Positions 1 to 64,000 of a DNA stretch of 64,000 nt are shown piece after piece (position 1 is the stretch's first letter; every line of letters begins with the position of its first letter). Location of the stretch: the NCBI RefSeq assembly GCF_900129745.1, contig NZ_FQWS01000002.1:806001-870000 (forward strand), in the 5' to 3' direction. This DNA is from Winogradskyella jejuensis. GTDB taxonomy: Bacteria > Bacteroidota > Bacteroidia > Flavobacteriales > Flavobacteriaceae. The notes beneath the pieces are model-generated. The model had not been told where the DNA came from and did not search any database. It saw only the letters and a program-made list of their open reading frames with translations. The translations under genes and the position numbers were made by a program.

Positions 1-1121
1 AAACGCAGTATAGCGAAGAGTACCACTCCTTTGTCAATGGACAAAATACGACTCAAGGTGGTACGCATTTAGCGGCGTTTCGTGAAGCATTAGTAAAAAC
101 AGTAAGAGAATATTACGGAAAGAATTACGATGCTTCAGATATTAGAAAGTCTGTGGTTTCTGCCATTGCCATAAAGGTGATGGAGCCTGTTTTTGAGAGT
201 CAGACCAAAACCAAGTTAGGGTCTACCGATATGGGTGGCGACCTTCCAACGGTGAGAACTTACATCAACGATTTTGTAAAAACCTATCTCGACAATTATT
301 TACATAAAAATCCAGAAACGGCAGAAAAACTCCAGCGTAAGATTCTTCAAGCAGAGCGCGAGCGTAAGGAATTATCTGGAATTAGAAAACTAGCCAAAGA
401 CCGTGCTAAAAAAGCGAGTCTACACAATAAAAAATTACGCGATTGCCGTGTGCATTTTGGAGACACCAAGCATGAGCGTAATTTAGAATCGACGTTGTTT
501 ATCACAGAGGGAGATTCGGCATCAGGTAGTATTACAAAATCTAGAGATGTTAATACTCAAGCGGTTTTCAGCTTAAAGGGTAAGCCTTTAAATTCTTATG
601 GTTTATCTAAAAAGATTGTTTACGAAAACGAAGAATTCAATCTTTTGCAAGCAGCTCTAAATATCGAAGAATCACTTGAAGATTTGCGTTACAATAATAT
701 TGTTATTGCTACGGATGCCGATGTCGATGGGATGCATATTCGTTTGTTACTCATTACATTCTTCTTGCAGTTTTTCCCAGAAGTGATTAAAGAAGGGCAT
801 TTGTATATTTTACAAACACCATTATTCAGAGTCCGAAACAAGAAAGAAACTATTTATTGTTATTCTGATGAAGAAAGAAGAGATGCTATAGAAAAGTTAA
901 AACCTAAACCAGAGATTACGCGATTTAAAGGGTTGGGTGAAATATCACCAGATGAGTTTAAGCATTTTATAGGTAGAGATATGCGCTTAGATCCTGTGAT
1001 GCTAGATAAGGATATGTCTATTGAAGAACTATTGTCGTTCTATATGGGTAAGAATACACCATCACGACAAGAGTTTATTATAGATAACTTGAAGGTGGAA
1101 TTGGATGTTGTTGAAGAGTAA
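1..1121 (+). CDS. parE: DNA topoisomerase IV subunit B, 5' truncated by window edge
   Basis: ATP-dependent subunit of topoisomerase IV, which decatenates chromosomes together with ParC. The reading frame is open from base 3 without a stop, so the N-terminal GHKL ATPase domain lies outside the window; what remains is the end of the transducer domain, the Toprim domain and the C-terminus. The Toprim motifs EGDSASGS (about 505-530) and DADVDGMH (about 715-738) are visible. The first reads EGDSASGS rather than the EGDSAGGS usual in GyrB, and the C-terminal [11 protein letters not shown] also fits ParE. parC follows downstream, although one unrelated gene intervenes. The GTG at 153 is internal, not a start. 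Confidence 0.93.
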
Positions 1122-1147
1122 CTTAATTATCAAAGAATTTAAAAACT

Positions 1148-2011
1148 ATGAAAAATTATTTTTTCTTTTTGATTTTTATGATTGTTATTAAAGGTTATTC
1201 GCAATATTCCGTATTACCTATTGACCAAGTTGAAAATAAAGAGTTTGTTTATGATTTTATTAAAAAAATATATATAGATAAAAAGTTACCAATATTAAAT
1301 CCTAGAAATTCAAAGGCTAGTTTTAGAACTCGATTTAAGAGTATTGATATTTTGGAAAGTGCAAAAGCTTTGGATGAAGACTTTGGAGAGATTGAGAACA
1401 TTGAATTAGAGAAAGTTCTACTTTCAGATGATTCAAATAGAAAGATTTTTAGGTATAGAGTTTTTAGAAGGTATTTAGACAATCAATTTGAAAGAAGAGT
1501 TTTTTTAGACAAAAATGATAAAATCATTGGATTAACAGGAAAAGGATATTGGTCTGATGATTATTATGAAGGTCTAGAAAATCCAAAAGTTGTTGAAATT
1601 GATACTTCCTTAATCAATTTCAATTTAAAAAAAAGAAATTTAGAATTTGCATTCTCTTCTTATAATGAATGTTCCGTAAATGAATTTATTGAGTTGACTG
1701 AAGAAAATTCGTCATATAGGTCTCTAAAGAAGGGTTGGAAAAAGTTTTTACTTAAAGAATGTGATTCTATTAAACAGAAAAACGGTAAGTTATTGAATTT
1801 GAAGTATAGCAGTTCTTTGACAGATTCAGTTTTTAGATATGTACATAGATATAAAGTGAATTTTGAGAAACTTGAAAGACCATCAGAAATAAGAATTTAT
1901 TCAACCTTAAAAAATAGATTTATGGGAATTTTTGTTATTGATGTTTGGTATGACAAATTCTATGAGTTGGATAGAGCAATTAGTAAATCAAAAAATATCT
2001 TAGGAAATTAA
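1148..2011 (+). CDS. Hypothetical secreted protein between parE and parC
   Basis: 287 residues that I do not recognise. Residues 1-19 form a signal peptide (short charged start, hydrophobic core FFFLIFMIVI, then GYSQ), so the product is probably periplasmic or envelope-associated. The mature part is Lys/Glu/Arg-rich with scattered aromatic residues, has no further membrane segment, and shows no catalytic motif I can name. It lies 26 nt after parE and 34 nt before parC in the same direction, so it is probably co-transcribed with both. The sequence is visibly more AT-rich than parE or parC, with AT-ending codons throughout, which suggests a later arrival. Confidence 0.75.
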   Translation: MKNYFFFLIFMIVIKGYSQYSVLPIDQVENKEFVYDFIKKIYIDKKLPILNPRNSKASFRTRFKSIDILESAKALDEDFGEIENIELEKVLLSDDSNRKIFRYRVFRRYLDNQFERRVFLDKNDKIIGLTGKGYWSDDYYEGLENPKVVEIDTSLINFNLKKRNLEFAFSSYNECSVNEFIELTEENSSYRSLKKGWKKFLLKECDSIKQKNGKLLNLKYSSSLTDSVFRYVHRYKVNFEKLERPSEIRIYSTLKNRFMGIFVIDVWYDKFYELDRAISKSKNILGN

Positions 2012-2018
2012 TTAGAAG

Positions 2019-2042
2019 TCCTCCTTTGGAGGATTTAGGAGG
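2019..2042 (+). promoter_or_regulatory. Short hairpin plus strong Shine-Dalgarno-like motif before parC
   Basis: TCCTCCTTTGGAGGA (2019-2033) is a perfect 6-bp hairpin with a 3-nt loop. A second AGGAGG (2037-2042) ends three bases before the parC ATG. Strong Shine-Dalgarno sequences are uncommon in Flavobacteria, so this stands out. The hairpin could instead sequester the AGGAGG by pairing TCCTCC with the downstream copy, or be the remnant of a small intergenic repeat. Confidence 0.5.
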
Positions 2043-2045
2043 CTT

Positions 2046-4745
2046 ATGAGCGAAGAACACGAAGACTTAGAAAATATAAATAACGAAGACAACCAAGAGC
2101 CCCAGGAAACCATAACTAAGGTTACGGGCATGTACAAGGATTGGTTTTTGGATTATGCTTCTTATGTAATCCTAGAGCGTGCTGTACCAGCTATTGAGGA
2201 TGGTTTTAAGCCTGTGCAACGTCGTATTATGCATTCAATGAAAGATTTGGATGATGGGCGTTATAACAAAGTAGCAAACATTGTAGGACACACCATGCAG
2301 TACCATCCCCATGGAGATGCAAGTATTGCTGACGCTATGGTACAGATAGGCCAGAAAGACTTGTTAATAGATACCCAAGGAAACTGGGGAAATATTCTCA
2401 CAGGTGATAGAGCAGCAGCTTCGCGTTACATTGAGGCAAGGCTTTCAAAATTTGCCCTAGATGTTGTTTATAACCCAAAGATTACCGAGTGGCAAGCCTC
2501 TTACGATGGTCGCCGTAAAGAGCCAATCAATTTACCAGTCATGTTTCCGCTGTTGTTAGCGCAAGGAGGAGAAGGTATTGCTGTAGGGCTTTCCACAAAA
2601 ATATTACCCCATAATTTTATAGAACTTATCGATGCCTCTGTTAAGCATTTAAAAGGCAAACGCTTTACGATAGTTCCAGATTTTCCAACAGCTGGAATTG
2701 CTGATTTTACCAATTATAATGATGGAAATCGAGGTGGAAAGGTTAGAGTTAGAGCAAAAATTTCTCAGCATAGTAAGAATACGCTCGTTATTACAGAGAT
2801 TCCGTTTAGTACAACCACGCAGTCGCTAATAGATTCTATCCTTAAAGCGAACGACAAGGGTAAAATTAAGATTAAAAAGATTGAAGATAACACAGCAGCT
2901 GAAGTAGAAATTTTAGTGCATTTACCTTCTGGTATTTCACCAGATAAAACCATTGATGCGCTTTACGCATTTACGAGTTGCGAAGTATCAATTTCACCAT
3001 TAGGTTGTGTTATAGAAGACAATAAGCCTTTGTTTATTGGGGTTTCCGAGATGTTACGCCGTTCAACGGATAACACGGTACAACTCTTAAAAAGTGAACT
3101 AGAAATAAAACTAGGCGAGCTGGAAGAGCAATGGCACTTTGCATCTTTAGAGCGTATTTTTATAGAAAACCGAATTTATCGTGATATCGAAGAGGAAGAA
3201 ACTTGGGATGGAGTTATCAATGCTATCGATAAAGGTTTAAAACCACATATTAAGCATCTTAAACGTGAAATTACGGTAGAAGATATCACGCGCTTAACTG
3301 AAATCCGGATCAAGCGTATTTCAAAATTTGATATTGATAAAGCACAGCAAAAAATTGATGCTTTAGAGGAGCAAATTGCTGAAGTGAAGCATCATTTAGC
3401 CAATCTTATCGACTACGCTATCGCTTATTTTGAAAGATTAAAGAAAGAATACGGCGAAGGAAAAGAGCGTAAAACGGAAATCCGAATTTTTGATGATGTA
3501 GACGCTACTAAGGTGGTTATCCGTAATACAAAGCTATACGTTAATCGTGAGGAAGGTTTCGTTGGAACATCATTGCGTCGTGATGAATATGTTTGCGATT
3601 GTAGCGATATAGACGACATTATAGCCTTTACCAAAGATGGTAAGATGATGGTCACTAAAGTGGACTCTAAAACCTTTATAGGTAAGGATATTATTCATGT
3701 TGCTGTCTTTAAAAAGAAGGATAAGCGTACCATTTACAACATGATTTACCGTGATGGTAAAGGTGGACCATCTTATGTTAAACGTTTTGCGGTAACGTCG
3801 ATAACACGTGATCGTGAGTACGACTTAACTAACGGAAACAAAAGTTCAGTTGTATCGTATTTCTCTGCAAACCCAAATGGCGAAGCTGAGGTGGTGTCTA
3901 TCTCTTTGCGCCAAGTAGGAAGTATTAAGAAGTTGAAGTGGGATTTAGATTTTTCTGATATACTCATAAAAGGAAGAGCTTCTAAAGGTAATCTTGTTAC
4001 CAAATATGCTATAAAACGTATAGAACTTAAAGAAAAAGGTGTTTCTACCTTAAAACCACGTAAAATTTGGTTTGATGATACTGTACAACGCCTTAATGTT
4101 GATGGCAGAGGTGAATTGATTGGTGAATTTAGAGGCGAAGACCGCTTGTTAATTATCAATCAGTCAGGAATGGTTAAAACCATAATTCCAGAATTGACCA
4201 CGCATTTCGATAATGATATGATTGTGCTAGAAAAATGGATTCCTAAAAAACCAATCTCTGCAATTTATTACAATGGCGAAAAAGAGCTGTATTACGTCAA
4301 GCGTTTTCTAATTGAAAATGAAGGAAAAGAAGAGTCATTTATTTCGGACCATCCAAACTCTCAATTAGAAGTCGTTTCCACAGATTGGCGACCAGTTGCT
4401 GAGGTTGAGTTTACTAAAGAACGTGGTAAAGACAGAAAACCTAAGATGGAAGTCAACTTCGAAGAGTTTATTGACGTCAAAGGCATAGCTGCAATGGGAA
4501 ATCAGTTAACAAAAGATAAAGTGAATCAAATAGACTTAAAAGATTCATTGCCTTTTGAAGCACCAGAAGAAGTGCATGCTGATGACTTAGAGGTTGTGGG
4601 TGAAGAGCAAGTTACTGCGGAGTCTAGTGATGCTACTGAAAAGGAAGTGAAAGTCGATTTAGACCCAACGCCAAAATCTGAAACTCCAAAAGCAAATGAT
4701 GAAGATTTAGATGTAGATGAGACTGGTCAGGCGAGTTTGTTTTAA
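2046..4745 (+). CDS. parC: DNA topoisomerase IV subunit A
   Basis: Breakage-reunion subunit of topoisomerase IV (899 aa), partner of ParE. After an acidic 25-residue leader comes the winged-helix region with GDASIADAMVQ and the catalytic tyrosine Tyr128 in AAASRYIEARL. The tower and coiled-coil regions follow (about 330-480), then a C-terminal part with degenerate beta-pinwheel blades and a low-complexity acidic tail (about 850-899) ending in GQASLF. The length suits bacteroidetal ParC. I call it ParC rather than GyrA because of the adjacent parE and the lack of a clear GyrA box. The ATG at 2046 is preceded by AGGAGG. Confidence 0.93.
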   Translation: MSEEHEDLENINNEDNQEPQETITKVTGMYKDWFLDYASYVILERAVPAIEDGFKPVQRRIMHSMKDLDDGRYNKVANIVGHTMQYHPHGDASIADAMVQIGQKDLLIDTQGNWGNILTGDRAAASRYIEARLSKFALDVVYNPKITEWQASYDGRRKEPINLPVMFPLLLAQGGEGIAVGLSTKILPHNFIELIDASVKHLKGKRFTIVPDFPTAGIADFTNYNDGNRGGKVRVRAKISQHSKNTLVITEIPFSTTTQSLIDSILKANDKGKIKIKKIEDNTAAEVEILVHLPSGISPDKTIDALYAFTSCEVSISPLGCVIEDNKPLFIGVSEMLRRSTDNTVQLLKSELEIKLGELEEQWHFASLERIFIENRIYRDIEEEETWDGVINAIDKGLKPHIKHLKREITVEDITRLTEIRIKRISKFDIDKAQQKIDALEEQIAEVKHHLANLIDYAIAYFERLKKEYGEGKERKTEIRIFDDVDATKVVIRNTKLYVNREEGFVGTSLRRDEYVCDCSDIDDIIAFTKDGKMMVTKVDSKTFIGKDIIHVAVFKKKDKRTIYNMIYRDGKGGPSYVKRFAVTSITRDREYDLTNGNKSSVVSYFSANPNGEAEVVSISLRQVGSIKKLKWDLDFSDILIKGRASKGNLVTKYAIKRIELKEKGVSTLKPRKIWFDDTVQRLNVDGRGELIGEFRGEDRLLIINQSGMVKTIIPELTTHFDNDMIVLEKWIPKKPISAIYYNGEKELYYVKRFLIENEGKEESFISDHPNSQLEVVSTDWRPVAEVEFTKERGKDRKPKMEVNFEEFIDVKGIAAMGNQLTKDKVNQIDLKDSLPFEAPEEVHADDLEVVGEEQVTAESSDATEKEVKVDLDPTPKSETPKANDEDLDVDETGQASLF

Positions 4746-4748
4746 GTT

Positions 4749-5630
4749 ATGGCAAATAATAAACTTTTAGTAAACGAAAGACAAGCTGATTTAGGTAACT
4801 TTATGGTTGGTCGTTTGTTGCCGTTTCGTAAAAAGCGCCAAGTTGGTCCTTTTACATTTATTGACCACATGGGGCCGGCGATTTTGGGTAACGGTAAATA
4901 TGTTGATGTGGACCAACATCCGCATATAGGTTTAAGTACACTTACCTATTTATTTGAAGGTGAAATAGAACATAAAGATAGTTTGGGAAGCCATAAAATT
5001 ATTTCACCTGGTGATGTGGGTTTTATGACCTCTGGTCATGGCGTAACGCATACAGAGCGTACACCAGAATTTCGAAGAACTCTTGAAAATTTTACGATGC
5101 ATGGTTACCAAATTTGGGTAGCACTTCCTAAAGATAAAGAGGATATAGACCCTAACTTTAAATTTTATCCTAGTTCAGATATTCCTTCATGGGAGAAAGA
5201 TGGTCTCAAACTTAGATTGGTTGCTGGTAATGCCTTCGGAAAATCTGCACCACTGCAAGGGTATTCGTCTATGTTTATGGTGGATATACTGGCAGAAGAA
5301 GAGACGACACTTAATTTAGCTAACCAGCTTAAAGGTGAAGTTGCTTTCGTTATCGTTAAGGGAGAAATTACCAAAAAAGACCATAAGGTTGAAGCGGGAC
5401 AAATGTTAATAAGTAAAACAGATGAGCAGTGCAGTATCTGCCTTGATAAAGGAACACGCCTTTTATTGTTCGGAGGAGAACCGCTAAAGGACGAACATTT
5501 TTTACTTTGGAATTTCGTTTCTAGCAGTAAAGAGAAACTTCAAAAGGCAAAAGAAAGATGGAAAAATAAACAGTTTCCTAAAGTACCTGGTGACGATACC
5601 TATATCCCAATTCCCGAATTGAAGCGTTAG
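4749..5630 (+). CDS. Pirin family protein
   Basis: 293-residue bicupin of the pirin family. The N-terminal cupin carries the metal ligands His57 and His59 (in DQHPHIGL) and His101 and Glu103 (in GHGVTHTER), all present, so a metal-bound active site is expected. Some pirins have quercetinase activity and others act as transcriptional co-factors; the sequence does not say which applies here. The C-terminal pirin domain includes the FGGEPL segment. The gene starts 3 nt after the parC stop, so it is probably transcribed with parC, and it ends convergent to terC 16 nt away. Confidence 0.88.
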   Translation: MANNKLLVNERQADLGNFMVGRLLPFRKKRQVGPFTFIDHMGPAILGNGKYVDVDQHPHIGLSTLTYLFEGEIEHKDSLGSHKIISPGDVGFMTSGHGVTHTERTPEFRRTLENFTMHGYQIWVALPKDKEDIDPNFKFYPSSDIPSWEKDGLKLRLVAGNAFGKSAPLQGYSSMFMVDILAEEETTLNLANQLKGEVAFVIVKGEITKKDHKVEAGQMLISKTDEQCSICLDKGTRLLLFGGEPLKDEHFLLWNFVSSSKEKLQKAKERWKNKQFPKVPGDDTYIPIPELKR

Positions 5631-5646
5631 ATTTTAGTAATATAAC

Positions 5647-6432
5647 CTATTTCTTTCGCGCTGTTTTTTGATTCAAAAATTCCACAAACAAAGAGAAAGC
5701 AATAGCAAAGTATAAGTAGCCTTTAGGTATAGCGCCTACTTCGTTACCAAAGAATTGTGTGTTAGATAAATGTGCGGCTTCGGTAATCAGCATAAAACCA
5801 ATAAGAATTAAAAAGGCCAAACCTAGAACTTGCATACTTGGGTGTTTGTCTATAAATCGTCTTATTGGGTTTGCAAATGCAATCATGATGATTATAGAAA
5901 TTACCACAGCAATAATCATTAAAACTAAACTGTAGTTTGGGTTAGGGTGCAAACCGTTTGTCATTCCTATAGCTGTTAGTATAGAGTCTACAGAGAAAAT
6001 AAAATCTATAATTAGAATTTGTACTATAGCTTGAGATAGCGAGCTTATTACCTTACCTTTAATACTGTCCTCATCATGCGATGGTTCTTCAACTTTTTCT
6101 CTAATCTCTGAAGTACTTTTATAAATCAGAAATAAGCCTCCGACGAAAAGGATAATGGCTTGCCAACTGAGGTGTAGTTCTAACCAAGAATTTTCAAATT
6201 CATAAAAAGGCTTTTTAAGGCCAACTAAAAAAGACACGAAGAATAAAAGAATAATACGCTGCACCATTGCTAAAACCAGTCCAATATTAGTAGCTTTACC
6301 GCGCTGATGTTCGGGTAGCTTATTGGCAGCAATAGATATAAACACAATATTGTCTATACCCAGAATAATCTCAAGGAATGTAAGCGTTAATAATGCTATA
6401 ATAGCGTCTCCAGAAAGTAAAAATTCTAACAT
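5647..6432 (-). CDS. TerC family integral membrane protein
   Basis: 261 residues with about seven transmembrane segments. The family signature LEIILGIDNIVFIS lies near residues 20-33, and a second conserved acidic membrane segment, FSVDSILTAIG, lies in the second half. TerC/YceF-type proteins are linked to tellurite resistance and to metal (manganese) efflux or metallation of exported proteins; which role applies here is not visible. The start lies 4 nt after the stop of the upstream lipoprotein gene, indicating one leftward transcript. Confidence 0.88.
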   Translation of the reverse strand: MLEFLLSGDAIIALLTLTFLEIILGIDNIVFISIAANKLPEHQRGKATNIGLVLAMVQRIILLFFVSFLVGLKKPFYEFENSWLELHLSWQAIILFVGGLFLIYKSTSEIREKVEEPSHDEDSIKGKVISSLSQAIVQILIIDFIFSVDSILTAIGMTNGLHPNPNYSLVLMIIAVVISIIIMIAFANPIRRFIDKHPSMQVLGLAFLILIGFMLITEAAHLSNTQFFGNEVGAIPKGYLYFAIAFSLFVEFLNQKTARKK

Positions 6433-6435
6433 ATA

Positions 6436-6822
6436 TTATTTTATCCTGTAAACCGTTCCTTTTTCTACACGAGCAGCTCGGTTCTTCTTTTTTATTGCTA
6501 ATTTATATTCAAAATTATATGAAGAGTCTGTTGTTGAAAGGATTTTCATGTGTATAGCATCGTCTTCAGAAGTGTTTTGAGGATTTATCTTTTTTAAGAT
6601 GAATTCACAATCATTTATCCATCTAATAGAGGATGAGTCTACTTTTCCTTCAAAATAATCAACACTATACTTATCCGTACGAACAAAAGTCCCGGTCTTT
6701 TCTTCGCCATCAATAACGTAAGTGAACTTAAATTTTCCGGTTTTATAATCACTACAATTGCGCTCTATATTATAACAGCTCGTAAAAGCAATGCAGAGAA
6801 GGATTAATAAGATTTGCTTCAT
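6436..6822 (-). CDS. Small conserved lipoprotein
   Basis: 128 residues with a lipoprotein signal peptide: hydrophobic ILLILLCIAF, then lipobox TSC with Cys16 as the lipidation site. The mature part resembles a small flavobacterial family with the pattern RNCSDYKTGKF and WINDCEFILKKINP; I recall relatives being labelled 'DNA topoisomerase IV', a label with no support in the protein and probably copied from neighbouring parC/parE. It ends 3 nt before terC on the same strand. Function unknown. Confidence 0.78.
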   Translation of the reverse strand: MKQILLILLCIAFTSCYNIERNCSDYKTGKFKFTYVIDGEEKTGTFVRTDKYSVDYFEGKVDSSSIRWINDCEFILKKINPQNTSEDDAIHMKILSTTDSSYNFEYKLAIKKKNRAARVEKGTVYRIK

Positions 6823-6865
6823 TTTTAAATTTAATCTTTATACAAAAATAAGGATTATACGTGGC

Positions 6866-7243
6866 TTAATTTTGATAGCTCTTAAAACTTCCGTCTTTGT
6901 AGAAAATAATAATTTTTTCTATTTCAGTAGAATTTGAAGACTGATTAATTGAAGTTAAAGGTTCTGGGTGTGAATCTGAAAATTTTAGCTCCGACGATTT
7001 TGTTTCATTTTTTGGAGACACAAGAAATTCACCTTTGCCATTCATCAGCCAATACAAATCGACTTCAGGGTAGGCATGAAGAACTTTCATCACAAAGTCT
7101 AAACTTGGCTTATTTCTACCAGAGAGAATGTGAGAAATACTAGAGCGTTGCACTCCAATTTTTTCAGCAAAACTAGAGGCACTTTCATCATAAAAAGCAA
7201 TGACTTTCTGTAAGCGTTCAGTAAATTCTGAGGTGTTTATCAT
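6866..7243 (-). CDS. XRE-type helix-turn-helix regulator
   Basis: 125-residue DNA-binding protein. Residues about 8-60 form a lambda-repressor-like five-helix domain, with the helix-turn-helix around SSFAEKIGVQRSSISHILSG (residues 23-42). The rest is a short tail rich in Ser/Asn/Glu that ends in FYKDGSFKSYQN, with no sensor domain I recognise. It is divergent from the M14 peptidase across 302 bp. A perfect palindrome overlaps its likely -7 element, which suggests autoregulation (inference). Confidence 0.85.
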   Translation of the reverse strand: MINTSEFTERLQKVIAFYDESASSFAEKIGVQRSSISHILSGRNKPSLDFVMKVLHAYPEVDLYWLMNGKGEFLVSPKNETKSSELKFSDSHPEPLTSINQSSNSTEIEKIIIFYKDGSFKSYQN

Positions 7244-7545
7244 TGTAAACTCAATTCTGTAGATATATACGTTACAAATGTAACAATAGTTGTTGTGAGT
7301 AACTAATTAAAATGAATAATTAAACAAAATAAAATGAATTATTACTTTATATAAGTATATTTAAACAACTGAAAATAAATATTTTAATGTATAATTATAT
7401 ATATTTATGAGAATTTTCAATTCCGCTAATTACAAATCTAACTATTGTACTGTAAATTTGTATACAATCGTAACAAATAATCAGATTTTAAGTGTTTACA
7501 AATGTAAATTTACAATTGTATACCTTTGTGTTTTAATATTTATAA
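7244..7545. promoter_or_regulatory. 302-bp divergent control region with five TTACA-N2-TGTAA sites
   Basis: Very AT-rich region between the XRE regulator and the M14 peptidase, without an ORF. It contains TTACAAATGTAA exactly at 7272-7283 and 7496-7507, and near copies at 7430-7441 (TTACAAATCTAA, one mismatch), 7510-7521 (TTACAATTGTAT, one mismatch) and 7462-7473 (ATACAATCGTAA, two mismatches). The first overlaps a minus-strand -7 element (TACATTTG, 7275-7282) for the regulator. The cluster around 7496-7521 abuts the plus-strand -7 element TACCTTTG (7521-7528). This is the layout of an operator array read by one dimeric regulator, probably the XRE protein (inference). Confidence 0.6.
7521..7528 (+). 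promoter_or_regulatory. -7 promoter element of the M14 peptidase gene
   Basis: TACCTTTG matches the Bacteroidetes -7 consensus TAnnTTTG and lies 17 nt before the ATG at 7546. It touches the last TTACA-N2-TGTA site. Confidence 0.6.
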
Positions 7546-8697
7546 ATGGATATAAGTCGGTTATCAGAACTCTATAAAATCTATAAAGAAAAATCACTTT
7601 TTGGACGTTACATTACGCTCGAAAAAATTGCACCTCTTTTAAAGAAATTTGAATCGGATTTTGAGGTTTCTTTGATTGGATATTCGGTGAAACAAAAACC
7701 TATCCATTCGGTTAAAGTCGGAAACGGACCAATTAAAATTTTGTTATGGTCGCAAATGCACGGCAATGAGTCGACAACGACTAAGGCCATTTTTGATATA
7801 CTGAATGTATTTTCTACATCAAATTCTGAGTTTAAAACGACATTATATAATTGTACTTTGCAGATTATCCCTATGCTTAACCCTGATGGTGCTGAACGTT
7901 ATACACGTCTAAATGCTAATGAAGTTGACTTAAATAGGGATGCAAACGATTTGTCTCAGCCAGAGAGTAAAGTGCTTAGACAATGTTTTGATGCTTTTCA
8001 GCCTAACTATTGCTTTAATCTTCATGGTCAGCGTACCATATTTGGGGCTGGAGATACAGGTAAACCTGCTACGCTCTCATTTTTGTCTCCCTCTGAGGAT
8101 CAAGAACGAACAGTGACAACAACACGAAAGAAGGCTATGACGATTATTTCTCTGATTAATCATAAACTCCAGCAAGAACTTCCTAATGCAATTGGTAGGT
8201 ATGATGATGGTTTTAATATCAACTGTGTAGGAGACATATTTCAGTCACTTGGTGTACCAACAGTTTTGTATGAAGCTGGACATTATGCAAATGATTATGA
8301 TAGAGAGATAACAAGAGAATATATCTTTAAAGCTATTTATTATGGCTTAGAAGCTATTTCTAACGAAAAAACTCTAGTAGATAGAGTGGAACACTATTTT
8401 GCAATTCCCGAGAACAAAAAGAATTTCTATGATGTGATTATAAGAAATGCAAAAACACAATCTAAAGATGCTCATAGTACAGATATTGCTATTCAATTTA
8501 AAGAAGTATTAGAGAATCATACTATTAATTTTGTCCCAATCGTTGAAAAAATTGAAAATCTAGATGAGTATTTTGCTCATTATGAAATTGATGCTAAGGG
8601 TCATTTAGTATTAGATGAAAAGAATTTACCTCTTAAAGTTGCTAACGAAATCGTTTTCGTAATGTTAAATAATCGAAAAATCTTGATAAAATCTTAA
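7546..8697 (+). CDS. M14 family zinc carboxypeptidase-like protein
   Basis: 383 residues of the M14 peptidase/deacylase superfamily. The zinc ligands are visible: His72 and Glu75 in MHGNE, and His160 in FNLHGQ. The substrate-binding NPDG (112-115) and NR (130-131) precede the third ligand, and the catalytic Glu is probably Glu243 in YEAGHY. There is no signal peptide, so the enzyme should be cytoplasmic, acting on peptides or amides rather than external protein. The C-terminal 100 residues are a family-specific extension. Control is probably shared with the divergent XRE gene through the palindromes upstream. Confidence 0.85.
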   Translation: MDISRLSELYKIYKEKSLFGRYITLEKIAPLLKKFESDFEVSLIGYSVKQKPIHSVKVGNGPIKILLWSQMHGNESTTTKAIFDILNVFSTSNSEFKTTLYNCTLQIIPMLNPDGAERYTRLNANEVDLNRDANDLSQPESKVLRQCFDAFQPNYCFNLHGQRTIFGAGDTGKPATLSFLSPSEDQERTVTTTRKKAMTIISLINHKLQQELPNAIGRYDDGFNINCVGDIFQSLGVPTVLYEAGHYANDYDREITREYIFKAIYYGLEAISNEKTLVDRVEHYFAIPENKKNFYDVIIRNAKTQSKDAHSTDIAIQFKEVLENHTINFVPIVEKIENLDEYFAHYEIDAKGHLVLDEKNLPLKVANEIVFVMLNNRKILIKS

Positions 8698-8738
8698 ATA
8701 TTACTCGTTTTAGCTTCTTTTTATCAAAGAAATTGTCT

Positions 8739-8746
8739 TATTTTTG
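8739..8746 (+). promoter_or_regulatory. -7 promoter element of the Lrp/AsnC gene
   Basis: TATTTTTG matches TAnnTTTG. It overlaps the possible upstream ATG at 8744, so that ATG would not be transcribed; this supports the start at 8771. Confidence 0.6.
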
Positions 8747-8770
8747 CATATAATTCAACAAAATTATATT

Positions 8771-9250
8771 ATGGCTAAGTTTAAATTAGACGAAATTGAC
8801 CACCAAATTTTGGATATGCTTATCGACAATACGCGTATTCCTTTTACAGATATCGCAAAAAAATTATTGATTTCTGCTGGTACAGTACATGTTAGAGTGA
8901 AAAAAATGGAAGAGGCTGGTATTATTAAAGGTTCTTCGTTAACTCTAGACTACAAGAAATTGGGATATTCTTTTATTGCTTACGTTGGTGTGTTTTTGCA
9001 AAATACATCGCAGACTAAGTTTGTTTTAGAGCGTATTTCTCAAATACCATATGTTACAGTGGCGCATATCACTACAGGTAAATTCAATATTTTTTGTAAA
9101 ATTAGAGCAAAAGATACTATGCATGCAAAGGATATTATCTTTATGTTAGACGACATTGATGGTGTTTACAGAACAGAAACAATGATTTCACTTGAAGAAA
9201 GTATTAACGATAAGAAACGCTTAATGCATACAATTTTTAACGAATTATAA
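8771..9250 (+). CDS. Lrp/AsnC family transcriptional regulator
   Basis: 159 residues from MAKFKLDEID. The N-terminal winged helix-turn-helix (about 5-55, with DNTRIPFTDIAKKLLISAGTV) is followed by the AsnC/RAM ligand-binding domain (about 65-150). Members bind amino acids and control amino-acid metabolism; the target here is not evident. I reject the in-frame ATG at 8744 because a -7 promoter element overlaps it. The gene is followed by a clear terminator and is probably monocistronic. Confidence 0.9.
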   Translation: MAKFKLDEIDHQILDMLIDNTRIPFTDIAKKLLISAGTVHVRVKKMEEAGIIKGSSLTLDYKKLGYSFIAYVGVFLQNTSQTKFVLERISQIPYVTVAHITTGKFNIFCKIRAKDTMHAKDIIFMLDDIDGVYRTETMISLEESINDKKRLMHTIFNEL

Positions 9251-9273
9251 GCCCATATATAAAAAACGATGTT

Positions 9274-9306
9274 AAAGCCTTAGTACTTACGCTAAGGCTT
9301 TTTTTA
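9274..9306 (+). terminator. Rho-independent terminator after the Lrp/AsnC gene
   Basis: AAAGCCTTAG (9274-9283) and CTAAGGCTTT (9292-9301) form a 10-bp stem with an 8-nt loop, followed by a T run. Confidence 0.85.
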
Positions 9307-9330
9307 TTTTTATGGCCTAAACTATACCAA

Positions 9331-9840
9331 ATGCATTTATCTCCAGAGGAATTTAATCCGTATTACGCACCGTATATTGAGGGTGCAACCAAAGCCAATT
9401 CTATAGTAAAAAGCTTAACCTTAAACCTTAAAAATGTTGTAGATTTTTATAATAATTTACCAGATAGTAGGTTGGAATTCGCTTATGCAGAAGGGAAGTG
9501 GACACCAAAAGATATTTTACTTCACATTATTGATACAGAACGTATTTTCAGTTACCGCGCTTTACGAATTGCAAGAGGTGATAAAACAGAAATGGTTGGT
9601 TTTGAGCAAGACGACTATATTGAGTCTGGAAAAGCAAACAATAGAACATTAGAAAATCTGTTGAATGAATACAAATCAGTGAGAAACGCTACAATTTCCT
9701 TATTTGGTTCATTTTCTGAAACCCAATTAAAGTCGATTGGTAGGGCGAGTGGTTCTCCAATTTCTGTGAGAGCTATTGGGCATATTATTACTGGTCATGA
9801 GAATCATCATAATTGCGTGATTGAAGAACGGTATTTATAG
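9331..9840 (+). CDS. DinB family protein
   Basis: 169-residue four-helix-bundle protein of the DinB/YfiT superfamily. Probable metal ligands are His65 (DILLHIIDTE), His156 and His160 (HIITGHENHH). The family includes damage-inducible proteins of unclear role and thiol-dependent S-transferases (bacillithiol or mycothiol); the substrate cannot be read here. It lies after a terminator, so it has its own promoter, and it stops immediately before a convergent membrane-protein gene. Confidence 0.85.
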   Translation: MHLSPEEFNPYYAPYIEGATKANSIVKSLTLNLKNVVDFYNNLPDSRLEFAYAEGKWTPKDILLHIIDTERIFSYRALRIARGDKTEMVGFEQDDYIESGKANNRTLENLLNEYKSVRNATISLFGSFSETQLKSIGRASGSPISVRAIGHIITGHENHHNCVIEERYL

Positions 9841-10464
9841 TTAATCTTCTGTATGCGAGGATGCATGCCAAATAGGAATTTTCAAAAAATCACTTAGCCA
9901 TTGCGCGTCTGCAATTGTAGATTTTAAGCTGCCATGGTCAGTTACGTTTTTTCGGCTTGAATCATCTAAAACTAAGTTAATTTCAAAACTTTTGTAGCTT
10001 CCGTCATCATCATGAATTATTTCACCAATAATTTGAAGTGCAACTATGCTCGAAAGCGGAACACTATTTCTCTCATTAGGTGTAATACCTTTATAATATA
10101 TATTCTCTTTCTTGTCAAAAACTCTCGGTTGGTATATGTGATAAAGAATTATATTTCCTACAATAAAAAATAATAGACCTCCAAAAAACAATAAATACTC
10201 GGTTTCATTATTTTGATATTTAGTATACCCAAAATACAACATTGCCAACCCGATGAAGATAAATATTGAACTAAAGGTAATTGCAAATACAGTAGGTCTA
10301 AATACTAGTCTACAACTATTTTCTTCAGTTAGTTTATGAGTGCGAAAATTTGAACCGCCAGATTTTAAAGGATGTGTTGCAACTGTTTCTTTTATAGAAA
10401 GATTATCTGGCCTATTTTCATAGGCTTCAATTGCTTCTTTGTTAAATTCGCTTGGCTTTTCCAT
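9841..10464 (-). CDS. Hypothetical membrane protein with two TM segments
   Basis: 207 residues that I do not recognise. A polar N-terminal 55 residues is followed by two membrane segments (about 61-81 and 91-111) joined by a short polar loop, then a soluble C-terminal domain of about 95 residues containing SFEINLVLDDSSRKNVTDHGSL. That layout suggests a small membrane-anchored PH-like or DUF-type domain (inference from layout only). It starts 2 nt after the uvrA stop on the same strand, so it is in an operon with uvrA. Confidence 0.7.
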   Translation of the reverse strand: MEKPSEFNKEAIEAYENRPDNLSIKETVATHPLKSGGSNFRTHKLTEENSCRLVFRPTVFAITFSSIFIFIGLAMLYFGYTKYQNNETEYLLFFGGLLFFIVGNIILYHIYQPRVFDKKENIYYKGITPNERNSVPLSSIVALQIIGEIIHDDDGSYKSFEINLVLDDSSRKNVTDHGSLKSTIADAQWLSDFLKIPIWHASSHTED

Positions 10465-10466
10465 TA

Positions 10467-13256
10467 CTAAAGCTTTTCTTCAAGATATTTCCCAGTAACA
10501 GATTTTTTGTTTTTAGCAATGTCTTCTGGTGTGCCTTGTGCTACCAATTTACCTCCATTTTTTCCGCCTTCTGGTCCTAAATCGATAATGTAGTCGGCGC
10601 ATTTGATTAAATCGATATTGTGTTCAATTACTATAATTGAATGTCCGATTTCAATTAATGCCTGAAAGGATTTCAACAATTTTTTAATATCATGAAAATG
10701 AAGTCCAGTTGTAGGTTCGTCAAAGATGAATAGCGTAGTATCACCACGAGAACCTTTCCCGAGAAATGAAGCTAATTTAATACGCTGTGCTTCACCGCCA
10801 GAAAGCGTAGAAGAAGATTGACCTAGCGTGACGTAACCTAAACCAACATCTTTTAAAGGTTGAAGCTTACGCTGAATTTTATCTTGCTTGTGAGTTTCAA
10901 AAAATTCTACAGCATCATCGATGGTCATATTCAGAATATCATCGATGGACTTGTCTTCAAACTTGACTTCAAGCACTTCTTTTTTAAAACGTTTGCCGTT
11001 ACAAGTTTCGCAAGTGAGATGCACGTCTGCCATAAATTGCATTTCAATCGTTACTTCACCTTCGCCTTTGCAAGTTTCGCAACGTCCACCATCTACATTA
11101 AAACTAAAATGTTTGGCTTGGTAATTTCTAATTTTACTCAACTTTTGGGAAGCAAACAACGATCGAATATCATCGTAAGCCTTTATATACGTCACAGGAT
11201 TCGAACGCGAAGAACGACCAATTGGGTTTTGGTCTACAAACTCAACACTTTCAATATTTGAAAAATTACCTTTCAATTCTGTGAATTGTCCTGGCTTATC
11301 ACCAAAACCTGTCAACTTCTTTTGTAACGCAGGATATAGAATTTTCTTGACTAATGTGCTTTTTCCACTTCCTGAAACACCGGTGATGACGCTAAGCATA
11401 TTCAAAGGGAAGTTGACATCAATATTCTTTAAGTTATTTTCTCTGGCGCCGATAATTTCGACATTGTATTTTGAAGTTCTACGTTTCTTTGGCAATTCAA
11501 TTTCTAACTTGCCATTAAGATATCCTGCGGTTAAGGTATCTGCAACGATAATATCTTTAAACGTTCCTGTAGCGACAACATTTCCACCAAAAGTTCCAGC
11601 TTCTGGGCCAATATCAATGATTTCGTCGGCGGCTTTCATGATGTCTTCGTCATGCTCAACAACAATTACGGTATTTCCTAAGTCGCGTAAAGATTTTAAA
11701 ACATCTATTAATCGTTCAGTGTCTTTTGGATGAAGTCCAATACTAGGTTCATCTAAAATATACATAGAACCCACCAAACTACTCCCAAGCGAAGTTGCAA
11801 GATTAATACGCTGACTTTCTCCACCGGAAAGGGTATTCGATTTTCGGTTTAAGGTTAAGTAGTTTAAGCCAACATTAGCTAAAAATTCTAATCTGGTATT
11901 GATTTCTTTTAATAGACGCTTTGCGATTTTAGTGTCGTGTTCATTGAGTTCTAAACTCTTGAAGAAATCAGCTAACTCATCTAATGGTAAATCTACCAAA
12001 TCCATAATGGTTTTCTCAGCAATTTTCACATATGAAGCTTCCTCGCGTAAACGTTTGCCTTTACAAACGTTACATTTAGTCTTCCCGCGATAGCGCGATA
12101 ACATGACGCGATTCTGAATTTTATAAGCTTTAGACTCTAGTTCTGCAAAAAAGCTATCTAGGCCTTCAAAATATGCATTACCTGTCCAAATAAGTGTTTT
12201 TTGCTCTTCAGTTAACTCGAAATAAGGCTTATGAATCGGAAAATCGAATTTATGCGAGTTATTTACTAATTGGTCTTTGTACCAACTCATACTTTCGCCT
12301 CGCCAAGGGAAAATAGCATTTTCATAAACTGAAAGTGAAGTATTAGGAACTACTAAATCTTCATCTATACCAATAACATCGCCATAGCCTTCGCACTTAG
12401 AGCATGCACCATATGGATTATTAAAACTAAATAGATGTGCATTTGGCTCTAAAAATGCCATACCATCTAATTCAAACTTATTGTTGAAGGCTTTCTGTTT
12501 CTTGTCGCTTAGCGATTCAATAATACACGTGCCTACACCTTCAAAAAAAGCAGTCTCAACCGCATCTGCTAATCGATTAAGAAAATCTTCATCATCCTTA
12601 AAAACAATTCTATCTACAACTAGGAAAATATCTTTGTTTGAGTCAATTTCAGTTTTTAAAGCGTCATCGATTCTTAAAACTTCTTCTTTAACTTTTAGTC
12701 GTGCATAACCTTGTTGTTGTAGGGTTTGAAGCTTATTCTCCATAGTTCGTCCTTCTTCAAGAATTATAGGAGAAAGGAGTAGAAGCTTTGTGTTCTCTTC
12801 AAATGTTTTTATATATTCTATAACATCACTGGTTGTATGCTTTTTCACTAACTCACCAGAAATAGGAGAGTAGGTCTTACCAATTCTAGCAAATAAGAGT
12901 TTTAGGTAGTCGTATATTTCCGTGGTAGTTCCAACTGTAGAGCGTGGATTTGTAGAGTTTACTTTTTGTTCAATAGCAATTGCTGGAGCAATACCTTTGA
13001 TATAATCTACCATAGGTTTGTTAAGACGACCTAAGAATTGGCGCGCATAGCTACTCAGACTTTCTACATACCTGCGCTGACCTTCTGCATACAAAGTATC
13101 AAAGGCTAAGCTTGATTTTCCAGAGCCGGAAAGACCAGTAATAACCACGAGTTTGTTTCTTGGAATTACAACGTCAATGTTTTTAAGGTTGTGGAGTTTA
13201 GCTCCTTTTATAATTATATTTTCTTTTGGATTGACGTCTAAAACCGTGGTGTTCAT
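10467..13256 (-). CDS. uvrA: Excinuclease ABC subunit A
   Basis: 929-residue damage-recognition ATPase of nucleotide excision repair; it loads UvrB at lesions. Two ABC ATPase modules are visible: Walker [10 protein letters not shown] at 41-49 and a second, GVSGSGKST, in the C-terminal half. ABC signatures [10 protein letters not shown] and [10 protein letters not shown] are each followed by a Walker B ([18 protein letters not shown]). Zinc-binding CxxC pairs are present ([16 protein letters not shown] and [16 protein letters not shown]). Length is typical. The ATG at 13256 lies about 25 nt after a TATCTTTG -7 element. Confidence 0.97.
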
Positions 13257-13280
13257 ATAGATATTTTGCTAAAAGTTTTG

Positions 13281-13288
13281 CAAAGATA
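13281..13288 (-). promoter_or_regulatory. -7 promoter element of uvrA
   Basis: Read on the minus strand this is TATCTTTG, matching TAnnTTTG, 24 nt upstream of the uvrA ATG. Confidence 0.55.
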
Positions 13289-13489
13289 CCATATCTATTT
13301 TACAGGTAAAAGTGATGATATGTTAGATTAAATGTTAAAATTTAGGGTGAAATTTTGTTTTTTCGGAATGATTCTTGTTTATTTGAAACTAATATCCAAA
13401 CAAAACAACTGCGTATAGCATAATATTACTTTAAGAAAAAGCTGAAAACCCCAAGCAAAGCCTAGTCTTTGTTGCTTAAAGTACTTATT

Positions 13490-14074
13490 ATGAAAAGAAA
13501 ACTTATCGACGACGCAGTCCTTGTCAGAAATTACATTAACGGAGACGAAAGTGCTTTATCTATATTGATAAACAGGCACAAACAGAAAATTTACAGTTTT
13601 ATCTACTCTAAGGTATATGATAGAGATATTACTGAAGATGTTTTTCAAGATACCTTTATTAAGGTGATTAAAACCTTAAAGAGAGGAAAATATAATGAAG
13701 AAGGTAAATTTTTACCTTGGGTAATGCGTATTGCTCATAATTTGGTTATAGACCATTTTAGACGTAATAGCAGAATGCCAAAATTTGATAATACAGGCGA
13801 GTTTAGTATTTTCTCAGTGTTGAGTGATTCATCACTTAATGCTGAAAAAACGATTATTAAAGACCAAGTAGAATCTGATGTAAGACGTATTATTGAAGAG
13901 TTACCAGAGGACCAAAAACAAGTGTTATTAATGCGTATGTATCAAGATATGAGTTTTAAAGAAATCTCTGAACGAACAGGTGTGAGTATTAATACCGCTT
14001 TAGGAAGAATGCGTTATGCACTTATCAATTTGCGTAAGGTTATAGAGCAGCATAATATAGTTTTAACAAATTGA
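13490..14074 (+). CDS. RNA polymerase ECF-type sigma factor
   Basis: 194 residues from MKRKLIDDAV. Region 2 (about 20-90) contains DVFQDTFIKVIKTL and the -10-binding WVMRIAHNLVIDHFRR. Region 4 (about 130-185) contains EELPEDQKQVLLMRMYQDMSF and the helix-turn-helix KEISERTGVSINTALGRMR. No anti-sigma gene adjoins it; instead a 47-residue ORF follows, which I recall as a common neighbour in related genomes. I place the start at 13490 rather than 13469 because family members begin near this Met. It probably activates an unknown stress or envelope regulon. Confidence 0.88.
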   Translation: MKRKLIDDAVLVRNYINGDESALSILINRHKQKIYSFIYSKVYDRDITEDVFQDTFIKVIKTLKRGKYNEEGKFLPWVMRIAHNLVIDHFRRNSRMPKFDNTGEFSIFSVLSDSSLNAEKTIIKDQVESDVRRIIEELPEDQKQVLLMRMYQDMSFKEISERTGVSINTALGRMRYALINLRKVIEQHNIVLTN

Positions 14075-14131
14075 TATAATAAGTTAGATTTTTTTGCGTT
14101 ATGTGTTTTATATGAACATAAAATTACGCAA

Positions 14132-14275
14132 ATGGCAAAAATTTACTCTGACTACACCTCAAAAGACATTCAACTTAACCCAAAACAAGAAACAGTAGAT
14201 TTTCTACTGAATTATTCTAAGGCTTTACGTGTTAATTGTTATAAAAAAATGAAGTTTGAAGCGCTTCTGAATTAG
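14132..14275 (+). CDS. Small conserved 47-aa protein downstream of the sigma factor
   Basis: A short ORF from ATG 14132 to TAG 14273-14275 encoding 47 residues: MAKIYSDYTSKDIQLNPKQE, then TVDFLLNYSKALRVNCYKKM and KFEALLN. It is polar, has no signal peptide or membrane segment, and looks like one or two amphipathic helices. I recall similar peptides with the ending NYSKALxxxxYKxMKFExLLN in other Flavobacteria at this position, which supports coding, but this is from memory. It sits 57 nt after the sigma gene and 6 nt before a terminator, so it is probably the last gene of that transcript. Confidence 0.7.
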   Translation: MAKIYSDYTSKDIQLNPKQETVDFLLNYSKALRVNCYKKMKFEALLN

Positions 14276-14281
14276 TTTAAG

Positions 14282-14309
14282 AAACCCTGATTGAAAAATC
14301 AGGGTTTTT
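14282..14309. terminator. Bidirectional terminator between sigma-factor transcript and nth
   Basis: AAACCCTGATT (14282-14292) and AATCAGGGTTT (14297-14307) form an 11-bp stem with a GAAA loop and a following T run. The nth stop codon lies at its right edge, so it may also end the convergent transcript. Confidence 0.85.
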
Positions 14310-14964
14310 ATTTCTTCTTCTTGTAATAATCATCTAAAACTGATTTACGTCCTATGGTTTTAGTTATAATATCTTTATCTAAATCCCAACCACGAGCAGG
14401 TGAATATTCGCGGCCATACCAAATGATTTGAAGATGTAAATCATTCCAAAGTTCTTCTGGAAAAAGTCGTTTAGCATCTTTTTCAGTTTGTACAACGTTT
14501 TTGCCGTTGGTTAAATTCCAGCGATACATCAAGCGGTGAATGTGCGTGTCAACAGGGAATGCAGGTATGCCAAAGGCCTGAGATAAAACTACGGCAGCCG
14601 TTTTATGTCCTACAGCTGGTAATGCTTCTAATTCTTCATAAGTTTTTGGGACTTCACCGTTATGCTTATCAATCAAGATATGAGATAGACCATGAATGCC
14701 TTTACTTTTCATGGGTGATAATCCTACAGGTTTTATAATCTCTCTTATTTCCTCAACGGAGAGCTTAATCATATCATAAGGATTGTCAGCTCTTTCAAAA
14801 AGCAGTGGTGTGATTTGGTTAACACGGACATCTGTACTCTGAGCGGACATTAAAACTGCTATAAGTAAAGTGTATGGGTCTTTGTGGTCTAGAGGAATTG
14901 GGATTTCTGGATAAAGCTGTTTTAACGTAGTTATAACAAAATCAACCTTTTCTTGCTTAGTCAT
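14308..14964 (-). CDS. nth: Endonuclease III, without the C-terminal iron-sulfur motif
   Basis: 218-residue DNA glycosylase/AP lyase of base excision repair. The helix-hairpin-helix LPAVGHKTAAVVL carries catalytic Lys121, and the conserved Asp139 lies in PVDTHIHRL; both are intact, so glycosylase/lyase activity is expected. The C-terminal four-cysteine [4Fe-4S] loop of E. coli Nth (C-x6-C-x2-C-x5-C) is absent: the equivalent stretch YSPARGWDLDKDIITKTIG has no cysteine. It is divergent from bcp with 36 nt between starts. Confidence 0.92.
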   Translation of the reverse strand: MTKQEKVDFVITTLKQLYPEIPIPLDHKDPYTLLIAVLMSAQSTDVRVNQITPLLFERADNPYDMIKLSVEEIREIIKPVGLSPMKSKGIHGLSHILIDKHNGEVPKTYEELEALPAVGHKTAAVVLSQAFGIPAFPVDTHIHRLMYRWNLTNGKNVVQTEKDAKRLFPEELWNDLHLQIIWYGREYSPARGWDLDKDIITKTIGRKSVLDDYYKKKK

Positions 14965-14970
14965 TAGTTG

Positions 14971-14978
14971 TATTTTTG
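14971..14978 (+). promoter_or_regulatory. -7 promoter element of bcp
   Basis: TATTTTTG, matching TAnnTTTG, 22 nt before the bcp ATG. Confidence 0.55.
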
Positions 14979-15000
14979 AAAGAAATTCAAATTTACAACT

Positions 15001-15459
15001 ATGAACACACTAAAACAAGGCGATAAAGTGCCTGATTTTACAGTAAATAATCAAGATGGTAATCCAGTTTCTTTAAGCGATTATAAAGGGAAGAAGCTAA
15101 TTGTTTTCTTTTATCCAAAAGCAAGCACACCTGGTTGTACTGCTGAAGCATGTAACTTAACAGATAACTATGCAGAGTTACAAAAACATGGTTTCGAAAT
15201 CCTCGGTGTCAGCGCTGATAGTGAAAAGCGCCAGACCAATTTCAAGAATAAATACAATTTTCCGTTTCCGCTTTTAGCCGATGAAGAAAAAGAAGTTATA
15301 AATGCGTTTGGTGTTTGGGGAAACAAAAAATTTATGGGTAAAGAATATGATGGTATTCACCGTAAAACTTTTTTAGTTAATGAGGAAGGTATTGTGGAGC
15401 ACGTTATAGATAAAGTAAAGACAAAAGACCATGCAGCTCAGATTTTAGAGTTGGTATAA
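15001..15459 (+). CDS. bcp: Thioredoxin-dependent thiol peroxidase (Bcp/PrxQ)
   Basis: 152-residue cytoplasmic peroxiredoxin that reduces hydroperoxides at the expense of thioredoxin. The peroxidatic Cys46 lies in the classic STPGCTAEACNL context, with the resolving Cys51 five residues on, as in the PrxQ class. The full thioredoxin fold continues to the GIHRKTFLVNEEG strand-helix unit. Length and start are typical. It has its own promoter and is followed by a strong terminator. Confidence 0.95.
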   Translation: MNTLKQGDKVPDFTVNNQDGNPVSLSDYKGKKLIVFFYPKASTPGCTAEACNLTDNYAELQKHGFEILGVSADSEKRQTNFKNKYNFPFPLLADEEKEVINAFGVWGNKKFMGKEYDGIHRKTFLVNEEGIVEHVIDKVKTKDHAAQILELV

Positions 15460-15486
15460 TTACTCTAGATTTCCAGAAAAGCATAA

Positions 15487-15520
15487 AAAAAGCCTTGATG
15501 TTAATTTCAAGGCTTTTTCA
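15487..15520. terminator. Bidirectional terminator between bcp and the 484-aa gene
   Basis: AAAAAGCCTTGA (15487-15498) pairs with TCAAGGCTTTTT (15507-15518): a 12-bp stem with an 8-nt loop, with A/T runs on both sides so it can serve both converging genes. Confidence 0.88.
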
Positions 15521-15540
15521 TTTTGTATAAATAGTCTCTA

Positions 15541-16995
15541 TTATTTGTGCATCACCTCTTCAGACTCGCAACCAAATAAACTCTTTTCTTTTATGAGTTT
15601 TGCAACACCTTCAGGAAGCATCTCTTCCCATCCAGATTCTCCTGCTGCAATTTTTGCTAACACTTTTCGTGAGAAAATTGATAAAATTGAAGGGTCATAA
15701 TCATTGATATCTACAACCTTACCATTGTATTTAAAGAACTTGTAAAGTTCTTTCATACGTGGATGTACTTTTAGGTTTTCGCTAGAAGTAATACTTCCAT
15801 CTTCATTTACCATAGGGTACAAGTACACACGTAAGTCTTTGTAGAATAATTTGCCAAATGCTTCAAGTATTCCACCACTTAAGTGACGGTAATATTTCTC
15901 GTCAAAAATATCAACGAGATTATTTACACCCATGGCTAATCCCATTCTATTTTTAGAATATTGAGAGAAGTATTCCACAAGACGATAATACTCTTTAAAA
16001 TTTGAAATCAATACTGTTTGCCCAAGCGAACACAAAAGTCTTGCTCTATCCATGAAATCTTGCTCGTCAATTTCTCCTTCAGCTCGAAGGTTAGATAGGG
16101 TAATTTCAAAAATAACCTGAGTTTTTTCCTTATCTACCTTATTCTCTTTTATGAACATTTCGTATGATTTCTCAAACATGTCCATATTTACCTTTGTTAC
16201 AGGTCTAAAACTACCTCTAAGCGCTAAAATATTTCTCTTATAAAGTACACGAGCTGGAAGTACATTATTACCATCTGGCGCAAACATTACGGCATCAGTC
16301 ATACCATTTTTTACCAGTTGTAAACTCATCAACCGATTATCTACGTCCCTAAATACAGGGCCTGAGAAGTTTATAGTGTCAATTTCTAATTGGTCCTTGT
16401 CTAAGTGGTCGTATAGATATCGAAGTAATTTTTTAGGCTCATTGTATTTATAGAATGCACCATATATAAGATTTGTACCAAGAACACCTAAAGTTTCTTG
16501 CTGTAAACGCGCATCATTTTCTTTAAAACGAATGTGTAATACAATCTCATTATAATCTTGTCCTGGCTTAACTTGGTATTTAATTCCTACCCAGCCATGA
16601 CCTTTGTATTTTTTAGCAAAATCAATGGTGGCAACAGTATTAGCATAAGAGAAAAAGATTTTATCTGGATGCTTATCTCTAGTAATACGTTGCTCAATAA
16701 GGCCCATTTCATGATTAAGCATTTTCCTCAGTCGGGCTTCTGTAACGTAGCGCTTATCATCTTCTATCCCGTAAATGGCATCACTAAAATCTTTATCGTA
16801 AGCGGACATAGTTTTGGCTATAGTTCCTGAAGCACCACCAGCTCTAAAGAACTGCCTTACAGTTTCTTGTCCTGCACCAATCTCGGCAAAAGTTCCGTAA
16901 ATATCTGCGTTTAGATTAATTCGTAAGCATTTGTCTCTGAGTGATGGAATGTTTTCAAATTCCTTATCAGCTCTGTACTTAATTTCGGTCATCAT
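15541..16995 (-). CDS. Large conserved protein of unknown function
   Basis: 484 residues, soluble, no signal peptide or membrane segment. It opens with ADKEFENIPSLRDKCLRINL and contains GTFAEIGAGQETVRQFFRAGG, AKTMSAYDKDFSDAIYG and MGLAMGVNNLVDIFDEKYY. I recall relatives across Bacteroidetes and other phyla labelled variously 'nicotinate-nucleotide adenylyltransferase' or 'TonB-dependent receptor'; neither fits. There is no (H/T)xGH nucleotidyltransferase motif and no beta-barrel or plug. The highly conserved N-terminal Gly-rich stretch suggests an enzyme, but I cannot name the reaction. It is divergent from the PhnP-like gene. Confidence 0.75.
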   Translation of the reverse strand: MMTEIKYRADKEFENIPSLRDKCLRINLNADIYGTFAEIGAGQETVRQFFRAGGASGTIAKTMSAYDKDFSDAIYGIEDDKRYVTEARLRKMLNHEMGLIEQRITRDKHPDKIFFSYANTVATIDFAKKYKGHGWVGIKYQVKPGQDYNEIVLHIRFKENDARLQQETLGVLGTNLIYGAFYKYNEPKKLLRYLYDHLDKDQLEIDTINFSGPVFRDVDNRLMSLQLVKNGMTDAVMFAPDGNNVLPARVLYKRNILALRGSFRPVTKVNMDMFEKSYEMFIKENKVDKEKTQVIFEITLSNLRAEGEIDEQDFMDRARLLCSLGQTVLISNFKEYYRLVEYFSQYSKNRMGLAMGVNNLVDIFDEKYYRHLSGGILEAFGKLFYKDLRVYLYPMVNEDGSITSSENLKVHPRMKELYKFFKYNGKVVDINDYDPSILSIFSRKVLAKIAAGESGWEEMLPEGVAKLIKEKSLFGCESEEVMHK

Positions 16996-17055
16996 TATTG
17001 AATTTTCAAGCTAGACAAAGGTACTGTTTTAGGCTAGTAAACAAAAAAATAAGTT

Positions 17056-17063
17056 TATTTTTG
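17056..17063 (+). promoter_or_regulatory. -7 promoter element of the PhnP-like gene
   Basis: TATTTTTG, matching TAnnTTTG, 18 nt before the TTG start at 17082; there is no room for an upstream alternative start. Confidence 0.58.
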
Positions 17064-17081
17064 TTTTAAACTTAACACAAT

Positions 17082-17843
17082 TTGAAAGTCACATTTCTTG
17101 GTACTGGAACTTCTCAAGGTATCCCTGTAATTGGAAGCACACATCCTGTTTGTCTAAGCGATAATCCCAAAGATAAACGCCTTCGTGTTTCTGTGTTAGT
17201 AGAGTGGGACAACTACAGTTATGTTGTGGATTGTGGTCCAGATTTTAGGCAACAAATGCTTAGAGCAAATTGTGAAAAAGTTGATGGTATTATTTTTACT
17301 CATGAGCATGCTGACCATGTTATGGGACTCGATGATATTAGGCCTTTTTTCTTCAGACAAGGAAATATTGATATTTATGGACATCAACGCGTCATAAATG
17401 CACTAGAGCGCATGTTTGCTTATATTTTTGAAACTGAAAACAAATATCCAGGCGCCCCGAGTGTGAATGAACACTATGTGGATGGCACACCTTTTAGAAT
17501 TGGGAGTTTAGAGGTCGTGCCTATTGATGGTTTGCACAATACTCTACAAGTCTATGGGTACCGTTTTGATAAGTTTGCCTATTTAACGGATATGAAAACG
17601 GTTGCAGATTCAGAAATGAAAAAACTTCAAAATTTGGATGTCTTAGTGGTTAATGCGTTACGCGAAGAGCCGCATTTATCACATTTTAACCTAGAGGAAG
17701 CCTTGAATTTTATAGAAAAAGTAAAGCCGAAACGTGCTTACTTAACGCATATTAGCCATCATATGGGCTTTCATGATGAAGTGCAACAAAAACTACCAGA
17801 AAACGTTTATTTAGCTTACGATAACCTTCAAATTACTATTTAG
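17082..17843 (+). CDS. PhnP-like metallo-beta-lactamase-fold hydrolase
   Basis: 253 residues. The dinuclear metal motif THEHADH (His74, His76, Asp78, His79) is intact, with the early VDCGPDFRQQ strand, a later DGLHNT histidine and the C-terminal LTHISHHMG histidines. This arrangement matches the PhnP/phosphodiesterase branch of the fold, which cleaves cyclic phosphates or phosphodiesters; the substrate is not determined. The start is TTG at 17082, directly downstream of a -7 element. The next gene begins 3 nt after the stop. Confidence 0.85.
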   Translation: MKVTFLGTGTSQGIPVIGSTHPVCLSDNPKDKRLRVSVLVEWDNYSYVVDCGPDFRQQMLRANCEKVDGIIFTHEHADHVMGLDDIRPFFFRQGNIDIYGHQRVINALERMFAYIFETENKYPGAPSVNEHYVDGTPFRIGSLEVVPIDGLHNTLQVYGYRFDKFAYLTDMKTVADSEMKKLQNLDVLVVNALREEPHLSHFNLEEALNFIEKVKPKRAYLTHISHHMGFHDEVQQKLPENVYLAYDNLQITI

Positions 17844-17846
17844 CTT

Positions 17847-18350
17847 ATGAAAAGTAGACTTTTTATGTATCTATTTATTTTCGCGGTTTTAGCAATCATT
17901 TTTCAGTATACCAATGATAAACGTATTCTTGATAAATACGAAAAAGATATCAAAACTTACAAGGTTAAGGTTGCTGAGCTCGAGGATGAACGTGTAAAGC
18001 TTAACGATAAGATTTACGACTTGTCTTATTTTAATATTGAAGGAAATGAGGAGGCATTAACTTATTTTGAAGACCAAGGTATTAATACAGAAGAGTTGTT
18101 GCCTAAACTTAAAGATGGTCTTCTAGAAATGAATGCTTATCAAGGTGTGGACCACCCGATAATTCCTTATGCGTCAATGACGGAGTCAAAAATTATTATA
18201 GACCAAATTAAAGTTTTAAATCACAAATGGATTTTAGCTAACTTCACGGATGGCAAGCATTGGGGAGAACTCTTTATTAATTATGAAGTTAATGAAGAAG
18301 GAAAACTATCTTACAAGTTAACTGACTATTTTCTGTATCCTATAAATTAA
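17847..18350 (+). CDS. Membrane-anchored coiled-coil protein of unknown function
   Basis: 167 residues. An N-terminal membrane anchor (about 4-22, LFMYLFIFAVLAIIFQY) is followed by a short coiled coil (about 30-60, heptads with Leu/Val/Ile) and a globular C-terminal domain (about 70-167) with NHKWILANFTDGKHWGELFI. There is no lipobox, so it is probably a single-pass protein with the domain in the periplasm. It is co-transcribed with the PhnP-like gene (3-nt gap) and overlaps the convergent esterase gene by 4 nt. I do not recognise the family beyond its occurrence in Flavobacteria. Confidence 0.7.
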   Translation: MKSRLFMYLFIFAVLAIIFQYTNDKRILDKYEKDIKTYKVKVAELEDERVKLNDKIYDLSYFNIEGNEEALTYFEDQGINTEELLPKLKDGLLEMNAYQGVDHPIIPYASMTESKIIIDQIKVLNHKWILANFTDGKHWGELFINYEVNEEGKLSYKLTDYFLYPIN

Positions 18351-18994
18351 ATACGCTTAGCTAGCCAATCTTTGAACTCATAGAAATTTTGTGGTGCTAC
18401 ACCGTGACCTACAGGAAACTCGCTATAAGTGCTCTTTATGCCTAAATGGTCTAAAAACGGTTTTGATTGACGTGCCCAATCTACAGGAATAACTTGGTCA
18501 ACTGAACCGTGTGAGCAGTAAAAATCTAAATGTGCTAATTTTGATTTATCTAAGCTTTCTGGAAAAATATCTTGATTAATATAGCCGCTGAGCGCAATAA
18601 TGTTTTTTACTTTTTCAGGATAGGTGAGTGCTACAGAATAACTTAGAATTGTACCTTGACTAAAGCCTAAAAGTGTAACATTATCTTTGTTCACGGCGTA
18701 AGTTTCGCAAGCATAATCAATAAATTCTAAAATTAAATCTCTAGATAATTTGGCTTGCTCATTATCGCTCCATTTGCCTTTTTCTGCATCAAAATTTATG
18801 GCGTACCACGCATTACCATAGGGTTGCATTTGGTATGGCGCACGAAGCGAAATAATAAATAACTCTTCTGGTAATTCTTGCGCGAAAGAAAATAAATCAT
18901 TTTCATCACTACCATAACCGTGACACATAATTAAAAGTGGTGCATTCTCTTTTAACGTCGAAGGACGCGAAATATAATGAAGCTTTGCAGACAT
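18347..18994 (-). CDS. Alpha/beta hydrolase, phospholipase/carboxylesterase type
   Basis: 215 residues. The nucleophile elbow GFSQG centres on Ser112, the oxyanion region is HGYGSDENDLF (25-35), and the acid and histidine of the triad fall in HGSVDQVIPVDWA and VGHGVAPQ. This is the small esterase/lysophospholipase (YpfH-like) family, cytoplasmic, acting on short acyl esters. It is the last gene of a leftward run (BatA-domain protein, DHOase homologue, small membrane protein, esterase) with gaps or overlaps of 4 nt or less. Confidence 0.88.
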   Translation of the reverse strand: MSAKLHYISRPSTLKENAPLLIMCHGYGSDENDLFSFAQELPEELFIISLRAPYQMQPYGNAWYAINFDAEKGKWSDNEQAKLSRDLILEFIDYACETYAVNKDNVTLLGFSQGTILSYSVALTYPEKVKNIIALSGYINQDIFPESLDKSKLAHLDFYCSHGSVDQVIPVDWARQSKPFLDHLGIKSTYSEFPVGHGVAPQNFYEFKDWLAKRI

Positions 18995-18997
18995 GAT

Positions 18998-19327
18998 TTA
19001 TTCTAAAGATTTAAAAATACGTTGAAAAACCTCTCCAACTAAAGGTAGTTTGTGTAGCTTTCCTGTAACTGCACCAATAATACCGTATGTAAAAAGTGCA
19101 AAAAAGAAAATCCAAAAGGCATAACTAATCATCCAGCTATCAAAACCTCCAGCAACATATGCAAGCGCAAAATACATGAGCCACAAGCCTAAGCCTTGTC
19201 TGACATGAAATGCAGTAAACGTATTCTTCTTTTCTTGGCTCATAAAGTATGCTACAAGTGTCCCAATAATGGTGATGTAAGCAACAATAGCATAAGTTTT
19301 ACCTTTTTTAATGGTTTCTTCTGTCAT
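18998..19327 (-). CDS. Small DUF4870-like membrane protein
   Basis: 109 residues with three to four membrane segments (about 11-28, 46-60, 65-85 and a final hydrophobic stretch). The core AFHVRQGLGLWLMY resembles the conserved segment of DUF4870/TIC20-like small membrane proteins. No catalytic residues are evident. Its start overlaps the stop of the dihydroorotase homologue by one base and the esterase begins 3 nt after its own stop, so it belongs to the same operon. Role unknown. Confidence 0.72.
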   Translation of the reverse strand: MTEETIKKGKTYAIVAYITIIGTLVAYFMSQEKKNTFTAFHVRQGLGLWLMYFALAYVAGGFDSWMISYAFWIFFFALFTYGIIGAVTGKLHKLPLVGEVFQRIFKSLE

Positions 19328-20580
19328 TACTGAATTTTAATTTTTTTGTTGGCAATAATACCGTAAGCTTTACCTTTTAATTTGGTGTCTAAGAAACAAC
19401 TATTCTTAGATGTAGAATGAATGTCTTTTTTGCTAAAGGTATATGTTGCATCTGGATTAAAGAGCGTTAGATTAGCTTTTTGACCTTCAGCTATAACGTT
19501 ATCTTCTATTCCGAATCTAGATTTGCCTTTAGTGAGTATTGAAATGGCTTTTTTTGTTGAAAACACTGACTGTAATGCTCCTAATGCAGTCTCCAAACCA
19601 ATTGTTCCGTAAGCTGCAAGGTCGAACTCTACTTTTTTGTGCTCTATGTCAATAGGGTTGTGGTCAGTGGTTACCATATCAATGGTGCCATCTTTTAAAC
19701 CTTCAATTAAGGCATCCACATCAGTTTGTGTTCTAAGTGGCGGTAAGACTTTAAAATTAGTATCAAAATCAGTGAGCTTTTCATCTGTAAAACAAATGTT
19801 ATGTAAAGCAACAGAACAAGTCACGTCTAGTTTTTTTGCTTTTGCCTCACGAATCAATTCTACAGATTTAGCAGTACTTATCGTTGGTATATGTAGTTTT
19901 CCTTCAGTGTATTCGAGTAAGAATATGTCTCTAGCAACTTGTAACTCTTCGGCTAAGCTAGGATTTCCTTTTAAGCCTAACTTTGTACTGTTGATATGTT
20001 CATTCATCACACCTAGTCCAGAAATTTTAGATTCTTGAGGAAAGGACATCACTAAACCATCAAAATTACTAGCGTAGAGTAGAGCTATCTTTAAAAGATT
20101 AGGATTGCTAACAGGTTTCTTATAATCATAGAAAGCAACGGCTCCCGCAGAGTGCATATCAAACAACTCCGCTAAATCTTGACTAGCACTATCTTTTGTC
20201 AGCGCTCCTATAGGTTTAAGGTTTACTGCATGATTATTCGCTTTTGCAAGAACAAATGCAATATCTGCATTACTGTCTAACACAGGATTAGTATTAGCAT
20301 TAAGTAGTACTGAAGTAAATCCTGACTTTGCAGCTGTATCAAGACCATTGGCTATGGTTTCTCGTTCTTCAAATCCAGGTTCTCCAAACGAAACCGAACT
20401 ATCAAACCATCCTTGTGAGACATGAAGGTTGTCTAATTTTATTTCTCGGTAATTTTTTGGATTTGAAATGCGTTTTGAAATCTTAGTAATTATGCCGTTC
20501 TCTATTAAAATATCAACATTTTGATTGTGGAAATCACTTTTAGAATCAACGACTGTAGCAGATTTTAGGAGTGCATTCAT
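19327..20580 (-). CDS. Dihydroorotase homologue lacking the HxH metal motif
   Basis: 417 residues with the amidohydrolase fold of class I dihydroorotases (pyrimidine synthesis). In active enzymes the first barrel strand carries DxHVHLREPG. Here the aligned stretch (residues 60-69) reads DSSVSFGEPG, so both metal-binding histidines are Ser62 and Ser64 and the substrate arginine is Gly66. Later elements persist: HIPTIST, the CSVALHNI region, and TTDHNPID with its Asp. This pattern suggests a non-catalytic homologue like the pseudo-dihydroorotases that stabilise aspartate transcarbamoylase. It overlaps the BatA gene by 4 nt. Whether another active dihydroorotase exists cannot be seen here. Confidence 0.85.
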   Translation of the reverse strand: MNALLKSATVVDSKSDFHNQNVDILIENGIITKISKRISNPKNYREIKLDNLHVSQGWFDSSVSFGEPGFEERETIANGLDTAAKSGFTSVLLNANTNPVLDSNADIAFVLAKANNHAVNLKPIGALTKDSASQDLAELFDMHSAGAVAFYDYKKPVSNPNLLKIALLYASNFDGLVMSFPQESKISGLGVMNEHINSTKLGLKGNPSLAEELQVARDIFLLEYTEGKLHIPTISTAKSVELIREAKAKKLDVTCSVALHNICFTDEKLTDFDTNFKVLPPLRTQTDVDALIEGLKDGTIDMVTTDHNPIDIEHKKVEFDLAAYGTIGLETALGALQSVFSTKKAISILTKGKSRFGIEDNVIAEGQKANLTLFNPDATYTFSKKDIHSTSKNSCFLDTKLKGKAYGIIANKKIKIQ

Positions 20581-22499
20581 TTAAGATATTTTAGAATTAG
20601 CATTTCTATTATCAAAAATACTAGCGCAAAAATAACAAACCATTTCCATAGCGCATTAATACTCGCATTACTTTTTATGGTTTCAATAGCAGAAGTTAAC
20701 GATGTATCTATGCTGTAGTTATTGTTTTTAATGAGGTTGTAGTAAACTAGGTTACTCTCAGTTCGCGCGTGGTTAAAGCTTAATTTCTTTAGTGTTTCTG
20801 TGCTATTCTTTACATTAAGTATACCAGAATCCTTAGGAAACTCGTTCGTGAAGATACTCACTTTTTTACTGTACGTCTGCTGAAGAGGTATAATTTTATC
20901 GCCATTTTTCTCAAGACTTAAAATTTCGTCTTGAGATAATTGTACATTAATATCTATGGTGTTATCAGTACCAATAGTATAATATAATTTCGGTATTTCT
21001 AGACTTTGCATACCAATGTTATAAAGCACCGGTACAATAAGAGGTGATTTTTTAAAATTACTATTCTCTGTATTTATTGGTGCTGTAAATAAGAATGACT
21101 TGTTATTTCCGACTAAAAAAGGTGTATTGTCATCATATTTATATACTGCATTTGTATTTGAGCTTAGGCTGTAAGACGTATTTACTTTTGGATACTGAAA
21201 ATTAGAAACCCGATTATAAAACGCATCACTAAGTATTGGGTGGTCGTAGTTAATACTAGTGATTTGCTTTTTATTATCATTTTCTTTAGTCAACACGGGA
21301 AGTGAAACAACTGTAAGTAATTGATTATAAGTGTTTAGAGATAAGTTATCTGAAGTGATTATTACAATACTTCCTCCATCATCTTTAAAGGCTTTTAAAG
21401 CTGTTATTAAAGCATTAGGAATAGTTTTTAATTCATTTAAAACTATAAGATTTTGAGTTTCAATTTTGCTATAGTCAATGGATTTGTAATCAAAAGCAGT
21501 ATAAACAAATTCGTCGTCAGTATATAATTTTTTTAGGAATTCATCAGAAGCTTCATTGATACTTAAGACTTTAATTTTGTCACTTGTATTAATGTTGAAG
21601 TAAAATTTATTATCGTATTGCAGACTTGCATCTTCAATACTTACAACGCCATTAAACTCTGTATTATTTGGTATTGTAAAGGCTGTTTGTGCTTCTTCAT
21701 TAATATCAACTGAAGTTTTAGCGACAAGCTCTTCATTATTATGGAGTGATACAGAGACGTTTTTTATCGGGTCGCCTTTATGCGATAAATCAACCCCAAT
21801 CTCAATATTCGAATTATTGTATTTTGAAATGTAAATACTGTCAACACTAATGTTATTGCTGTAAACTGCTTTTGGTTTAACGAGTCTTAGTGCAACTGTA
21901 GAGTCTCTATCAAATTCTAAAGGTTCATCTTTTTGTTGAAAATCAGATACTAGGATTAAGTTCTTTAATGAAGATGCATCTTTTGAAAAGTACTGTTTCC
22001 CCTTTAAATACGCTGATTTATAAGATAATTGATTAGCGGAGTATTGAAGGCCAATTAAATCGTTTGCAATAGCTTTTACCGTAGTGTTTCTGTAAGTATC
22101 GTCATTAGTGAAAATGGTTAATTCTTCATCTTCAGAATAACTTCTTAAAATATCTTGAATAGATGCATTGAGTAAACTGCCATTATTACCCTTAGCTTGC
22201 ATACTAAAAGAATTATCCAAGTAAATAACCGTTTCGTTCTTAGCATTAAAAGTGTCTGAATTTGTAGTAAATGGTTGAGCAAACGCAAAAACTAAGCAAG
22301 CTAATAATAGCATACGCGTTAGTAGAGTCAACCATTTTTTTATCTGGGAGCTTTTGCGGGTTTGCAGCTTTACCTTTTTAAGAAACTTAACATTTGTAAA
22401 GGCTACCTTCTGAAAACGTCGTAATTGAAATAAATGGATTATGATAGGAATAAGCAGTACGAGTAGTGCCCACAGAAGTTCAGGATGTTTAAACTGCAT
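20577..22499 (-). CDS. BatA-domain / VWA-like membrane protein
   Basis: 640 residues. Residues 1-80 match the BatA N-terminal domain (MQFKHPELLWALLVLLIPII, then QLRRFQKVAFTNVKFLKKV), with membrane helices at about 8-24 and 60-75. A VWA-like domain follows with a MIDAS-type motif DNSFS (Asp95, Ser97, Ser99). A long periplasmic region with beta-rich repeats follows, and a final helix (about 615-637) anchors the C-terminus. BatA-type proteins in Bacteroidetes are linked to aerotolerance and envelope stability, usually with MoxR and other Bat proteins, which are absent here. It is first in the leftward operon. Confidence 0.85.
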   Translation of the reverse strand: MQFKHPELLWALLVLLIPIIIHLFQLRRFQKVAFTNVKFLKKVKLQTRKSSQIKKWLTLLTRMLLLACLVFAFAQPFTTNSDTFNAKNETVIYLDNSFSMQAKGNNGSLLNASIQDILRSYSEDEELTIFTNDDTYRNTTVKAIANDLIGLQYSANQLSYKSAYLKGKQYFSKDASSLKNLILVSDFQQKDEPLEFDRDSTVALRLVKPKAVYSNNISVDSIYISKYNNSNIEIGVDLSHKGDPIKNVSVSLHNNEELVAKTSVDINEEAQTAFTIPNNTEFNGVVSIEDASLQYDNKFYFNINTSDKIKVLSINEASDEFLKKLYTDDEFVYTAFDYKSIDYSKIETQNLIVLNELKTIPNALITALKAFKDDGGSIVIITSDNLSLNTYNQLLTVVSLPVLTKENDNKKQITSINYDHPILSDAFYNRVSNFQYPKVNTSYSLSSNTNAVYKYDDNTPFLVGNNKSFLFTAPINTENSNFKKSPLIVPVLYNIGMQSLEIPKLYYTIGTDNTIDINVQLSQDEILSLEKNGDKIIPLQQTYSKKVSIFTNEFPKDSGILNVKNSTETLKKLSFNHARTESNLVYYNLIKNNNYSIDTSLTSAIETIKSNASINALWKWFVIFALVFLIIEMLILKYLK

Positions 22500-22577
22500 T
22501 CGCTTATGTTATCAATTAGTAGTTAAATTCAAATATAGGAATTGGATTAAGATTAGAACACTTCGGTTTTGAGAAAT

Positions 22578-23585
22578 TTAACAGAAAAAGATATAGTCTT
22601 TAACAGCATACATATTTAGAGATTCAAAATACCATACAATGCTTTTTTGTTCGTCTTCATTGGCTACGGTTACAATAGTCTGAGGGTTGTTTATCATTTT
22701 CAAATCTTCAAAAGGGAGAAGCTTTACACCATAAATGGATTTACCAATTTTCTTTTCATTGTCGCAAATCCAGTAAAACGGAACACCTTTATCTACCAAT
22801 GATTTTGCAATAGTTTTTCCTTTAAATCCAGCGCCCCAAATCGTTAATGGACGTGAATGGTCGTAGTCTAATTTTAGAAAATAGCGCAGCTTAATATCTA
22901 AAAAGTAGTTTTGTGCATAATGCTCGTGAGTACGTGATGTACGCGTGCTGTAGTCGCGCCAATAGTGCAATAATTGATTATTTGGAATACACTTAAAATT
23001 ATGCTCGTAAAATCGAAAGGTTAAGTCGTAATCTTCAGGATATCGGTTAGGATTAAAGGCATCGCAAGCAATTAAATCTTCACGATGCAACATCCAACAT
23101 GGAGAAGCAATAACACATTCTTTATAAATTTCGGCATAATTGGAACCTACTTTGGTGAGTCTATTAAGCCAAGCTTCATATTTAGCGTAACCATCACTAA
23201 TACCATTAGCACTAAAATACTTTACCAAACCTAGCGCAACGTGCTTTTTGCCATATTCCTGAAGTTGACCAACCATGACTTCGAGTTTATTTTCAATCAT
23301 GATGTCATCGCTATCCATTCGGGTAATAAAATCTCCCGAAGAATTTTTAAAAGCTAGTTGAAGTGCCGCTATAATACCGCTTCCTTCATTTTTAAACAGC
23401 TTTATACGTTGGTCTTTCAAGGCATAAGCTTCCACAATACTAGGTGATTCATCCGTAGAGTGGTCATTAATAATGAGCAATTCCCAATTAGTGTAGGTTT
23501 GTTTTAGGATAGAATCTAAGCACTCTTCAATATAGGGTTCTACATTCTTAAAAGGCGTTAATATGCTTACAAGTGGTTGTGCCAT
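22578..23585 (-). CDS. Family 2 glycosyltransferase
   Basis: 335 residues. The GT-A fold begins with VSILTPFKNVEPYIEECLDS and LLIINDHSTDES, and has the nucleotide-sugar/metal motif RMDSDD. CWMLHREDL and NRYPEDYDLTFRF match the acceptor side and the ED motif of inverting GT2 enzymes. The C-terminal 80 residues (LTIWGAGFKGKTIAKSLVDKG) form a separate Rossmann-like extension of unknown role. No membrane segment is seen, so it is cytoplasmic, probably acting on LPS or glycan precursors. It stands alone and is divergent from the M61 peptidase gene. Confidence 0.88.
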   Translation of the reverse strand: MAQPLVSILTPFKNVEPYIEECLDSILKQTYTNWELLIINDHSTDESPSIVEAYALKDQRIKLFKNEGSGIIAALQLAFKNSSGDFITRMDSDDIMIENKLEVMVGQLQEYGKKHVALGLVKYFSANGISDGYAKYEAWLNRLTKVGSNYAEIYKECVIASPCWMLHREDLIACDAFNPNRYPEDYDLTFRFYEHNFKCIPNNQLLHYWRDYSTRTSRTHEHYAQNYFLDIKLRYFLKLDYDHSRPLTIWGAGFKGKTIAKSLVDKGVPFYWICDNEKKIGKSIYGVKLLPFEDLKMINNPQTIVTVANEDEQKSIVWYFESLNMYAVKDYIFFC

Positions 23586-23682
23586 GGCACGAATATAGTA
23601 ATCCTCATTTTAACAAAACCTTTAGGATAATAATCCAAGTAGATAATTAGATTTGCGCATTAACTAAAATTTCAATTAAAAA

Positions 23683-25572
23683 ATGAAAAATTATATTGCT
23701 GTTGTTGTTCTCTCAGGACTTTTGTTTGGTTGTGGTTCTGCAAAACCAAAAGTTGACGATTTGGCAACAAACAATCCTATTGTCACCGCATTAGACTTAA
23801 CGAATATTGATAATGATAGAGTTCCTGTGACCATCAATCCTGGGCGTTTTACTGCTGAAACGGTAACTTACCGTCTGCCAAAAGTAGTACAAGGAACCTA
23901 TTCTGTTGCAGATTATGGACGTTATGTGGATGATTTAAAAGCAATTGATTACGATGGTAACTCACTTGAAGTTAAAAAGGTAGATACTAATACTTGGACT
24001 ATTGCAGATGCGACTAAGCTCGATAAAATCACTTACTTAGTAAATGACACTTACGACATAGAGAAACAAGGCGGTATTGGAGGAGAAGACATTTTCTCAC
24101 CTGCAGGAACTAATATAGAAGAAAAAAATTATGTATTGAATTTACACGGATTTATAGGTTATTTTGATAGTTTAAAGACTAATCAATATGCCTTAGATGT
24201 AACAGCACCAGCTGATTTTGTAAGAACATCGGCTTTAGAAGATAAAGGTTCAGTTACGTCTACAGATGGTAAATCTGTAACGAGTAAATACTTTGCACAA
24301 CGTTATTTTGATATCACAGATAATCCAATGATGTACGGTAAACTAGACGTGCAAGAATTTATGGTTGGTGATATCAAGATTGTATTAAGTGTGTATTCTC
24401 CAAATAATGTACATTCTGCTGAAAGCCTAAAGCAAACAATTTACGATATGATGCAAGGGCAGAAGGCATATCTAGGAGACGTTAATAGCACGCCTCGTTA
24501 CGACATTTATTTGTATCTATCGGATGGTTCTGAAACTGCTCCAAAAGGTTTTGGTGCTTTAGAGCATCATACATCTACGGTAGTGGTTTTACCAGAAGCA
24601 ATGGATGCAACAAGTTTAGCAAAATCGATGACAGATGTTGTGGCTCATGAGTTTTTTCATATTGTAACACCATTGTCAGTCCATTCTGAAGATGTCCATT
24701 ATTTCGATTATAATAACCCTACATTTTCTAAGCATTTATGGATGTACGAAGGCGTGACAGAGTATTTTGCACAGCATTTTCAGGTGTACGAAGGTTTAAT
24801 GGAGCCTTCAGAATTTTATAGTGTTATTCAAAATAAAATAGAGATTTCTAAGCGCTATAATGATACTCAGAGTTTTACAATTATGAGTGAAAATGTCCTC
24901 AAAAAAGGATATAAAGAAAATTATGTCAACGTTTACCAGAAAGGCGCATTAATTGGGATGTGTATAGATATTTTAATGCGGAAAGAAAGTAACGGAACGC
25001 GTAGTATGATGTCATTGATGAAAGAGCTTTCTGCTAGATACGGGAAGAATAAACCGTTTGAAGATGATAAATTAATTGCTGAAATTACCGAAATGACATA
25101 TCCAAGTGTTGGAGATTTCTTAGAGACACATGTTGAGGGTGATTTACCAATCAATTATAACGATTTCTTTACAATGGTTGGTTTGACGCAAGGCGAAACT
25201 GAAGTAGAAACCAATTACATTTTTGCAGGTGGACAAAATATAATTTTTAGTGGCGCACCAGATAAAGGTATTTTCTTTACCGAAGTGGCTTTAAAAAATT
25301 CATTCTGGAAATCTCAAGGCATTCAAGCTAATGATGTGATTAAGTCTGTTAATGGTGAAGAATTAACCTTGCAAAATGCACAAGAAGTCATTACAAAAAT
25401 GTTCTCTTGGCAAGAAGGTCAAGAGATAGAAATGGTATTAGACCGCAATGGAGAAACCATTAATATAAAAACAACATTAACTAATCCTACTGTTATGGCA
25501 ACAGGTTTAGTAGAAGATTCAAATGCAACGGCAGAGCAAATCGCTACGCGAAAAGCTTGGTTAAAAGGATAA
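23683..25572 (+). CDS. M61 family peptidase with PDZ domain, lipoprotein
   Basis: 629 residues. The lipobox LLFGC (Cys17) predicts an envelope lipoprotein. The N-terminal beta-domain leads into the zinc motif HEFFH (His322, Glu323, His326) with the third ligand in the downstream WMYEGVTEYFA helix, as in glycyl aminopeptidases of family M61. A PDZ domain near 520-600 (GIQANDVIKSVNGEELTLQ) completes the usual architecture. Acts on peptides with small N-terminal residues in known relatives. Monocistronic, ending in a clear terminator. Confidence 0.9.
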   Translation: MKNYIAVVVLSGLLFGCGSAKPKVDDLATNNPIVTALDLTNIDNDRVPVTINPGRFTAETVTYRLPKVVQGTYSVADYGRYVDDLKAIDYDGNSLEVKKVDTNTWTIADATKLDKITYLVNDTYDIEKQGGIGGEDIFSPAGTNIEEKNYVLNLHGFIGYFDSLKTNQYALDVTAPADFVRTSALEDKGSVTSTDGKSVTSKYFAQRYFDITDNPMMYGKLDVQEFMVGDIKIVLSVYSPNNVHSAESLKQTIYDMMQGQKAYLGDVNSTPRYDIYLYLSDGSETAPKGFGALEHHTSTVVVLPEAMDATSLAKSMTDVVAHEFFHIVTPLSVHSEDVHYFDYNNPTFSKHLWMYEGVTEYFAQHFQVYEGLMEPSEFYSVIQNKIEISKRYNDTQSFTIMSENVLKKGYKENYVNVYQKGALIGMCIDILMRKESNGTRSMMSLMKELSARYGKNKPFEDDKLIAEITEMTYPSVGDFLETHVEGDLPINYNDFFTMVGLTQGETEVETNYIFAGGQNIIFSGAPDKGIFFTEVALKNSFWKSQGIQANDVIKSVNGEELTLQNAQEVITKMFSWQEGQEIEMVLDRNGETINIKTTLTNPTVMATGLVEDSNATAEQIATRKAWLKG

Positions 25573-25593
25573 ATTATAAAGTTTTAGGTTTTG

Positions 25594-25623
25594 AAAAGGC
25601 TTCCATTCGAGGAAGCCTTTTTT
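25594..25623 (+). terminator. Rho-independent terminator after the M61 peptidase gene
   Basis: AAAAGGCTTCC (25594-25604) and GGAAGCCTTTT (25611-25621), an 11-bp stem with a 6-nt loop and a T run. Confidence 0.88.
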
Positions 25624-25635
25624 GTCTTCAAATGG

Positions 25636-25720
25636 ATTCTGAAACAAGTTCAGAATGACAGTCTATTCCTAAGATAATAAAATAATCAAATTTTGTCATG
25701 CTGAATTTATTTCAGCATCT
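25636..25720. repeat. Inverted pair of REP-like palindromes (family A)
   Basis: ATTCTGAA-ACAAG-TTCAGAAT (25636-25656, followed by GACA) and ATGCTGAA-TTTAT-TTCAGCAT (25698-25718, preceded by TGTC) are perfect 8-bp hairpins with 5-nt loops. They share the pattern TGTCATxCTGAA and lie in opposite orientation about 40 bp apart, like a paired REP element. A third, weaker copy is at 32272-32294. They sit in the 160-bp gap between two convergent peptidase genes. Confidence 0.65.
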
Positions 25721-25736
25721 CATCTTAAAATAATTT

Positions 25737-27224
25737 CTAATATTTGGCCGCTTTACCATTAGCGGAAGAGTTTGTAATAAACTCCCTTAAATCATCATTA
25801 GCTTTGATTAAATCCTCGTTTCTAAGGTACATCATGTGCCCACTTCTGTAGCCTTTAAAATACATTCGGTCTTTTAGCTTTCCACTTGGGTCAATTTGCC
25901 ATTGGCTATACTTGGCTTGAAAATACGTCGTAGCACCATCGTAATAACCTGATTGTGTTAAGATTTTTAAGTAAGGGTTTTGCGCCATAGCTTGACGAAG
26001 ATTATCACGTACGTTATCATTACTTCTGTCCCAATTGCCAACATTTCCAAAGACATTGTATTTAAGGTCGGTTTTAAAACCTAATTCATTTTGGATATAG
26101 TAATTTATAGCTGGTGTAAACGAGTGCAGCCACGAGGTTAATTCTGCACTATAATCTGGTGAATCTCCAGTTTCAACTTTATCAATGCCTAAATAGCGAC
26201 TGTCTAATCTTCCGATGGTTTGCCCTGTTTTATCACGTAATAATTCTTTCCAGAAAAAGCGATTTGGAACATCTAGGTTTTGTTTAAGAATAACGTCTTC
26301 AGATAGGCCAGAGTAGAAGCTCATTTTCTTAGCGATTGCCTTTCTTTCAGAATCCGAAATAAAACCACCTTTTGCAATAGCAGGCATTAGTTTATTAACT
26401 GCAAAATCTTCGGCTTCAGGTAGAATGTCTAATAAGTCTTTACTTTGAAGTTCAGCCGGTAACATCTTATGATACCAAGCCGCCGCTGTATAATACGGCA
26501 AATTCAAACTTGAAGACACAGGTCCGCCAACACGCAACACTTTGTAATCTGCAGGAGACACCATAATTACGCCATTGAGATACATCCATTGGCTGTTTTG
26601 CAACTCTAAGGCTAAGCCCATAACTCGAGTTCCGCCATAACTTTCGCCAATAATATATTTAGGAGATTCCCAACGGTTATTTCTAGTGACAAAAGTGTTA
26701 ATCCAACTAGCTAAATATTTTACATCAGCATTGATTCCGAAGAAGGTTTTGTCGTCCTGATATTTACCATTTTTAAGCATTACTTTACGCGAATAACCTG
26801 TATTTACTGGGTTAACAAATACAATATCTGCAACATCTAAAATGGAATTTGGATTCGTCTTTACGCCATATGGCTGTACAGGATAGCCTTCATCATCTAC
26901 ATTTAAAACTTTTGGCCCAGTGTAGGCAATGTGCATCCAAACCGATGCAGAACCTGGTCCACCATTAAAAGATATGATTAAAGGACGTTTATTGCCTTTG
27001 GTGTCATTGGTGCGTTTGTAGTACGTATAATACAAGGACGCCATAACCTCGCCGTCGTTGTTCCAAACGGGCTGAAAGCCAGTCATAGCTTTGTAGTTGA
27101 CTGTTTGCCCTTTTATTTTGGTGGCATGTGTCGTTGTAACTACTGTATCTATTGGTGTTTCTAGGTTTTGGCTAGATATTAGCATTGAGAATGATAATGC
27201 GAAGAGAGAAATTAAAACTTTCAT
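25737..27224 (-). CDS. S10 family serine carboxypeptidase-like protein
   Basis: 495 residues with a signal peptide (1-19). NGGPGSAS (87-94) forms the oxyanion region, the nucleophile is Ser195 in GESYGG, the acid lies in SGYYDGATTY and the histidine in YRSGHMMYL. All triad positions are thus present. Family S10 cleaves C-terminal residues at acidic pH in eukaryotes; bacterial members are secreted and less well defined. The start is 5 nt after the stop of the GAF histidine kinase, so the two are probably co-transcribed. Confidence 0.88.
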   Translation of the reverse strand: MKVLISLFALSFSMLISSQNLETPIDTVVTTTHATKIKGQTVNYKAMTGFQPVWNNDGEVMASLYYTYYKRTNDTKGNKRPLIISFNGGPGSASVWMHIAYTGPKVLNVDDEGYPVQPYGVKTNPNSILDVADIVFVNPVNTGYSRKVMLKNGKYQDDKTFFGINADVKYLASWINTFVTRNNRWESPKYIIGESYGGTRVMGLALELQNSQWMYLNGVIMVSPADYKVLRVGGPVSSSLNLPYYTAAAWYHKMLPAELQSKDLLDILPEAEDFAVNKLMPAIAKGGFISDSERKAIAKKMSFYSGLSEDVILKQNLDVPNRFFWKELLRDKTGQTIGRLDSRYLGIDKVETGDSPDYSAELTSWLHSFTPAINYYIQNELGFKTDLKYNVFGNVGNWDRSNDNVRDNLRQAMAQNPYLKILTQSGYYDGATTYFQAKYSQWQIDPSGKLKDRMYFKGYRSGHMMYLRNEDLIKANDDLREFITNSSANGKAAKY

Positions 27225-27229
27225 ATAAT

Positions 27230-28426
27230 TTATTTTTTTATTGAGAATCTAAAAGTGGTGCCAAAATGTGGTTTGGAAGTTACACTTATAGTTCCTCCTA
27301 ACTTTTCAATCATTGATTTTACGGTAAAAAGACCAATTCCTGACCCTTTTTTGCCAAACACATCTTTTGGATTTGAGATATTAAATAACTCAAAAATTTT
27401 GTCTAAATCCTTTTTTTCTATACCCATACCGTTATCAATAACTAAAAAATAATAGTGAGAGTCAGAATCTTCAAAGTCTAACTCTACCTTTGGATTAGTG
27501 TTATTATTGTATTTATAGGCATTGTCGACCAAATTAAATAAAATTTGAGTTAAAGCTGATTTATTGGCGTTTTTGAGTTCTACATCATTTTTTAGAACAA
27601 AGTTTTTATGCCTTAAGTTTTGAATTTTACTAATTTCATTAAAAACAGATTCTAAACTGAAATCTTCTTTAGCATTTCGAACTGAAGCATCGGCTCTGTA
27701 GTGATGTAGTGCACCATCTATATAGTTTCTTAATGATTCTGAGGATTCGTTTATTAAATCTAAATACTCAAGTGATTCTTGTGAAAGACGTTCTCCGTTC
27801 TCTTCTTTAATAAACTCGGTTAGTGAACTAATATTTGCCAAAGGCGACTTTAAATCATGTGAAACTTGACCAGAAAATTTTTCTAAAAAAGCATTTTGCG
27901 TTTCAAGGCTTGTTATTGCACTATCAAGCTGTAGATTTGTTTTTCTCAATTCAAACAAATTCATTACCTGTTTTGCTATAATTTTTAAAGTTCGGATTTG
28001 ATTTTCACTAAGCTGTCGAGGTTTATGGTCGTAAACACATAACGTTCCTAAGGGAAAACCTTCAGGATTTCTTAACGGAACTCCAGCGTAAAAAATAGCT
28101 TTGAACTCTGTAACTAATGGATTATCGTGGAAGATTTTGCTTTTACGAGCATCTTCAATAATATAAATTTCATCATCACTTAAAATGGCATGTCCGCAGA
28201 AAGAAATAGACCTTGGCGATTCAGATAATTCAACTCCATGATGAGATTTTAAAAAATTACGCTCTGTGTCTAAAAGTGTTATCAAAGAAATTGGTACTTC
28301 GCAAATTGCTGAGATTAATGCTGTAATATCATCAAAATCTGTCTCTGGAAGCGTATCTAAAAGACTGTAACTTTTTACAGCATTTAAACGTTCACTTTCG
28401 TTTATTGGAAATTCTGGACTTATCAT
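27230..28426 (-). CDS. GAF-domain sensor histidine kinase
   Basis: 398 residues, soluble. The GAF domain spans about 20-160 (LDTERNFLKSHHG, FCGHAI, FYAGVPLRNPEGFPLGTLCV). It is followed by a short coiled linker and the HisKA helix with phospho-acceptor His190 in GQVSHDLKSPL. The ATPase domain has the N box VDNAYKYNN, the G1 box VIDNGMGIEK and the G2 box GKKGSGIGLFTVK. No response regulator adjoins it; the only neighbour in the transcript is the S10 peptidase 5 nt downstream. The signal sensed is unknown. Confidence 0.9.
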   Translation of the reverse strand: MISPEFPINESERLNAVKSYSLLDTLPETDFDDITALISAICEVPISLITLLDTERNFLKSHHGVELSESPRSISFCGHAILSDDEIYIIEDARKSKIFHDNPLVTEFKAIFYAGVPLRNPEGFPLGTLCVYDHKPRQLSENQIRTLKIIAKQVMNLFELRKTNLQLDSAITSLETQNAFLEKFSGQVSHDLKSPLANISSLTEFIKEENGERLSQESLEYLDLINESSESLRNYIDGALHHYRADASVRNAKEDFSLESVFNEISKIQNLRHKNFVLKNDVELKNANKSALTQILFNLVDNAYKYNNNTNPKVELDFEDSDSHYYFLVIDNGMGIEKKDLDKIFELFNISNPKDVFGKKGSGIGLFTVKSMIEKLGGTISVTSKPHFGTTFRFSIKK

Positions 28427-28469
28427 TTAGTAAATATTAAAAATCTAGTTGTAATGGCAGAATAAAACA

Positions 28470-29279
28470 CTAGAAATTTTCAAAAACACCGAGACCAAAA
28501 AGGGCAAAATCGTATTTAACTGGGTCGGCAGCATCGAGCTTTCGTAGATTTTTGTCTAATTCTGCCAATGCTTTTCCGTCGTTTTGTTTGCGTTTTAGTA
28601 AACCTAATTTACGAGCCACATTGCCAGAGTGAACATCCAGAGGACAACCTAACTGAGCAGGAGAGAGGCTTTTCCAAATACCGAAATCTACACCAGTATT
28701 ATCATTTCGGACCATCCAACGTAAAAACATGTTAATACGTTTTGCTGCTGAATTTTTTAGTGGGTCACTTACATGCTTTTTACTACGCTCTAAATGCGCA
28801 ATCTCAAAAAAGTGTTTCTTGAGCTGATGAATTGAATTTTGAAGCGAATTAGCTTCTGCATATTTGGCAAAAATGGCTTCTAATCCATCGTGATGATTAT
28901 AAATATGCTTTAAGCTTGTTATAAACTGAATAAAATCAGAGCCATTAAACGTTCGATGCACAAAAGGCAAAAGCTTCTCTAAATCTTGCTCCTGATGTTG
29001 CATGATAAATTCGTAAGGCGAATTATCTAAAAACGTAACCATACGCTTAGCATTAGTGATAATACTTTTTCGATTTCCCCAAGCAATGGTCGCTGTTAGA
29101 AAACCAATAATCTCAATGTCTTCTTTTTTTGAGAATAAATGCGGAATTTGTATAGGGTCGCTCTCAATAAACTTTGGGTTATTGTATTCAGCAACTTTGC
29201 TGTCTAAGAATTCTTTGAGTTCTGCTTTTTTGAGTTTCAATTTGCGTAGATTTGAAAAAACGAAGTTAAGCCAAATCAT
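28470..29279 (-). CDS. TIGR02757/DUF2400 family protein
   Basis: 269 residues matching the conserved bacteroidetal and epsilonproteobacterial family TIGR02757 (DUF2400). Characteristic stretches are ATIAWGNRKSI, KRINMFLRWMVRND, VDFGIWKSLSPAQLGCPLDVHSGNVARKLGLL and DPVKYDFALFGLGVFE. The C-terminal half recalls the HhH-GPD DNA glycosylase fold, where the LDVHSGNVARKL segment would take the place of the VDTHIxR motif; a DNA-repair role is therefore possible but unproven. It is followed by no paired gene and lies just downstream of the LytTR regulator on the same strand. Confidence 0.85.
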   Translation of the reverse strand: MIWLNFVFSNLRKLKLKKAELKEFLDSKVAEYNNPKFIESDPIQIPHLFSKKEDIEIIGFLTATIAWGNRKSIITNAKRMVTFLDNSPYEFIMQHQEQDLEKLLPFVHRTFNGSDFIQFITSLKHIYNHHDGLEAIFAKYAEANSLQNSIHQLKKHFFEIAHLERSKKHVSDPLKNSAAKRINMFLRWMVRNDNTGVDFGIWKSLSPAQLGCPLDVHSGNVARKLGLLKRKQNDGKALAELDKNLRKLDAADPVKYDFALFGLGVFENF

Positions 29280-29282
29280 ATT

Positions 29283-29975
29283 CTACAGCAATAACTGTTT
29301 CACTTTTTCCTTGTATGATTTCCCTATAGGAATGCTATAATCTTCAATCTTAATTCTATTACCTTCTACAATACTTATATGTTGTTTAGATACCGCGTAG
29401 GACTTGTGTACTTGCATAAATTTGTCTGTAGGAAGTTTTTTAAGAATTTCAGAAATTTTCTCTCTTATTAAGTGCGTTTTTGTGGTGGTTACTAGCTTTA
29501 CGTAATTGCCAGCAGCTTCTATATAAAGAATGGTGTTACTATTAATTTGTATATGCTTCTTATCAGAATAAATAAAGATAGATTCAGTATTATCTTCAGT
29601 CTTTTTAGCTTCAGTTTTTGCTGAAATGTTTTCGATTTTTACTTTTTGAATTGCTGTTATAAAGCGTTCAAAACTAAAAGGTTTTAATAGGTAATCAACC
29701 ACATTAAGTGTATAGCCTTCCAGAGCATATTCTTGATAAGCTGTAGTGACAATAACCTTTGGAGGGGTTGTAAGCGTTTTTAAAAACTCAAAACCTTTTA
29801 GCTTAGGCATGTTAATGTCTAAGAAAATTAAATCTACACTTTGCTCTCGTAAATATTCTAAAGCTTCTAGAGCATCATAACAATGCTTTATTAACTGCAT
29901 GTTGGGCATCTTATCGCAGTAGCCTTTTATAATTTCGTGAGCTATACGCTCGTCATCAATAATAAGATATGTCAT
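29283..29975 (-). CDS. LytTR-type response regulator
   Basis: 230 residues. The receiver domain carries the acidic pocket IDDER and phospho-acceptor Asp53 in IFLDINMP. The LytTR DNA-binding domain (about 130-228) contains the LYIEAAGNYVKLVTTTKTHLIREKI segment and KFMQVHKSYAVS. Its start codon overlaps the stop of the histidine kinase gene by one base, so kinase and regulator are translated from one transcript. Targets cannot be deduced. Confidence 0.93.
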   Translation of the reverse strand: MTYLIIDDERIAHEIIKGYCDKMPNMQLIKHCYDALEALEYLREQSVDLIFLDINMPKLKGFEFLKTLTTPPKVIVTTAYQEYALEGYTLNVVDYLLKPFSFERFITAIQKVKIENISAKTEAKKTEDNTESIFIYSDKKHIQINSNTILYIEAAGNYVKLVTTTKTHLIREKISEILKKLPTDKFMQVHKSYAVSKQHISIVEGNRIKIEDYSIPIGKSYKEKVKQLLL

Positions 29976-30874
29976 TATAAATTTAAGTCTAGATGAGCAG
30001 TATGAATATCGTTTACTGATGTAAAAGTAAGATTATGTTGGTTAGGGTATGCTAGCTCTAATCTTCGTTTTAGGTTTTTAATTCCAATTCCTGGTTTTTT
30101 AGGAAGCTCATCTTTATCATAATTGTTTTTAACTACAAAAGAGATATGTTTGTATGTAGCATTTAAACTTATATGCACAAAGGCCTTTTGTCTTAAGTTT
30201 TCTACACCATGCTTAAAGGCGTTTTCTACTAAAATAATATAGAGTAGTGGCATTATATTGTAGTTCATATTCTTATCAAAATCCACATTGAATTCTATGT
30301 CTATAGCTTTGTGGTATCGCATGCGATGTAAATCTATATAATTCTGTAAATAGTCGACTTCTTCTTTTAACGTTACGGTTTTTCGTTCACCTTCATAAAT
30401 GCTGTAACGCATCAATTCTGATAACTTTAGAATTAGTGCTTTGGCTTTTTCAGAATCTACATCTACTAATCCGTAAAGGTTGTTCAGCATATTGAAAAAA
30501 AAATGCGGATTTACTTGGCTTTGAAGATGTAGTAATTCATTTTTAATTCTTTCATTTTTAAGCTTAAGAACAGATTTTAATTGCAGAATTATCCAAATAG
30601 CTCCAGCTAATAGAAGAATGCCATAATATACCAATACAATAGTGGCTAGTGCAGGATGAAAATTGCCTAGAAATAAGACCGATTCTTTCTGAAGTACAAT
30701 AATCTCATAGGCTGTTATCCCAAGGGGTACTAGTATAGTTGTAAGGATGATGATTTTTAGTAAAAGCCAATTATTCTTTTTTAAGATTGAAATCATACTG
30801 CAAAATAATAAGAATACTCTTGATGCTTTTAAGAAAGGTGACAAACGCTTCATAAAGAGTTTTAAAGCTTTCAA
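29975..30874 (-). CDS. LytS-type sensor histidine kinase
   Basis: 299 residues. Two membrane segments (about 38-58 and 75-97) are followed by a short coiled coil and the His_kinase domain with phospho-acceptor His in QVNPHFFFNMLNNLYG. The HATPase part has VENAFKHG and GIGIKNLKRRLELAYP. This is the YehU/LytS class that signals to LytTR regulators; the partner is encoded directly downstream. An internal ATG at 30796 (MISILKKNNW) could be the true start, which would remove a poorly conserved 26-residue leader; I cannot decide between them. Confidence 0.9.
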   Translation of the reverse strand: MKALKLFMKRLSPFLKASRVFLLFCSMISILKKNNWLLLKIIILTTILVPLGITAYEIIVLQKESVLFLGNFHPALATIVLVYYGILLLAGAIWIILQLKSVLKLKNERIKNELLHLQSQVNPHFFFNMLNNLYGLVDVDSEKAKALILKLSELMRYSIYEGERKTVTLKEEVDYLQNYIDLHRMRYHKAIDIEFNVDFDKNMNYNIMPLLYIILVENAFKHGVENLRQKAFVHISLNATYKHISFVVKNNYDKDELPKKPGIGIKNLKRRLELAYPNQHNLTFTSVNDIHTAHLDLNL

Positions 30875-31012
30875 TTATTGGGATGAACGTCAGTTAGGTA
30901 GCTATACAATGAAAAATAGGACATTCATCACATAAATTTCATACGGACAGACTTATGGATAATATTTGTGCCAATCAAAAAACGTATAGTAATCATCTAA
31001 AAACGTATTAAA

Positions 31013-32188
31013 ATGAAAAAAAGAGTCTTACGTTATTTAAAGCACATCTTAGGAACTATCATAATATTTATGGCAATCGGTGCTTCAATTTTAATATATG
31101 AAAATGGAAGTATTCATTACGGAGATAATCCTAAAAAAATGGATTGGGATAACGAAGGTCCGTATGTGTTTTATAAAAATGATAGTACCCTAAATATCAA
31201 TTACATTAAAGGGAGTAAAAAAGAAGGATTTTATGTAGATGAGAAAGAAGTTTCAACAAAGCAGTCCGCATTGGCAAGGAGTTTTTTTGCATTAGATTCT
31301 ACTAGTTTTAGTTTTAATCTTGATTCAGATTTCCAAATACCAGAATCGACATATACCGATAATCAAAAGATTATAGCAGTTTCTGATATTGAAAGTGGGT
31401 ATAGAACTTTCAGAGATTTTTTAATAAATAACAAGGTTATAGACCAAGATCTGAATTGGACATTCGGTAAAGGGCATTTGGTTTTAGTTGGTGATTTTGT
31501 TGATAGAGGTTTTTCTACAACGCAAGTGCTTTGGTTTATATACAAATTGGAGCAGGAGGCAAAAAAGCATAAAGGAAATGTCCATTTTATTATAGGAAAT
31601 CACGAACTAAAGAATATGTATGGAGACTATGGAGCTGCATCTCTGAAGTATACTTTTGTGACTTCAATTTTAGGAAAAACACAAGCTAATCTGTATGACA
31701 AAAACTCATTTTTAGGCAAATGGTTATCTAGTAAAAATGCTATAGAGTCTATTAATGGAAACCTCTTTGCGCATGGTGGTTTACATCCAGATATTTCAAA
31801 GATTGATATGACTCTAGATGAGATAAACAGTTTTCTAAGAGCAAATTATTACAACGCACCATATCCAAAAGCAAATAAAGCAAAAACTGAATTATTACTA
31901 TCCTCAAAAACTGGGGTTAGCTGGTATCGTGGTTATTTTAGAGAAGATGATTTATCTCAAAAGCAAGTAGATAGTAGTTTAGATAAGTTTGACGCAAAAT
32001 CAATTGTTGTTGGTCATACGTTACAAAACAAAGTTAAAAGAGTTTTTGAAGGAAAGGTTATAGGTATAGATGTACAACACCCTAAAGATTATCATAAAAA
32101 TTGGCCTAAGAAAACGTCAGAGGGATTGCTTATAGAAAACGAAAAATATTATAGAGTATTAAGTGACGGAAGTATAAGTGAGATATGA
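31013..32188 (+). CDS. Membrane-anchored metallophosphoesterase
   Basis: 391 residues with one N-terminal membrane anchor (about 12-29) and a calcineurin-like phosphoesterase domain. Motifs are SDIES (Asp125; the usual D-x-H has Glu127 in place of His, which I recall as normal for this bacteroidetal subgroup), GDFVDRG (160-166), GNHE (195-198), and later FAHGGLHP and VVGHT histidines. A dinuclear metal site is therefore expected, facing the periplasm. The substrate is unknown. Confidence 0.87.
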   Translation: MKKRVLRYLKHILGTIIIFMAIGASILIYENGSIHYGDNPKKMDWDNEGPYVFYKNDSTLNINYIKGSKKEGFYVDEKEVSTKQSALARSFFALDSTSFSFNLDSDFQIPESTYTDNQKIIAVSDIESGYRTFRDFLINNKVIDQDLNWTFGKGHLVLVGDFVDRGFSTTQVLWFIYKLEQEAKKHKGNVHFIIGNHELKNMYGDYGAASLKYTFVTSILGKTQANLYDKNSFLGKWLSSKNAIESINGNLFAHGGLHPDISKIDMTLDEINSFLRANYYNAPYPKANKAKTELLLSSKTGVSWYRGYFREDDLSQKQVDSSLDKFDAKSIVVGHTLQNKVKRVFEGKVIGIDVQHPKDYHKNWPKKTSEGLLIENEKYYRVLSDGSISEI

Positions 32189-32271
32189 AAAACGAAGTTA
32201 ACACCCATTTATTAATAAATGTAATTATCTACTCTTGAAGTTGTATAAATAAAAAGCTAACTTCGCTTACT

Positions 32272-32294
32272 TGTGCTGAACTTATTTCAGTATC
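32272..32294 (+). repeat. Degenerate copy of REP-like palindrome (family A)
   Basis: TGTGCTGAACTTATTTCAG resembles the 25698-25718 element (GCTGAA, 5-nt loop, TTCAG). It lies in the 211-bp gap after the phosphoesterase gene. The same gap holds an inverted repeat GATATAGTTC/GAACCATATC (32299-32308 and 32318-32327, one mismatch), which may be the left edge of the cassette-like region. Confidence 0.5.
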
Positions 32295-32399
32295 AGACGA
32301 TATAGTTCATAGTTAACGAACCATATCTTAACGTTGTAACAATTACCACAACAAAGTGACAAACTTATATATCAGTCATCTTATTAGAAAGAATGTAAA

Positions 32400-33485
32400 A
32401 TGATGTCCAAAAATATTTACAAAATAATACTTTTAGTTTTAGTGATATCATTTTCGGGATGTAAAAAAGAAAAGGTATACGAAAACCCAATTTCTGAAAA
32501 TATTACATTTAAAAACATTATTAATGATAACATAATACTGTCTGGAACACTATCAATACCTAGCAAAGATGGAACTTTTCCTGCAGTAGTTTTGATAAGT
32601 GGAAATGGAGAACATAATAGAAATGAAGAATTCGGAAATTTCAAACCCTTTTTAGATATTTCTAATTACTTGACAAAACAGGGAATTGCTGTCTTGCGAT
32701 ATGACAAAAGAGGAGTAGGAGAATCAACAGGTAATTACAATTCAGCCAATTCTTTTGATTTTGCAAATGATGTCAATTCTGCAATTGAATATTTGCTCAC
32801 AAGAGAGGAAATTAAAAGTAATGAAATTGGTTTAATTGGGCATAGTGAGGGCGGACTGATTGCACCAATCGTCGCTTCTCAATCTTCAAATGTAGCTTTT
32901 ATTGTTTCTTTAGCAGGTCCGAGCTTATCTGGAGACAAAATCTTATTATCGCAACAAAAAGCTATTGCTTTAGCAAAAGGAACAGATAAATCAGAAGTCA
33001 AAAAAAATCAAAAATTAAATCGAGCAGCTTTTGAGATAGTCAAACTTTACAAAGACGAGGATACCTTGAGGAAAAGAATGACTGAATACATTGAAGAAAT
33101 ATCCTTAAATGACCCTGAAAAGCCTGAAAATATGACTTATGATGAATATGTTAATGCTCAAGTAAAAGGTATTTTAAGACCTTGGATGGTAAATTTTTTA
33201 AGGTACAATCCTGAAAAATATATTGAGCAAGTTCGAGTTCCAGTTCTTGCCTTAAATGGAACGAAAGATTTGCAAATTTTATCTTCTGAAAACTTATCAG
33301 AATGGAAAAGAATTTTAGAGAGTTCAGGCAATAAAAATGTAACAACAAAAGAATTGCAAAATCTAAATCATTTATTCCAAACTTGTGAAACTGGTCTGCC
33401 AGATGAATATGAAAAACTTAACGAATCCTTTTCTGTCATCGCAATGAACGAAATAAGTAAATGGATTAAAAAACAAACAAAATAA
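32400..33485 (+). CDS. Alpha/beta hydrolase lipoprotein, first cassette-like gene
   Basis: 361 residues. A lipobox ending SFSGC (Cys21) predicts an envelope lipoprotein. The hydrolase domain has the oxyanion region ISGNGEHNRN, the DKRGVGES strand-turn, and the nucleophile elbow GHSEGG centred on Ser149; the late acid and histidine fall in LALNGTKDLQ and LNHLFQ. This is the class of bacterial acyl-ester hydrolases like YqiA/Est-type. The start at 32400 (MMSK) could equally be 32403. The stop codon abuts an attC-like hairpin, and the next gene is followed by the same 13-nt boundary sequence. Confidence 0.82.
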   Translation: MMSKNIYKIILLVLVISFSGCKKEKVYENPISENITFKNIINDNIILSGTLSIPSKDGTFPAVVLISGNGEHNRNEEFGNFKPFLDISNYLTKQGIAVLRYDKRGVGESTGNYNSANSFDFANDVNSAIEYLLTREEIKSNEIGLIGHSEGGLIAPIVASQSSNVAFIVSLAGPSLSGDKILLSQQKAIALAKGTDKSEVKKNQKLNRAAFEIVKLYKDEDTLRKRMTEYIEEISLNDPEKPENMTYDEYVNAQVKGILRPWMVNFLRYNPEKYIEQVRVPVLALNGTKDLQILSSENLSEWKRILESSGNKNVTTKELQNLNHLFQTCETGLPDEYEKLNESFSVIAMNEISKWIKKQTK

Positions 33486-33551
33486 CTGTTGCCAACAATG
33501 GCTCTCCGTGAGGCGTACCTCACTACGCCATACACTGTGGGCGTCGGCAAC
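33485..33551 (+). repeat. attC-like nested hairpin, first copy
   Basis: Begins with ACTGTTGCCAACA (33485-33497), overlapping the last base of the hydrolase stop codon. Nested arms are GTTGCC (33488-33493)/GGCAAC (33546-33551), ATGGC (33498-33502)/GCCAT (33527-33531) and GTGAGG (33508-33513)/CCTCAC (33518-33523). This is an extended imperfect hairpin with GTT at one end and AAC at the other, the shape of integron recombination sites. It is visibly more GC-rich than its surroundings. Confidence 0.55.
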
Positions 33552-33568
33552 AATATAAAAACCGAGAG

Positions 33569-34474
33569 ATGACAAGAAACATTCTACTTGTAATTTTAAT
33601 TTTCTGCATAACATCGTGCAAAAAAGAAAATAAAACAGTTAAAGAAACAGTACAGTCCGAGGAATTAAATCCAATAGAAGACCCAAATATATTTGTCGGC
33701 AAACACAAAGCAAAAGCTATGGTTTTGGGAGTTTTTCATTTCGACAATCCAAATTTGGACAGCTACAAACCAAAGTTTCCGTTTAATATTTTAGAAAGTA
33801 GAAGACAATCTGAATTAGACACGCTACTGAACAAAATAGCAGAATACAAACCGACTAAAATATTGCTTGAATGGCCAAGAATTAAAATGGATAGCATTAC
33901 CAATGAACGATATCAAAATTATCTGAATGGCTCTTTCAATCTTAATGATAAAAGTAACGAGATTTATCAAATTGGTTTTAAACTTGCCAAAAAATTAGAC
34001 CATAATCGAGTTTATTGCTCTGACGCGTCTGCCGATTGGTTCGGTGTTGAACTGGATTGGGACAATTATGACGAAGAAGTATATTTAAAATCAAAAGGAC
34101 AGTTTGAAAAATCCACTCGATATGATTATGAATCCTTTTATGAATTAGGCGATTCGATAAAAAGTGTTCAAACTTTAACAGAGCATCTGTTTTTTAGAAA
34201 CAGACCAAAAAACAGATTGAAAGACCATCAAGCATATCTTACAGAAGGTGTTTTAGAAGGTGCTGGCGATAATTATTTGGGTGCTGATGGAGTGGCGAGA
34301 TGGTACAGACGGAATTTAAGAATATTTTCTAACGCTTACGATTTAACCGATTTTGACAAGGAAGACCGACTTTTATTGATATATGGTTCTGGACATGTAT
34401 GGCAATTGAGACAATTTTTTACAGACTCGCCCGATTTTGATTATATTGAATCGAATGAGTATCTGGCGAAATAA
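33569..34474 (+). CDS. DUF5694 family lipoprotein, second cassette-like gene
   Basis: 301 residues with a lipoprotein signal (LIFCITSC, Cys17). The mature domain matches DUF5694: VLGVFHFDNP near the start, EWPRIKMDS, and a C-terminal YGSGHVWQLRQFF. The paired GxxHF and GSGH histidines recall the TraB/GumN (ChaN-like) superfamily, in which such residues bind metal or heme-like ligands; a hydrolase role is possible but not shown. It starts 18 nt after one attC-like hairpin and stops just before a second that opens with the same ACTGTTGCCAACA. Confidence 0.8.
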   Translation: MTRNILLVILIFCITSCKKENKTVKETVQSEELNPIEDPNIFVGKHKAKAMVLGVFHFDNPNLDSYKPKFPFNILESRRQSELDTLLNKIAEYKPTKILLEWPRIKMDSITNERYQNYLNGSFNLNDKSNEIYQIGFKLAKKLDHNRVYCSDASADWFGVELDWDNYDEEVYLKSKGQFEKSTRYDYESFYELGDSIKSVQTLTEHLFFRNRPKNRLKDHQAYLTEGVLEGAGDNYLGADGVARWYRRNLRIFSNAYDLTDFDKEDRLLLIYGSGHVWQLRQFFTDSPDFDYIESNEYLAK

Positions 34475-34476
34475 AT

Positions 34477-34618
34477 ACTGTTGCCAACACCTTGTATAAT
34501 TAATCGCTTGTTTCTCGACTACTCACAAAAATCCTCGCGGATTTTCTATTCTATTTTTATTTGCTAAATTCCGTGCTAAATCAAGCAACTAACCATACAC
34601 AAAGCCGATAAGCGTAAC
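34477..34618 (+). repeat. attC-like nested hairpin, second copy
   Basis: Opens with ACTGTTGCCAACA (34477-34489), identical to 33485-33497. CTTGTATAATTAATCGCTTG (34491-34510) pairs imperfectly with 34582-34604, and the core AAAATCC-TCGC-GGATTTT (34528-34545) is a perfect 7-bp hairpin. The outer end GCGTAAC (about 34612-34618) can face the initial GTTGCC region loosely. The fold is about 140 nt long, more than twice the first copy. No ORF of note is inside it. Confidence 0.52.
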
Positions 34619-34625
34619 CCAAAAA

Positions 34626-35006
34626 TCACTTCACCGCAATCATACTAATCTCCACATTTACAAACTTTGGTAAGTTAGCAACTTCTACAGTTTCTCGCGC
34701 TGGCGCTGTGGCTTCATCAAAATAACTACCATACACCTCATTAATTTGTGAGAAATTGATCATATCGCTAATAAATATTGAGGTTTTAATAACGTTTTCA
34801 AAGGTCATATCAGCTGCTTTTAAAACCGCTTTCATGTTTTCCATCACTTGTTTGGTTTCAGTCTTAATATCGTCTAAAACCAATTCCATAGTTTCTGGAT
34901 GCAAGGCAATTTGTCCAGATGTATAGAGTGTATTACCAGATAAAACAGCTTGGTTGTAAGGTCCTATTGGTGCAGGAGCATCAGTCGTGTTGATGATTTT
35001 TTTCAT
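34626..35006 (-). CDS. ridA: RidA family reactive-intermediate deaminase
   Basis: 126 residues from MKKIINTTDAPAPIGPYNQ. RidA proteins hydrolyse reactive enamine/imine products of PLP enzymes. The family signature PARETVEVANLPKFVNVEISMIAV at the C-terminus contains the substrate-carboxylate arginine. I use the ATG at 35006; the longer frame would begin with a TTG at 35030 that is part of the TATTTTTG promoter element and so cannot be the start. The length equals typical RidA. Confidence 0.93.
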   Translation of the reverse strand: MKKIINTTDAPAPIGPYNQAVLSGNTLYTSGQIALHPETMELVLDDIKTETKQVMENMKAVLKAADMTFENVIKTSIFISDMINFSQINEVYGSYFDEATAPARETVEVANLPKFVNVEISMIAVK

Positions 35007-35027
35007 TTGTGCAGAATTTTGATTATT

Positions 35028-35035
35028 CAAAAATA
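35028..35035 (-). promoter_or_regulatory. -7 promoter element of ridA
   Basis: Minus strand TATTTTTG, 21 nt before the ridA ATG; it decides the start of ridA. Confidence 0.58.
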
Positions 35036-35082
35036 GTCAAAGAAGGCTAAATTAACTCAAGTACCAAAAGAAGTTTCAATTG

Positions 35083-35107
35083 CACTTCGACTGCGCTCAG
35101 TCTGACA
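35083..35107 (-). repeat. REP-like element, family B
   Basis: Read on the minus strand TGTCAGACTGAGCGCAGTCGAAGTG, with the short palindrome GACTGAGCGCAGTC (arms GACTG/CAGTC). A related copy is at 60525-60558 and an interrupted one at 51113-51153. It lies in the gap between lptD and ridA. Confidence 0.6.
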
Positions 35108-35126
35108 AATAAATTTCAAAAAAATA

Positions 35127-37865
35127 TTACAAGCGTTGGTCTGGTTGACGACGCTGTTCGTATTTAAGGTCTTGCAAGAAGTTAGATTTAATACCAATAA
35201 AGAAATTCCAAGAAGACAAATTACTAAATGGTACCCAAGAGAAATTCATGCGCCAACTCAATAAATCCCGTTCAAAACGGAACTGCGTAAACGAAAATCC
35301 TTTATTTAAAAAATCGTAACCAGAAGATGCGCCCACAGTCCATTTAGGTGAAATTTCTATATCGCCAGAAAACATCAATGAGTGCGAGGCAATCCTATTT
35401 TCACGTCGTGTATTGTTATAGTTTACAGCATAGGCGAGGCGTAAATTCCATGGAATTTTATAGTTGTAATCAGACAGATTAGCTTCTTTTTCCTTTTGTC
35501 GTTCTTTATCTTCATCTGTGTATATGCGAGTAGAAAAATCTTCAGTACGCCCAAATAAATCATCAGTTCTACCATTAGAGCGTACCGCTTCATCAAACTG
35601 TCTATTATCTTTTTCAGATTCACCATCTTTGCTAAAAGTCTCATTACTTAAAGCGTAACTCATATTTATATTACCAGACGTCAATCTAAATAAACTTCCG
35701 CCATTATCAATATTAAAAGTGTTGATTTTATTATTGTTGTTGTCTAGTGCATAAGGGTCTAGAGTTGCACCAAAATTGATACTCATTTTGTCTTTAAACA
35801 GCTTTAAACCACCATTGATTCGCACTGGAGAAAGATTAAGGGAGTCTGCAGCCAAATCGTAGCTTGTACTGACGTTTAGGTTATTGATTAGTGTAATTTT
35901 TTCAGGTTCTGTTTTTGTAGAATCTTTAGAGCGAATTTTAGCTTCAAAATTATTTCCGATATCTAAACCTATACTGCTAGAATAGCGATTTCCAGGCGCA
36001 CCAAAAATTGAACGCTCAAAGCGTGTGTATTCTACAGTTTCTGTAGTTTGTCCGTTGGCATCAAGAACATCATAAGTTTCATAAAATTGGTCAAAAGCAG
36101 GTTGAACGGTATAACTTATAGATGGTCGCATAACGTGACGAATCGCTTGTATTTTAGCGTCCTTATTTTTGTTATTAAAAGGGAACATTCCGTAAAGCGT
36201 TGTTCCTATATTAGCACTAAAGTTATAGGTTCTGAAGCTGTCAAATCCATTAATATCAGTAGTAATTACGGACTGTGTATTGCTATCAAACTGACGGTTA
36301 ATGGTGTTTAATGTCCAGTTTTCTTGAAAATTTGTACTTGCACTTACACTAAAATAATCAAAGACTTTGAAGTTGGTTGTAATTGGAATAGAGTGTTGCA
36401 TACCCGCAAGTGCATCATCAAACATTTCACTTTTACCAAATAATGAATCTGTTGTAGTAATACGGTATTCGGCTCTTGAATTATATTGAAAGTTGATGTT
36501 TTGGATAATTCCTTTTTTAGCGCCAGACTTTGGTTGAAATGGAAATACTCTTCCCACTGACATTTGTAGTGTAGGTAAGGTTAAATTAATAGTCTCGGTC
36601 TGTGTATTTTGCGAGTGTGTTGCCGTAGCATTAACATTTACTTGTGGCTCACCTGGAAAGGTTTTAGAGTACGATACAGACGAAGCTAATGTGTTATTCT
36701 GGGAGTTAACGATATTGTTTTGGTTAATAGATTGTCTAAAAAACTGGCTACTTCCCAAGTTTACGGATGCAGAAAACCTAGAATTTGGATTGGATTTAGA
36801 ATCTTGGGCGTGTGACCAACGAATATTGTAAATGGTGTTCTGCGTAAAATCTGGGAAAGCACGTTCACTTGTTAGAAGATTTTCATAGCGTATGGCCACA
36901 TTTCCATTAAAACGATAGCGCTTAGCATAATTACTCTCTACACGCACACCATAACTTCCGTTGGTGTAATAATCACCTAGTACTGCTAAATCCAAATAGT
37001 CGCTGATTGCAAAATAGTAGCCGCCATTCTGTATAAAGTAACCTCGGTCACTACCAGTATCTTCACCAAAAGTAGGAAAGATTATACCCGATTTTTGTTC
37101 TTTACTTAACGGAAAGTAAGCAAAAGGTAATGCTATTGGAGTAGGCACGCCATAGATTTCCATATATGTTGGTCCAACAACAATTTTTTTGCCAGGCACT
37201 AGTTTTATTTTGTCTGAAATAAATTGGTATTCTGGGTCATCCAAATTTTCAGATGTTGTAAAGCGCGCATCTTGCATAAAGATGGTTGAGTCATTTTCAC
37301 GCTTAGTAATGGGTGAAAATATATTCAATCCCGAGTCTTCAGTTCTAGAATTAAAGATTATAGCCTTTTTGGTATCCTTATTAAATATTATGGAATCTGG
37401 TTCAACCTTATTCTGAGCCTGAGTAAAAACTGGACGCTGCGAATACCCGGTAGAATCTTTTACACGGCCTGCATATATTAAACCTGTGTTATTGTCTATA
37501 ACAATTGTACCAGCCGTAATTTCCATATCCTGATACTTAATTACTGCGTTATCGTACAGGTATATCTTTTGTTCTTTATTGTTAAGTGCCACATAGCCAT
37601 CAGCACTGTAGGTCACCACATCCTCCAAAAATTCTTTAGGTTTCTTTATAGAATCTTGCTTTACAGAATCAATTTCTTTAGTGTTAAGATTGGGTTTAAG
37701 TATAGAATCTACTGAAACTGTAGCCGTATCTCTTTTGACCTCTTTTGGCTTAACCTCGGGCTTTATAGGTTTAGGTTTTGGTGGAATATCTTGTGTGTAG
37801 CCAAAAGTGTTGATAAACACTGTAAAACTAAGGGCAAAAAGTATCTTTAGGCTATTTGTACGCAA
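35127..37865 (-). CDS. lptD: LPS-assembly outer-membrane protein LptD
   Basis: 912 residues from a TTG start at 37865. A signal peptide (MRTNSLKILFALSFTVF...FGYTQ) precedes a Pro/Lys-rich linker, an OstA/LptA-like beta-jellyroll (about 85-300, with AGTIVIDNNTGLIYAGRV) and a long beta-barrel (about 300-912) ending in short aromatic strands. LptD inserts LPS into the outer leaflet. The longer frame to 37916 starts with a TTG lying inside the TAATTTTG -7 element, so it is not used. The convergent gene on the left is ridA; the divergent one is the interrupted amidase. Confidence 0.92.
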   Translation of the reverse strand: MRTNSLKILFALSFTVFINTFGYTQDIPPKPKPIKPEVKPKEVKRDTATVSVDSILKPNLNTKEIDSVKQDSIKKPKEFLEDVVTYSADGYVALNNKEQKIYLYDNAVIKYQDMEITAGTIVIDNNTGLIYAGRVKDSTGYSQRPVFTQAQNKVEPDSIIFNKDTKKAIIFNSRTEDSGLNIFSPITKRENDSTIFMQDARFTTSENLDDPEYQFISDKIKLVPGKKIVVGPTYMEIYGVPTPIALPFAYFPLSKEQKSGIIFPTFGEDTGSDRGYFIQNGGYYFAISDYLDLAVLGDYYTNGSYGVRVESNYAKRYRFNGNVAIRYENLLTSERAFPDFTQNTIYNIRWSHAQDSKSNPNSRFSASVNLGSSQFFRQSINQNNIVNSQNNTLASSVSYSKTFPGEPQVNVNATATHSQNTQTETINLTLPTLQMSVGRVFPFQPKSGAKKGIIQNINFQYNSRAEYRITTTDSLFGKSEMFDDALAGMQHSIPITTNFKVFDYFSVSASTNFQENWTLNTINRQFDSNTQSVITTDINGFDSFRTYNFSANIGTTLYGMFPFNNKNKDAKIQAIRHVMRPSISYTVQPAFDQFYETYDVLDANGQTTETVEYTRFERSIFGAPGNRYSSSIGLDIGNNFEAKIRSKDSTKTEPEKITLINNLNVSTSYDLAADSLNLSPVRINGGLKLFKDKMSINFGATLDPYALDNNNNKINTFNIDNGGSLFRLTSGNINMSYALSNETFSKDGESEKDNRQFDEAVRSNGRTDDLFGRTEDFSTRIYTDEDKERQKEKEANLSDYNYKIPWNLRLAYAVNYNNTRRENRIASHSLMFSGDIEISPKWTVGASSGYDFLNKGFSFTQFRFERDLLSWRMNFSWVPFSNLSSWNFFIGIKSNFLQDLKYEQRRQPDQRL

Positions 37866-37913
37866 ACCTTTTAATGGTATTTTTGTAATAGTATGGCTCG
37901 GTTTTTGAAACCT

Positions 37914-37921
37914 CAAAATTA
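37914..37921 (-). promoter_or_regulatory. -7 promoter element of lptD
   Basis: Minus strand TAATTTTG, matching TAnnTTTG, about 49 nt before the TTG start at 37865. Confidence 0.58.
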
Positions 37922-38029
37922 CATATATTTTTTTGTGATTGATTTAATATTGCAATTAAAGTTGTAAATATAATTTAGCCAGATAAAATAAGGTAATAAA
38001 CACCGTATAATTGACGTTTTAAAATTTAC

Positions 38030-39151
38030 ATGAAAACGAACAAACATCGCATATTAGTATTACTTCTAGTTGTATTTATCACATCTTTAACATCTATAAC
38101 TTTTGCACAACCTAGCGCAGATAAGTTTGTTGTTGTATTAGATGCCGGTCATGGAGGTAAAGACCCTGGAAGACCAACAAAAAATGGTTACAAAGAAAAG
38201 ACCATTGCTTTAGATATTGTTTTGAAGCTTGGAAAAGAGCTAGAGAAAAATCCTGATTTTAAAGTTATTTATACACGTAAAACAGATAAGTTCTTAGAGC
38301 TTTACGAGCGTGCAGCCATAGCCAATAAAGCTGATGCGGATTTGTTCATCTCAATACATTGTAACGCCCACCATACTCAAGCATACGGCACATAGACTTA
38401 TGTTTTAGGAGCTAAAAACTCAGAACGAAATATGTCTATTGCCAAGGCAGAAAATGAAGTTATTTTTCTTGAAGAAGATTACGAAAAGAATTATGCGGGA
38501 TTTAATCCTAGCTCACCTGAAACGACTATAGCTATAGGTATAGAACAAGAAATATATGTTGAGCAAAGTATCGTTTTAGCTCGAAAGATTGAAAATAACT
38601 TTGGCAATAAGCTCAAACGAAGAAGTCGTGGACTAAAACAATTGAGTCTTTGGGTACTGCACAACACATATATGCCAAGCGTACTTGTTGAAACGGGATT
38701 TATAACCAATAAAAAAGAAGGTGCGTATTTAAATTCTAAATCTGGGCAAATAAAAATTGCAGGTGCTATTAGGGATGCAATTTTAGATTATAAGAAAGAA
38801 TTAGATAACAATGTTGGTGAGAACATTTTTGTTGATGATAACAATAGTAATTCCTCATCTGAAGAGAATAATACAACACCTAATGTTGTAAAAGATGTTA
38901 CGTTTAAAGTACAAATTGCGGCGAGTTCTCGTAAGTTAGAGCCTAAGTCTTATAATTTTAAAGGTTTAACAGATATAAGTCGAGAAGCCCAAGGCAGTAT
39001 TTATAAGTATTATTTTGGTTCAACTTCAGATTACAACGAAGCGCAATTACTCCAAGAGAAAGCTAAGGCTAAGGGTTATGGCTCCTGTTTTATTGTAGCT
39101 TATAAAAACGGAAAGAAAATCCCAGTTAAAGAAGCGCTTAAAAGGAGATAA
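38030..39151 (+). pseudogene. N-acetylmuramoyl-L-alanine amidase gene with an in-frame TAG
   Basis: One reading frame broken only by TAG at 38393-38395. Upstream (121 codons): a signal peptide to TFAQ, then the Amidase_3 zinc ligands in VLDAGHGGKD, YKEKTIALDI and SIHCNAHH. Downstream in the same frame: TYVLG, the catalytic glutamate region VLVETGFITN, a Ser/Asn linker (about 38830-38890) and a C-terminal SPOR-like domain (TFKVQIAASSRKLEPK...). Relatives, as I recall, have AYGTET at this point, so GAG to TAG is the simplest change. The stop separates the zinc ligands from the catalytic Glu, so the short product should be inactive. A sequencing error or readthrough is possible. It lies between lptD (divergent) and mlaD. 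Confidence 0.85.
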
Positions 39152-39180
39152 ATTAGAAAGCTTCTTAATTTTTTTATTCC

Positions 39181-39188
39181 TAATTTTG
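39181..39188 (+). promoter_or_regulatory. -7 promoter element of the mlaD-like gene
   Basis: TAATTTTG, 22 nt before the TTG start at 39211. Confidence 0.57.
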
Positions 39189-39210
39189 CTAATAATCAAA
39201 CAAAGCACCA

Positions 39211-40158
39211 TTGAAAATTTCTAGAGAGATTAAAACTGCCATACTCGTTATATCTGGAGTACTTCTTTTTATATATCTATTTAATTACCTCAAGGGCGAA
39301 GATTTGTTTTCTGATGAAGTAGATTTTTACACAGAATTCGACTATAATGCATTAACTATGTCTTCTCCTGTTACCATCAAAGGTAATGTGGTTGGTAAGG
39401 TTGAAAATATTTCTTACGATTTTAAATCAGGAATGACTCGAGTTGAATTTTCTGTAGACCCAAGATTATCGTTTTCAAAATCTTCAATAATTAGACTATA
39501 CGAAACAGGGATTATGGGCGGTAATGCTCTTGCCGTCATAGATTCTTACGAAGGCGAAAAAGCTAAGAAAGGTGATTTTATTAAATCAGAAATTCAACCA
39601 GGTTTAATCAGTTCATTAAAAGATAATTTTACAGGTTTAAGTACAGATTTGGATAAAACTTTACGTTCTGCAGACACACTGATGGTGAGCCTTAATGGTT
39701 TAGTTACAGATGAATCTGACGCAGGATTAAAAGCAACAATCAAGGAATTGAATTCAACTTTAAAATCTTTTAAAAACCTATCCTATTCAATTCAGAATGT
39801 CGTAAAAGCTAATGATGAAAAAATAACTTCAACATTAGAGAGTTTTAAAACAGCAAGCGAAAACCTTTCAGTATTATCTGAGGATTTAAAGAAAGTAGAA
39901 CTTTCTAAAACTATTGGTGATTTTGATAAAACTTTATTGAACATTAATTCGCTTTTAGAAAATTTTGAAAAAGGAGAAGGTTCTTTAGGAAAATTACTTA
40001 AAGACGATAAACTATACAACAACTTAGAAGCAGCTACAAAAGAAATGGAGTTATTATTGTTAGATATAAAGCTTCATCCTGCAAGATACAGACGCATATT
40101 GTCTAAAAAAGAAATTCCTTACCAAGCACCTACAGAAGAACAATTACAAAAGAATTAG
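39211..40158 (+). CDS. MlaD/MCE family phospholipid transport protein
   Basis: 315 residues. An N-terminal membrane anchor (about 9-24, TAILVISGVLLFIYLFNYL) is followed by the MCE domain (about 38-115, with FDYNALTMSSPVTIKGNVVGKVENI and TGIMGGNALAVID) and a long predicted coiled-coil C-terminus (about 130-280), ending HPARYRRI. MlaD-type proteins form periplasmic rings that carry phospholipids between membranes. The start is TTG at 39211, 22 nt after a -7 element. The MlaE/MlaF partners are not in this window. Confidence 0.88.
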   Translation: MKISREIKTAILVISGVLLFIYLFNYLKGEDLFSDEVDFYTEFDYNALTMSSPVTIKGNVVGKVENISYDFKSGMTRVEFSVDPRLSFSKSSIIRLYETGIMGGNALAVIDSYEGEKAKKGDFIKSEIQPGLISSLKDNFTGLSTDLDKTLRSADTLMVSLNGLVTDESDAGLKATIKELNSTLKSFKNLSYSIQNVVKANDEKITSTLESFKTASENLSVLSEDLKKVELSKTIGDFDKTLLNINSLLENFEKGEGSLGKLLKDDKLYNNLEAATKEMELLLLDIKLHPARYRRILSKKEIPYQAPTEEQLQKN

Positions 40159-40168
40159 ATAACCATAT

Positions 40169-41473
40169 ATGAACTACTTACCAAATATCATTTTTGCTTT
40201 AATACTTATTGCTGGTATTGGATATTTTGCCAGAAACATAAAAAAGCTCATTCGTAATATAAAACTAGGTCGTGAGGTAGATGCTAGCGATAATAAGTCT
40301 CAACGTTGGAAAAACATGGCACGTATTGCTCTTGGCCAAAGTAAAATGGTTGTAAGACCTATAGCTGGATTTTTGCATATAATAGTTTACGTAGGTTTCA
40401 TTATAATAAATATCGAAGTTTTAGAAATCATCATAGACGGATTGTTTGGTACGCACCGTATAGGGCTTAAAGTTCTTCCAGAATCAGTTTATGGCTTTTT
40501 AATCGGTAGTTTTGAGATATTGGCAGTGCTTGTCTTGATCGCAGTTGTTGTATTTTGGTTAAGACGAAATATCATCAATATTAAGCGTTTCAAAAGTTTA
40601 AAAGGTTGGCCTAAAAATGATGGTAACATCATCTTATATTTTGAAGTTGTACTCATGTGCTTATTCTTAGTTATGAATGCAACGGATACTTCATTTCAAA
40701 ATATGGGAGCAGGAAATGTCATTTCACAATTTATTTCACCTTGGTTTAGCGATAATCCAGATACACTACATCTAATAGAACGCTCGGCTTGGTGGTTACA
40801 CATTGTAGGGATTTTAGTTTTCCTCAACTATTTATATTTCTCTAAGCATTTGCACATTCTTTTAGCTTTCCCAAATACGTATTATGGTAAACTAACACCA
40901 AAAGGGCAGTTCAATAATCTTGAAGCAGTAACCAATGAGGTAAAACTAATGATGGACCCTAATGCAGACCCATTTGCAGCTCCAGCTGAAGATGATAATG
41001 CAGAAGAACCGGCAAAGTTTGGCGCTAGTGATGTTATGGACTTAAATCGTATTCAATTACTTAATGCGTATACCTGTACGGAATGCGGACGTTGTACAAG
41101 TGAATGTCCTGCAAACCAAACAGGAAAAAAATTATCGCCAAGAAAGATTATGATGGATACCCGCGACCGATTGGTGGAAGTTGGTAAAAATATCGATGCC
41201 AATGGTGGTGAGTTTAAAGATGATGGAAAACAACTTTTAGGCGATTATATCACTAATGAAGAACTTTGGGCATGTACCACTTGTAATGCTTGTGTAGAAG
41301 CTTGTCCGGTAAGTATAGACCCATTATCTATTATTATGGAAATGCGACGATACTTAGTAATGGAAGAGAGCGCAGCACCAATGGAATTAAACAACATGAT
41401 GACCAATATTGAAAACAACGGCGCACCTTGGCCTTATAACCAACAAGACCGTTTAAATTGGGTTAACGAATAG
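40169..41473 (+). CDS. Membrane-bound 4Fe-4S protein, HdrC/GlpC-like
   Basis: 434 residues. About five membrane segments in the first 260 residues, with histidines that could bind heme (IAGFLHIIVYVGF, HLIERSAWWLHIVG). A soluble domain follows with two intact [4Fe-4S] motifs, CTECGRCTSECP (41071-41106) and CTTCNACVEACP (41272-41307). This resembles electron-transfer subunits of heterodisulfide-reductase-like or glycerol-3-phosphate-dehydrogenase-type complexes. The partner CCG-domain protein is encoded two genes on, which suggests a membrane redox complex with an unknown donor. It starts 10 nt after the mlaD-like gene. Confidence 0.85.
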   Translation: MNYLPNIIFALILIAGIGYFARNIKKLIRNIKLGREVDASDNKSQRWKNMARIALGQSKMVVRPIAGFLHIIVYVGFIIINIEVLEIIIDGLFGTHRIGLKVLPESVYGFLIGSFEILAVLVLIAVVVFWLRRNIINIKRFKSLKGWPKNDGNIILYFEVVLMCLFLVMNATDTSFQNMGAGNVISQFISPWFSDNPDTLHLIERSAWWLHIVGILVFLNYLYFSKHLHILLAFPNTYYGKLTPKGQFNNLEAVTNEVKLMMDPNADPFAAPAEDDNAEEPAKFGASDVMDLNRIQLLNAYTCTECGRCTSECPANQTGKKLSPRKIMMDTRDRLVEVGKNIDANGGEFKDDGKQLLGDYITNEELWACTTCNACVEACPVSIDPLSIIMEMRRYLVMEESAAPMELNNMMTNIENNGAPWPYNQQDRLNWVNE

Positions 41474-41476
41474 TTT

Positions 41477-42112
41477 ATGAAAAAGAATTTAAGACTTTTA
41501 CTGATTTTATTAACGCTTGCATTTATCATACCATCTGCGGTTGCTCAAGATAGTAATTCAGAGCTTAAGGAAATGTCGGATAAAATGTTTCAGTACACTA
41601 ACGACCGTAATTTCGATGCTTTGTTGGATATGACCTATCCTAAAATTTTTGAGCTTGTCCCAAAAGAGACAATGAAAACGGTTTTTATTTCTATGTTTCA
41701 AGGAACAGACGAGATGGCAATAGATTTGCCAAAGCAAACACCAGAGTATACTTTAACAGAGATTTATAAAAGCGAAAAGGATAGTACAGAATATGCTTTT
41801 TTAAGTTATGATATGTTTATGTCTATGATATTCAAACAGCAAGAGTTTGATGATGAAAGTAAAGACATGATGATAAAGATGATGAAGATTCAAGGTATGG
41901 ACGCATCTTTTGAAAATAACAGTAAAGTAAATGTAAAGGCACCAAATCGTTTGGTTATTTTTATAAAAGACAATGAAACCAACGATACTTGGAAAATGCT
42001 AAACTATGACCCAAATTCACCAATTTTCGCAGATTTATTACCTGTAGAAGTTATTGAGAAGTCTATGGCATATTATCAAAAACTTCAGTTAGAATCTAAA
42101 AAAAAGAACTAA
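41477..42112 (+). CDS. Secreted hypothetical protein between the two Fe-S genes
   Basis: 211 residues with a signal peptide (1-23, NLRLLLILLTLAFIIPSAVAQ) and no further membrane segment. The mature region has an NTF2-like pattern (helices around MSDKMFQYTNDRNFDALLDMTYP and a final SPIFADLLPVEVIEKS) but no clear catalytic residues. It begins 3 nt after the first Fe-S gene and ends 3 nt before the second, so all three are one transcript. A periplasmic subunit or an unrelated passenger are both possible. Confidence 0.72.
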   Translation: MKKNLRLLLILLTLAFIIPSAVAQDSNSELKEMSDKMFQYTNDRNFDALLDMTYPKIFELVPKETMKTVFISMFQGTDEMAIDLPKQTPEYTLTEIYKSEKDSTEYAFLSYDMFMSMIFKQQEFDDESKDMMIKMMKIQGMDASFENNSKVNVKAPNRLVIFIKDNETNDTWKMLNYDPNSPIFADLLPVEVIEKSMAYYQKLQLESKKKN

Positions 42113-42115
42113 GCG

Positions 42116-42901
42116 ATGAGCGAGCAATTACAAGTAAAAACAATGGCAGAATACATGGCAGAAGGCAAGCAACCAGAAGTTTTATTTTGGGTAGGTTCTG
42201 CTGGTAGTTATGACGATAGAGCAAAAAAAATCACCAAAGCCTTCGTAAAGCTTTTAAATAATGCAGGCGTAGAATTTGCCGTTTTAGGTGCCGAAGAAAG
42301 TAATACTGGAGACGTTGCCAAGCGCGCAGGAAATGAGTTTTTATTTCAGATGCAAGCTATGATGAATATCGAGGTTTTAAATGCTTATGAAATAAAGCGT
42401 ATTGTAACCTGTGACCCACATTCGTTTAATTGCATTAAAAATGAATACCCAAGTTTGGGTGGTGTTTACGATGTTGTACATCATACGCAGTACATAAAAC
42501 AATTAATAGATGCAGGGCGATTATCTGTCAAAGGTGATACTTATAAAGGAAAACGTATCACGTTCCATGACCCATGTTATTTGGGGCGTGCAAATAGTGA
42601 GTTTCACGCACCTCGAAGTGTATTGCGAAATACCAATGCTAATTTGGTAGAAATGAAAAAAAATAAGCGTTTTGCCTTATGCTGTGGTGCAGGTGGCGCA
42701 CAAATGTTTAAAGAACCCGAAAAAGGAGATAAGGACGTTAACATTCTAAGAACAGAGCAGGCTTTAGAAACTACTCCAGATATTATTGCTACAGGTTGTC
42801 CATACTGTAATACCATGATGACAGACGGAATTAAAGCCAAAGAAAAAGAAGACACTGTTACTGTTCTTGATGTGGCGGAAGTTTTAGCAAATTCATTATA
42901 A
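42116..42901 (+). CDS. CCG-domain (Fe-S)-binding protein, HdrB-like
   Basis: 261 residues, soluble. The cysteine-rich CCG domains show as CDPHSFNCIKNEYP, HDPCYLGR, CCGAGGAQMF and TGCPYCNTM, the set that binds iron-sulfur clusters in HdrB, GlpC and LldE-type proteins. It is probably the soluble partner of the membrane 4Fe-4S protein encoded upstream, forming an electron-transfer module. Short gaps (3 nt and 1 nt) link it to its neighbours. Donor and acceptor are unknown. Confidence 0.87.
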   Translation: MSEQLQVKTMAEYMAEGKQPEVLFWVGSAGSYDDRAKKITKAFVKLLNNAGVEFAVLGAEESNTGDVAKRAGNEFLFQMQAMMNIEVLNAYEIKRIVTCDPHSFNCIKNEYPSLGGVYDVVHHTQYIKQLIDAGRLSVKGDTYKGKRITFHDPCYLGRANSEFHAPRSVLRNTNANLVEMKKNKRFALCCGAGGAQMFKEPEKGDKDVNILRTEQALETTPDIIATGCPYCNTMMTDGIKAKEKEDTVTVLDVAEVLANSL

Positions 42902-42902
42902 A

Positions 42903-43094
42903 ATGAATGCATCAGATAAACAGATGCTCAAAGTTGCCTTACGGAATGGCGTTATGTTTACGCTTGTACTTTTAGTTATCAGTTACTTTAAAAACGGAAT
43001 GATTAATTACAAATGGATACCTATTTGGTTTTTATTTTTCGCAGCTACAGGCGCATTGCGTTATTATTACATGAATAAAAAATCTAAAGAATAA
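42903..43094 (+). CDS. Small two-helix membrane protein
   Basis: 63 residues with two membrane segments (about 12-27 and 36-55) joined by a short loop, ending in a basic KKSKE. No recognised family. It begins one base after the stop of the CCG-domain gene and the next gene begins 4 nt after it, so it is part of the same operon; it could be a small accessory of the redox complex, but nothing in the sequence shows this. Confidence 0.65.
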   Translation: MNASDKQMLKVALRNGVMFTLVLLVISYFKNGMINYKWIPIWFLFFAATGALRYYYMNKKSKE

Positions 43095-43098
43095 ATAG

Positions 43099-43581
43099 AT
43101 GTTAGTAGATTTTGATACACTTCCCGAAGAATCTAGAGTTTGGATTTACCAAGCCAATCGTTCATTTTCCGAGGTTGAAATTAAAGAGATAGAAGCGAAG
43201 CTTCAGGTTTTTATTAAAGCTTGGACAGCACATGGTCAAGATTTACAAGCGGGTTTCAAAATTGTATACAAACGTTTTATAGTTATTTCACTTAATCAAA
43301 ATCTTAATGCCGCCACTGGTTGCTCTATTGATGCCTCTGTGCATTTTATTCAGCAATTAGAAAAAGACTATAATGTAGATTTAATGGACAAAATGAATGT
43401 GTCTTATAAACAAGGTGAGTTTATTGCCCACAAGTCACTTCTTGACTTTAAGAAAATGGCTAAGCAAAAGGCAGTATCTAAAAACACTATTGTTTTCAAT
43501 AATTTAGTGACTAATATTGCGGAATTTAAAGAAAATTGGGAAGTCCCTGCAAGCGAAAGTTGGCACAGTCGTTTTCTATAG
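43099..43581 (+). CDS. Conserved protein, often mislabelled 'ABC transporter ATPase'
   Basis: 160 residues, soluble. Recognisable stretches are ESRVWIYQANRSFSEVE, IKAWTAHGQDLQAGFKI, ATGCSIDASVHFIQQLE and ASESWHSRFL. Bacteroidetal relatives carry the label ABC transporter ATPase, but there is no Walker A, signature or Walker B motif, so that label is wrong. The conserved WTAHG and CSIDAS motifs suggest a small enzyme or binding fold of unknown function. Last gene of the mlaD/Fe-S run. Confidence 0.78.
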   Translation: MLVDFDTLPEESRVWIYQANRSFSEVEIKEIEAKLQVFIKAWTAHGQDLQAGFKIVYKRFIVISLNQNLNAATGCSIDASVHFIQQLEKDYNVDLMDKMNVSYKQGEFIAHKSLLDFKKMAKQKAVSKNTIVFNNLVTNIAEFKENWEVPASESWHSRFL

Positions 43582-43630
43582 TTTATTGATTTCTCACTAA
43601 TTTCAAATTATTTTTATCAATTTAGCATCT

Positions 43631-43650
43631 CCAATTATTTTACTAATTGG
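43631..43650 (+). promoter_or_regulatory. Palindrome in the serB leader region
   Basis: CCAATTA-TTTTAC-TAATTGG, a perfect 7-bp inverted repeat with a 6-nt loop, located 47 bp before the serB start. Flanking bases extend the pairing (ATCTCC...GGATGAGAT). It could be an operator or an RNA leader structure. Confidence 0.45.
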
Positions 43651-43696
43651 ATGAGATTGAGCATATTTACATCTCGTAAATTTTAAATTCTCTTTT

Positions 43697-44920
43697 TTGA
43701 AAACGGATATCTTTCTACTCAATATTTCAGGTCAAGATAAGCCTGGTTTAACATCAGGACTGACAAGTGTTTTGGCAGAATATGGTGCAAAAATTTTGGA
43801 TATTGGACAAGCTAACATTCATGATACACTATCATTAGGCATGATGTTTGAAATTGAATCTGGGGCAAAATCATCTGCAGTACAAAAAGATTTATTGTTC
43901 AAAGCTTATGAGTTGGGTATTACTACAAAATTTACACCGATATCTTTGGAAGACTATGAGAAATGGGTTAATCTCCAAGGGAAAGACCGCTATATCATTA
44001 CAATTTTAGGTGAAAAATTAACGGCTGAGCAAATTTCTAAAGTGACTAGTGTTATTTCTGAGAAAGGATTGAATATAGATTCTATAAAAAGATTGACAGG
44101 TCGTTTGTCTTTAGTAAGAAATGAAGAATACCCTAGAGCGTCTATCCAATTATCAATACGAGGTAAGATTCAGTGCAAAACCGAATTAACTGAAAAATTT
44201 CTTGAACTTTCTAGTGATTTAGATGTAGATATTGCATTTCAAGAAGATAATATCTTTAGGAGAAATAGACGTTTAGTATGCTTTGATATGGATTCGACTT
44301 TAATCCAAACCGAAGTGATTGATGAGCTCGCTGAATTAGCTGGAGTTGGAGAAGAAGTAAAAGCCATTACTGAGTCTGCTATGCAGGGAGAGATTGATTT
44401 TAATGAAAGTTTTAAAAGACGAATGGCATTACTCAAAGGCTTATCAGAGGATGTTTTGAAAGACATAGCAGAACGTCTACCTATTACAAAAGGTGCAAGA
44501 CGTTTGGTAGATACGCTTCATAGTTACGGTTTTAAAACCGCCATACTTTCTGGTGGTTTTACGTATTTCGGAAATTATCTTAAAGAAAAATTAGATATCG
44601 ATTATGTCTATGCAAATCAACTTGAAATAAAAGACGGTGTTCTCACTGGTGGTTATGTTGGTGAGATTGTAGATGGAAATAAAAAAGCCGAATATTTAAG
44701 AGAATTGGCAGCTAAAGAAGGTATAGATATTGGTCAAACTATTGCGGTAGGTGATGGCGCAAATGATTTACCAATGCTCGATTTGGCTGGTTTAGGTATT
44801 GCTTTCCATGCCAAACCTAAAGTAAAAGATAATGCACAAAGCTCAATCTCTAGTATTGGTCTTGATGGTGTTTTGTATTTACTAGGGTACCACGATAGGC
44901 ATATAGACTTATTAGATTAA
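43697..44920 (+). CDS. serB: Phosphoserine phosphatase with N-terminal ACT domains
   Basis: 407 residues. Two ACT-like regulatory domains (about 1-170, DIFLLNISGQDKPGLTSGLTS and then RYIITILGEKLTAEQIS) precede a HAD phosphatase domain with motif DMDSTLIQTE (nucleophile Asp197), SGGFTYFG and GDGANDLPML. It catalyses the last step of serine synthesis. The start is TTG at 43697; the alternative ATG codons are far inside the ACT domain. It has its own upstream palindrome and is followed by a hairpin shared with the convergent gene. Confidence 0.94.
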   Translation: MKTDIFLLNISGQDKPGLTSGLTSVLAEYGAKILDIGQANIHDTLSLGMMFEIESGAKSSAVQKDLLFKAYELGITTKFTPISLEDYEKWVNLQGKDRYIITILGEKLTAEQISKVTSVISEKGLNIDSIKRLTGRLSLVRNEEYPRASIQLSIRGKIQCKTELTEKFLELSSDLDVDIAFQEDNIFRRNRRLVCFDMDSTLIQTEVIDELAELAGVGEEVKAITESAMQGEIDFNESFKRRMALLKGLSEDVLKDIAERLPITKGARRLVDTLHSYGFKTAILSGGFTYFGNYLKEKLDIDYVYANQLEIKDGVLTGGYVGEIVDGNKKAEYLRELAAKEGIDIGQTIAVGDGANDLPMLDLAGLGIAFHAKPKVKDNAQSSISSIGLDGVLYLLGYHDRHIDLLD

Positions 44921-44921
44921 A

Positions 44922-44950
44922 AAAGCCCTCTCGAATTTCGAGAAGGCTTT
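44922..44950 (-). terminator. Hairpin between serB and the Arg-rich secreted-protein gene
   Basis: AAAGCCCTCTCGAA and TTCGAGAAGGCTTT, a 14-bp stem with one mismatch and one base in the loop. The T run lies on the minus-strand side, so it best ends the leftward gene; for serB it is a hairpin without a strong T tail. Confidence 0.7.
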
Positions 44951-44978
44951 AACAATTAACCAATCAAAAAAAAATTAT

Positions 44979-46268
44979 TTATCCACGTCTCCGTGATGTT
45001 GATTTCGTTGCTCTAGATTTTGAACTTCTGTTAGTGCTAGACCTAGTAACAGCCGCAGATGATTTTCTTTTACTTTGACTCACACTACGCTGCTGTCTTT
45101 GTGGGGCAGTTCTGTTAGATTTGCTGGCCGTAGACTTTCTAGCAGAAGATGTATTTTGTCTATTACTTCTTTTAGAAACCGTAGGTCTAGTTGTTCTTGA
45201 GCTACTAGAGACATTAGAATTTTTAGAGGATTTCTGACTCGCTTGCGGTCTAGTAGTTCTTGTAGTAGTTCTATTTACATTACGATCTCTATTAGAACGT
45301 GCTTGAGTAACTGTTCTAGAATTTCTTGATGTATTAGCACGTCTAGTATCATTTTGTCTAGTAGTTCTACTTGCATCAGTGTTTCTATTACGAGTTGTAC
45401 TTCTCGTTGCTCTATCATTTCTGCTAGAATTAGTTCTAGAAGAAGCTACATTATTTCTTCTGCCTGAGTTATTAGAAGATAATCTCGTATTTCTACTTCG
45501 TGTTAAACGCTCATTACGTTCCTGTACACGTCTTCCTATATTGCGCTCTCTGCTATTTCTCGGCGTTTGAGCATATCTACGGTAGTAATCTCTATTATTT
45601 CTTCTTCCAAAGTCATTATAACCACGTCTACCGTTTATATTAACATAGCGTACATTATTTACATAAGGTCTATAAAACACATTACGGTAAGGTGTGTAAA
45701 ACTGGCGGTAAGGTCTTGTATTTACAATACATAAGTTTACAGCAGGTACTGTGTAGAATCTATGCCATGGTCTATAGATATATCTTCTGTTATATACATT
45801 GATAAATCCTGTATAGTGCGAGAATACGTTTCCTCTATAGAAAATATTTAATCCACCAACTCTTGCGACACGACCAAATCCATTATAATCAATGAAGATA
45901 TCTCCAATCTGATTAACACGACCATAAAAATCGTAAAAGATAGGCGTGTTTTCTACTTGTATAACTGCTCCAAACTCATCATACTGAACATATGGATTAT
46001 AATTGTAACCTGTATTAAAACTAAAGCTGAAGTTTCTATTGCTTACACCAAAAGCTACATCTGGTCCAAAAGCTCTAGCATAAAAGTCAAATTGCCCATC
46101 TGGGAATACCGAAAACTCTATACCACCTTCAGTAAATATGAAAGAATTACCATAACCTCTAACAAATGTATTTACTGAAGCTTCTGCTTCACTTACTGTG
46201 TTGGTTGATGCATAAGATGTGCCTCCGATGAGGAACATACCTGCTAATAAAAATAGAATCCTTTTCAT
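44979..46268 (-). CDS. Secreted protein with long Arg/Ser/Thr/Asn-rich tail
   Basis: 429 residues with a signal peptide (1-20, ILFLLAGMFLIGGTSYAS). Residues about 35-200 form a Gly/Tyr/Phe-rich region with repeated YDEFGAVIQV, YDFYGRVNQIGDIFIDYNGFGRVARVGGLNIFY units. Residues about 215-429 are almost entirely Arg, Ser, Thr, Asn, Gln and Lys, strongly basic and probably disordered, ending SRRRG. It shares GIEFSVFPDGQFDFYxxxFG with the adjacent 218-residue protein, so the two are tandem paralogues. A cationic envelope protein binding DNA, LPS or polysaccharide is possible; nothing proves it. Confidence 0.75.
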   Translation of the reverse strand: MKRILFLLAGMFLIGGTSYASTNTVSEAEASVNTFVRGYGNSFIFTEGGIEFSVFPDGQFDFYARAFGPDVAFGVSNRNFSFSFNTGYNYNPYVQYDEFGAVIQVENTPIFYDFYGRVNQIGDIFIDYNGFGRVARVGGLNIFYRGNVFSHYTGFINVYNRRYIYRPWHRFYTVPAVNLCIVNTRPYRQFYTPYRNVFYRPYVNNVRYVNINGRRGYNDFGRRNNRDYYRRYAQTPRNSRERNIGRRVQERNERLTRSRNTRLSSNNSGRRNNVASSRTNSSRNDRATRSTTRNRNTDASRTTRQNDTRRANTSRNSRTVTQARSNRDRNVNRTTTRTTRPQASQKSSKNSNVSSSSRTTRPTVSKRSNRQNTSSARKSTASKSNRTAPQRQQRSVSQSKRKSSAAVTRSSTNRSSKSRATKSTSRRRG

Positions 46269-46361
46269 AATATTTGGGTTTTAAAATTAAACTCAATTAT
46301 ACAGTACCAAACAGCGTGCCAAAATTCTAAACTATAGGTTTTACAAGGGTTTCAATAAAAA

Positions 46362-46388
46362 AAGCCTGAAGTTTAATGCTCCAGGCTT
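46362..46388 (-). terminator. Terminator of the 218-residue secreted-protein gene
   Basis: Read on the minus strand: AAGCCTG, 13-nt loop, CAGGCTT and a run of T. It starts 17 nt after the stop codon at 46405. Confidence 0.72.
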
Positions 46389-46404
46389 ATATTGTTTTTA
46401 GAAA

Positions 46405-47061
46405 TTAATCGTCATCACGAAAACGTCTATTAAGCTTTTTATGCTTTTTTACTTTCCCGTTTTGGCGGTAATAGTAAAAATCATCGTCATCATCATAATC
46501 ATTATCCCAATTATTCCAATCGTTTATTTGAAATATGTTGCAATCTCTATTGTTATGGTTTACAAATCCTCTAAAGCCAATTAAACGCCCTCTTCGGTTG
46601 TATTGCAATCTCAAGTTACCAACTTGTTGCAATCGGTTAAAACGATATCTCATGTAAACTGTTCCTACTCGTTTTATTCGGCCTTGTCTGTCATAGTTAA
46701 TAAAAACATTACCTATACGTCTTACGCGTCCAAGATAATCGTGCGTAATACTTACGCCTCTTGCTCCACGATGTCTGTACGTAGTTCCTGGTGCGCCAAA
46801 CGACCTGTTTACGTTTCCACGACGGTTACGATAGTAGTTTGGTCTTGTTGAGTTACCGAATACATCGGTATTAAAATCAAAGCTACCATCAGCAAAGATT
46901 AAGAACTCTACACCACGTTCTACGAACAAAATAGGTTGTACATAATTATAGCGTGATGTAATGTCTAAATCTCTTTCAATGTTTGCAGACACTTTTTCTG
47001 CTGCTGTTGCAGTTGTTAATCCTATTAACATTACTGCTAAAAGTAAAGTTACCTTTTTCAT
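46405..47061 (-). CDS. Secreted protein, paralogue of the Arg-rich neighbour
   Basis: 218 residues with a signal peptide ending in TATAAE. The mature protein carries the shared unit GVEFLIFADGSFDFNTDVFG, then repeats of the form YLGRVRRIGNVFINYDRQGRIKRVGTVYMRYRFNRLQQVGNLRLQYNRRGRLIG, each a short beta-hairpin with alternating Gly, Arg and Tyr. It ends in an Asp-rich patch (NDYDDDDDF) and a basic tail. It lacks the long Arg/Ser tail of its neighbour. The repeat pattern suggests an elongated beta structure on the cell surface (inference). Confidence 0.75.
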   Translation of the reverse strand: MKKVTLLLAVMLIGLTTATAAEKVSANIERDLDITSRYNYVQPILFVERGVEFLIFADGSFDFNTDVFGNSTRPNYYRNRRGNVNRSFGAPGTTYRHRGARGVSITHDYLGRVRRIGNVFINYDRQGRIKRVGTVYMRYRFNRLQQVGNLRLQYNRRGRLIGFRGFVNHNNRDCNIFQINDWNNWDNDYDDDDDFYYYRQNGKVKKHKKLNRRFRDDD

Positions 47062-47312
47062 AATTTAAGAATTTAGATTGTGCCTACTCATATTTAGCTT
47101 TTCGGCTTACGCTATTTGACTAAAGAAAACCAATTAGCGTGCCAATATTTTAAGTATCTTATTATCAAATAATTATGCATTTGTTTTATGTCTTAATTAG
47201 TGTACTTGAATTCTTTTAAGGTAACATTATAAGTTTTTAATCTTCTTATTTGTAAATGGAGTCACAACTTAGTAGGAGATTTTTGTAATTTTAGCTTTAC
47301 TAACTGTCAATC

Positions 47313-48377
47313 ATGGAAATCAAAGAAATTAACTGCCAAAATTGTGAGCAACCTTTTGAAGAAGGATTTAAGTTTTGTCCAAACTGCGGACAAAAAACTA
47401 ATGAAGAGCTTACAATTGGAGTGTTATTTTATAATACCATTAGTAATTATCTATCTTTTGATGCTAAGTTTCTACGAAGTTTCGCTCCTTTAATGTTTAG
47501 GCCTGGATATCTGGCAAGAGCCTTTGTAGAAGGTAAACGTTCTCAATACTTGCATCCAGGCAACATGTATTTGTTTGTTTCTGTAATTTTTTTCTTTTTG
47601 TTTTCTTTTTTGGTAAATGATTGGAGCAAAGATGCTAATGACCTAAACAAAAAAATTGCTGAAGCAGATGTGGTAGAAAACAGTGAAGCACAACGAAAAC
47701 GGGACTCCATTAATAACCAAATAGTATTAAATGCTCTAAAGCAGAATCAAAATCTAATTGGGATGTCTGATGAGGAATTAGCTCGAACCGACTCCATAAT
47801 GCGTTCTCAGAAATTAGGAGGCCTTAAAACTTCTTGGGGTTTTAATAAATCTAAAGTGGACTCTCTTGTTGCTATTGGCGCTTCAGAAGATGTAATCTTT
47901 AAAGAAATGGGAATGTCAGAAGATGCCGGCTACTTTGAGAGACAAATCTATAAAGGAAGTTTAGATATTGCCAAGGGTAGTGGTTTTGGTAACATCATAA
48001 AACGAATGTTCGATGCTGTACCAATAGCCATGTTTATTCTTTTGCCTTTGTTTGCATTGTTGTTAAAGCTATTTTATTTTAGGCGAGGGCGTTACTCCTA
48101 CCATTTGGTATTTAGCTTTTACTTCTTTTCGTTTTTATTCATGGTATTTGCCATGTTATTAGGAGTTGATTTAGTATTTGAAGAATTCCCAGGCTGGATT
48201 AGCTGGCTTATTGTTTTATCAACCTTTTTCTATTTTTATATGGCATTATTGCATTTTTATAAAAGACACTGGTTTACCACATTACTTAAAAGCGGCGTTA
48301 TTACTTTCATATTTTTGTTGACTATGATTCCAACGGCGTTTGGTGTCCTATTTGTTTTTGGTTTGGCAAATGCTTAG
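47313..48377 (+). CDS. DUF3667 family membrane protein with zinc ribbon
   Basis: 354 residues. The N-terminus has a zinc-ribbon pattern CQNCEQPFEEGFKFCPNCGQK (paired CxxC motifs), followed by SFDAKFLRSFAPLMFRPGYLARAFVEGKRSQYLHPGNMYLF, typical of DUF3667. A membrane segment (about 88-106), a charged loop, and three or four C-terminal membrane segments (about 245-350) complete it. The family is widespread in Bacteroidetes and has no known function. It overlaps the convergent aroB by 4 nt. Confidence 0.85.
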   Translation: MEIKEINCQNCEQPFEEGFKFCPNCGQKTNEELTIGVLFYNTISNYLSFDAKFLRSFAPLMFRPGYLARAFVEGKRSQYLHPGNMYLFVSVIFFFLFSFLVNDWSKDANDLNKKIAEADVVENSEAQRKRDSINNQIVLNALKQNQNLIGMSDEELARTDSIMRSQKLGGLKTSWGFNKSKVDSLVAIGASEDVIFKEMGMSEDAGYFERQIYKGSLDIAKGSGFGNIIKRMFDAVPIAMFILLPLFALLLKLFYFRRGRYSYHLVFSFYFFSFLFMVFAMLLGVDLVFEEFPGWISWLIVLSTFFYFYMALLHFYKRHWFTTLLKSGVITFIFLLTMIPTAFGVLFVFGLANA

Positions 48378-49447
48378 AGTGATTTGTAATAGTCAAATGC
48401 TTCTAGAATGATTTCATTTGGGACTTCACAATCTATTTTAGCCTTACCAATAGACTCGAGCAAAACAAATTTTATGATACCATGACTATTTTTTTTGTCA
48501 TGCTTCATCAATTTCATGATATGACTATAGTCTTCGGTATTAAACGTAATCTTAGAGAATGTTTTTAATATACCTTTAGATATTTCGTCAAGGCTTTCAA
48601 TTGATAAACCAGCAACTTTAGTAGAAATATAGCTTTCTAAAATCATTCCTATAGCGATTGCTTCACCATGAAGTAAAGTCGTTTTTTCATCATACTCTAA
48701 AAAATAGCTTTCTATAGCATGACCAAGTGTATGACCAAAATTCAAAGTTTTTCGAAAGCCTTTTTCAGTTGGGTCGTTGGTAACAATGTCGTTCTTTATG
48801 ATAACAGAATCGTAAATCAATTGGTCTAAATCCGAAATATCTAAATCTTCTAAATGCGTGAGCGTATACCAATAATTTTTGTCTGTAATTAGTCCATGTT
48901 TTAGCATTTCAGCAAAACCAGAAACCATTTGACTCTGTGGCAAAGTTGCTAAAAATGAAACATCTATAAGTACCATTGCTCCTTCACTAATCACACCAAC
49001 TTGATTTTTTAAAACACCTAAATCTACACCAGTCTTTCCACCTACAGAAGCGTCTACCATAGCTAATAGGGACGTTGGAACATTTATATATGTAATACCG
49101 CGCATGTATGTGCTTGCCACAAAACCTCCTAAATCTGTAACTACACCACCTCCGAGGTTTATCAGAAGACTTTTACGATCAGCACCGTATTGCGACATCG
49201 CTTCCCATACACCCATACAAATATCTATAGTTTTGTGGTCTTCACCTTCTGGCATTTCCATAACTTCAGTTTGGATATATCCAGGTTCTAAATTTGCCAT
49301 GAATTGAGGTAGACACAAATCATGAGTATTGGTGTCAACTAGGATAAAAATTTTTGAAGGTTTTTCTGCCTTTATGTATGAATTTAATTCAGAATAAACA
49401 TTTGAATTAAAGTGAACTATGGCATTTTTGGTGTTAATGGATTGCAT
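48374..49447 (-). CDS. aroB: 3-Dehydroquinate synthase
   Basis: 357-residue NAD- and metal-dependent enzyme, second step of the shikimate pathway. NAD-binding stretch GGGVVTDLGGFVASTYMRGI and PTSLLAMVDASVGGKTGVDLG are intact, as are the metal ligands in GFAEMLKHGLI (Glu, with His), LNFGHTLGHAIE and LLHGEAIAIGM. Length is standard. It is divergent from the proline dehydrogenase gene. Confidence 0.96.
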   Translation of the reverse strand: MQSINTKNAIVHFNSNVYSELNSYIKAEKPSKIFILVDTNTHDLCLPQFMANLEPGYIQTEVMEMPEGEDHKTIDICMGVWEAMSQYGADRKSLLINLGGGVVTDLGGFVASTYMRGITYINVPTSLLAMVDASVGGKTGVDLGVLKNQVGVISEGAMVLIDVSFLATLPQSQMVSGFAEMLKHGLITDKNYWYTLTHLEDLDISDLDQLIYDSVIIKNDIVTNDPTEKGFRKTLNFGHTLGHAIESYFLEYDEKTTLLHGEAIAIGMILESYISTKVAGLSIESLDEISKGILKTFSKITFNTEDYSHIMKLMKHDKKNSHGIIKFVLLESIGKAKIDCEVPNEIILEAFDYYKSL

Positions 49448-49517
49448 TAAAACTAATAAGTTAGAATTACGTTGTGAAAATAGTCTGTTTTTTCAGAAAA
49501 ATAAGACATCTTATATT

Positions 49518-49525
49518 TATTTTTG
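49518..49525 (+). promoter_or_regulatory. -7 promoter element of the proline dehydrogenase gene
   Basis: TATTTTTG, 17 nt before the ATG at 49543. Confidence 0.55.
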
Positions 49526-49542
49526 TTTTAAAATGCTAAAAA

Positions 49543-50715
49543 ATGACCGACAAATCGCTTTTCAATAATACAAAAACAGCTTTTACTTTAAAGTCAGATT
49601 CTGAGTTAGAACGCGCATATTTTCTTTTTAAGATGATATCCAAGGAGCCTTTAGTTAGAATTGGTACGGCAGTCACTAAATTTGCATTAAACGCTAGTTT
49701 ACCAGTTGAAGGTTTAATTAGATCTACTGTTTTTGACCATTTCTGTGGTGGTGTTAATGAGGAAGATTGTTTACCAGCAATTGAAAAAATGTATACCAAA
49801 GGCGTAAGTTCTGTTTTGGATTATTCGGTTGAGGGTAAAGCTTCAGAAGACCAATTTGATGATGCATTACAAAAGATTTTAAAAATTGTGAAGTTCTGCG
49901 ATGAGCGTGAAGCTATGCCAATTGTTGTTTTCAAGCCTACAGCATTTGGTCGTTTTTATTTATATGAAAAGAAATCAGACGGCCTAAGTTTTTCTCCTGA
50001 AGAACAAGAAGAGTGGTCTCGTGTGGTAAACCGATTTCATGAGGTCTGTAAATTGGCCAAAGAAAAAGATGTAGAGGTATTAATTGATGGCGAAGAGAGC
50101 TGGATGCAGACGGCTGCTGATGATTTAGTTGAAGATATGATGAAAATCTATAATACCGAAAAAGCCATAGTATATAATACACTGCAATTATATCGTTGGG
50201 ACAGATTAGATTATTTAAAAGAACTTTATTCTCGAGCTAAAGCAGAAAATTTTAAAATAGGTATGAAGATTGTTCGTGGTGCCTATATGGAAAAGGAGCG
50301 AGATAGAGCAGAAGAGCTTGGGTATAAATCACCAATTTGTGAAACCAAGGCCATCACAGACGACAACTTTAATAATGGCTTAAAATATATATTAGAAAAT
50401 AATAAGGACATCTCCGTATTTATTGGTACTCATAATGAAGATAGTTGTTATCTCGCCATGGATTTAATGAATAAATTAAATATTTCTAAATCCGACAATA
50501 ATGTATGGTTTGGCCAGTTGTACGGAATGAGTGACCATATTAGTTTTAACCTAGCGGAGCAAGGTTATAATGTTGCTAAGTATTTACCATTTGGCCCGGT
50601 TAAAGACGTGATGCCTTACCTCATTAGACGCGCAGAAGAAAATACTTCTGTAGCTGGGCAAACCAATAGAGAATTAGAGTTAATTAAAACCGAAAGAAAA
50701 CGTAGAAAAGTTTAA
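49543..50715 (+). CDS. Proline dehydrogenase
   Basis: 390-residue monofunctional FAD enzyme oxidising proline to pyrroline-5-carboxylate. The TIM-barrel signatures include DYSVEGKAS, VLIDGEESWMQ, NTLQLYRWDRLDYLKEL, KIGMKIVRGAYMEKER and the substrate-binding RRAEENTSVAGQ. There is no fused aldehyde dehydrogenase, as is usual in Bacteroidetes. It overlaps the convergent small-protein gene by 4 nt. Confidence 0.94.
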   Translation: MTDKSLFNNTKTAFTLKSDSELERAYFLFKMISKEPLVRIGTAVTKFALNASLPVEGLIRSTVFDHFCGGVNEEDCLPAIEKMYTKGVSSVLDYSVEGKASEDQFDDALQKILKIVKFCDEREAMPIVVFKPTAFGRFYLYEKKSDGLSFSPEEQEEWSRVVNRFHEVCKLAKEKDVEVLIDGEESWMQTAADDLVEDMMKIYNTEKAIVYNTLQLYRWDRLDYLKELYSRAKAENFKIGMKIVRGAYMEKERDRAEELGYKSPICETKAITDDNFNNGLKYILENNKDISVFIGTHNEDSCYLAMDLMNKLNISKSDNNVWFGQLYGMSDHISFNLAEQGYNVAKYLPFGPVKDVMPYLIRRAEENTSVAGQTNRELELIKTERKRRKV

Positions 50716-51086
50716 TTTTTGATTTTGAAATCTAGAATCGTAGCCACCAAACTACAATTCTTAACGCGTAAAATGACATCACGTTCTTTATAAGTGTTTT
50801 CAACTTGATAGGTTTTACACGGCACTGATTTTGTATCGCTTTCAGAGAAATTAACATTACCATACTTCACTAGCTGTCTTACGCTAGCTGTGTCTATTTC
50901 ATATGATGAAATTACATTAATGACTTCATCAGAATACTGAAACTTCTTTAGTATAATATTTTTTACAGTACGCGCATTAGGTCCATAGTCACAAGAGGCT
51001 TCCTTTCCGTTTAAGAAAAATAAAAGAATAATAATTCCTATTGAAAATCCACCAAGATAGTATCCAAGACGTTGTATAAATTTCAT
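50712..51086 (-). CDS. Small membrane-anchored protein, possibly DUF4258 family
   Basis: 124 residues. A membrane segment at about 10-27 (YLGGFSIGIIILLFFLNG) is followed by a cytoplasmic or periplasmic domain containing CDYGPNARTVKNIILKKFQYSD and VKNCSLVATILDFKI. I recall similar flavobacterial proteins assigned to DUF4258, but I am not certain. It is a single gene between the convergent proline dehydrogenase and the alanine dehydrogenase. Confidence 0.65.
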   Translation of the reverse strand: MKFIQRLGYYLGGFSIGIIILLFFLNGKEASCDYGPNARTVKNIILKKFQYSDEVINVISSYEIDTASVRQLVKYGNVNFSESDTKSVPCKTYQVENTYKERDVILRVKNCSLVATILDFKIKN

Positions 51087-51112
51087 AAATGTAAATAAGA
51101 TAAGACTGTTAA

Positions 51113-51153
51113 ACTGAGCGCCAACCTTGACGCTAGACAGGCAGTCGAAGTAC
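51113..51153 (+). repeat. Interrupted copy of the family-B palindrome
   Basis: ACTGAGCG (51113-51120) and GCAGTCGAAG (51141-51150) are the two halves of the family-B element (compare 35083-35107 and 60525-60558), here separated by 20 bases reading CCAACCTTGACGCTAGACAG. It lies directly downstream of the ald stop codon (ald ends at 51153). Confidence 0.45.
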
Positions 51154-52352
51154 TAAAAAATCAACAAATTAGCGTCACTAAAATCTAAGCCAAACCAATC
51201 TGCAACAGATTTGTTAGTTAGTATTCCGTGGTAAAAATACAATCCATTTCTTAAACCTTTATCAAATCTCAAGGTATTTTCTATACCACCATTTTCTCCG
51301 ATTTGGAGTAGGTAAGGCGTAAAAATATTACTTATTGATACCGAGGCAGTTCTAGAATATCTTGCTGGGATATTTGGTACACAATAGTGTATTACGCCAT
51401 TGTAATCAAAGGTCGGGTGGTCGTGAGTGGTAACTTCACTGGTTTCAAAACAACCGCCCATATCTATACTAACGTCAATAATCACAGCTCCAGGTTTCAT
51501 ATGTTCTACCATAGTTTTGGTCACAACAATAGGAGATCGGTTATTTCCTCTCACAGCTCCAATAGCAACATCACAACGTTTTAAGGCTTTTAAAACATTT
51601 TTTGGTTGCATCGTTGATGTATAAATAGGTTGTTTCAAATTAGATTGTAAACAACGAAGCTTTGTAATAGAATTATCAAAAACTTTAATATTTGCTCCCA
51701 AACCAGTTGCAGAGCGTGCGGCAAATTCACCAACCGTACCAGCGCCAAGAATAACAATTTCTGTAGGTGGAACACCACTGATATTGCCAAACATCAAGCC
51801 ATTACCACCATTAACATTAGATAACAGCTCGGACGCGATTAACACGGAAGCTGTACCTGCAATTTCACTTAAAGACCTGACTGCAGGATATGCACCATCA
51901 TCATCTTTAATAAATTCAAATGCAAAAGCTGTGATACGTTTTTCCGCAAGCGCTTTAAAATAGTTTTTAGATTGTGTTTTTAATTGTAAAGCAGATATAA
52001 TTATGGTTTGCGGGTTGATTAACTTGATTTGATCAATAGAAGGCGGTTCTACTTTGAGTAGAATAGGACAGGAGAATACTTTAGCGGTATCTTTTGTAAC
52101 TTCAGCACCAGCATCACTGTAATTTTTGTCTTTAAAATTTGCGCCATTTCCTGCGCCAGACTCTACCATTACACGATGGCCATTAGCCGTTAACGCAGAG
52201 ACTGCATCAGGCGTAAGGCATACACGTTTTTCTTGAAAGTGTGTTTCTTTAGGAATTCCTATAAAAAGTTCCCCTTTCTGCTTAAAAATTTCTAAAGTTT
52301 CTTCTTGCGGAAGTAATTGTGCTTTTGTGAATGGCGAAAGCGATTTACTCAT
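51153..52352 (-). CDS. ald: Alanine dehydrogenase
   Basis: 399 residues. NAD-dependent enzyme interconverting alanine and pyruvate. The N-terminal domain has GELFIGIPKETHFQEKRVCLTPDAV and SGAGNGANFKD; the Rossmann fold has GAGTVGEFAARSATGLGA; and the substrate loop VIDVSIDMGGCFETSEVTTHDHP is present. A 30-residue N-terminal extension before GELFIGIPKE is longer than in most Ald. The AdhT/PNT-like relatives are similar, but length and motifs fit alanine dehydrogenase. Confidence 0.9.
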   Translation of the reverse strand: MSKSLSPFTKAQLLPQEETLEIFKQKGELFIGIPKETHFQEKRVCLTPDAVSALTANGHRVMVESGAGNGANFKDKNYSDAGAEVTKDTAKVFSCPILLKVEPPSIDQIKLINPQTIIISALQLKTQSKNYFKALAEKRITAFAFEFIKDDDGAYPAVRSLSEIAGTASVLIASELLSNVNGGNGLMFGNISGVPPTEIVILGAGTVGEFAARSATGLGANIKVFDNSITKLRCLQSNLKQPIYTSTMQPKNVLKALKRCDVAIGAVRGNNRSPIVVTKTMVEHMKPGAVIIDVSIDMGGCFETSEVTTHDHPTFDYNGVIHYCVPNIPARYSRTASVSISNIFTPYLLQIGENGGIENTLRFDKGLRNGLYFYHGILTNKSVADWFGLDFSDANLLIF

Positions 52353-52415
52353 TGAGTGATTAATTGATTTGATAACTCAAATTACGAATAAAAATAAAAT
52401 ATATAGGATTTATTA

Positions 52416-52967
52416 CTAAAAATACTGCTTAATCTTGCCCCATAATGTTTTTGGCTTTAGCATAAACTCAGCCTCGAGCTCTTCCATGGTTTTATCAGCC
52501 GTATTAAGTTTATTAAACATTTGAGCTCTTAATAGATATATAGATGGTATTATTAAGGCCATTACCGGTATTAAATATATTAACTCAAATCTATCTATAA
52601 ATTCAAGATTACTATTAAAGATTCCTATGGTTTGATAAACATACATCGCGATAGGCACTATTAAAACGTGATACCACCAATGGCGACACGTAAAGAACCA
52701 AATTAAAATAAATAATAATGGGATTAATTTATTTGTGAAAATCCACATAGCAAAGTTTGCACTTTCCCATTCATGGCTATCATAGGTAAACCATTGATTT
52801 GTCCAAACTTGGGTGTCTGGCACATTTTCATACAAATAAAATAGGTACGGAGATGCACCAATGAAGGTTGCAATCAACGTACCTATAATTATAGACTTTT
52901 TGCTGGGTTTATCCGTTCCCACCAATATTTCGCTTTTTCTTTTTAAGCTCTGTTTTAGTTTGTCCAT
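52416..52967 (-). CDS. Hypothetical membrane protein
   Basis: 183 residues with four membrane segments (about 27-46, 76-96, 98-115 and 130-148) and a soluble C-terminus (TADKTMEELEAEFMLKPKTLWGKIKQYF). No family recognised. Its ATG at 52967 overlaps the 3' part of an upstream 47-residue reading frame on the same strand by 59 nt; a start at the in-frame TTG or GTG near 52925 or 52919 would shorten the overlap to a few bases and place the first membrane segment close to the start. Confidence 0.65.
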   Translation of the reverse strand: MDKLKQSLKRKSEILVGTDKPSKKSIIIGTLIATFIGASPYLFYLYENVPDTQVWTNQWFTYDSHEWESANFAMWIFTNKLIPLLFILIWFFTCRHWWYHVLIVPIAMYVYQTIGIFNSNLEFIDRFELIYLIPVMALIIPSIYLLRAQMFNKLNTADKTMEELEAEFMLKPKTLWGKIKQYF

Positions 52968-53052
52968 CTAAATCAATGATGTTAGTTGCTTCAGCTGTGA
53001 ACAACATACCACCGAAAATAGCAATAGCTAAGATTAGTTTTTTACTTTTCAT
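52909..53052 (-). CDS. Small secreted 47-aa protein
   Basis: ATG at 53052, TAA at 52909-52911, 47 residues: MKSKKLILAIAIFGGMLFTA, then EATNIIDLDGQTKTELKKKK and RNIGGNG. The first 22 residues are a clear signal peptide (Lys-rich start, hydrophobic core, cleavage after AEA), leaving a basic mature peptide of about 25 residues. A TAAATTTG -7 element lies 32 nt upstream at the right distance. The 3' end overlaps the start of the membrane protein gene, so the two may be coupled. Flavobacteria commonly encode short peptides of this build (recall). Function unknown. Confidence 0.62.
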   Translation of the reverse strand: MKSKKLILAIAIFGGMLFTAEATNIIDLDGQTKTELKKKKRNIGGNG

Positions 53053-53083
53053 AATTCAAGGGATTTAATTAATTAATTAGTTA

Positions 53084-53091
53084 CAAATTTA
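53084..53091 (-). promoter_or_regulatory. -7 promoter element of the small secreted-peptide gene
   Basis: Minus strand TAAATTTG, matching TAnnTTTG, 32 nt before the ATG at 53052. Confidence 0.55.
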
Positions 53092-53141
53092 AGGTCGCTT
53101 TACCTTGTTTACGAAACCAAAGTGTGTTAAAATCCAATGAA

Positions 53142-53180
53142 TTTTAGTATTTCAATTACGGAAAAACCGTAATACTAAAA
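53142..53180. other. Extended stem-loop upstream of the small-peptide gene
   Basis: ATTACGG-AAAAA-CCGTAAT (53155-53173) is a perfect 7-bp hairpin; its base is extended by TTTTAGTAT (53142-53150) pairing with ATACTAAAA (53172-53180), with a four-base bulge (TTCA). No T run follows, so this is not a standard terminator. It lies in the gap between tsaE and the small secreted peptide. Confidence 0.5.
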
Positions 53181-53208
53181 CTAATTTGGTAGTAGTCTAT
53201 GTTATATA

Positions 53209-53664
53209 TTAGCTGTTATATTGCATGTTTTCGGTTAAATTATTAGTTTCTATGGTTAATTTGAGGGTTCTTTCAGTTGGGTTAAGTATACTAATGTCTA
53301 TTAAGCATATATCATCAAGAATTAATTCTTCTACTCGTTCAGCCCATTCTATAAATAACCAATGGTTAGAGGAAAAATAATCTTCAATTCCAAAATTATA
53401 AGCTTCTTCGATAGATTCTATTCTGTAAAAATCGAAGTGGTAAACTTTATCATTAGGTATTAAATATTCATTTACTATTGAAAAAGTGGGGCTATTTACG
53501 GCATCCTCACTTCCCATCGCCTTTACTAATGCTTTTATTAGTGTGGTTTTACCAGCACCCATTTCGCCATTGAAGACTACCATTTTTGAGTTTAACTTTG
53601 GAAGCAAATCCAAAGCAACAGATTCTATTTGGTCTAAATGATATGTATAAGACTTAGTTATCAA
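53209..53664 (-). CDS. tsaE: tRNA threonylcarbamoyladenosine biosynthesis ATPase TsaE
   Basis: 151 residues. Walker A GEMGAGKTT (33-41), followed by SPTFSIVNEY, the DFYR motif and FIEWAERV, all typical of TsaE. The enzyme supports the universal t6A37 modification of ANN-decoding tRNAs with TsaD, TsaB and TsaC. The gene lies 92 nt downstream of porX on the same strand, a common bacteroidetal arrangement. Confidence 0.94.
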   Translation of the reverse strand: MITKSYTYHLDQIESVALDLLPKLNSKMVVFNGEMGAGKTTLIKALVKAMGSEDAVNSPTFSIVNEYLIPNDKVYHFDFYRIESIEEAYNFGIEDYFSSNHWLFIEWAERVEELILDDICLIDISILNPTERTLKLTIETNNLTENMQYNS

Positions 53665-53756
53665 GCTTAAAAATTTAGCAAGACAATATTACTTATAATT
53701 TGTTAGAAAACCTAAGAAAATATGTATTTCGTCGGATTTTTTTGCTTTACGTAGAT

Positions 53757-55310
53757 TTACTTAGGGTCTAAAACTACGAACGGAATTATCATTTCTTCCA
53801 ATGAAACACCACCATGTTGGTAGGTGTTTCTGTAGTAACTTACATAATGATTAAAGTTGTTTGGGTAAGCTAAAAACAAGTCGTTTTTAGCAAATATAAA
53901 GGAGCTACTCATCGTTATTGATGGCAAATGAATTGATTTTGGGTCTTTTATTGCCAAAACGTCTTTGTCGTTATACGTTAAGCTTCGACCAGTTTTATAC
54001 CTAAGGTTAAGACTCGTATCTCTATCACCAATAACTTTTGTTGGAGCTTTTACGTTTATAGTACCGTGGTCTGTAGTTAATATGAGTTTAAACCCTAACT
54101 GTTGTGATAATTGTATCATTTCTAATAATGGCGAATTTTTAAACCAACTTTGGGTCAAAGAACGGTATGCCTTATCATTTGATGCTAATTCTTTTACGAC
54201 TTCCATTTCAGTTTTAGAGTGAGAAAGCATATCTACAAAGTTGTAAACAACTACATTTAAGTCATTATCTTTTAAACTCTTAAAATTCTCAACAAGCTTC
54301 TTTCCGGATTTTAAACTTGTTATTTTATGATATTCGTAGCTAACATGAGTTAAGCCTAAACGCTTTAGTTGTTCTCTTAAAAAATCTTCTTCGTGTAAGT
54401 TTTTGCCTCCTTCGTCTGTGTCGTTTTTCCAATATTGTGGATATAATTTTTCCATATCGCTAGGCATTAACCCAGAAAATATAGCATTACGCGCATATTG
54501 CGTCGCAGTAGGTAGAATACTGTAAAAAGAAGTTTCAGATACTTTTTTATAATAATTATTCACAATAGGCTCAAAAGCACGCCATTGGTCATATCTTAAA
54601 TTATCAATCACTACGAGAAGCGTAGGTTGCTTATCTGAAAGCTCAGGAACTACTTTTTCTTTGAAGAGATTGTGAGACATTAACGGTGCATCAGCATTTG
54701 GTAGAAACCAATCTGTATAGTTCTTTTCGATAAATTTACCAAACTGAGAATTGGCTTCGTTTTTTTGAGATTCTAAAATATCTGTCATGCCAACATCTTC
54801 AATATCTTCGAGTTCTAATTCCCAGTAAATTAATTTCTGGTACAAATCCGCCCATTCTTCAAAAGTGTTAACCATAGATAAGTCCATGGCTATTTTTCTG
54901 AACTCTTGTTGGTAATTTGAAGTTGTTTTTTCAGATATGAGACGTGAGTGGTCTAAATTCTTCTTTAAACTCAATAAAATCTGATTAGGATTTACAGGTT
55001 TAATTAAGTAATCGGCAATTTTACTTCCAATGGCCTCTTCCATAATATATTCTTCCTCACTTTTGGTAATCATAACTACCGGAAGATTCGGTCGACGCTC
55101 TTTGAGTTCAGATAGAGTTTCAAGCCCCGTTAATCCAGGCATATTTTCATCTAAGAACACAATATCAAAGTTGGTGTCTCCAATAGTTTCTAGAGCTTCA
55201 GTACCACTTTGACAGGTCGTGACGTTGTATTCCTTTTTTTCTAAGAATAGAATATGAGGCTTTAAAAGGTCAATTTCGTCGTCAACCCAAAGGATATTTA
55301 TAGTGTTCAT
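53757..55310 (-). CDS. porX: PorX-type response regulator with PglZ phosphatase domain
   Basis: 517 residues. A CheY receiver (about 3-120) has WVDDEID and phospho-acceptor Asp54 in FLDENMPGL. A helical linker (about 125-200) precedes a PglZ/alkaline-phosphatase-like domain with LLVVIDNLRYDQWRAF, the catalytic Thr region PTATQYARNAIFSG, and LTTDHGTINV. PorX, with the PorY kinase, controls the type IX secretion genes in Bacteroidetes and binds and hydrolyses linear oligonucleotides in characterised members. PorY is not in this window. Confidence 0.93.
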   Translation of the reverse strand: MNTINILWVDDEIDLLKPHILFLEKKEYNVTTCQSGTEALETIGDTNFDIVFLDENMPGLTGLETLSELKERRPNLPVVMITKSEEEYIMEEAIGSKIADYLIKPVNPNQILLSLKKNLDHSRLISEKTTSNYQQEFRKIAMDLSMVNTFEEWADLYQKLIYWELELEDIEDVGMTDILESQKNEANSQFGKFIEKNYTDWFLPNADAPLMSHNLFKEKVVPELSDKQPTLLVVIDNLRYDQWRAFEPIVNNYYKKVSETSFYSILPTATQYARNAIFSGLMPSDMEKLYPQYWKNDTDEGGKNLHEEDFLREQLKRLGLTHVSYEYHKITSLKSGKKLVENFKSLKDNDLNVVVYNFVDMLSHSKTEMEVVKELASNDKAYRSLTQSWFKNSPLLEMIQLSQQLGFKLILTTDHGTINVKAPTKVIGDRDTSLNLRYKTGRSLTYNDKDVLAIKDPKSIHLPSITMSSSFIFAKNDLFLAYPNNFNHYVSYYRNTYQHGGVSLEEMIIPFVVLDPK

Positions 55311-55311
55311 G

Positions 55312-55319
55312 TATATTTG
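55312..55319 (+). promoter_or_regulatory. -7 promoter element of the HD-domain gene
   Basis: TATATTTG, 26 nt before the TTG start at 55346, directly next to the divergent porX start. Confidence 0.57.
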
Positions 55320-55345
55320 TTTTCTGATTAATAAAATTTAGACGT

Positions 55346-56572
55346 TTGCCAAATAACAAACTTAAAATATTTAACGACCCAATTTACGGTTTTATTACAA
55401 TCCCTAATACGCTTATTTTTGATTTAATAGAGCATAAATATTTCCAACGATTGCGACGTATTAGCCAGATGGGAATGTCTTATTTGGTATATCCTGGAGC
55501 ACATCACACAAGATTCCATCATGCACTAGGAAGTATGCATTTAATGCAAAAAGCGGTGAATGTACTTCGTTTTAAGGGTGTTACAATCTCTGAAGATGAA
55601 GAAACAGCGCTTTATGTAGCTATTTTATTGCATGATATTGGCCATGGACCTTTCTCTCATGCTATGGAACATAGTATTGTTAATGGCATATCTCATGAGG
55701 AGATTTCACTCTATTTTATGGAAAAGTTAAATGTAGAATTTAACGGAAGTTTAACCTTAGCCATTCAAATATTCAAAGGGGAATATCAAAGACGCTTTAT
55801 GTGCCAGTTAATTTCAAGTCAGTTAGATATGGATCGTGCCGATTATTTAAAACGTGATAGTTTTTATACTGGTGTTGCTGAAGGTAATATTAATAGTGAA
55901 CGTCTAATAACAATGCTTACTGTTGTTGATGACGAATTGCTAATTGAAGAAAAAGGAATTTATAGTGTCGAAAAATTCCTTATTGCGAGACGTTTTATGT
56001 ATTGGCAAGTGTATTTGCACAAAACAGGTCTTGTTGCAGAGCAGATGCTTACACGTGTATTAAGACGCGCAAAAGAATTAGTGGAAAATGGAGTGCAACT
56101 AGGTGCTAGCGAGCCTCTCAAATATTTTTTGAGTCATACTATTAATCTTTCGAATTTTAATGATGAAAGCCTTGAGATATTTTCACGTTTAGACGATTAC
56201 GATATTGTTTCAGCTATGAAGGCTTGGCAATACCATGAGGACTTTGTATTGAGAAACTTGTGCGATATTATTATTAATCGTGATTTGCTTCGTATAAAGT
56301 TGAAAAATAACCCCGTAAAACAATCAAATTTAAAAGCACATAAAGAAGCACTAATGGCTGAGTATTCTATCACAAAGTCTGAAGCTAGCTATTTTGTGTT
56401 TAACGGAGAAATTACTAATCAGGCTTATAAAAAATCAAAAGAACAGATTAAGATTTTGTTGAAAACAGGAAAAGTAAAAGATATTATTAAGGCTTCAGAC
56501 CAATTAAACCTTAAGGCCTTGAGCAAACCAGTAACTAAATATTATATCTGTTACCCTAAAAACAAAATGTAA
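55346..56572 (+). CDS. HD-domain phosphohydrolase
   Basis: 408 residues, soluble. The HD metal site is visible in RFHHALGSMHLM and LLHDIGHGPFSHAMEHS (HD plus following histidines), then DMDRADYLKRDSFYTG. This is the dGTPase/YfbR-like branch (COG1078), acting on nucleotides; the exact substrate is not determined. Start is TTG at 55346 with a promoter element just upstream. Divergent from porX; lpxD begins 49 nt after the stop with its own promoter. Confidence 0.9.
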   Translation: MPNNKLKIFNDPIYGFITIPNTLIFDLIEHKYFQRLRRISQMGMSYLVYPGAHHTRFHHALGSMHLMQKAVNVLRFKGVTISEDEETALYVAILLHDIGHGPFSHAMEHSIVNGISHEEISLYFMEKLNVEFNGSLTLAIQIFKGEYQRRFMCQLISSQLDMDRADYLKRDSFYTGVAEGNINSERLITMLTVVDDELLIEEKGIYSVEKFLIARRFMYWQVYLHKTGLVAEQMLTRVLRRAKELVENGVQLGASEPLKYFLSHTINLSNFNDESLEIFSRLDDYDIVSAMKAWQYHEDFVLRNLCDIIINRDLLRIKLKNNPVKQSNLKAHKEALMAEYSITKSEASYFVFNGEITNQAYKKSKEQIKILLKTGKVKDIIKASDQLNLKALSKPVTKYYICYPKNKM

Positions 56573-56583
56573 GACATTTTTTC

Positions 56584-56591
56584 TATTTTTG
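56584..56591 (+). promoter_or_regulatory. -7 promoter element of lpxD
   Basis: TATTTTTG, 30 nt before the TTG start at 56622. Confidence 0.57.
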
Positions 56592-56621
56592 CCAGACCAA
56601 CCATTAGCTTAAACAAAACAG

Positions 56622-57650
56622 TTGAAATTTACAGCAGAACAGATTGCCGGCATTTTAGAAGGAACCGTTATTGGTGACCCAAATATCGAGGTATCTCAAT
56701 TAGCCAAGATTGAAGAAGGTACAGAAGGTACACTGACATTCTTAGCAAATCCAAAATATAAGTCATATATATATTCTACTAAGGCGTCTATAACTATAGT
56801 TAATTCAGATTTTGAAACTGAAGAAGCTTTAGATACTACACTCATAAAAGTAGATGATGCTTATAAAGCATTCACAAAGCTTTTGGAATACTACAATCAG
56901 ATAAAACTTAATAAATCAGGAATTGAAAATCCTTCATTTATATCAGATTCTGCATCAATTGGAGATAATAATTATATAGGTGCTTTTTCTTATATAGGCG
57001 ATAATGTAAAATTAGGTGATAATGTTAAGGTATTTCCTAATTCTTATATCGGTGATAATGTTACTATCGGAGACAACAGTATTGTTTTTTCTGGCGGAAA
57101 AATATATTCAGAATGTATTATAGGTAACAATTGTGTCATTAATTCTGGTGCAATTATTGGTGCTGACGGTTTTGGTTTTGCTCCAGATGAAAAGGGAGAG
57201 TATTCTAAAGTTCCACAAATTGGTAATGTGATTTTAGAAGACAATGTAGATATTGGTGCAGGGACAACCATAGATAGAGCAACATTAGGCTCAACCATTA
57301 TCAGAAAAGGCGTGAAGCTCGATAACCAAATACAAATAGCTCATAACGTTGAGATTGGTAAAAACACTGTTATTGCCGCACAAACTGGTATAGCAGGTTC
57401 TACAAAGATTGGCGAGAATTGTCAAATTGGTGGTCAAGTTGGTATTGTTGGGCACATTACTATTGGTAACAATGTAAAAATACAAGCACAATCAGGTATT
57501 GGTAGAAGTATTAAAGACAACGAAGTATTACAGGGCTCACCTGCATTAGGTTACGGTGACTACAACAAATCTTACGTTCACTTTAAGAACTTGCCAAAGA
57601 TTGTAAAAAATATAAACGATTTAGAAAAGAAAATAGATGGCAATAGTTAA
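56622..57650 (+). CDS. lpxD: UDP-3-O-(3-hydroxyacyl)glucosamine N-acyltransferase
   Basis: 342 residues from a TTG start at 56622. It adds the amide-linked 3-hydroxyacyl chain of lipid A. An N-terminal uridine-binding domain (1-100) is followed by a left-handed beta helix of hexapeptide repeats (about 105-310, repeated xIGDN units) and a C-terminal helix. The catalytic base is His241 in QIAHNVEIG, with a second histidine in [12 protein letters not shown]. It overlaps the lpxC/fabZ gene by 14 nt, ensuring coupled translation. Confidence 0.94.
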
Positions 57651-59043
57651 AACCGATATAAAGCAAAAGACTATTGAAAATGAAGTCAGCTTAGAAGGTG
57701 TTGGGCTTCATACAGGTGACAACGTTACTTTAGTTTTTAAATCTGGAGCACCAAATTCAGGGTTTGTATTTGAGCGTGTTGATTTAGAAGGACGTCCAAA
57801 GATTGAGGCTGATGCTAACTATGTGACTAATACACAAAGAGGAACCTGTCTAGAAAAGAATGGTGTTACTATTCAAACTTGTGAACATGTATTAGCAGCT
57901 CTAGTTGGTTTAGATATAGACAATGCAGTGATAGAACTAAATGCTTCTGAGCCACCTATAATGGATGGCTCTTCAAAGTTTTTTATAGAAGCACTAGAAA
58001 AAGCTGGTATTGTAGAACAAGATGCTAACCGAGAAGAGTATGTGGTGACCGAAGTCGTTTCATACACTGATGAGGAATCAGGAAGTGAAATTATATTAAT
58101 GCCTTCCAACAGCTACCAAGTCACTACGATGGTAGACTTTGGTACAAAGGTTTTAGGCACACAGAATGCAACGCTAAATAAAATTTCAGATTTTAAAACT
58201 GAGATTGCTGATTCAAGAACATTTAGTTTCTTACATGAAATTGAGATGCTGTTGGAGCATGGTTTAATTAAAGGCGGGGACTTAAACAATGCTATAGTTT
58301 ACGTGGATAAAGAATTATCACCAGAGACTATGGATAAATTGCGAGTAGCCTTTAAGAAAGATGAAATCGCGGTTAAACCTAACGGTATTTTAGATAATCT
58401 TACCCTTCATCATCCTAATGAAGCAGCTAGGCATAAGCTATTAGACGTTATAGGAGATTTAGCTTTAATTGGCACTCGAATAAGAGGTAAAGTCATTGCA
58501 AACAAACCAGGACACTTTGTAAACACACAGTTTGCGAAGAAGATGTCTAAGATTATAAAAAACGAAAGACGCAATAATGTACCAACAATAGATTTGAATT
58601 CACCACCTTTAATGGATGTGAATCAAATCATGGACATGTTACCACACAGACAGCCATTCTTATTAATAGACAAGATTTTTGAGTTGACTGAAAGTAGCGT
58701 TATAGGAATGAAAAATGTTACGATGAATGAAGAATTCTTTAGAGGACATTTTCCTGGAGCACCAGTTATGCCAGGAGTTTTAATTGTTGAAGCAATGGCG
58801 CAAACAGGTGGAATTTTAGTCTTAAATACGGTTCCTGACCCAGAAAATTACCTCACCTTCTTTATGAAGATTGATAAAGTAAAATTTAAACAAAAGGTAG
58901 TCCCTGGCGACACATTAATATTTAAGTGCGATTTAATTACACCAATTCGAAGAGGAATTTGTCACATGCAGGGTTATGCCTATGCTAATGGTAAATTATG
59001 TGCAGAAGCGGAATTAATGGCACAAATTTCAAAAGTAAAATAA
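57637..59043 (+). CDS. Bifunctional LpxC deacetylase / FabZ dehydratase
   Basis: 468 residues; a bacteroidetal fusion. The LpxC half (1-310) is the zinc deacetylase committing to lipid [21 protein letters not shown] holds the first zinc histidine, and [23 protein letters not shown] the catalytic His/Asp. The FabZ half (about 320-468) dehydrates 3-hydroxyacyl-ACP: [13 protein letters not shown] with the catalytic His, and [23 protein letters not shown] with the Glu. Fusing both puts the two competitors for 3-hydroxyacyl-ACP in one protein. It sits between lpxD and lpxA. Confidence 0.95.
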
Positions 59044-59046
59044 TAT

Positions 59047-59142
59047 ATGAACCGAGCCACTTTAGAATTTTTTAGTGTATCTGGTAAGTTGATAGGCGGA
59101 TACATTTTCTCCTATTTATTAAAAATAAAATTACGAAAATGA
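59047..59142 (+). CDS. Possible 31-aa ORF coupled to lpxA
   Basis: ATG at 59047 to TGA at 59140-59142, 31 residues: MNRATLEFFSVSGKLIGGYI then FSYLLKIKLRK. It begins 3 nt after the lpxC/fabZ stop and its TGA overlaps the lpxA ATG (ATGA), the usual sign of translational coupling. Hydrophobic middle and basic tail would suit a small amphipathic membrane peptide. It is the only explanation I see for the 95-nt gap in an otherwise tight operon, but chance is possible. Confidence 0.35.
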   Translation: MNRATLEFFSVSGKLIGGYIFSYLLKIKLRK

Positions 59143-59924
59143 ATCAACCTTTAGCATACGTACATCCTGGAGCAAAAATCGCCAAGAATGTAGTTATAGA
59201 GCCATTTACAACAATTCATAATAATGTCGTAATTGGAGAAGGCACATGGATTGGTAGTAATGTTACCATTATGGAAGGTGCTCGTATTGGAAAAAATTGC
59301 AATATTTTTCCTGGAGCAGTAATTTCTGCAGTTCCACAAGATCTTAAATATAATGATGAGGAAACCACAGTAGAAATTGGTGATAACGTCACTATTAGAG
59401 AGTGTGTTACTATAAATAGAGGTACTGCTGATAGAATGAAAACCGTTATTGGGAATAATTGTCTAATAATGGCTTATTGTCATGTCGCTCACGATTGTAT
59501 TGTTGGTAATAATTGCATTTTTTCTAATAATAGTACACTTGCCGGACATATTACTGTTGGTGATTATGTAATTTTAGCAGGTATGACAGCTGTTCATCAG
59601 TTTTGTTCTATTGGTAATCACGCATTTGTTACAGGTGGTTCTTTAGTAAGAAAAGACGTTCCTCCTTTTGTAAAAGCTGCAAGAGAGCCATTATCATACG
59701 TGGGTATTAATTCAGTAGGGTTAAGACGAAGAGGTTTTACAACCGAAAAAATAAGAGAAATACAAAGTATTTATAGAATACTTTATCAAAAAAACTATAA
59801 CAATACGCAGGCTTCAGAAATTATTGAAGCGGAAATGGAAGCGACTTCAGAACGCGATGAAATTCTTCAATTTATCAAGAATTCACATCGTGGTATCATG
59901 AAGGGCTACTTTAAATCAAACTAA
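59139..59924 (+). CDS. lpxA: UDP-N-acetylglucosamine O-acyltransferase
   Basis: 261 residues. First step of lipid A synthesis, transferring a 3-hydroxyacyl chain to UDP-GlcNAc. Left-handed beta helix of hexapeptide repeats (1-180) with AVPQDLKY, the catalytic histidine in MAYCHVAHDCIVGNN, and the C-terminal four-helix bundle from SVGLRRRGFTTEKIREIQSIYRILY. Length and motifs are typical. Confidence 0.95.
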   Translation: MNQPLAYVHPGAKIAKNVVIEPFTTIHNNVVIGEGTWIGSNVTIMEGARIGKNCNIFPGAVISAVPQDLKYNDEETTVEIGDNVTIRECVTINRGTADRMKTVIGNNCLIMAYCHVAHDCIVGNNCIFSNNSTLAGHITVGDYVILAGMTAVHQFCSIGNHAFVTGGSLVRKDVPPFVKAAREPLSYVGINSVGLRRRGFTTEKIREIQSIYRILYQKNYNNTQASEIIEAEMEATSERDEILQFIKNSHRGIMKGYFKSN

Positions 59925-59942
59925 TAAAACTAAACTCATAAT

Positions 59943-60509
59943 ATGGCAAGTACATCAGATATAAGAAACGGATTATGCATCAAGTATAATAACGATATTT
60001 ATAAAATTGTTGAATTTCTTCATGTAAAACCTGGAAAAGGCCCAGCGTTTGTAAGAACTAAACTTAAAAGTGTCACCACAGGAAAAGTGTTAGACAATAC
60101 ATTTTCTGCAGGACATAAAATTGAAGATGTTCGTGTAGAAACACATAAATTTCAATTTTTATATAATGATGGTGATTTCTATCATTTCATGAATGAAGCT
60201 GATTATTCGCAAATTCAATTGTCCGAAAGTGCTTTAGACAAACCAGAATTAATGAAAGAAGGGGAAGTGGTTACCATTCAGATTAATACTGAAGATAACA
60301 TGCCGCTTTCTGTAGATTTACCTGCAACTGTAATCCTCGAAGTCACTGCAACAGAACCTGGAGTAAAGGGAAATACAGCAACAAACGCAACAAAACCAGC
60401 GACGGTTGAGACAGGAGCTACGGTTAATGTACCTTTATTTATCAATGAAGGTGATAAAATTAAAATTGAGACCGAAAAAGGAACTTATAAAGAGCGTATT
60501 AAAGAATAA
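59943..60509 (+). CDS. efp: Translation elongation factor P
   Basis: 188 residues. Relieves ribosome stalling on polyproline. Three beta-barrel domains; the tip of domain I carries the modification-site lysine Lys32 in VKPGKGPAF, where homologues are lysylated or otherwise modified. C-terminal NVPLFINEGDKIKIETEKGTYKERI is the standard ending. It begins 18 nt after lpxA, so it is probably within the same transcript. Confidence 0.96.
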   Translation: MASTSDIRNGLCIKYNNDIYKIVEFLHVKPGKGPAFVRTKLKSVTTGKVLDNTFSAGHKIEDVRVETHKFQFLYNDGDFYHFMNEADYSQIQLSESALDKPELMKEGEVVTIQINTEDNMPLSVDLPATVILEVTATEPGVKGNTATNATKPATVETGATVNVPLFINEGDKIKIETEKGTYKERIKE

Positions 60510-60524
60510 ATAAACTTTCTGATT

Positions 60525-60558
60525 TGTCACACTGAGCGTAGTCAAAGTGTTTCATCTT
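60525..60558 (+). repeat. REP-like element, family B
   Basis: TGTCACACTGAGCGTAGTCA with AAGTGTTTCATCTT following: the same pattern as 35083-35107 (TGTCAxACTGAGCGxAGTC). It lies between efp and the second lpxD, ending about 14 bp before that start. Confidence 0.6.
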
Positions 60559-60571
60559 GGATAGACATAAT

Positions 60572-61513
60572 ATGAAATTTCCAAAACCTTACACTTTAAA
60601 AGAAATTGCAGAAATCATCAACTCTAATTATGTAGGAGCAGATGATTTTTCTGTTTTGGGTATGAATGAAATTCATGTTGTAGAACCGGGTGATATCGTA
60701 TTTGTTGACCATCCTAAATACTACGATAAAGCCTTAAATTCTGATGCTACAATAATACTCATTAACAAAGAAGTCGCTTGTCCAGAAGGTAAAGCTTTGC
60801 TAATTTCTGATGACCCATTTAGGGATTTTAATAAACTTACAGACAAGTTTAAACCATTTGTAAGTTCTACAGCTTCAATATCGGTCTCGGCTAGTATCGG
60901 AGATAATTCTGTAATACAGCCTAATTGTTTTATAGGTCATAATGTGTCTATTGGCAAAAATTGTATTATACATGCCAATGTAACCATCTATGATGATGCA
61001 GTCATTGGCGATAATGTTACAATTCATTCTGGAACTGTGTTAGGTGCCAATGCTTTTTATTACAAAAAAAGACCAGAAGGCTACGACCGCTTAAAATCTT
61101 GCGGTAGAGTAGTTATTAAAGATAATGTAGATATTGGTGCTTCATGTACTATTGACAGAGGCGTTACCGGAGATACAACCGTTGGTGAAGGTTCTAAACT
61201 AGACAACCTGATTCAAATAGGTCACGATACTACAATAGGCGAGAAATGTCTTATAGCATCCCAAACAGGTATTGCTGGTTGTGTAGTAGTAGAGGATAAT
61301 GTAACCATTTGGGGACAAGTAGGTGTTAAAAGTGGAATTACAATTACAAAAGGTACTGTGCTTTATGCACAATCTGGTTTAGGTCATACTACAGATGAAG
61401 GTAAAACATATTTTGGGTCTCCTGCTCAAGAAGCAAGGACTCAATTTAAAGAAATGGCATATATCAAGAAAATACCAGACATATTAAAGGAAATTAAAAA
61501 ATTAAAATCATAA
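60572..61513 (+). CDS. LpxD-like acyltransferase, second copy
   Basis: 313 residues from ATG 60572 (an in-frame TTG at 60557 lies in the repeat and is unlikely). The architecture matches LpxD: N-terminal domain (MKFPKPYTLKEIAEIINSNY, FVDHPKYYDKAL) and a left-handed beta helix with His218 in LIQIGHDTTIG. It differs from the first copy: the segment [13 protein letters not shown] is WGQVGVKSGITIT, lacking the second histidine, and the loop FYYKKRPEGYDRLKSCG replaces [11 protein letters not shown]. The acyl donor or acceptor probably differs. It is downstream of efp and followed 2 nt later by the NTF2-like gene. Confidence 0.85.
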   Translation: MKFPKPYTLKEIAEIINSNYVGADDFSVLGMNEIHVVEPGDIVFVDHPKYYDKALNSDATIILINKEVACPEGKALLISDDPFRDFNKLTDKFKPFVSSTASISVSASIGDNSVIQPNCFIGHNVSIGKNCIIHANVTIYDDAVIGDNVTIHSGTVLGANAFYYKKRPEGYDRLKSCGRVVIKDNVDIGASCTIDRGVTGDTTVGEGSKLDNLIQIGHDTTIGEKCLIASQTGIAGCVVVEDNVTIWGQVGVKSGITITKGTVLYAQSGLGHTTDEGKTYFGSPAQEARTQFKEMAYIKKIPDILKEIKKLKS

Positions 61514-61515
61514 AA

Positions 61516-61899
61516 ATGTCGGCAAAGTCATTATTAGAAAAATTTTATAATTCAGATGTAGCCAATAATGAAACATTAGTCGAAGACTTTTTTCATAAAG
61601 ACTGCGAATTACATTGGAATAGTAGTAATGGCTTTTCATTATTAAAGTACAACGATGTTGTTGCTTTTTTTGAAGGGGTTAGAACGTCCTATGACTCGTT
61701 AAGGTTCGTTCATACACATTTGTTTGAAAGCGGAAACCAAGTAACAAGTCGTCATCATGTGTATGCGCAAACTATTGAAGACCCAAATGATGAAAATCTT
61801 TTGGCGCATTTTATTGCTATTTGGGAGGTGAAAGACAATAAGCTTTACCGTTGTTACGAGCTTAGCCAATTGGCAGACGAAAAAACATTACAAGCTTAA
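61516..61899 (+). CDS. SnoaL/NTF2-like protein
   Basis: 127 residues with the alpha+beta cone fold of the NTF2/SnoaL superfamily: [80 protein letters not shown]. Such proteins are small cytoplasmic binding folds or isomerases/hydrolases with varied substrates; none can be named. It starts 2 nt after the second lpxD-like gene. Confidence 0.8.
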
Positions 61900-61944
61900 C
61901 AAAATATTACTAAAAAATACTTCGGTAATACGTGTTAAAAAACT

Positions 61945-61952
61945 TATTTTTG
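61945..61952 (+). promoter_or_regulatory. -7 promoter element of sucD
   Basis: TATTTTTG, 35 nt before the sucD ATG. Confidence 0.55.
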
Positions 61953-61987
61953 CAACGTTTTTAACCGAATTAAAATTCAAAATATAC

Positions 61988-62860
61988 ATGAGCGTTTTAG
62001 TCAATAAAGATTCAAAAATAATTGTTCAAGGTTTTACAGGTAGTGAAGGTACCTTTCACGCTAGTCAAATGATTGAATATGGTACTAATGTTGTAGGTGG
62101 TGTTACGCCAGGTAAAGGTGGGCAAACTCACTTAGATAGACCTGTTTTTAATACAGTTTCTGAAGCTGTTGAGAAAGTAGGAGCAGATACAACAATTATA
62201 TTTGTACCACCAGCATTTGCGGCTGATGCAATTATGGAAGCTGCAGATGCAGGTATCAAAGTTATTATTACGATTACTGAAGGTATCCCTGTTGCAGATA
62301 TGATTAAAGCTGCTGATTACATAAAAGATAGAGACTGCCGTTTAGTTGGTCCTAACTGCCCAGGTGTTATTACTCCAGGTGAAGCTAAAGTTGGTATTAT
62401 GCCAGGATTTGTTTTCAAATCTGGTAAAGTAGGTATTGTTTCAAAATCAGGTACTTTAACTTATGAAGCTGCTGACCAAGTAGTAAAACAAGGATTAGGA
62501 ATTACAACAGCAATCGGTATTGGTGGTGACCCAATTATTGGTACCACGACTAAAGAAGCTGTTGAGTTACTAATCAATGATTCAGAGACTGAAGCTGTAG
62601 TCATGATTGGAGAAATAGGAGGACAGTTAGAAGCAGATGCAGCGCAATGGTACAAAGACTCAGGAAGTAAGAAGCCGGTTGTAGGTTTTATTGCAGGTGA
62701 AACTGCACCAGCAGGACGTACAATGGGGCACGCGGGAGCGATTGTAGGTGGTAGTGATGATACTGCCCAAGCCAAAAAGAAGATCATGAGAGAATGTGGT
62801 ATTCACGTAGTAGATTCTCCAGCAGAAATAGGAAAGAAAGTAGCCGAAGTACTTGGCTAA
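61988..62860 (+). CDS. sucD: Succinyl-CoA synthetase subunit alpha
   Basis: 290 residues. TCA-cycle enzyme making ATP or GTP from succinyl-CoA with SucC. The CoA-binding Rossmann domain ([22 protein letters not shown]) is followed by the ligase domain with the phosphohistidine His248 in GHAGAIVGG and [16 protein letters not shown]. Length is standard. sucC is not adjacent, as is common in Bacteroidetes. Confidence 0.96.
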
Positions 62861-62880
62861 GCTAAATAACATTACTGTTA

Positions 62881-62911
62881 AAAACCTTACAAAATCTTGT
62901 AAGGTTTTTTT
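62881..62911 (+). terminator. Rho-independent terminator after sucD
   Basis: AAAACCTTACAA and TTGTAAGGTTTT form a 12-bp stem with an AATC loop, followed by a T run. Confidence 0.9.
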
Positions 62912-62912
62912 A

Positions 62913-62941
62913 TTTGATGCAATTTGTAATTTATATCTTTG
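62913..62941 (+). promoter_or_regulatory. fabG promoter with -33 and -7 elements
   Basis: TTTG (62913-62916), a 17-nt spacer and TATCTTTG (62934-62941) match the Bacteroidetes TTTG-N17-TAnnTTTG promoter exactly, 28 nt before the fabG ATG. Confidence 0.7.
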
Positions 62942-62969
62942 AGTTACATATAAACAACTATTCAATCAC

Positions 62970-63716
62970 ATGAAATTATTAGAAGGTAAAACCGCAATTA
63001 TAACAGGAGCTTCTCGAGGAATTGGTAAGGGTATTGCAGAAGTTTTTGCAGAACATGGTGCTAATGTAGCATTTACATATAGCTCATCTGTCGAGGCAGC
63101 AAATGCTTTAGAAGCAGATTTAAATTCAAAAGGAATAAAAGCAAAAGGATACCAGAGTAATGCAGCAAATTTTGATGATGCACAAAAATTGGCTGAAGAT
63201 GTTTTAGCAGAATTCGGAAGTATTGACATATTAGTTAATAATGCAGGGATTACAAAAGATAATCTCCTCATGCGTATGGGCGAGGAAGATTTTGACAAGG
63301 TTATTGAAGTTAACTTGAAGTCTGTATTTAATATGACAAAAGCTGTGCAACGCACCATGCTAAAACAACGTAAAGGCTCAATTATTAATATGAGTTCTGT
63401 TGTAGGCGTAAAAGGAAATGCTGGTCAGACAAACTATGCAGCATCTAAAGCAGGAATCATTGGATTTTCTAAATCTGTAGCCTTAGAGTTAGGGTCACGT
63501 AATATTAGAAGTAACGTCATTGCACCAGGTTTTATAGAAACTGAAATGACGGCTAAATTAGATGAAGAAACCGTAAAAGGGTGGAGAGCTGCCATTCCAC
63601 TAAAACGTGGAGGTACACCAGAAGATATAGCAAATGCTTGCGTGTATTTAGCTAGTGACTTAAGTGCCTATGTTACTGGTCAAACACTCAATGTAGATGG
63701 TGGAATGTTAACCTAA
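62970..63716 (+). CDS. fabG: 3-Oxoacyl-ACP reductase
   Basis: 248-residue SDR enzyme reducing 3-oxoacyl-ACP with NADPH in fatty acid synthesis. Cofactor motif TGASRGIG (12-19), NNAGI, and the catalytic triad Ser143, Tyr156, Lys160 (INMSS...YAASK) are intact; the C-terminal GFIETEMTAKL and GQTLNVDGGML are typical. The gene has its own promoter and is followed by a secreted-protein gene 12 nt on. Confidence 0.94.
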   Translation: MKLLEGKTAIITGASRGIGKGIAEVFAEHGANVAFTYSSSVEAANALEADLNSKGIKAKGYQSNAANFDDAQKLAEDVLAEFGSIDILVNNAGITKDNLLMRMGEEDFDKVIEVNLKSVFNMTKAVQRTMLKQRKGSIINMSSVVGVKGNAGQTNYAASKAGIIGFSKSVALELGSRNIRSNVIAPGFIETEMTAKLDEETVKGWRAAIPLKRGGTPEDIANACVYLASDLSAYVTGQTLNVDGGMLT

Positions 63717-63728
63717 ACAATACTAAAA

Positions 63729-64000
63729 ATGAAGAAAATCCTTCTAATAGCCCTAATATTTAGCGCATCAATAAACGGCTTTAGTCAAGATGCCGGACAG
63801 CATGGAGAAGAATCAAATTCATCTGCTGTTGTTACAAATGTACCCAACGGTTGGGTAAAGTATAAATCAGAAGAATTAGCAGTAACCGCAATATTTCCTG
63901 CTACTCCAAAAGAATCTGTTCAGAAGGTACAAACGGCAGTTGGGAGTCTAGACATGCACATGGTAATGTATGCACCATTGATGAGCGGTGATGACAATGC
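63729..64000 (+). CDS. Secreted protein, 3' truncated by window edge
   Basis: ATG at 63729 opens a frame that runs past base 64000; about 90 residues are visible. A signal peptide (MKKILLIALIFSASINGFSQ) is followed by a mature region with WVKYKSEELAVTAIFPATPK and MHMVMYAPLMSG. No family recognised. It starts 12 nt after fabG, so it is probably co-transcribed. Confidence 0.7.
   Translation, partial: MKKILLIALIFSASINGFSQDAGQHGEESNSSAVVTNVPNGWVKYKSEELAVTAIFPATPKESVQKVQTAVGSLDMHMVMYAPLMSGDDN

Follow-up and report, generated by a model that had tools for sequence, protein, structure and literature searches.

A two-cassette element and a probable integron-like system of Flavobacteriaceae

Two neighbouring lipoprotein genes of Winogradskyella jejuensis are each followed by the same short sequence and a potential hairpin. 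The locus raises the question of whether these genes are mobile cassettes, and which recombinase would move them. The window, which is the whole stretch of DNA that was analysed (64,000 nt; C9:806001-870000), belongs to a genome of 3.03 Mb in 12 contigs. In our reading, the window very probably holds two cassettes of an integron-like Flavobacteriaceae system with a P0001-type enzyme as the likely recombinase; no recombination was observed. The family referred to below is Flavobacteriaceae, because of its named members.

Reviews count Bacteroidota among the integron-bearing phyla (PMC8618304, PMC9668308). The IntegronFinder 2.0 work (PMC9024848) describes Bacteroidetes as earlier known only for integrases without cassettes and gives one complete integron, in Salinibacter ruber, and IntegronFinder is reported to have found no integron in a fish-hatchery Tenacibaculum (PMC10013915). 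In the open-access literature searched, we found no description of such Flavobacteriaceae arrays; an earlier description is not excluded.

The element beside the L-PSP gene

The first-pass annotation had claimed that the same 13-nt sequence follows both genes, that both copies open hairpins, and that no integrase is nearby. The first claim held. A window search found exact copies of ACTGTTGCCAACA at 33485-33497 and 34477-34489, at or just past the stop codons of the two genes, which Pfam assigns to alpha/beta hydrolase and DUF5694; the whole 3.03-Mb genome has three exact copies. The hairpin claim held for site 1, which folds better than its shuffles (z -2.93), whereas site 2 gains nothing by simple energy (z -0.42) and is supported by covariation and the covariance model R1 described below (105.5 bits, with site 2 among the 17 training sites). 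Site 1 was missed by R1 at E<=1. The third claim held as well, with no match to the IntI model in the window at E<=0.001. The bottom strands of four sites and of the platform fold 1 to 4 kcal/mol better than the top strands. An Rfam search of the window returned a single match, a DUF805b RNA at 47081-47115, whose sequence looks unrelated to the sites.

The hairpins are very likely attC-like sites that bound two single-gene cassettes in a short hairpin platform by the L-PSP gene (Table 1). As read from the sequence, the 13-mer is the 3' end of a cassette together with the AAC core. The 5' and 3' ends of cassette 1 match imperfectly, with one small change, and 7/7 bases following the core triplet agree between the tail of site 1 and the head of site 2. 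Site 2 has an odd 3' end (GATAAGCG), which we read as the chromosomal half of the junction left by the insertion. Several dispersed elements of the genome share one layout, namely TTG...TAACTTCG, a short hairpin with the head AACTTCGYTTAAC, G^TT, a cassette, a long site and a tail, and tails such as GTTAAACGA or GATAAGCG complement the head of the short hairpin. This layout would be that of cassettes inserted into a short palindromic platform, a likely inference into which the window element fits. The promoter-like sequence was called by the generally known promoter consensus.

Table 1. Features of the window element (positions are those of the window)
Feature	Position	Strand	Basis
Promoter-like sequence (TTG ... 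TAACTTCG), sharing bases with the platform's left arm	32235..32265	+	Sequence; layout repeated at other dispersed elements of the genome; inference
Short hairpin platform, cassette insertion target, crossover after G32333	32258..32333	+	12-bp bottom-strand stem; degenerate empty counterpart in G503
Cassette 1, alpha/beta-hydrolase lipoprotein gene 32400-33485	32334..33543	+	Boundaries read from sequence
Site 1, short attC-like, core AAC 33494-33496, crossover after G33543	33485..33552	+	Sequence, folding
Cassette 2, DUF5694 lipoprotein gene 33569-34474	33544..34607	+	Sequence, Pfam, match of site tail and head
Site 2, full-length attC-like, last bases G^ATAAGCGTAACC read as chromosomal half of the junction	34476..34619	+	R1 score; tails of other dispersed sites; matching G502/G503 junctions
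Right chromosomal flank of the insertion, adjoining the L-PSP gene 34626-35030 (-)	34608..34625	+	148/167 nt identical to the empty place in G503

We compared the locus in 20 of the 22 same-genus relatives that have an LptD match, over stretches of about 10 kb (one of 3.5 kb). DUF2400 and L-PSP genes both stand beside LptD in 18/20, with a gap of 20 to 5829 nt between them. The hydrolase, DUF5694 and metallophosphatase genes are absent at E<=1e-10 from the stretches of all 20 relatives, a result that concerns this place only. At the same place, the relative closest by LptD (G503) has a degenerate platform without a cassette (...CTTAACG^ATGAGCGTAACC...), followed by a right flank similar to that of the window. 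In another relative (G502), that place holds a different gene together with a long site, and the junction is G^TTAAGCGTAAC. The right junction of the window element is G^AT, that of G502 is G^TT, and the target itself resembles a short site. Gene content at this place differs between species. Left of the platform the window differs from G503, and a joint arrival of platform and cassettes is therefore not excluded.

Cassette arrays, site structure and mobility

Near-copies of the 13-mer are present on small contigs of the genome. Contig C6 (13.4 kb) carries a run of genes on one strand, mostly one gene per unit, with sites between them. These sites are mostly about 145 nt long, open with ...AAC and close with GTT..., and the bases that follow the GTT of one site are reverse-complementary to those preceding the AAC of the next. 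Exact-motif counts are a poor guide because the first half of the 13-mer belongs to each cassette and so varies, and a covariance model was therefore used instead. This model, R1, was trained on 17 sites of this one genome, window site 2 included. At E<=0.1 it finds 40 sites in the genome, 28 of them on contigs C6, C7, C8, C10 and C11; the remaining 12, with window site 2 among these, are dispersed over larger contigs.

The cassette rule was assessed on 297 of 307 R1 matches, which come from 36 loci in this genome and in 17 relatives (10 were omitted, 7 as unprinted and 3 as cut by an end). The tail and head of adjacent pairs (<2.5 kb) were reverse-complementary in >=6/7 nt for 204/250 pairs (mean 6.0), against 2.95% of random pairs and 14/297 for the two ends of the same site. 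The cassettes therefore have complementary ends joined at GTT, as in integrons; their boundaries and end complementarity are shown. GTT is present in 288/297 sites and AAC at the exact offset in 260/297. The canonical attC core consensus is GTTRRRY and RYYYAAC; 27/297 sites have the former, 24/297 the latter and 3/297 both.

The covarying structure of the sites is also shown. In the best 150 matches, 96.6% of cells are paired versus 82.9% in shuffles, the covariation score is 0.283 versus 0.062, and the paired arms contain 256 double changes versus 87; the alignment was fitted to the model and so favours pairing. At 233/297 sites, a same-strand ORF (>=60 codons) ends within the interval from 150 nt ahead of the site to 20 nt into it, compared with 198/891 random positions, and the median distance from ORF end to site is 3 nt (233 sites). 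The median cassette length is 703 nt (251 cassettes). Four array loci had zero Rfam family matches.

Among the 251 cassettes there are 59 similar pairs, 15 of which lie between genomes (70-96% identity). None of these 15 shares a neighbouring cassette, and identical cassettes recur inside single arrays; reassortment of cassettes between genomes is shown. DUF5694 is matched in 34/199 family genomes, this one counted, and 5/29 of the DUF5694 loci examined in other genomes carry an R1 site at E<1e-5. DUF5694 is not always cassette-borne, since its closest homologue (57%, G016) has no site.

The P0001-type recombinase and its distribution

The best match to the IntI profile in the genome is P0001, a 380-aa tyrosine recombinase (G000:C9:1226441-1227580). 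Its gene lies near the end of C9 (1227797 nt), about 386 kb from the window element. The DNA 3' of P0001 reads ...CCATATAAACTA^GTTGTACGC, then an open frame starts, and then the contig ends; an attI likely adjoins P0001 in this genome. For 17 relatives, we examined 20 stretches of DNA lying 3' of P0001-type genes. A GTT stands 26-135 nt past the recombinase stop in 14/17 relatives, with 9-10/10 bases complementary to the head of the first site, and the position of attI is shown. Weaker attI-like sequences occur in G068 (8/10 with a one-base offset) and G150 (7/10), and none was found near the recombinase of G101. The attI-like sequences loosely share TATAAACAA^GTTG. All 214 sites counted at the loci of the 17 relatives are on the recombinase strand.

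A second sample, retrieved with an alignment of 29 recombinases, comprised 80 named loci, which were searched with R1 at E<=0.01; it shares at least one genome with the first sample (L232 is identical to L078). R1 sites, 72 in total, are present at 23/80 loci, and at 21 of these every site is downstream on the same strand. The exceptions are L279, which also has two sites upstream, and L294, with two upstream on the other strand. The other 57 loci have no R1 site within the examined flanks, R1 having been trained on one genome. Named site-bearing hosts are Algibacter onchidii, Winogradskyella ursingii, Seonamhaeicola aphaedonensis, Arcticiflavibacter luteus, Zunongwangia mangrovi and Algoriphagus ornithinivorans. 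A canonical integrase gene is usually divergent from its array, and in four genomes of another family (G234, G242, G249 and G365) the P0001-type gene is likewise divergent from the sites.

P0001 scores 200.3 bits, in two stretches, against the IntI model TIGR02249, whose curated cut-off is 265 bits; no protein of the genome exceeds this cut-off. Residues 285-307 of P0001 (23 residues) align to residues 182-247 (66 residues) of the solved IntI 2a3v, and an IntI-sized insertion at that place is absent from all 29 aligned sequences, P0001 included. Among solved structures, XerA is the closest to P0001 by sequence. A quick tree was built from 134 recombinase cores. It groups 15 canonical IntI of the phylum in a single clade (support 100), another branch (support 80) has all 40 rows labelled as site-associated on the same side, and two Xer-like proteins of this genome stand apart; this tree shows P0001 outside the canonical IntI clade. 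The labels were assigned by hand to 35 rows with sites on the stretch, to this genome (attI only, contig ends) and to four rows without a site check (L074, L075, L099 and L101). Sites are present at L278 and L297, which were left unlabelled. The unlabelled rows number 77, many on the same side as the site-associated ones.

Residues 1-77 of P0001 form an extra N-terminal domain common to the alignment; some P0001-type proteins, at about 280 aa, are too short to contain it. Only 2/10 N-terminal domains matched Pfam at E<=10, both weakly and to unrelated families, and the domain of P0001 had no sequence match in the PDB at E<=10. An AlphaFold model of the isolated domain has a pLDDT of 89. A Foldseek search with it gave no match at E<=0.001, and the best re-aligned structures were YciH (Z 7.7), eIF1-like proteins (about 7) and the N-terminal half of XPB (6.5). 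These Z scores are in the range of common arrangements, and the fold has no clear known match. A HARP-like identity is possible, an unproven guess.

R1 sites at E<=1e-5 occur in 171/199 family genomes (at most 15 candidates were scored per genome) and in 62/296 genomes of a phylum sample. P0001-type genes were found in 122/199 family genomes at 1e-50 and in 93/296 phylum genomes at 1e-45. Canonical IntI above the cut-off is present in 84/296 phylum genomes and in none of the 30 family members counted within that sample. Across the 296 genomes, 41 have both sites and a P0001-type gene, 21 sites only, 52 the recombinase only and 182 neither (odds ratio 6.8, p 2.6e-10), whereas sites and canonical IntI are independent (18 both, 44 sites only, 66 IntI only, 168 neither; odds ratio 1.04, p 0.88). 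The genomes are related and the p-values thus overstate the significance, but the contrast between P0001-type genes and IntI still holds. Co-occurrence in the phylum sample shows that site presence tracks the P0001-type recombinase and not canonical IntI. No P0001-type match at E<=1e-45 was obtained in 21 of the 62 site-bearing phylum genomes, and no site was found in 52 of the 93 with the recombinase. If most Flavobacteriaceae do carry cassette arrays of another sequence type, an important path of gene exchange in these bacteria has been missed, and the IntI insertion, held to be essential for folded sites, is not required in every cassette system.

Proposed mechanism, rival explanations and known systems

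The system very probably works like an integron, although no recombination was measured. P0001 is the likely enzyme of the system, an assignment that is inferred. In the proposed mechanism, a cassette would usually combine one gene with one structured site, most sites being about 145 nt long and one here about 65. The P0001-type recombinase would recognise the sites, probably in folded single-stranded form, as IntI recognises attC, and would bind double-stranded attI together with the folded strand of a site. One strand would be exchanged at the AAC/GTT triplet with the cut beside G^TT (AAC on the opposite strand), by analogy with the IntI mechanism (PMC4792948). Cassettes would be excised as circles and inserted mainly at attI just 3' of the recombinase gene, and occasionally at dispersed short hairpin platforms with promoter-like sequence, as beside the L-PSP gene. 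The single-strand mechanism, the lack of promoters within cassettes, the expression driven by platforms and any present-day activity are all inferred.

The first-pass annotation had proposed a Bacteroidota cassette system with the recombinase elsewhere. This is supported by the cassette rule, the arrays, the variable locus, and the recombinase and attI-like site on the same contig. It would have been refuted if the motif were absent elsewhere between ORFs, or if both genes were fixed at this place in relatives. Neither refutation succeeded, as sites of the same family occur between other ORFs and the genes are absent from this place in 20/20 relatives. The suggested logic of integron attC cassettes held for the cassette layout; the strict name of integron is not met, the recombinase not being IntI and most sites lacking GTTRRRY/RYYYAAC.

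One alternative is that a canonical integron supplied the sites, which would then be ordinary attC sites forming a CALIN, with an IntI that was lost or lies elsewhere. In its favour, integron cassettes have this layout and this end complementarity, and canonical IntI is found in the phylum (84/296 genomes). However, no IntI passes the cut-off in this genome or in the 30 family genomes of the phylum sample, sites are independent of canonical IntI, few sites have GTTRRRY (27/297) or RYYYAAC (24/297), and the arrays begin beside P0001-type genes. We regard this alternative as very unlikely. The window element shares with a CALIN that it is a cluster of two cassettes, with sites 1 kb apart and no recombinase beside it; it differs in that its sites depart from the canonical sequence type and that it lies within a short hairpin platform.

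A second alternative, that the host XerC/XerD move the cassettes and P0001 is incidental, is likewise very improbable. Two Xer-like proteins of this genome could act, and XerCD of Vibrio cholerae integrate a folded CTXphi site (PMC4792948). Yet attI-like sites lie directly 3' of P0001-type genes in 14/17 relatives, and site presence follows these genes, whereas Xer proteins are near universal. P0001 resembles XerA, XerC and XerD in lacking the IntI insertion, with XerA the nearest by sequence, but differs in its extra N-terminal domain and in heading cassette arrays. Fixed palindromic repeats without a role in mobility (terminators, REP-like repeats or regulatory RNA hairpins) would explain why the sites fold and lie close to stop codons (median 3 nt, 233 sites), but this very unlikely reading is largely refuted by complementarity that holds between neighbouring sites and not inside one site, and is further opposed by genes varying at the window place between species, cassettes reassorting between genomes and the lack of Rfam family matches in four array loci.

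We return to the integron-like system with P0001 as its likely enzyme. Like integrons (IntI/attI/attC), it has complementary cassette ends, a GTT/AAC crossover, an attI heading the array, a tyrosine recombinase and large arrays, and like attC its sites are structured, with paired R-like and L-like arms and unpaired asymmetric spacers. The integron criteria that are met are attI beside the recombinase (14/17 relatives), complementary cassette ends and a conserved fold with AAC/GTT; those unmet are the IntI cut-off, the IntI insertion, the attC core consensus and a divergent integrase gene. We do not call the system a canonical integron because the insertion, the cut-off and the core consensus were tested and are unmet. 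Unlike integrons, the recombinase lacks the IntI insertion and falls outside the canonical IntI clade, and its gene in Flavobacteriaceae is co-directional with the cassettes at the loci examined (one exception, L294). Unlike those of attC, the 7-base cores are mostly not GTTRRRY/RYYYAAC; attC sites are described as keeping only the AAC crossover triplet and the palindromic structure (PMC4792948). The dispersed single insertions joined at a G-A/T-T triplet resemble attG-type insertions, in which integron cassettes enter places other than attI and attC (Loot et al. 2024; PMC12444791) and for which the attG consensus is GWT, but the targets here seem to be recurring short hairpins with promoter-like sequence rather than widely scattered places.

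The IntI insertion is not fully conserved in an integron-like subgroup, yet is essential for integron function (PMC8138268). Because of this incomplete conservation, P0001-type enzymes may already fall near that subgroup. A bolder reading, toward which we lean only slightly, is that the integron-like platforms of Bacteroidota include a second, distinct class, built on an Xer-like recombinase that lacks the IntI insertion. Many members would have an N-terminal domain that maybe reads folded sites. The class would be near-universal in Flavobacteriaceae as judged by sites, some genomes outside this family would have it alongside canonical IntI, and it would also feed cassettes into dispersed hairpin platforms that bear promoters.

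The array may possibly lie within a tRNA-Met island, since a 44-bp tRNA-Met end located on C9, 3 kb upstream of P0001, has a second copy beyond the last array site of C7 and an integrase is beside the tRNA; the assembly leaves C9 and C7 unjoined, and further copies of the 44 bp were not searched for. In such an island, the whole platform could travel between strains. The integrase is 441 aa long and begins 55 nt past the tRNA-Met on C9.

A possible tRNA-Met island, a variable spot and possible insertion platforms

The 44-bp end of tRNA-Met has a second copy past the final attC-like site of C7, a small array contig of the W. jejuensis genome. This duplication beyond the array hints at a genomic island that may carry the integron-like platform; the contigs are not joined in the assembly.

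The distance between the DUF2400 and L-PSP genes varies widely in the 18 relatives compared, with extremes of 20 nt and 5.8 kb. Dispersed short hairpins, found in the window and at L020, L064, L065, L066, L068, L070, and L072, each share bases with a promoter-like TTG...TAACTTCG. These may form a family of insertion platforms bearing promoters; the promoter is inferred from sequence. Separately, the DUF805b RNA match in the window sits upstream of a gene.

Locations of the features
Feature	Location	Strand	Score
tRNA-Met, 441-aa integrase, cassette recombinase (in this order)	L030:11426-15584
Second copy of tRNA-Met end	L018:1758-1801
Variable spot, DUF2400 to L-PSP	window 28470-35030
Short hairpin with overlapping promoter-like sequence	window 32235-32333
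DUF805b RNA (Rfam RF02914)	window 47081-47115	-	40.2 bits
P0001-type recombinases divergent from R1 (attC-like model) sites	G242:C44, G234:C33, G249:C4, G365:C17
Longer site	L017:5178-5402

Recombinase domains and orientation

Residues 1-77 of P0001, the proposed cassette recombinase, form an N-terminal domain without a Pfam match. In structure this domain only weakly resembles YciH/eIF1 and the XPB N-terminal half. The four divergent P0001-type open frames are 280-335 aa and seemingly lack it. Their orientation relative to the sites matches the classical integron layout. Of the four genomes, G234 and G249 also contain canonical IntI.

Site length and repeated cassettes

A longer site sub-class (~200-225 nt vs 145) was found at L017, L138, L139, L149, and L151. 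Identical or near-identical cassettes recur inside single arrays at L150 (G109), L151 (G157), L138 (G014), and L137 (G113), probably reflecting recent duplication or re-insertion.
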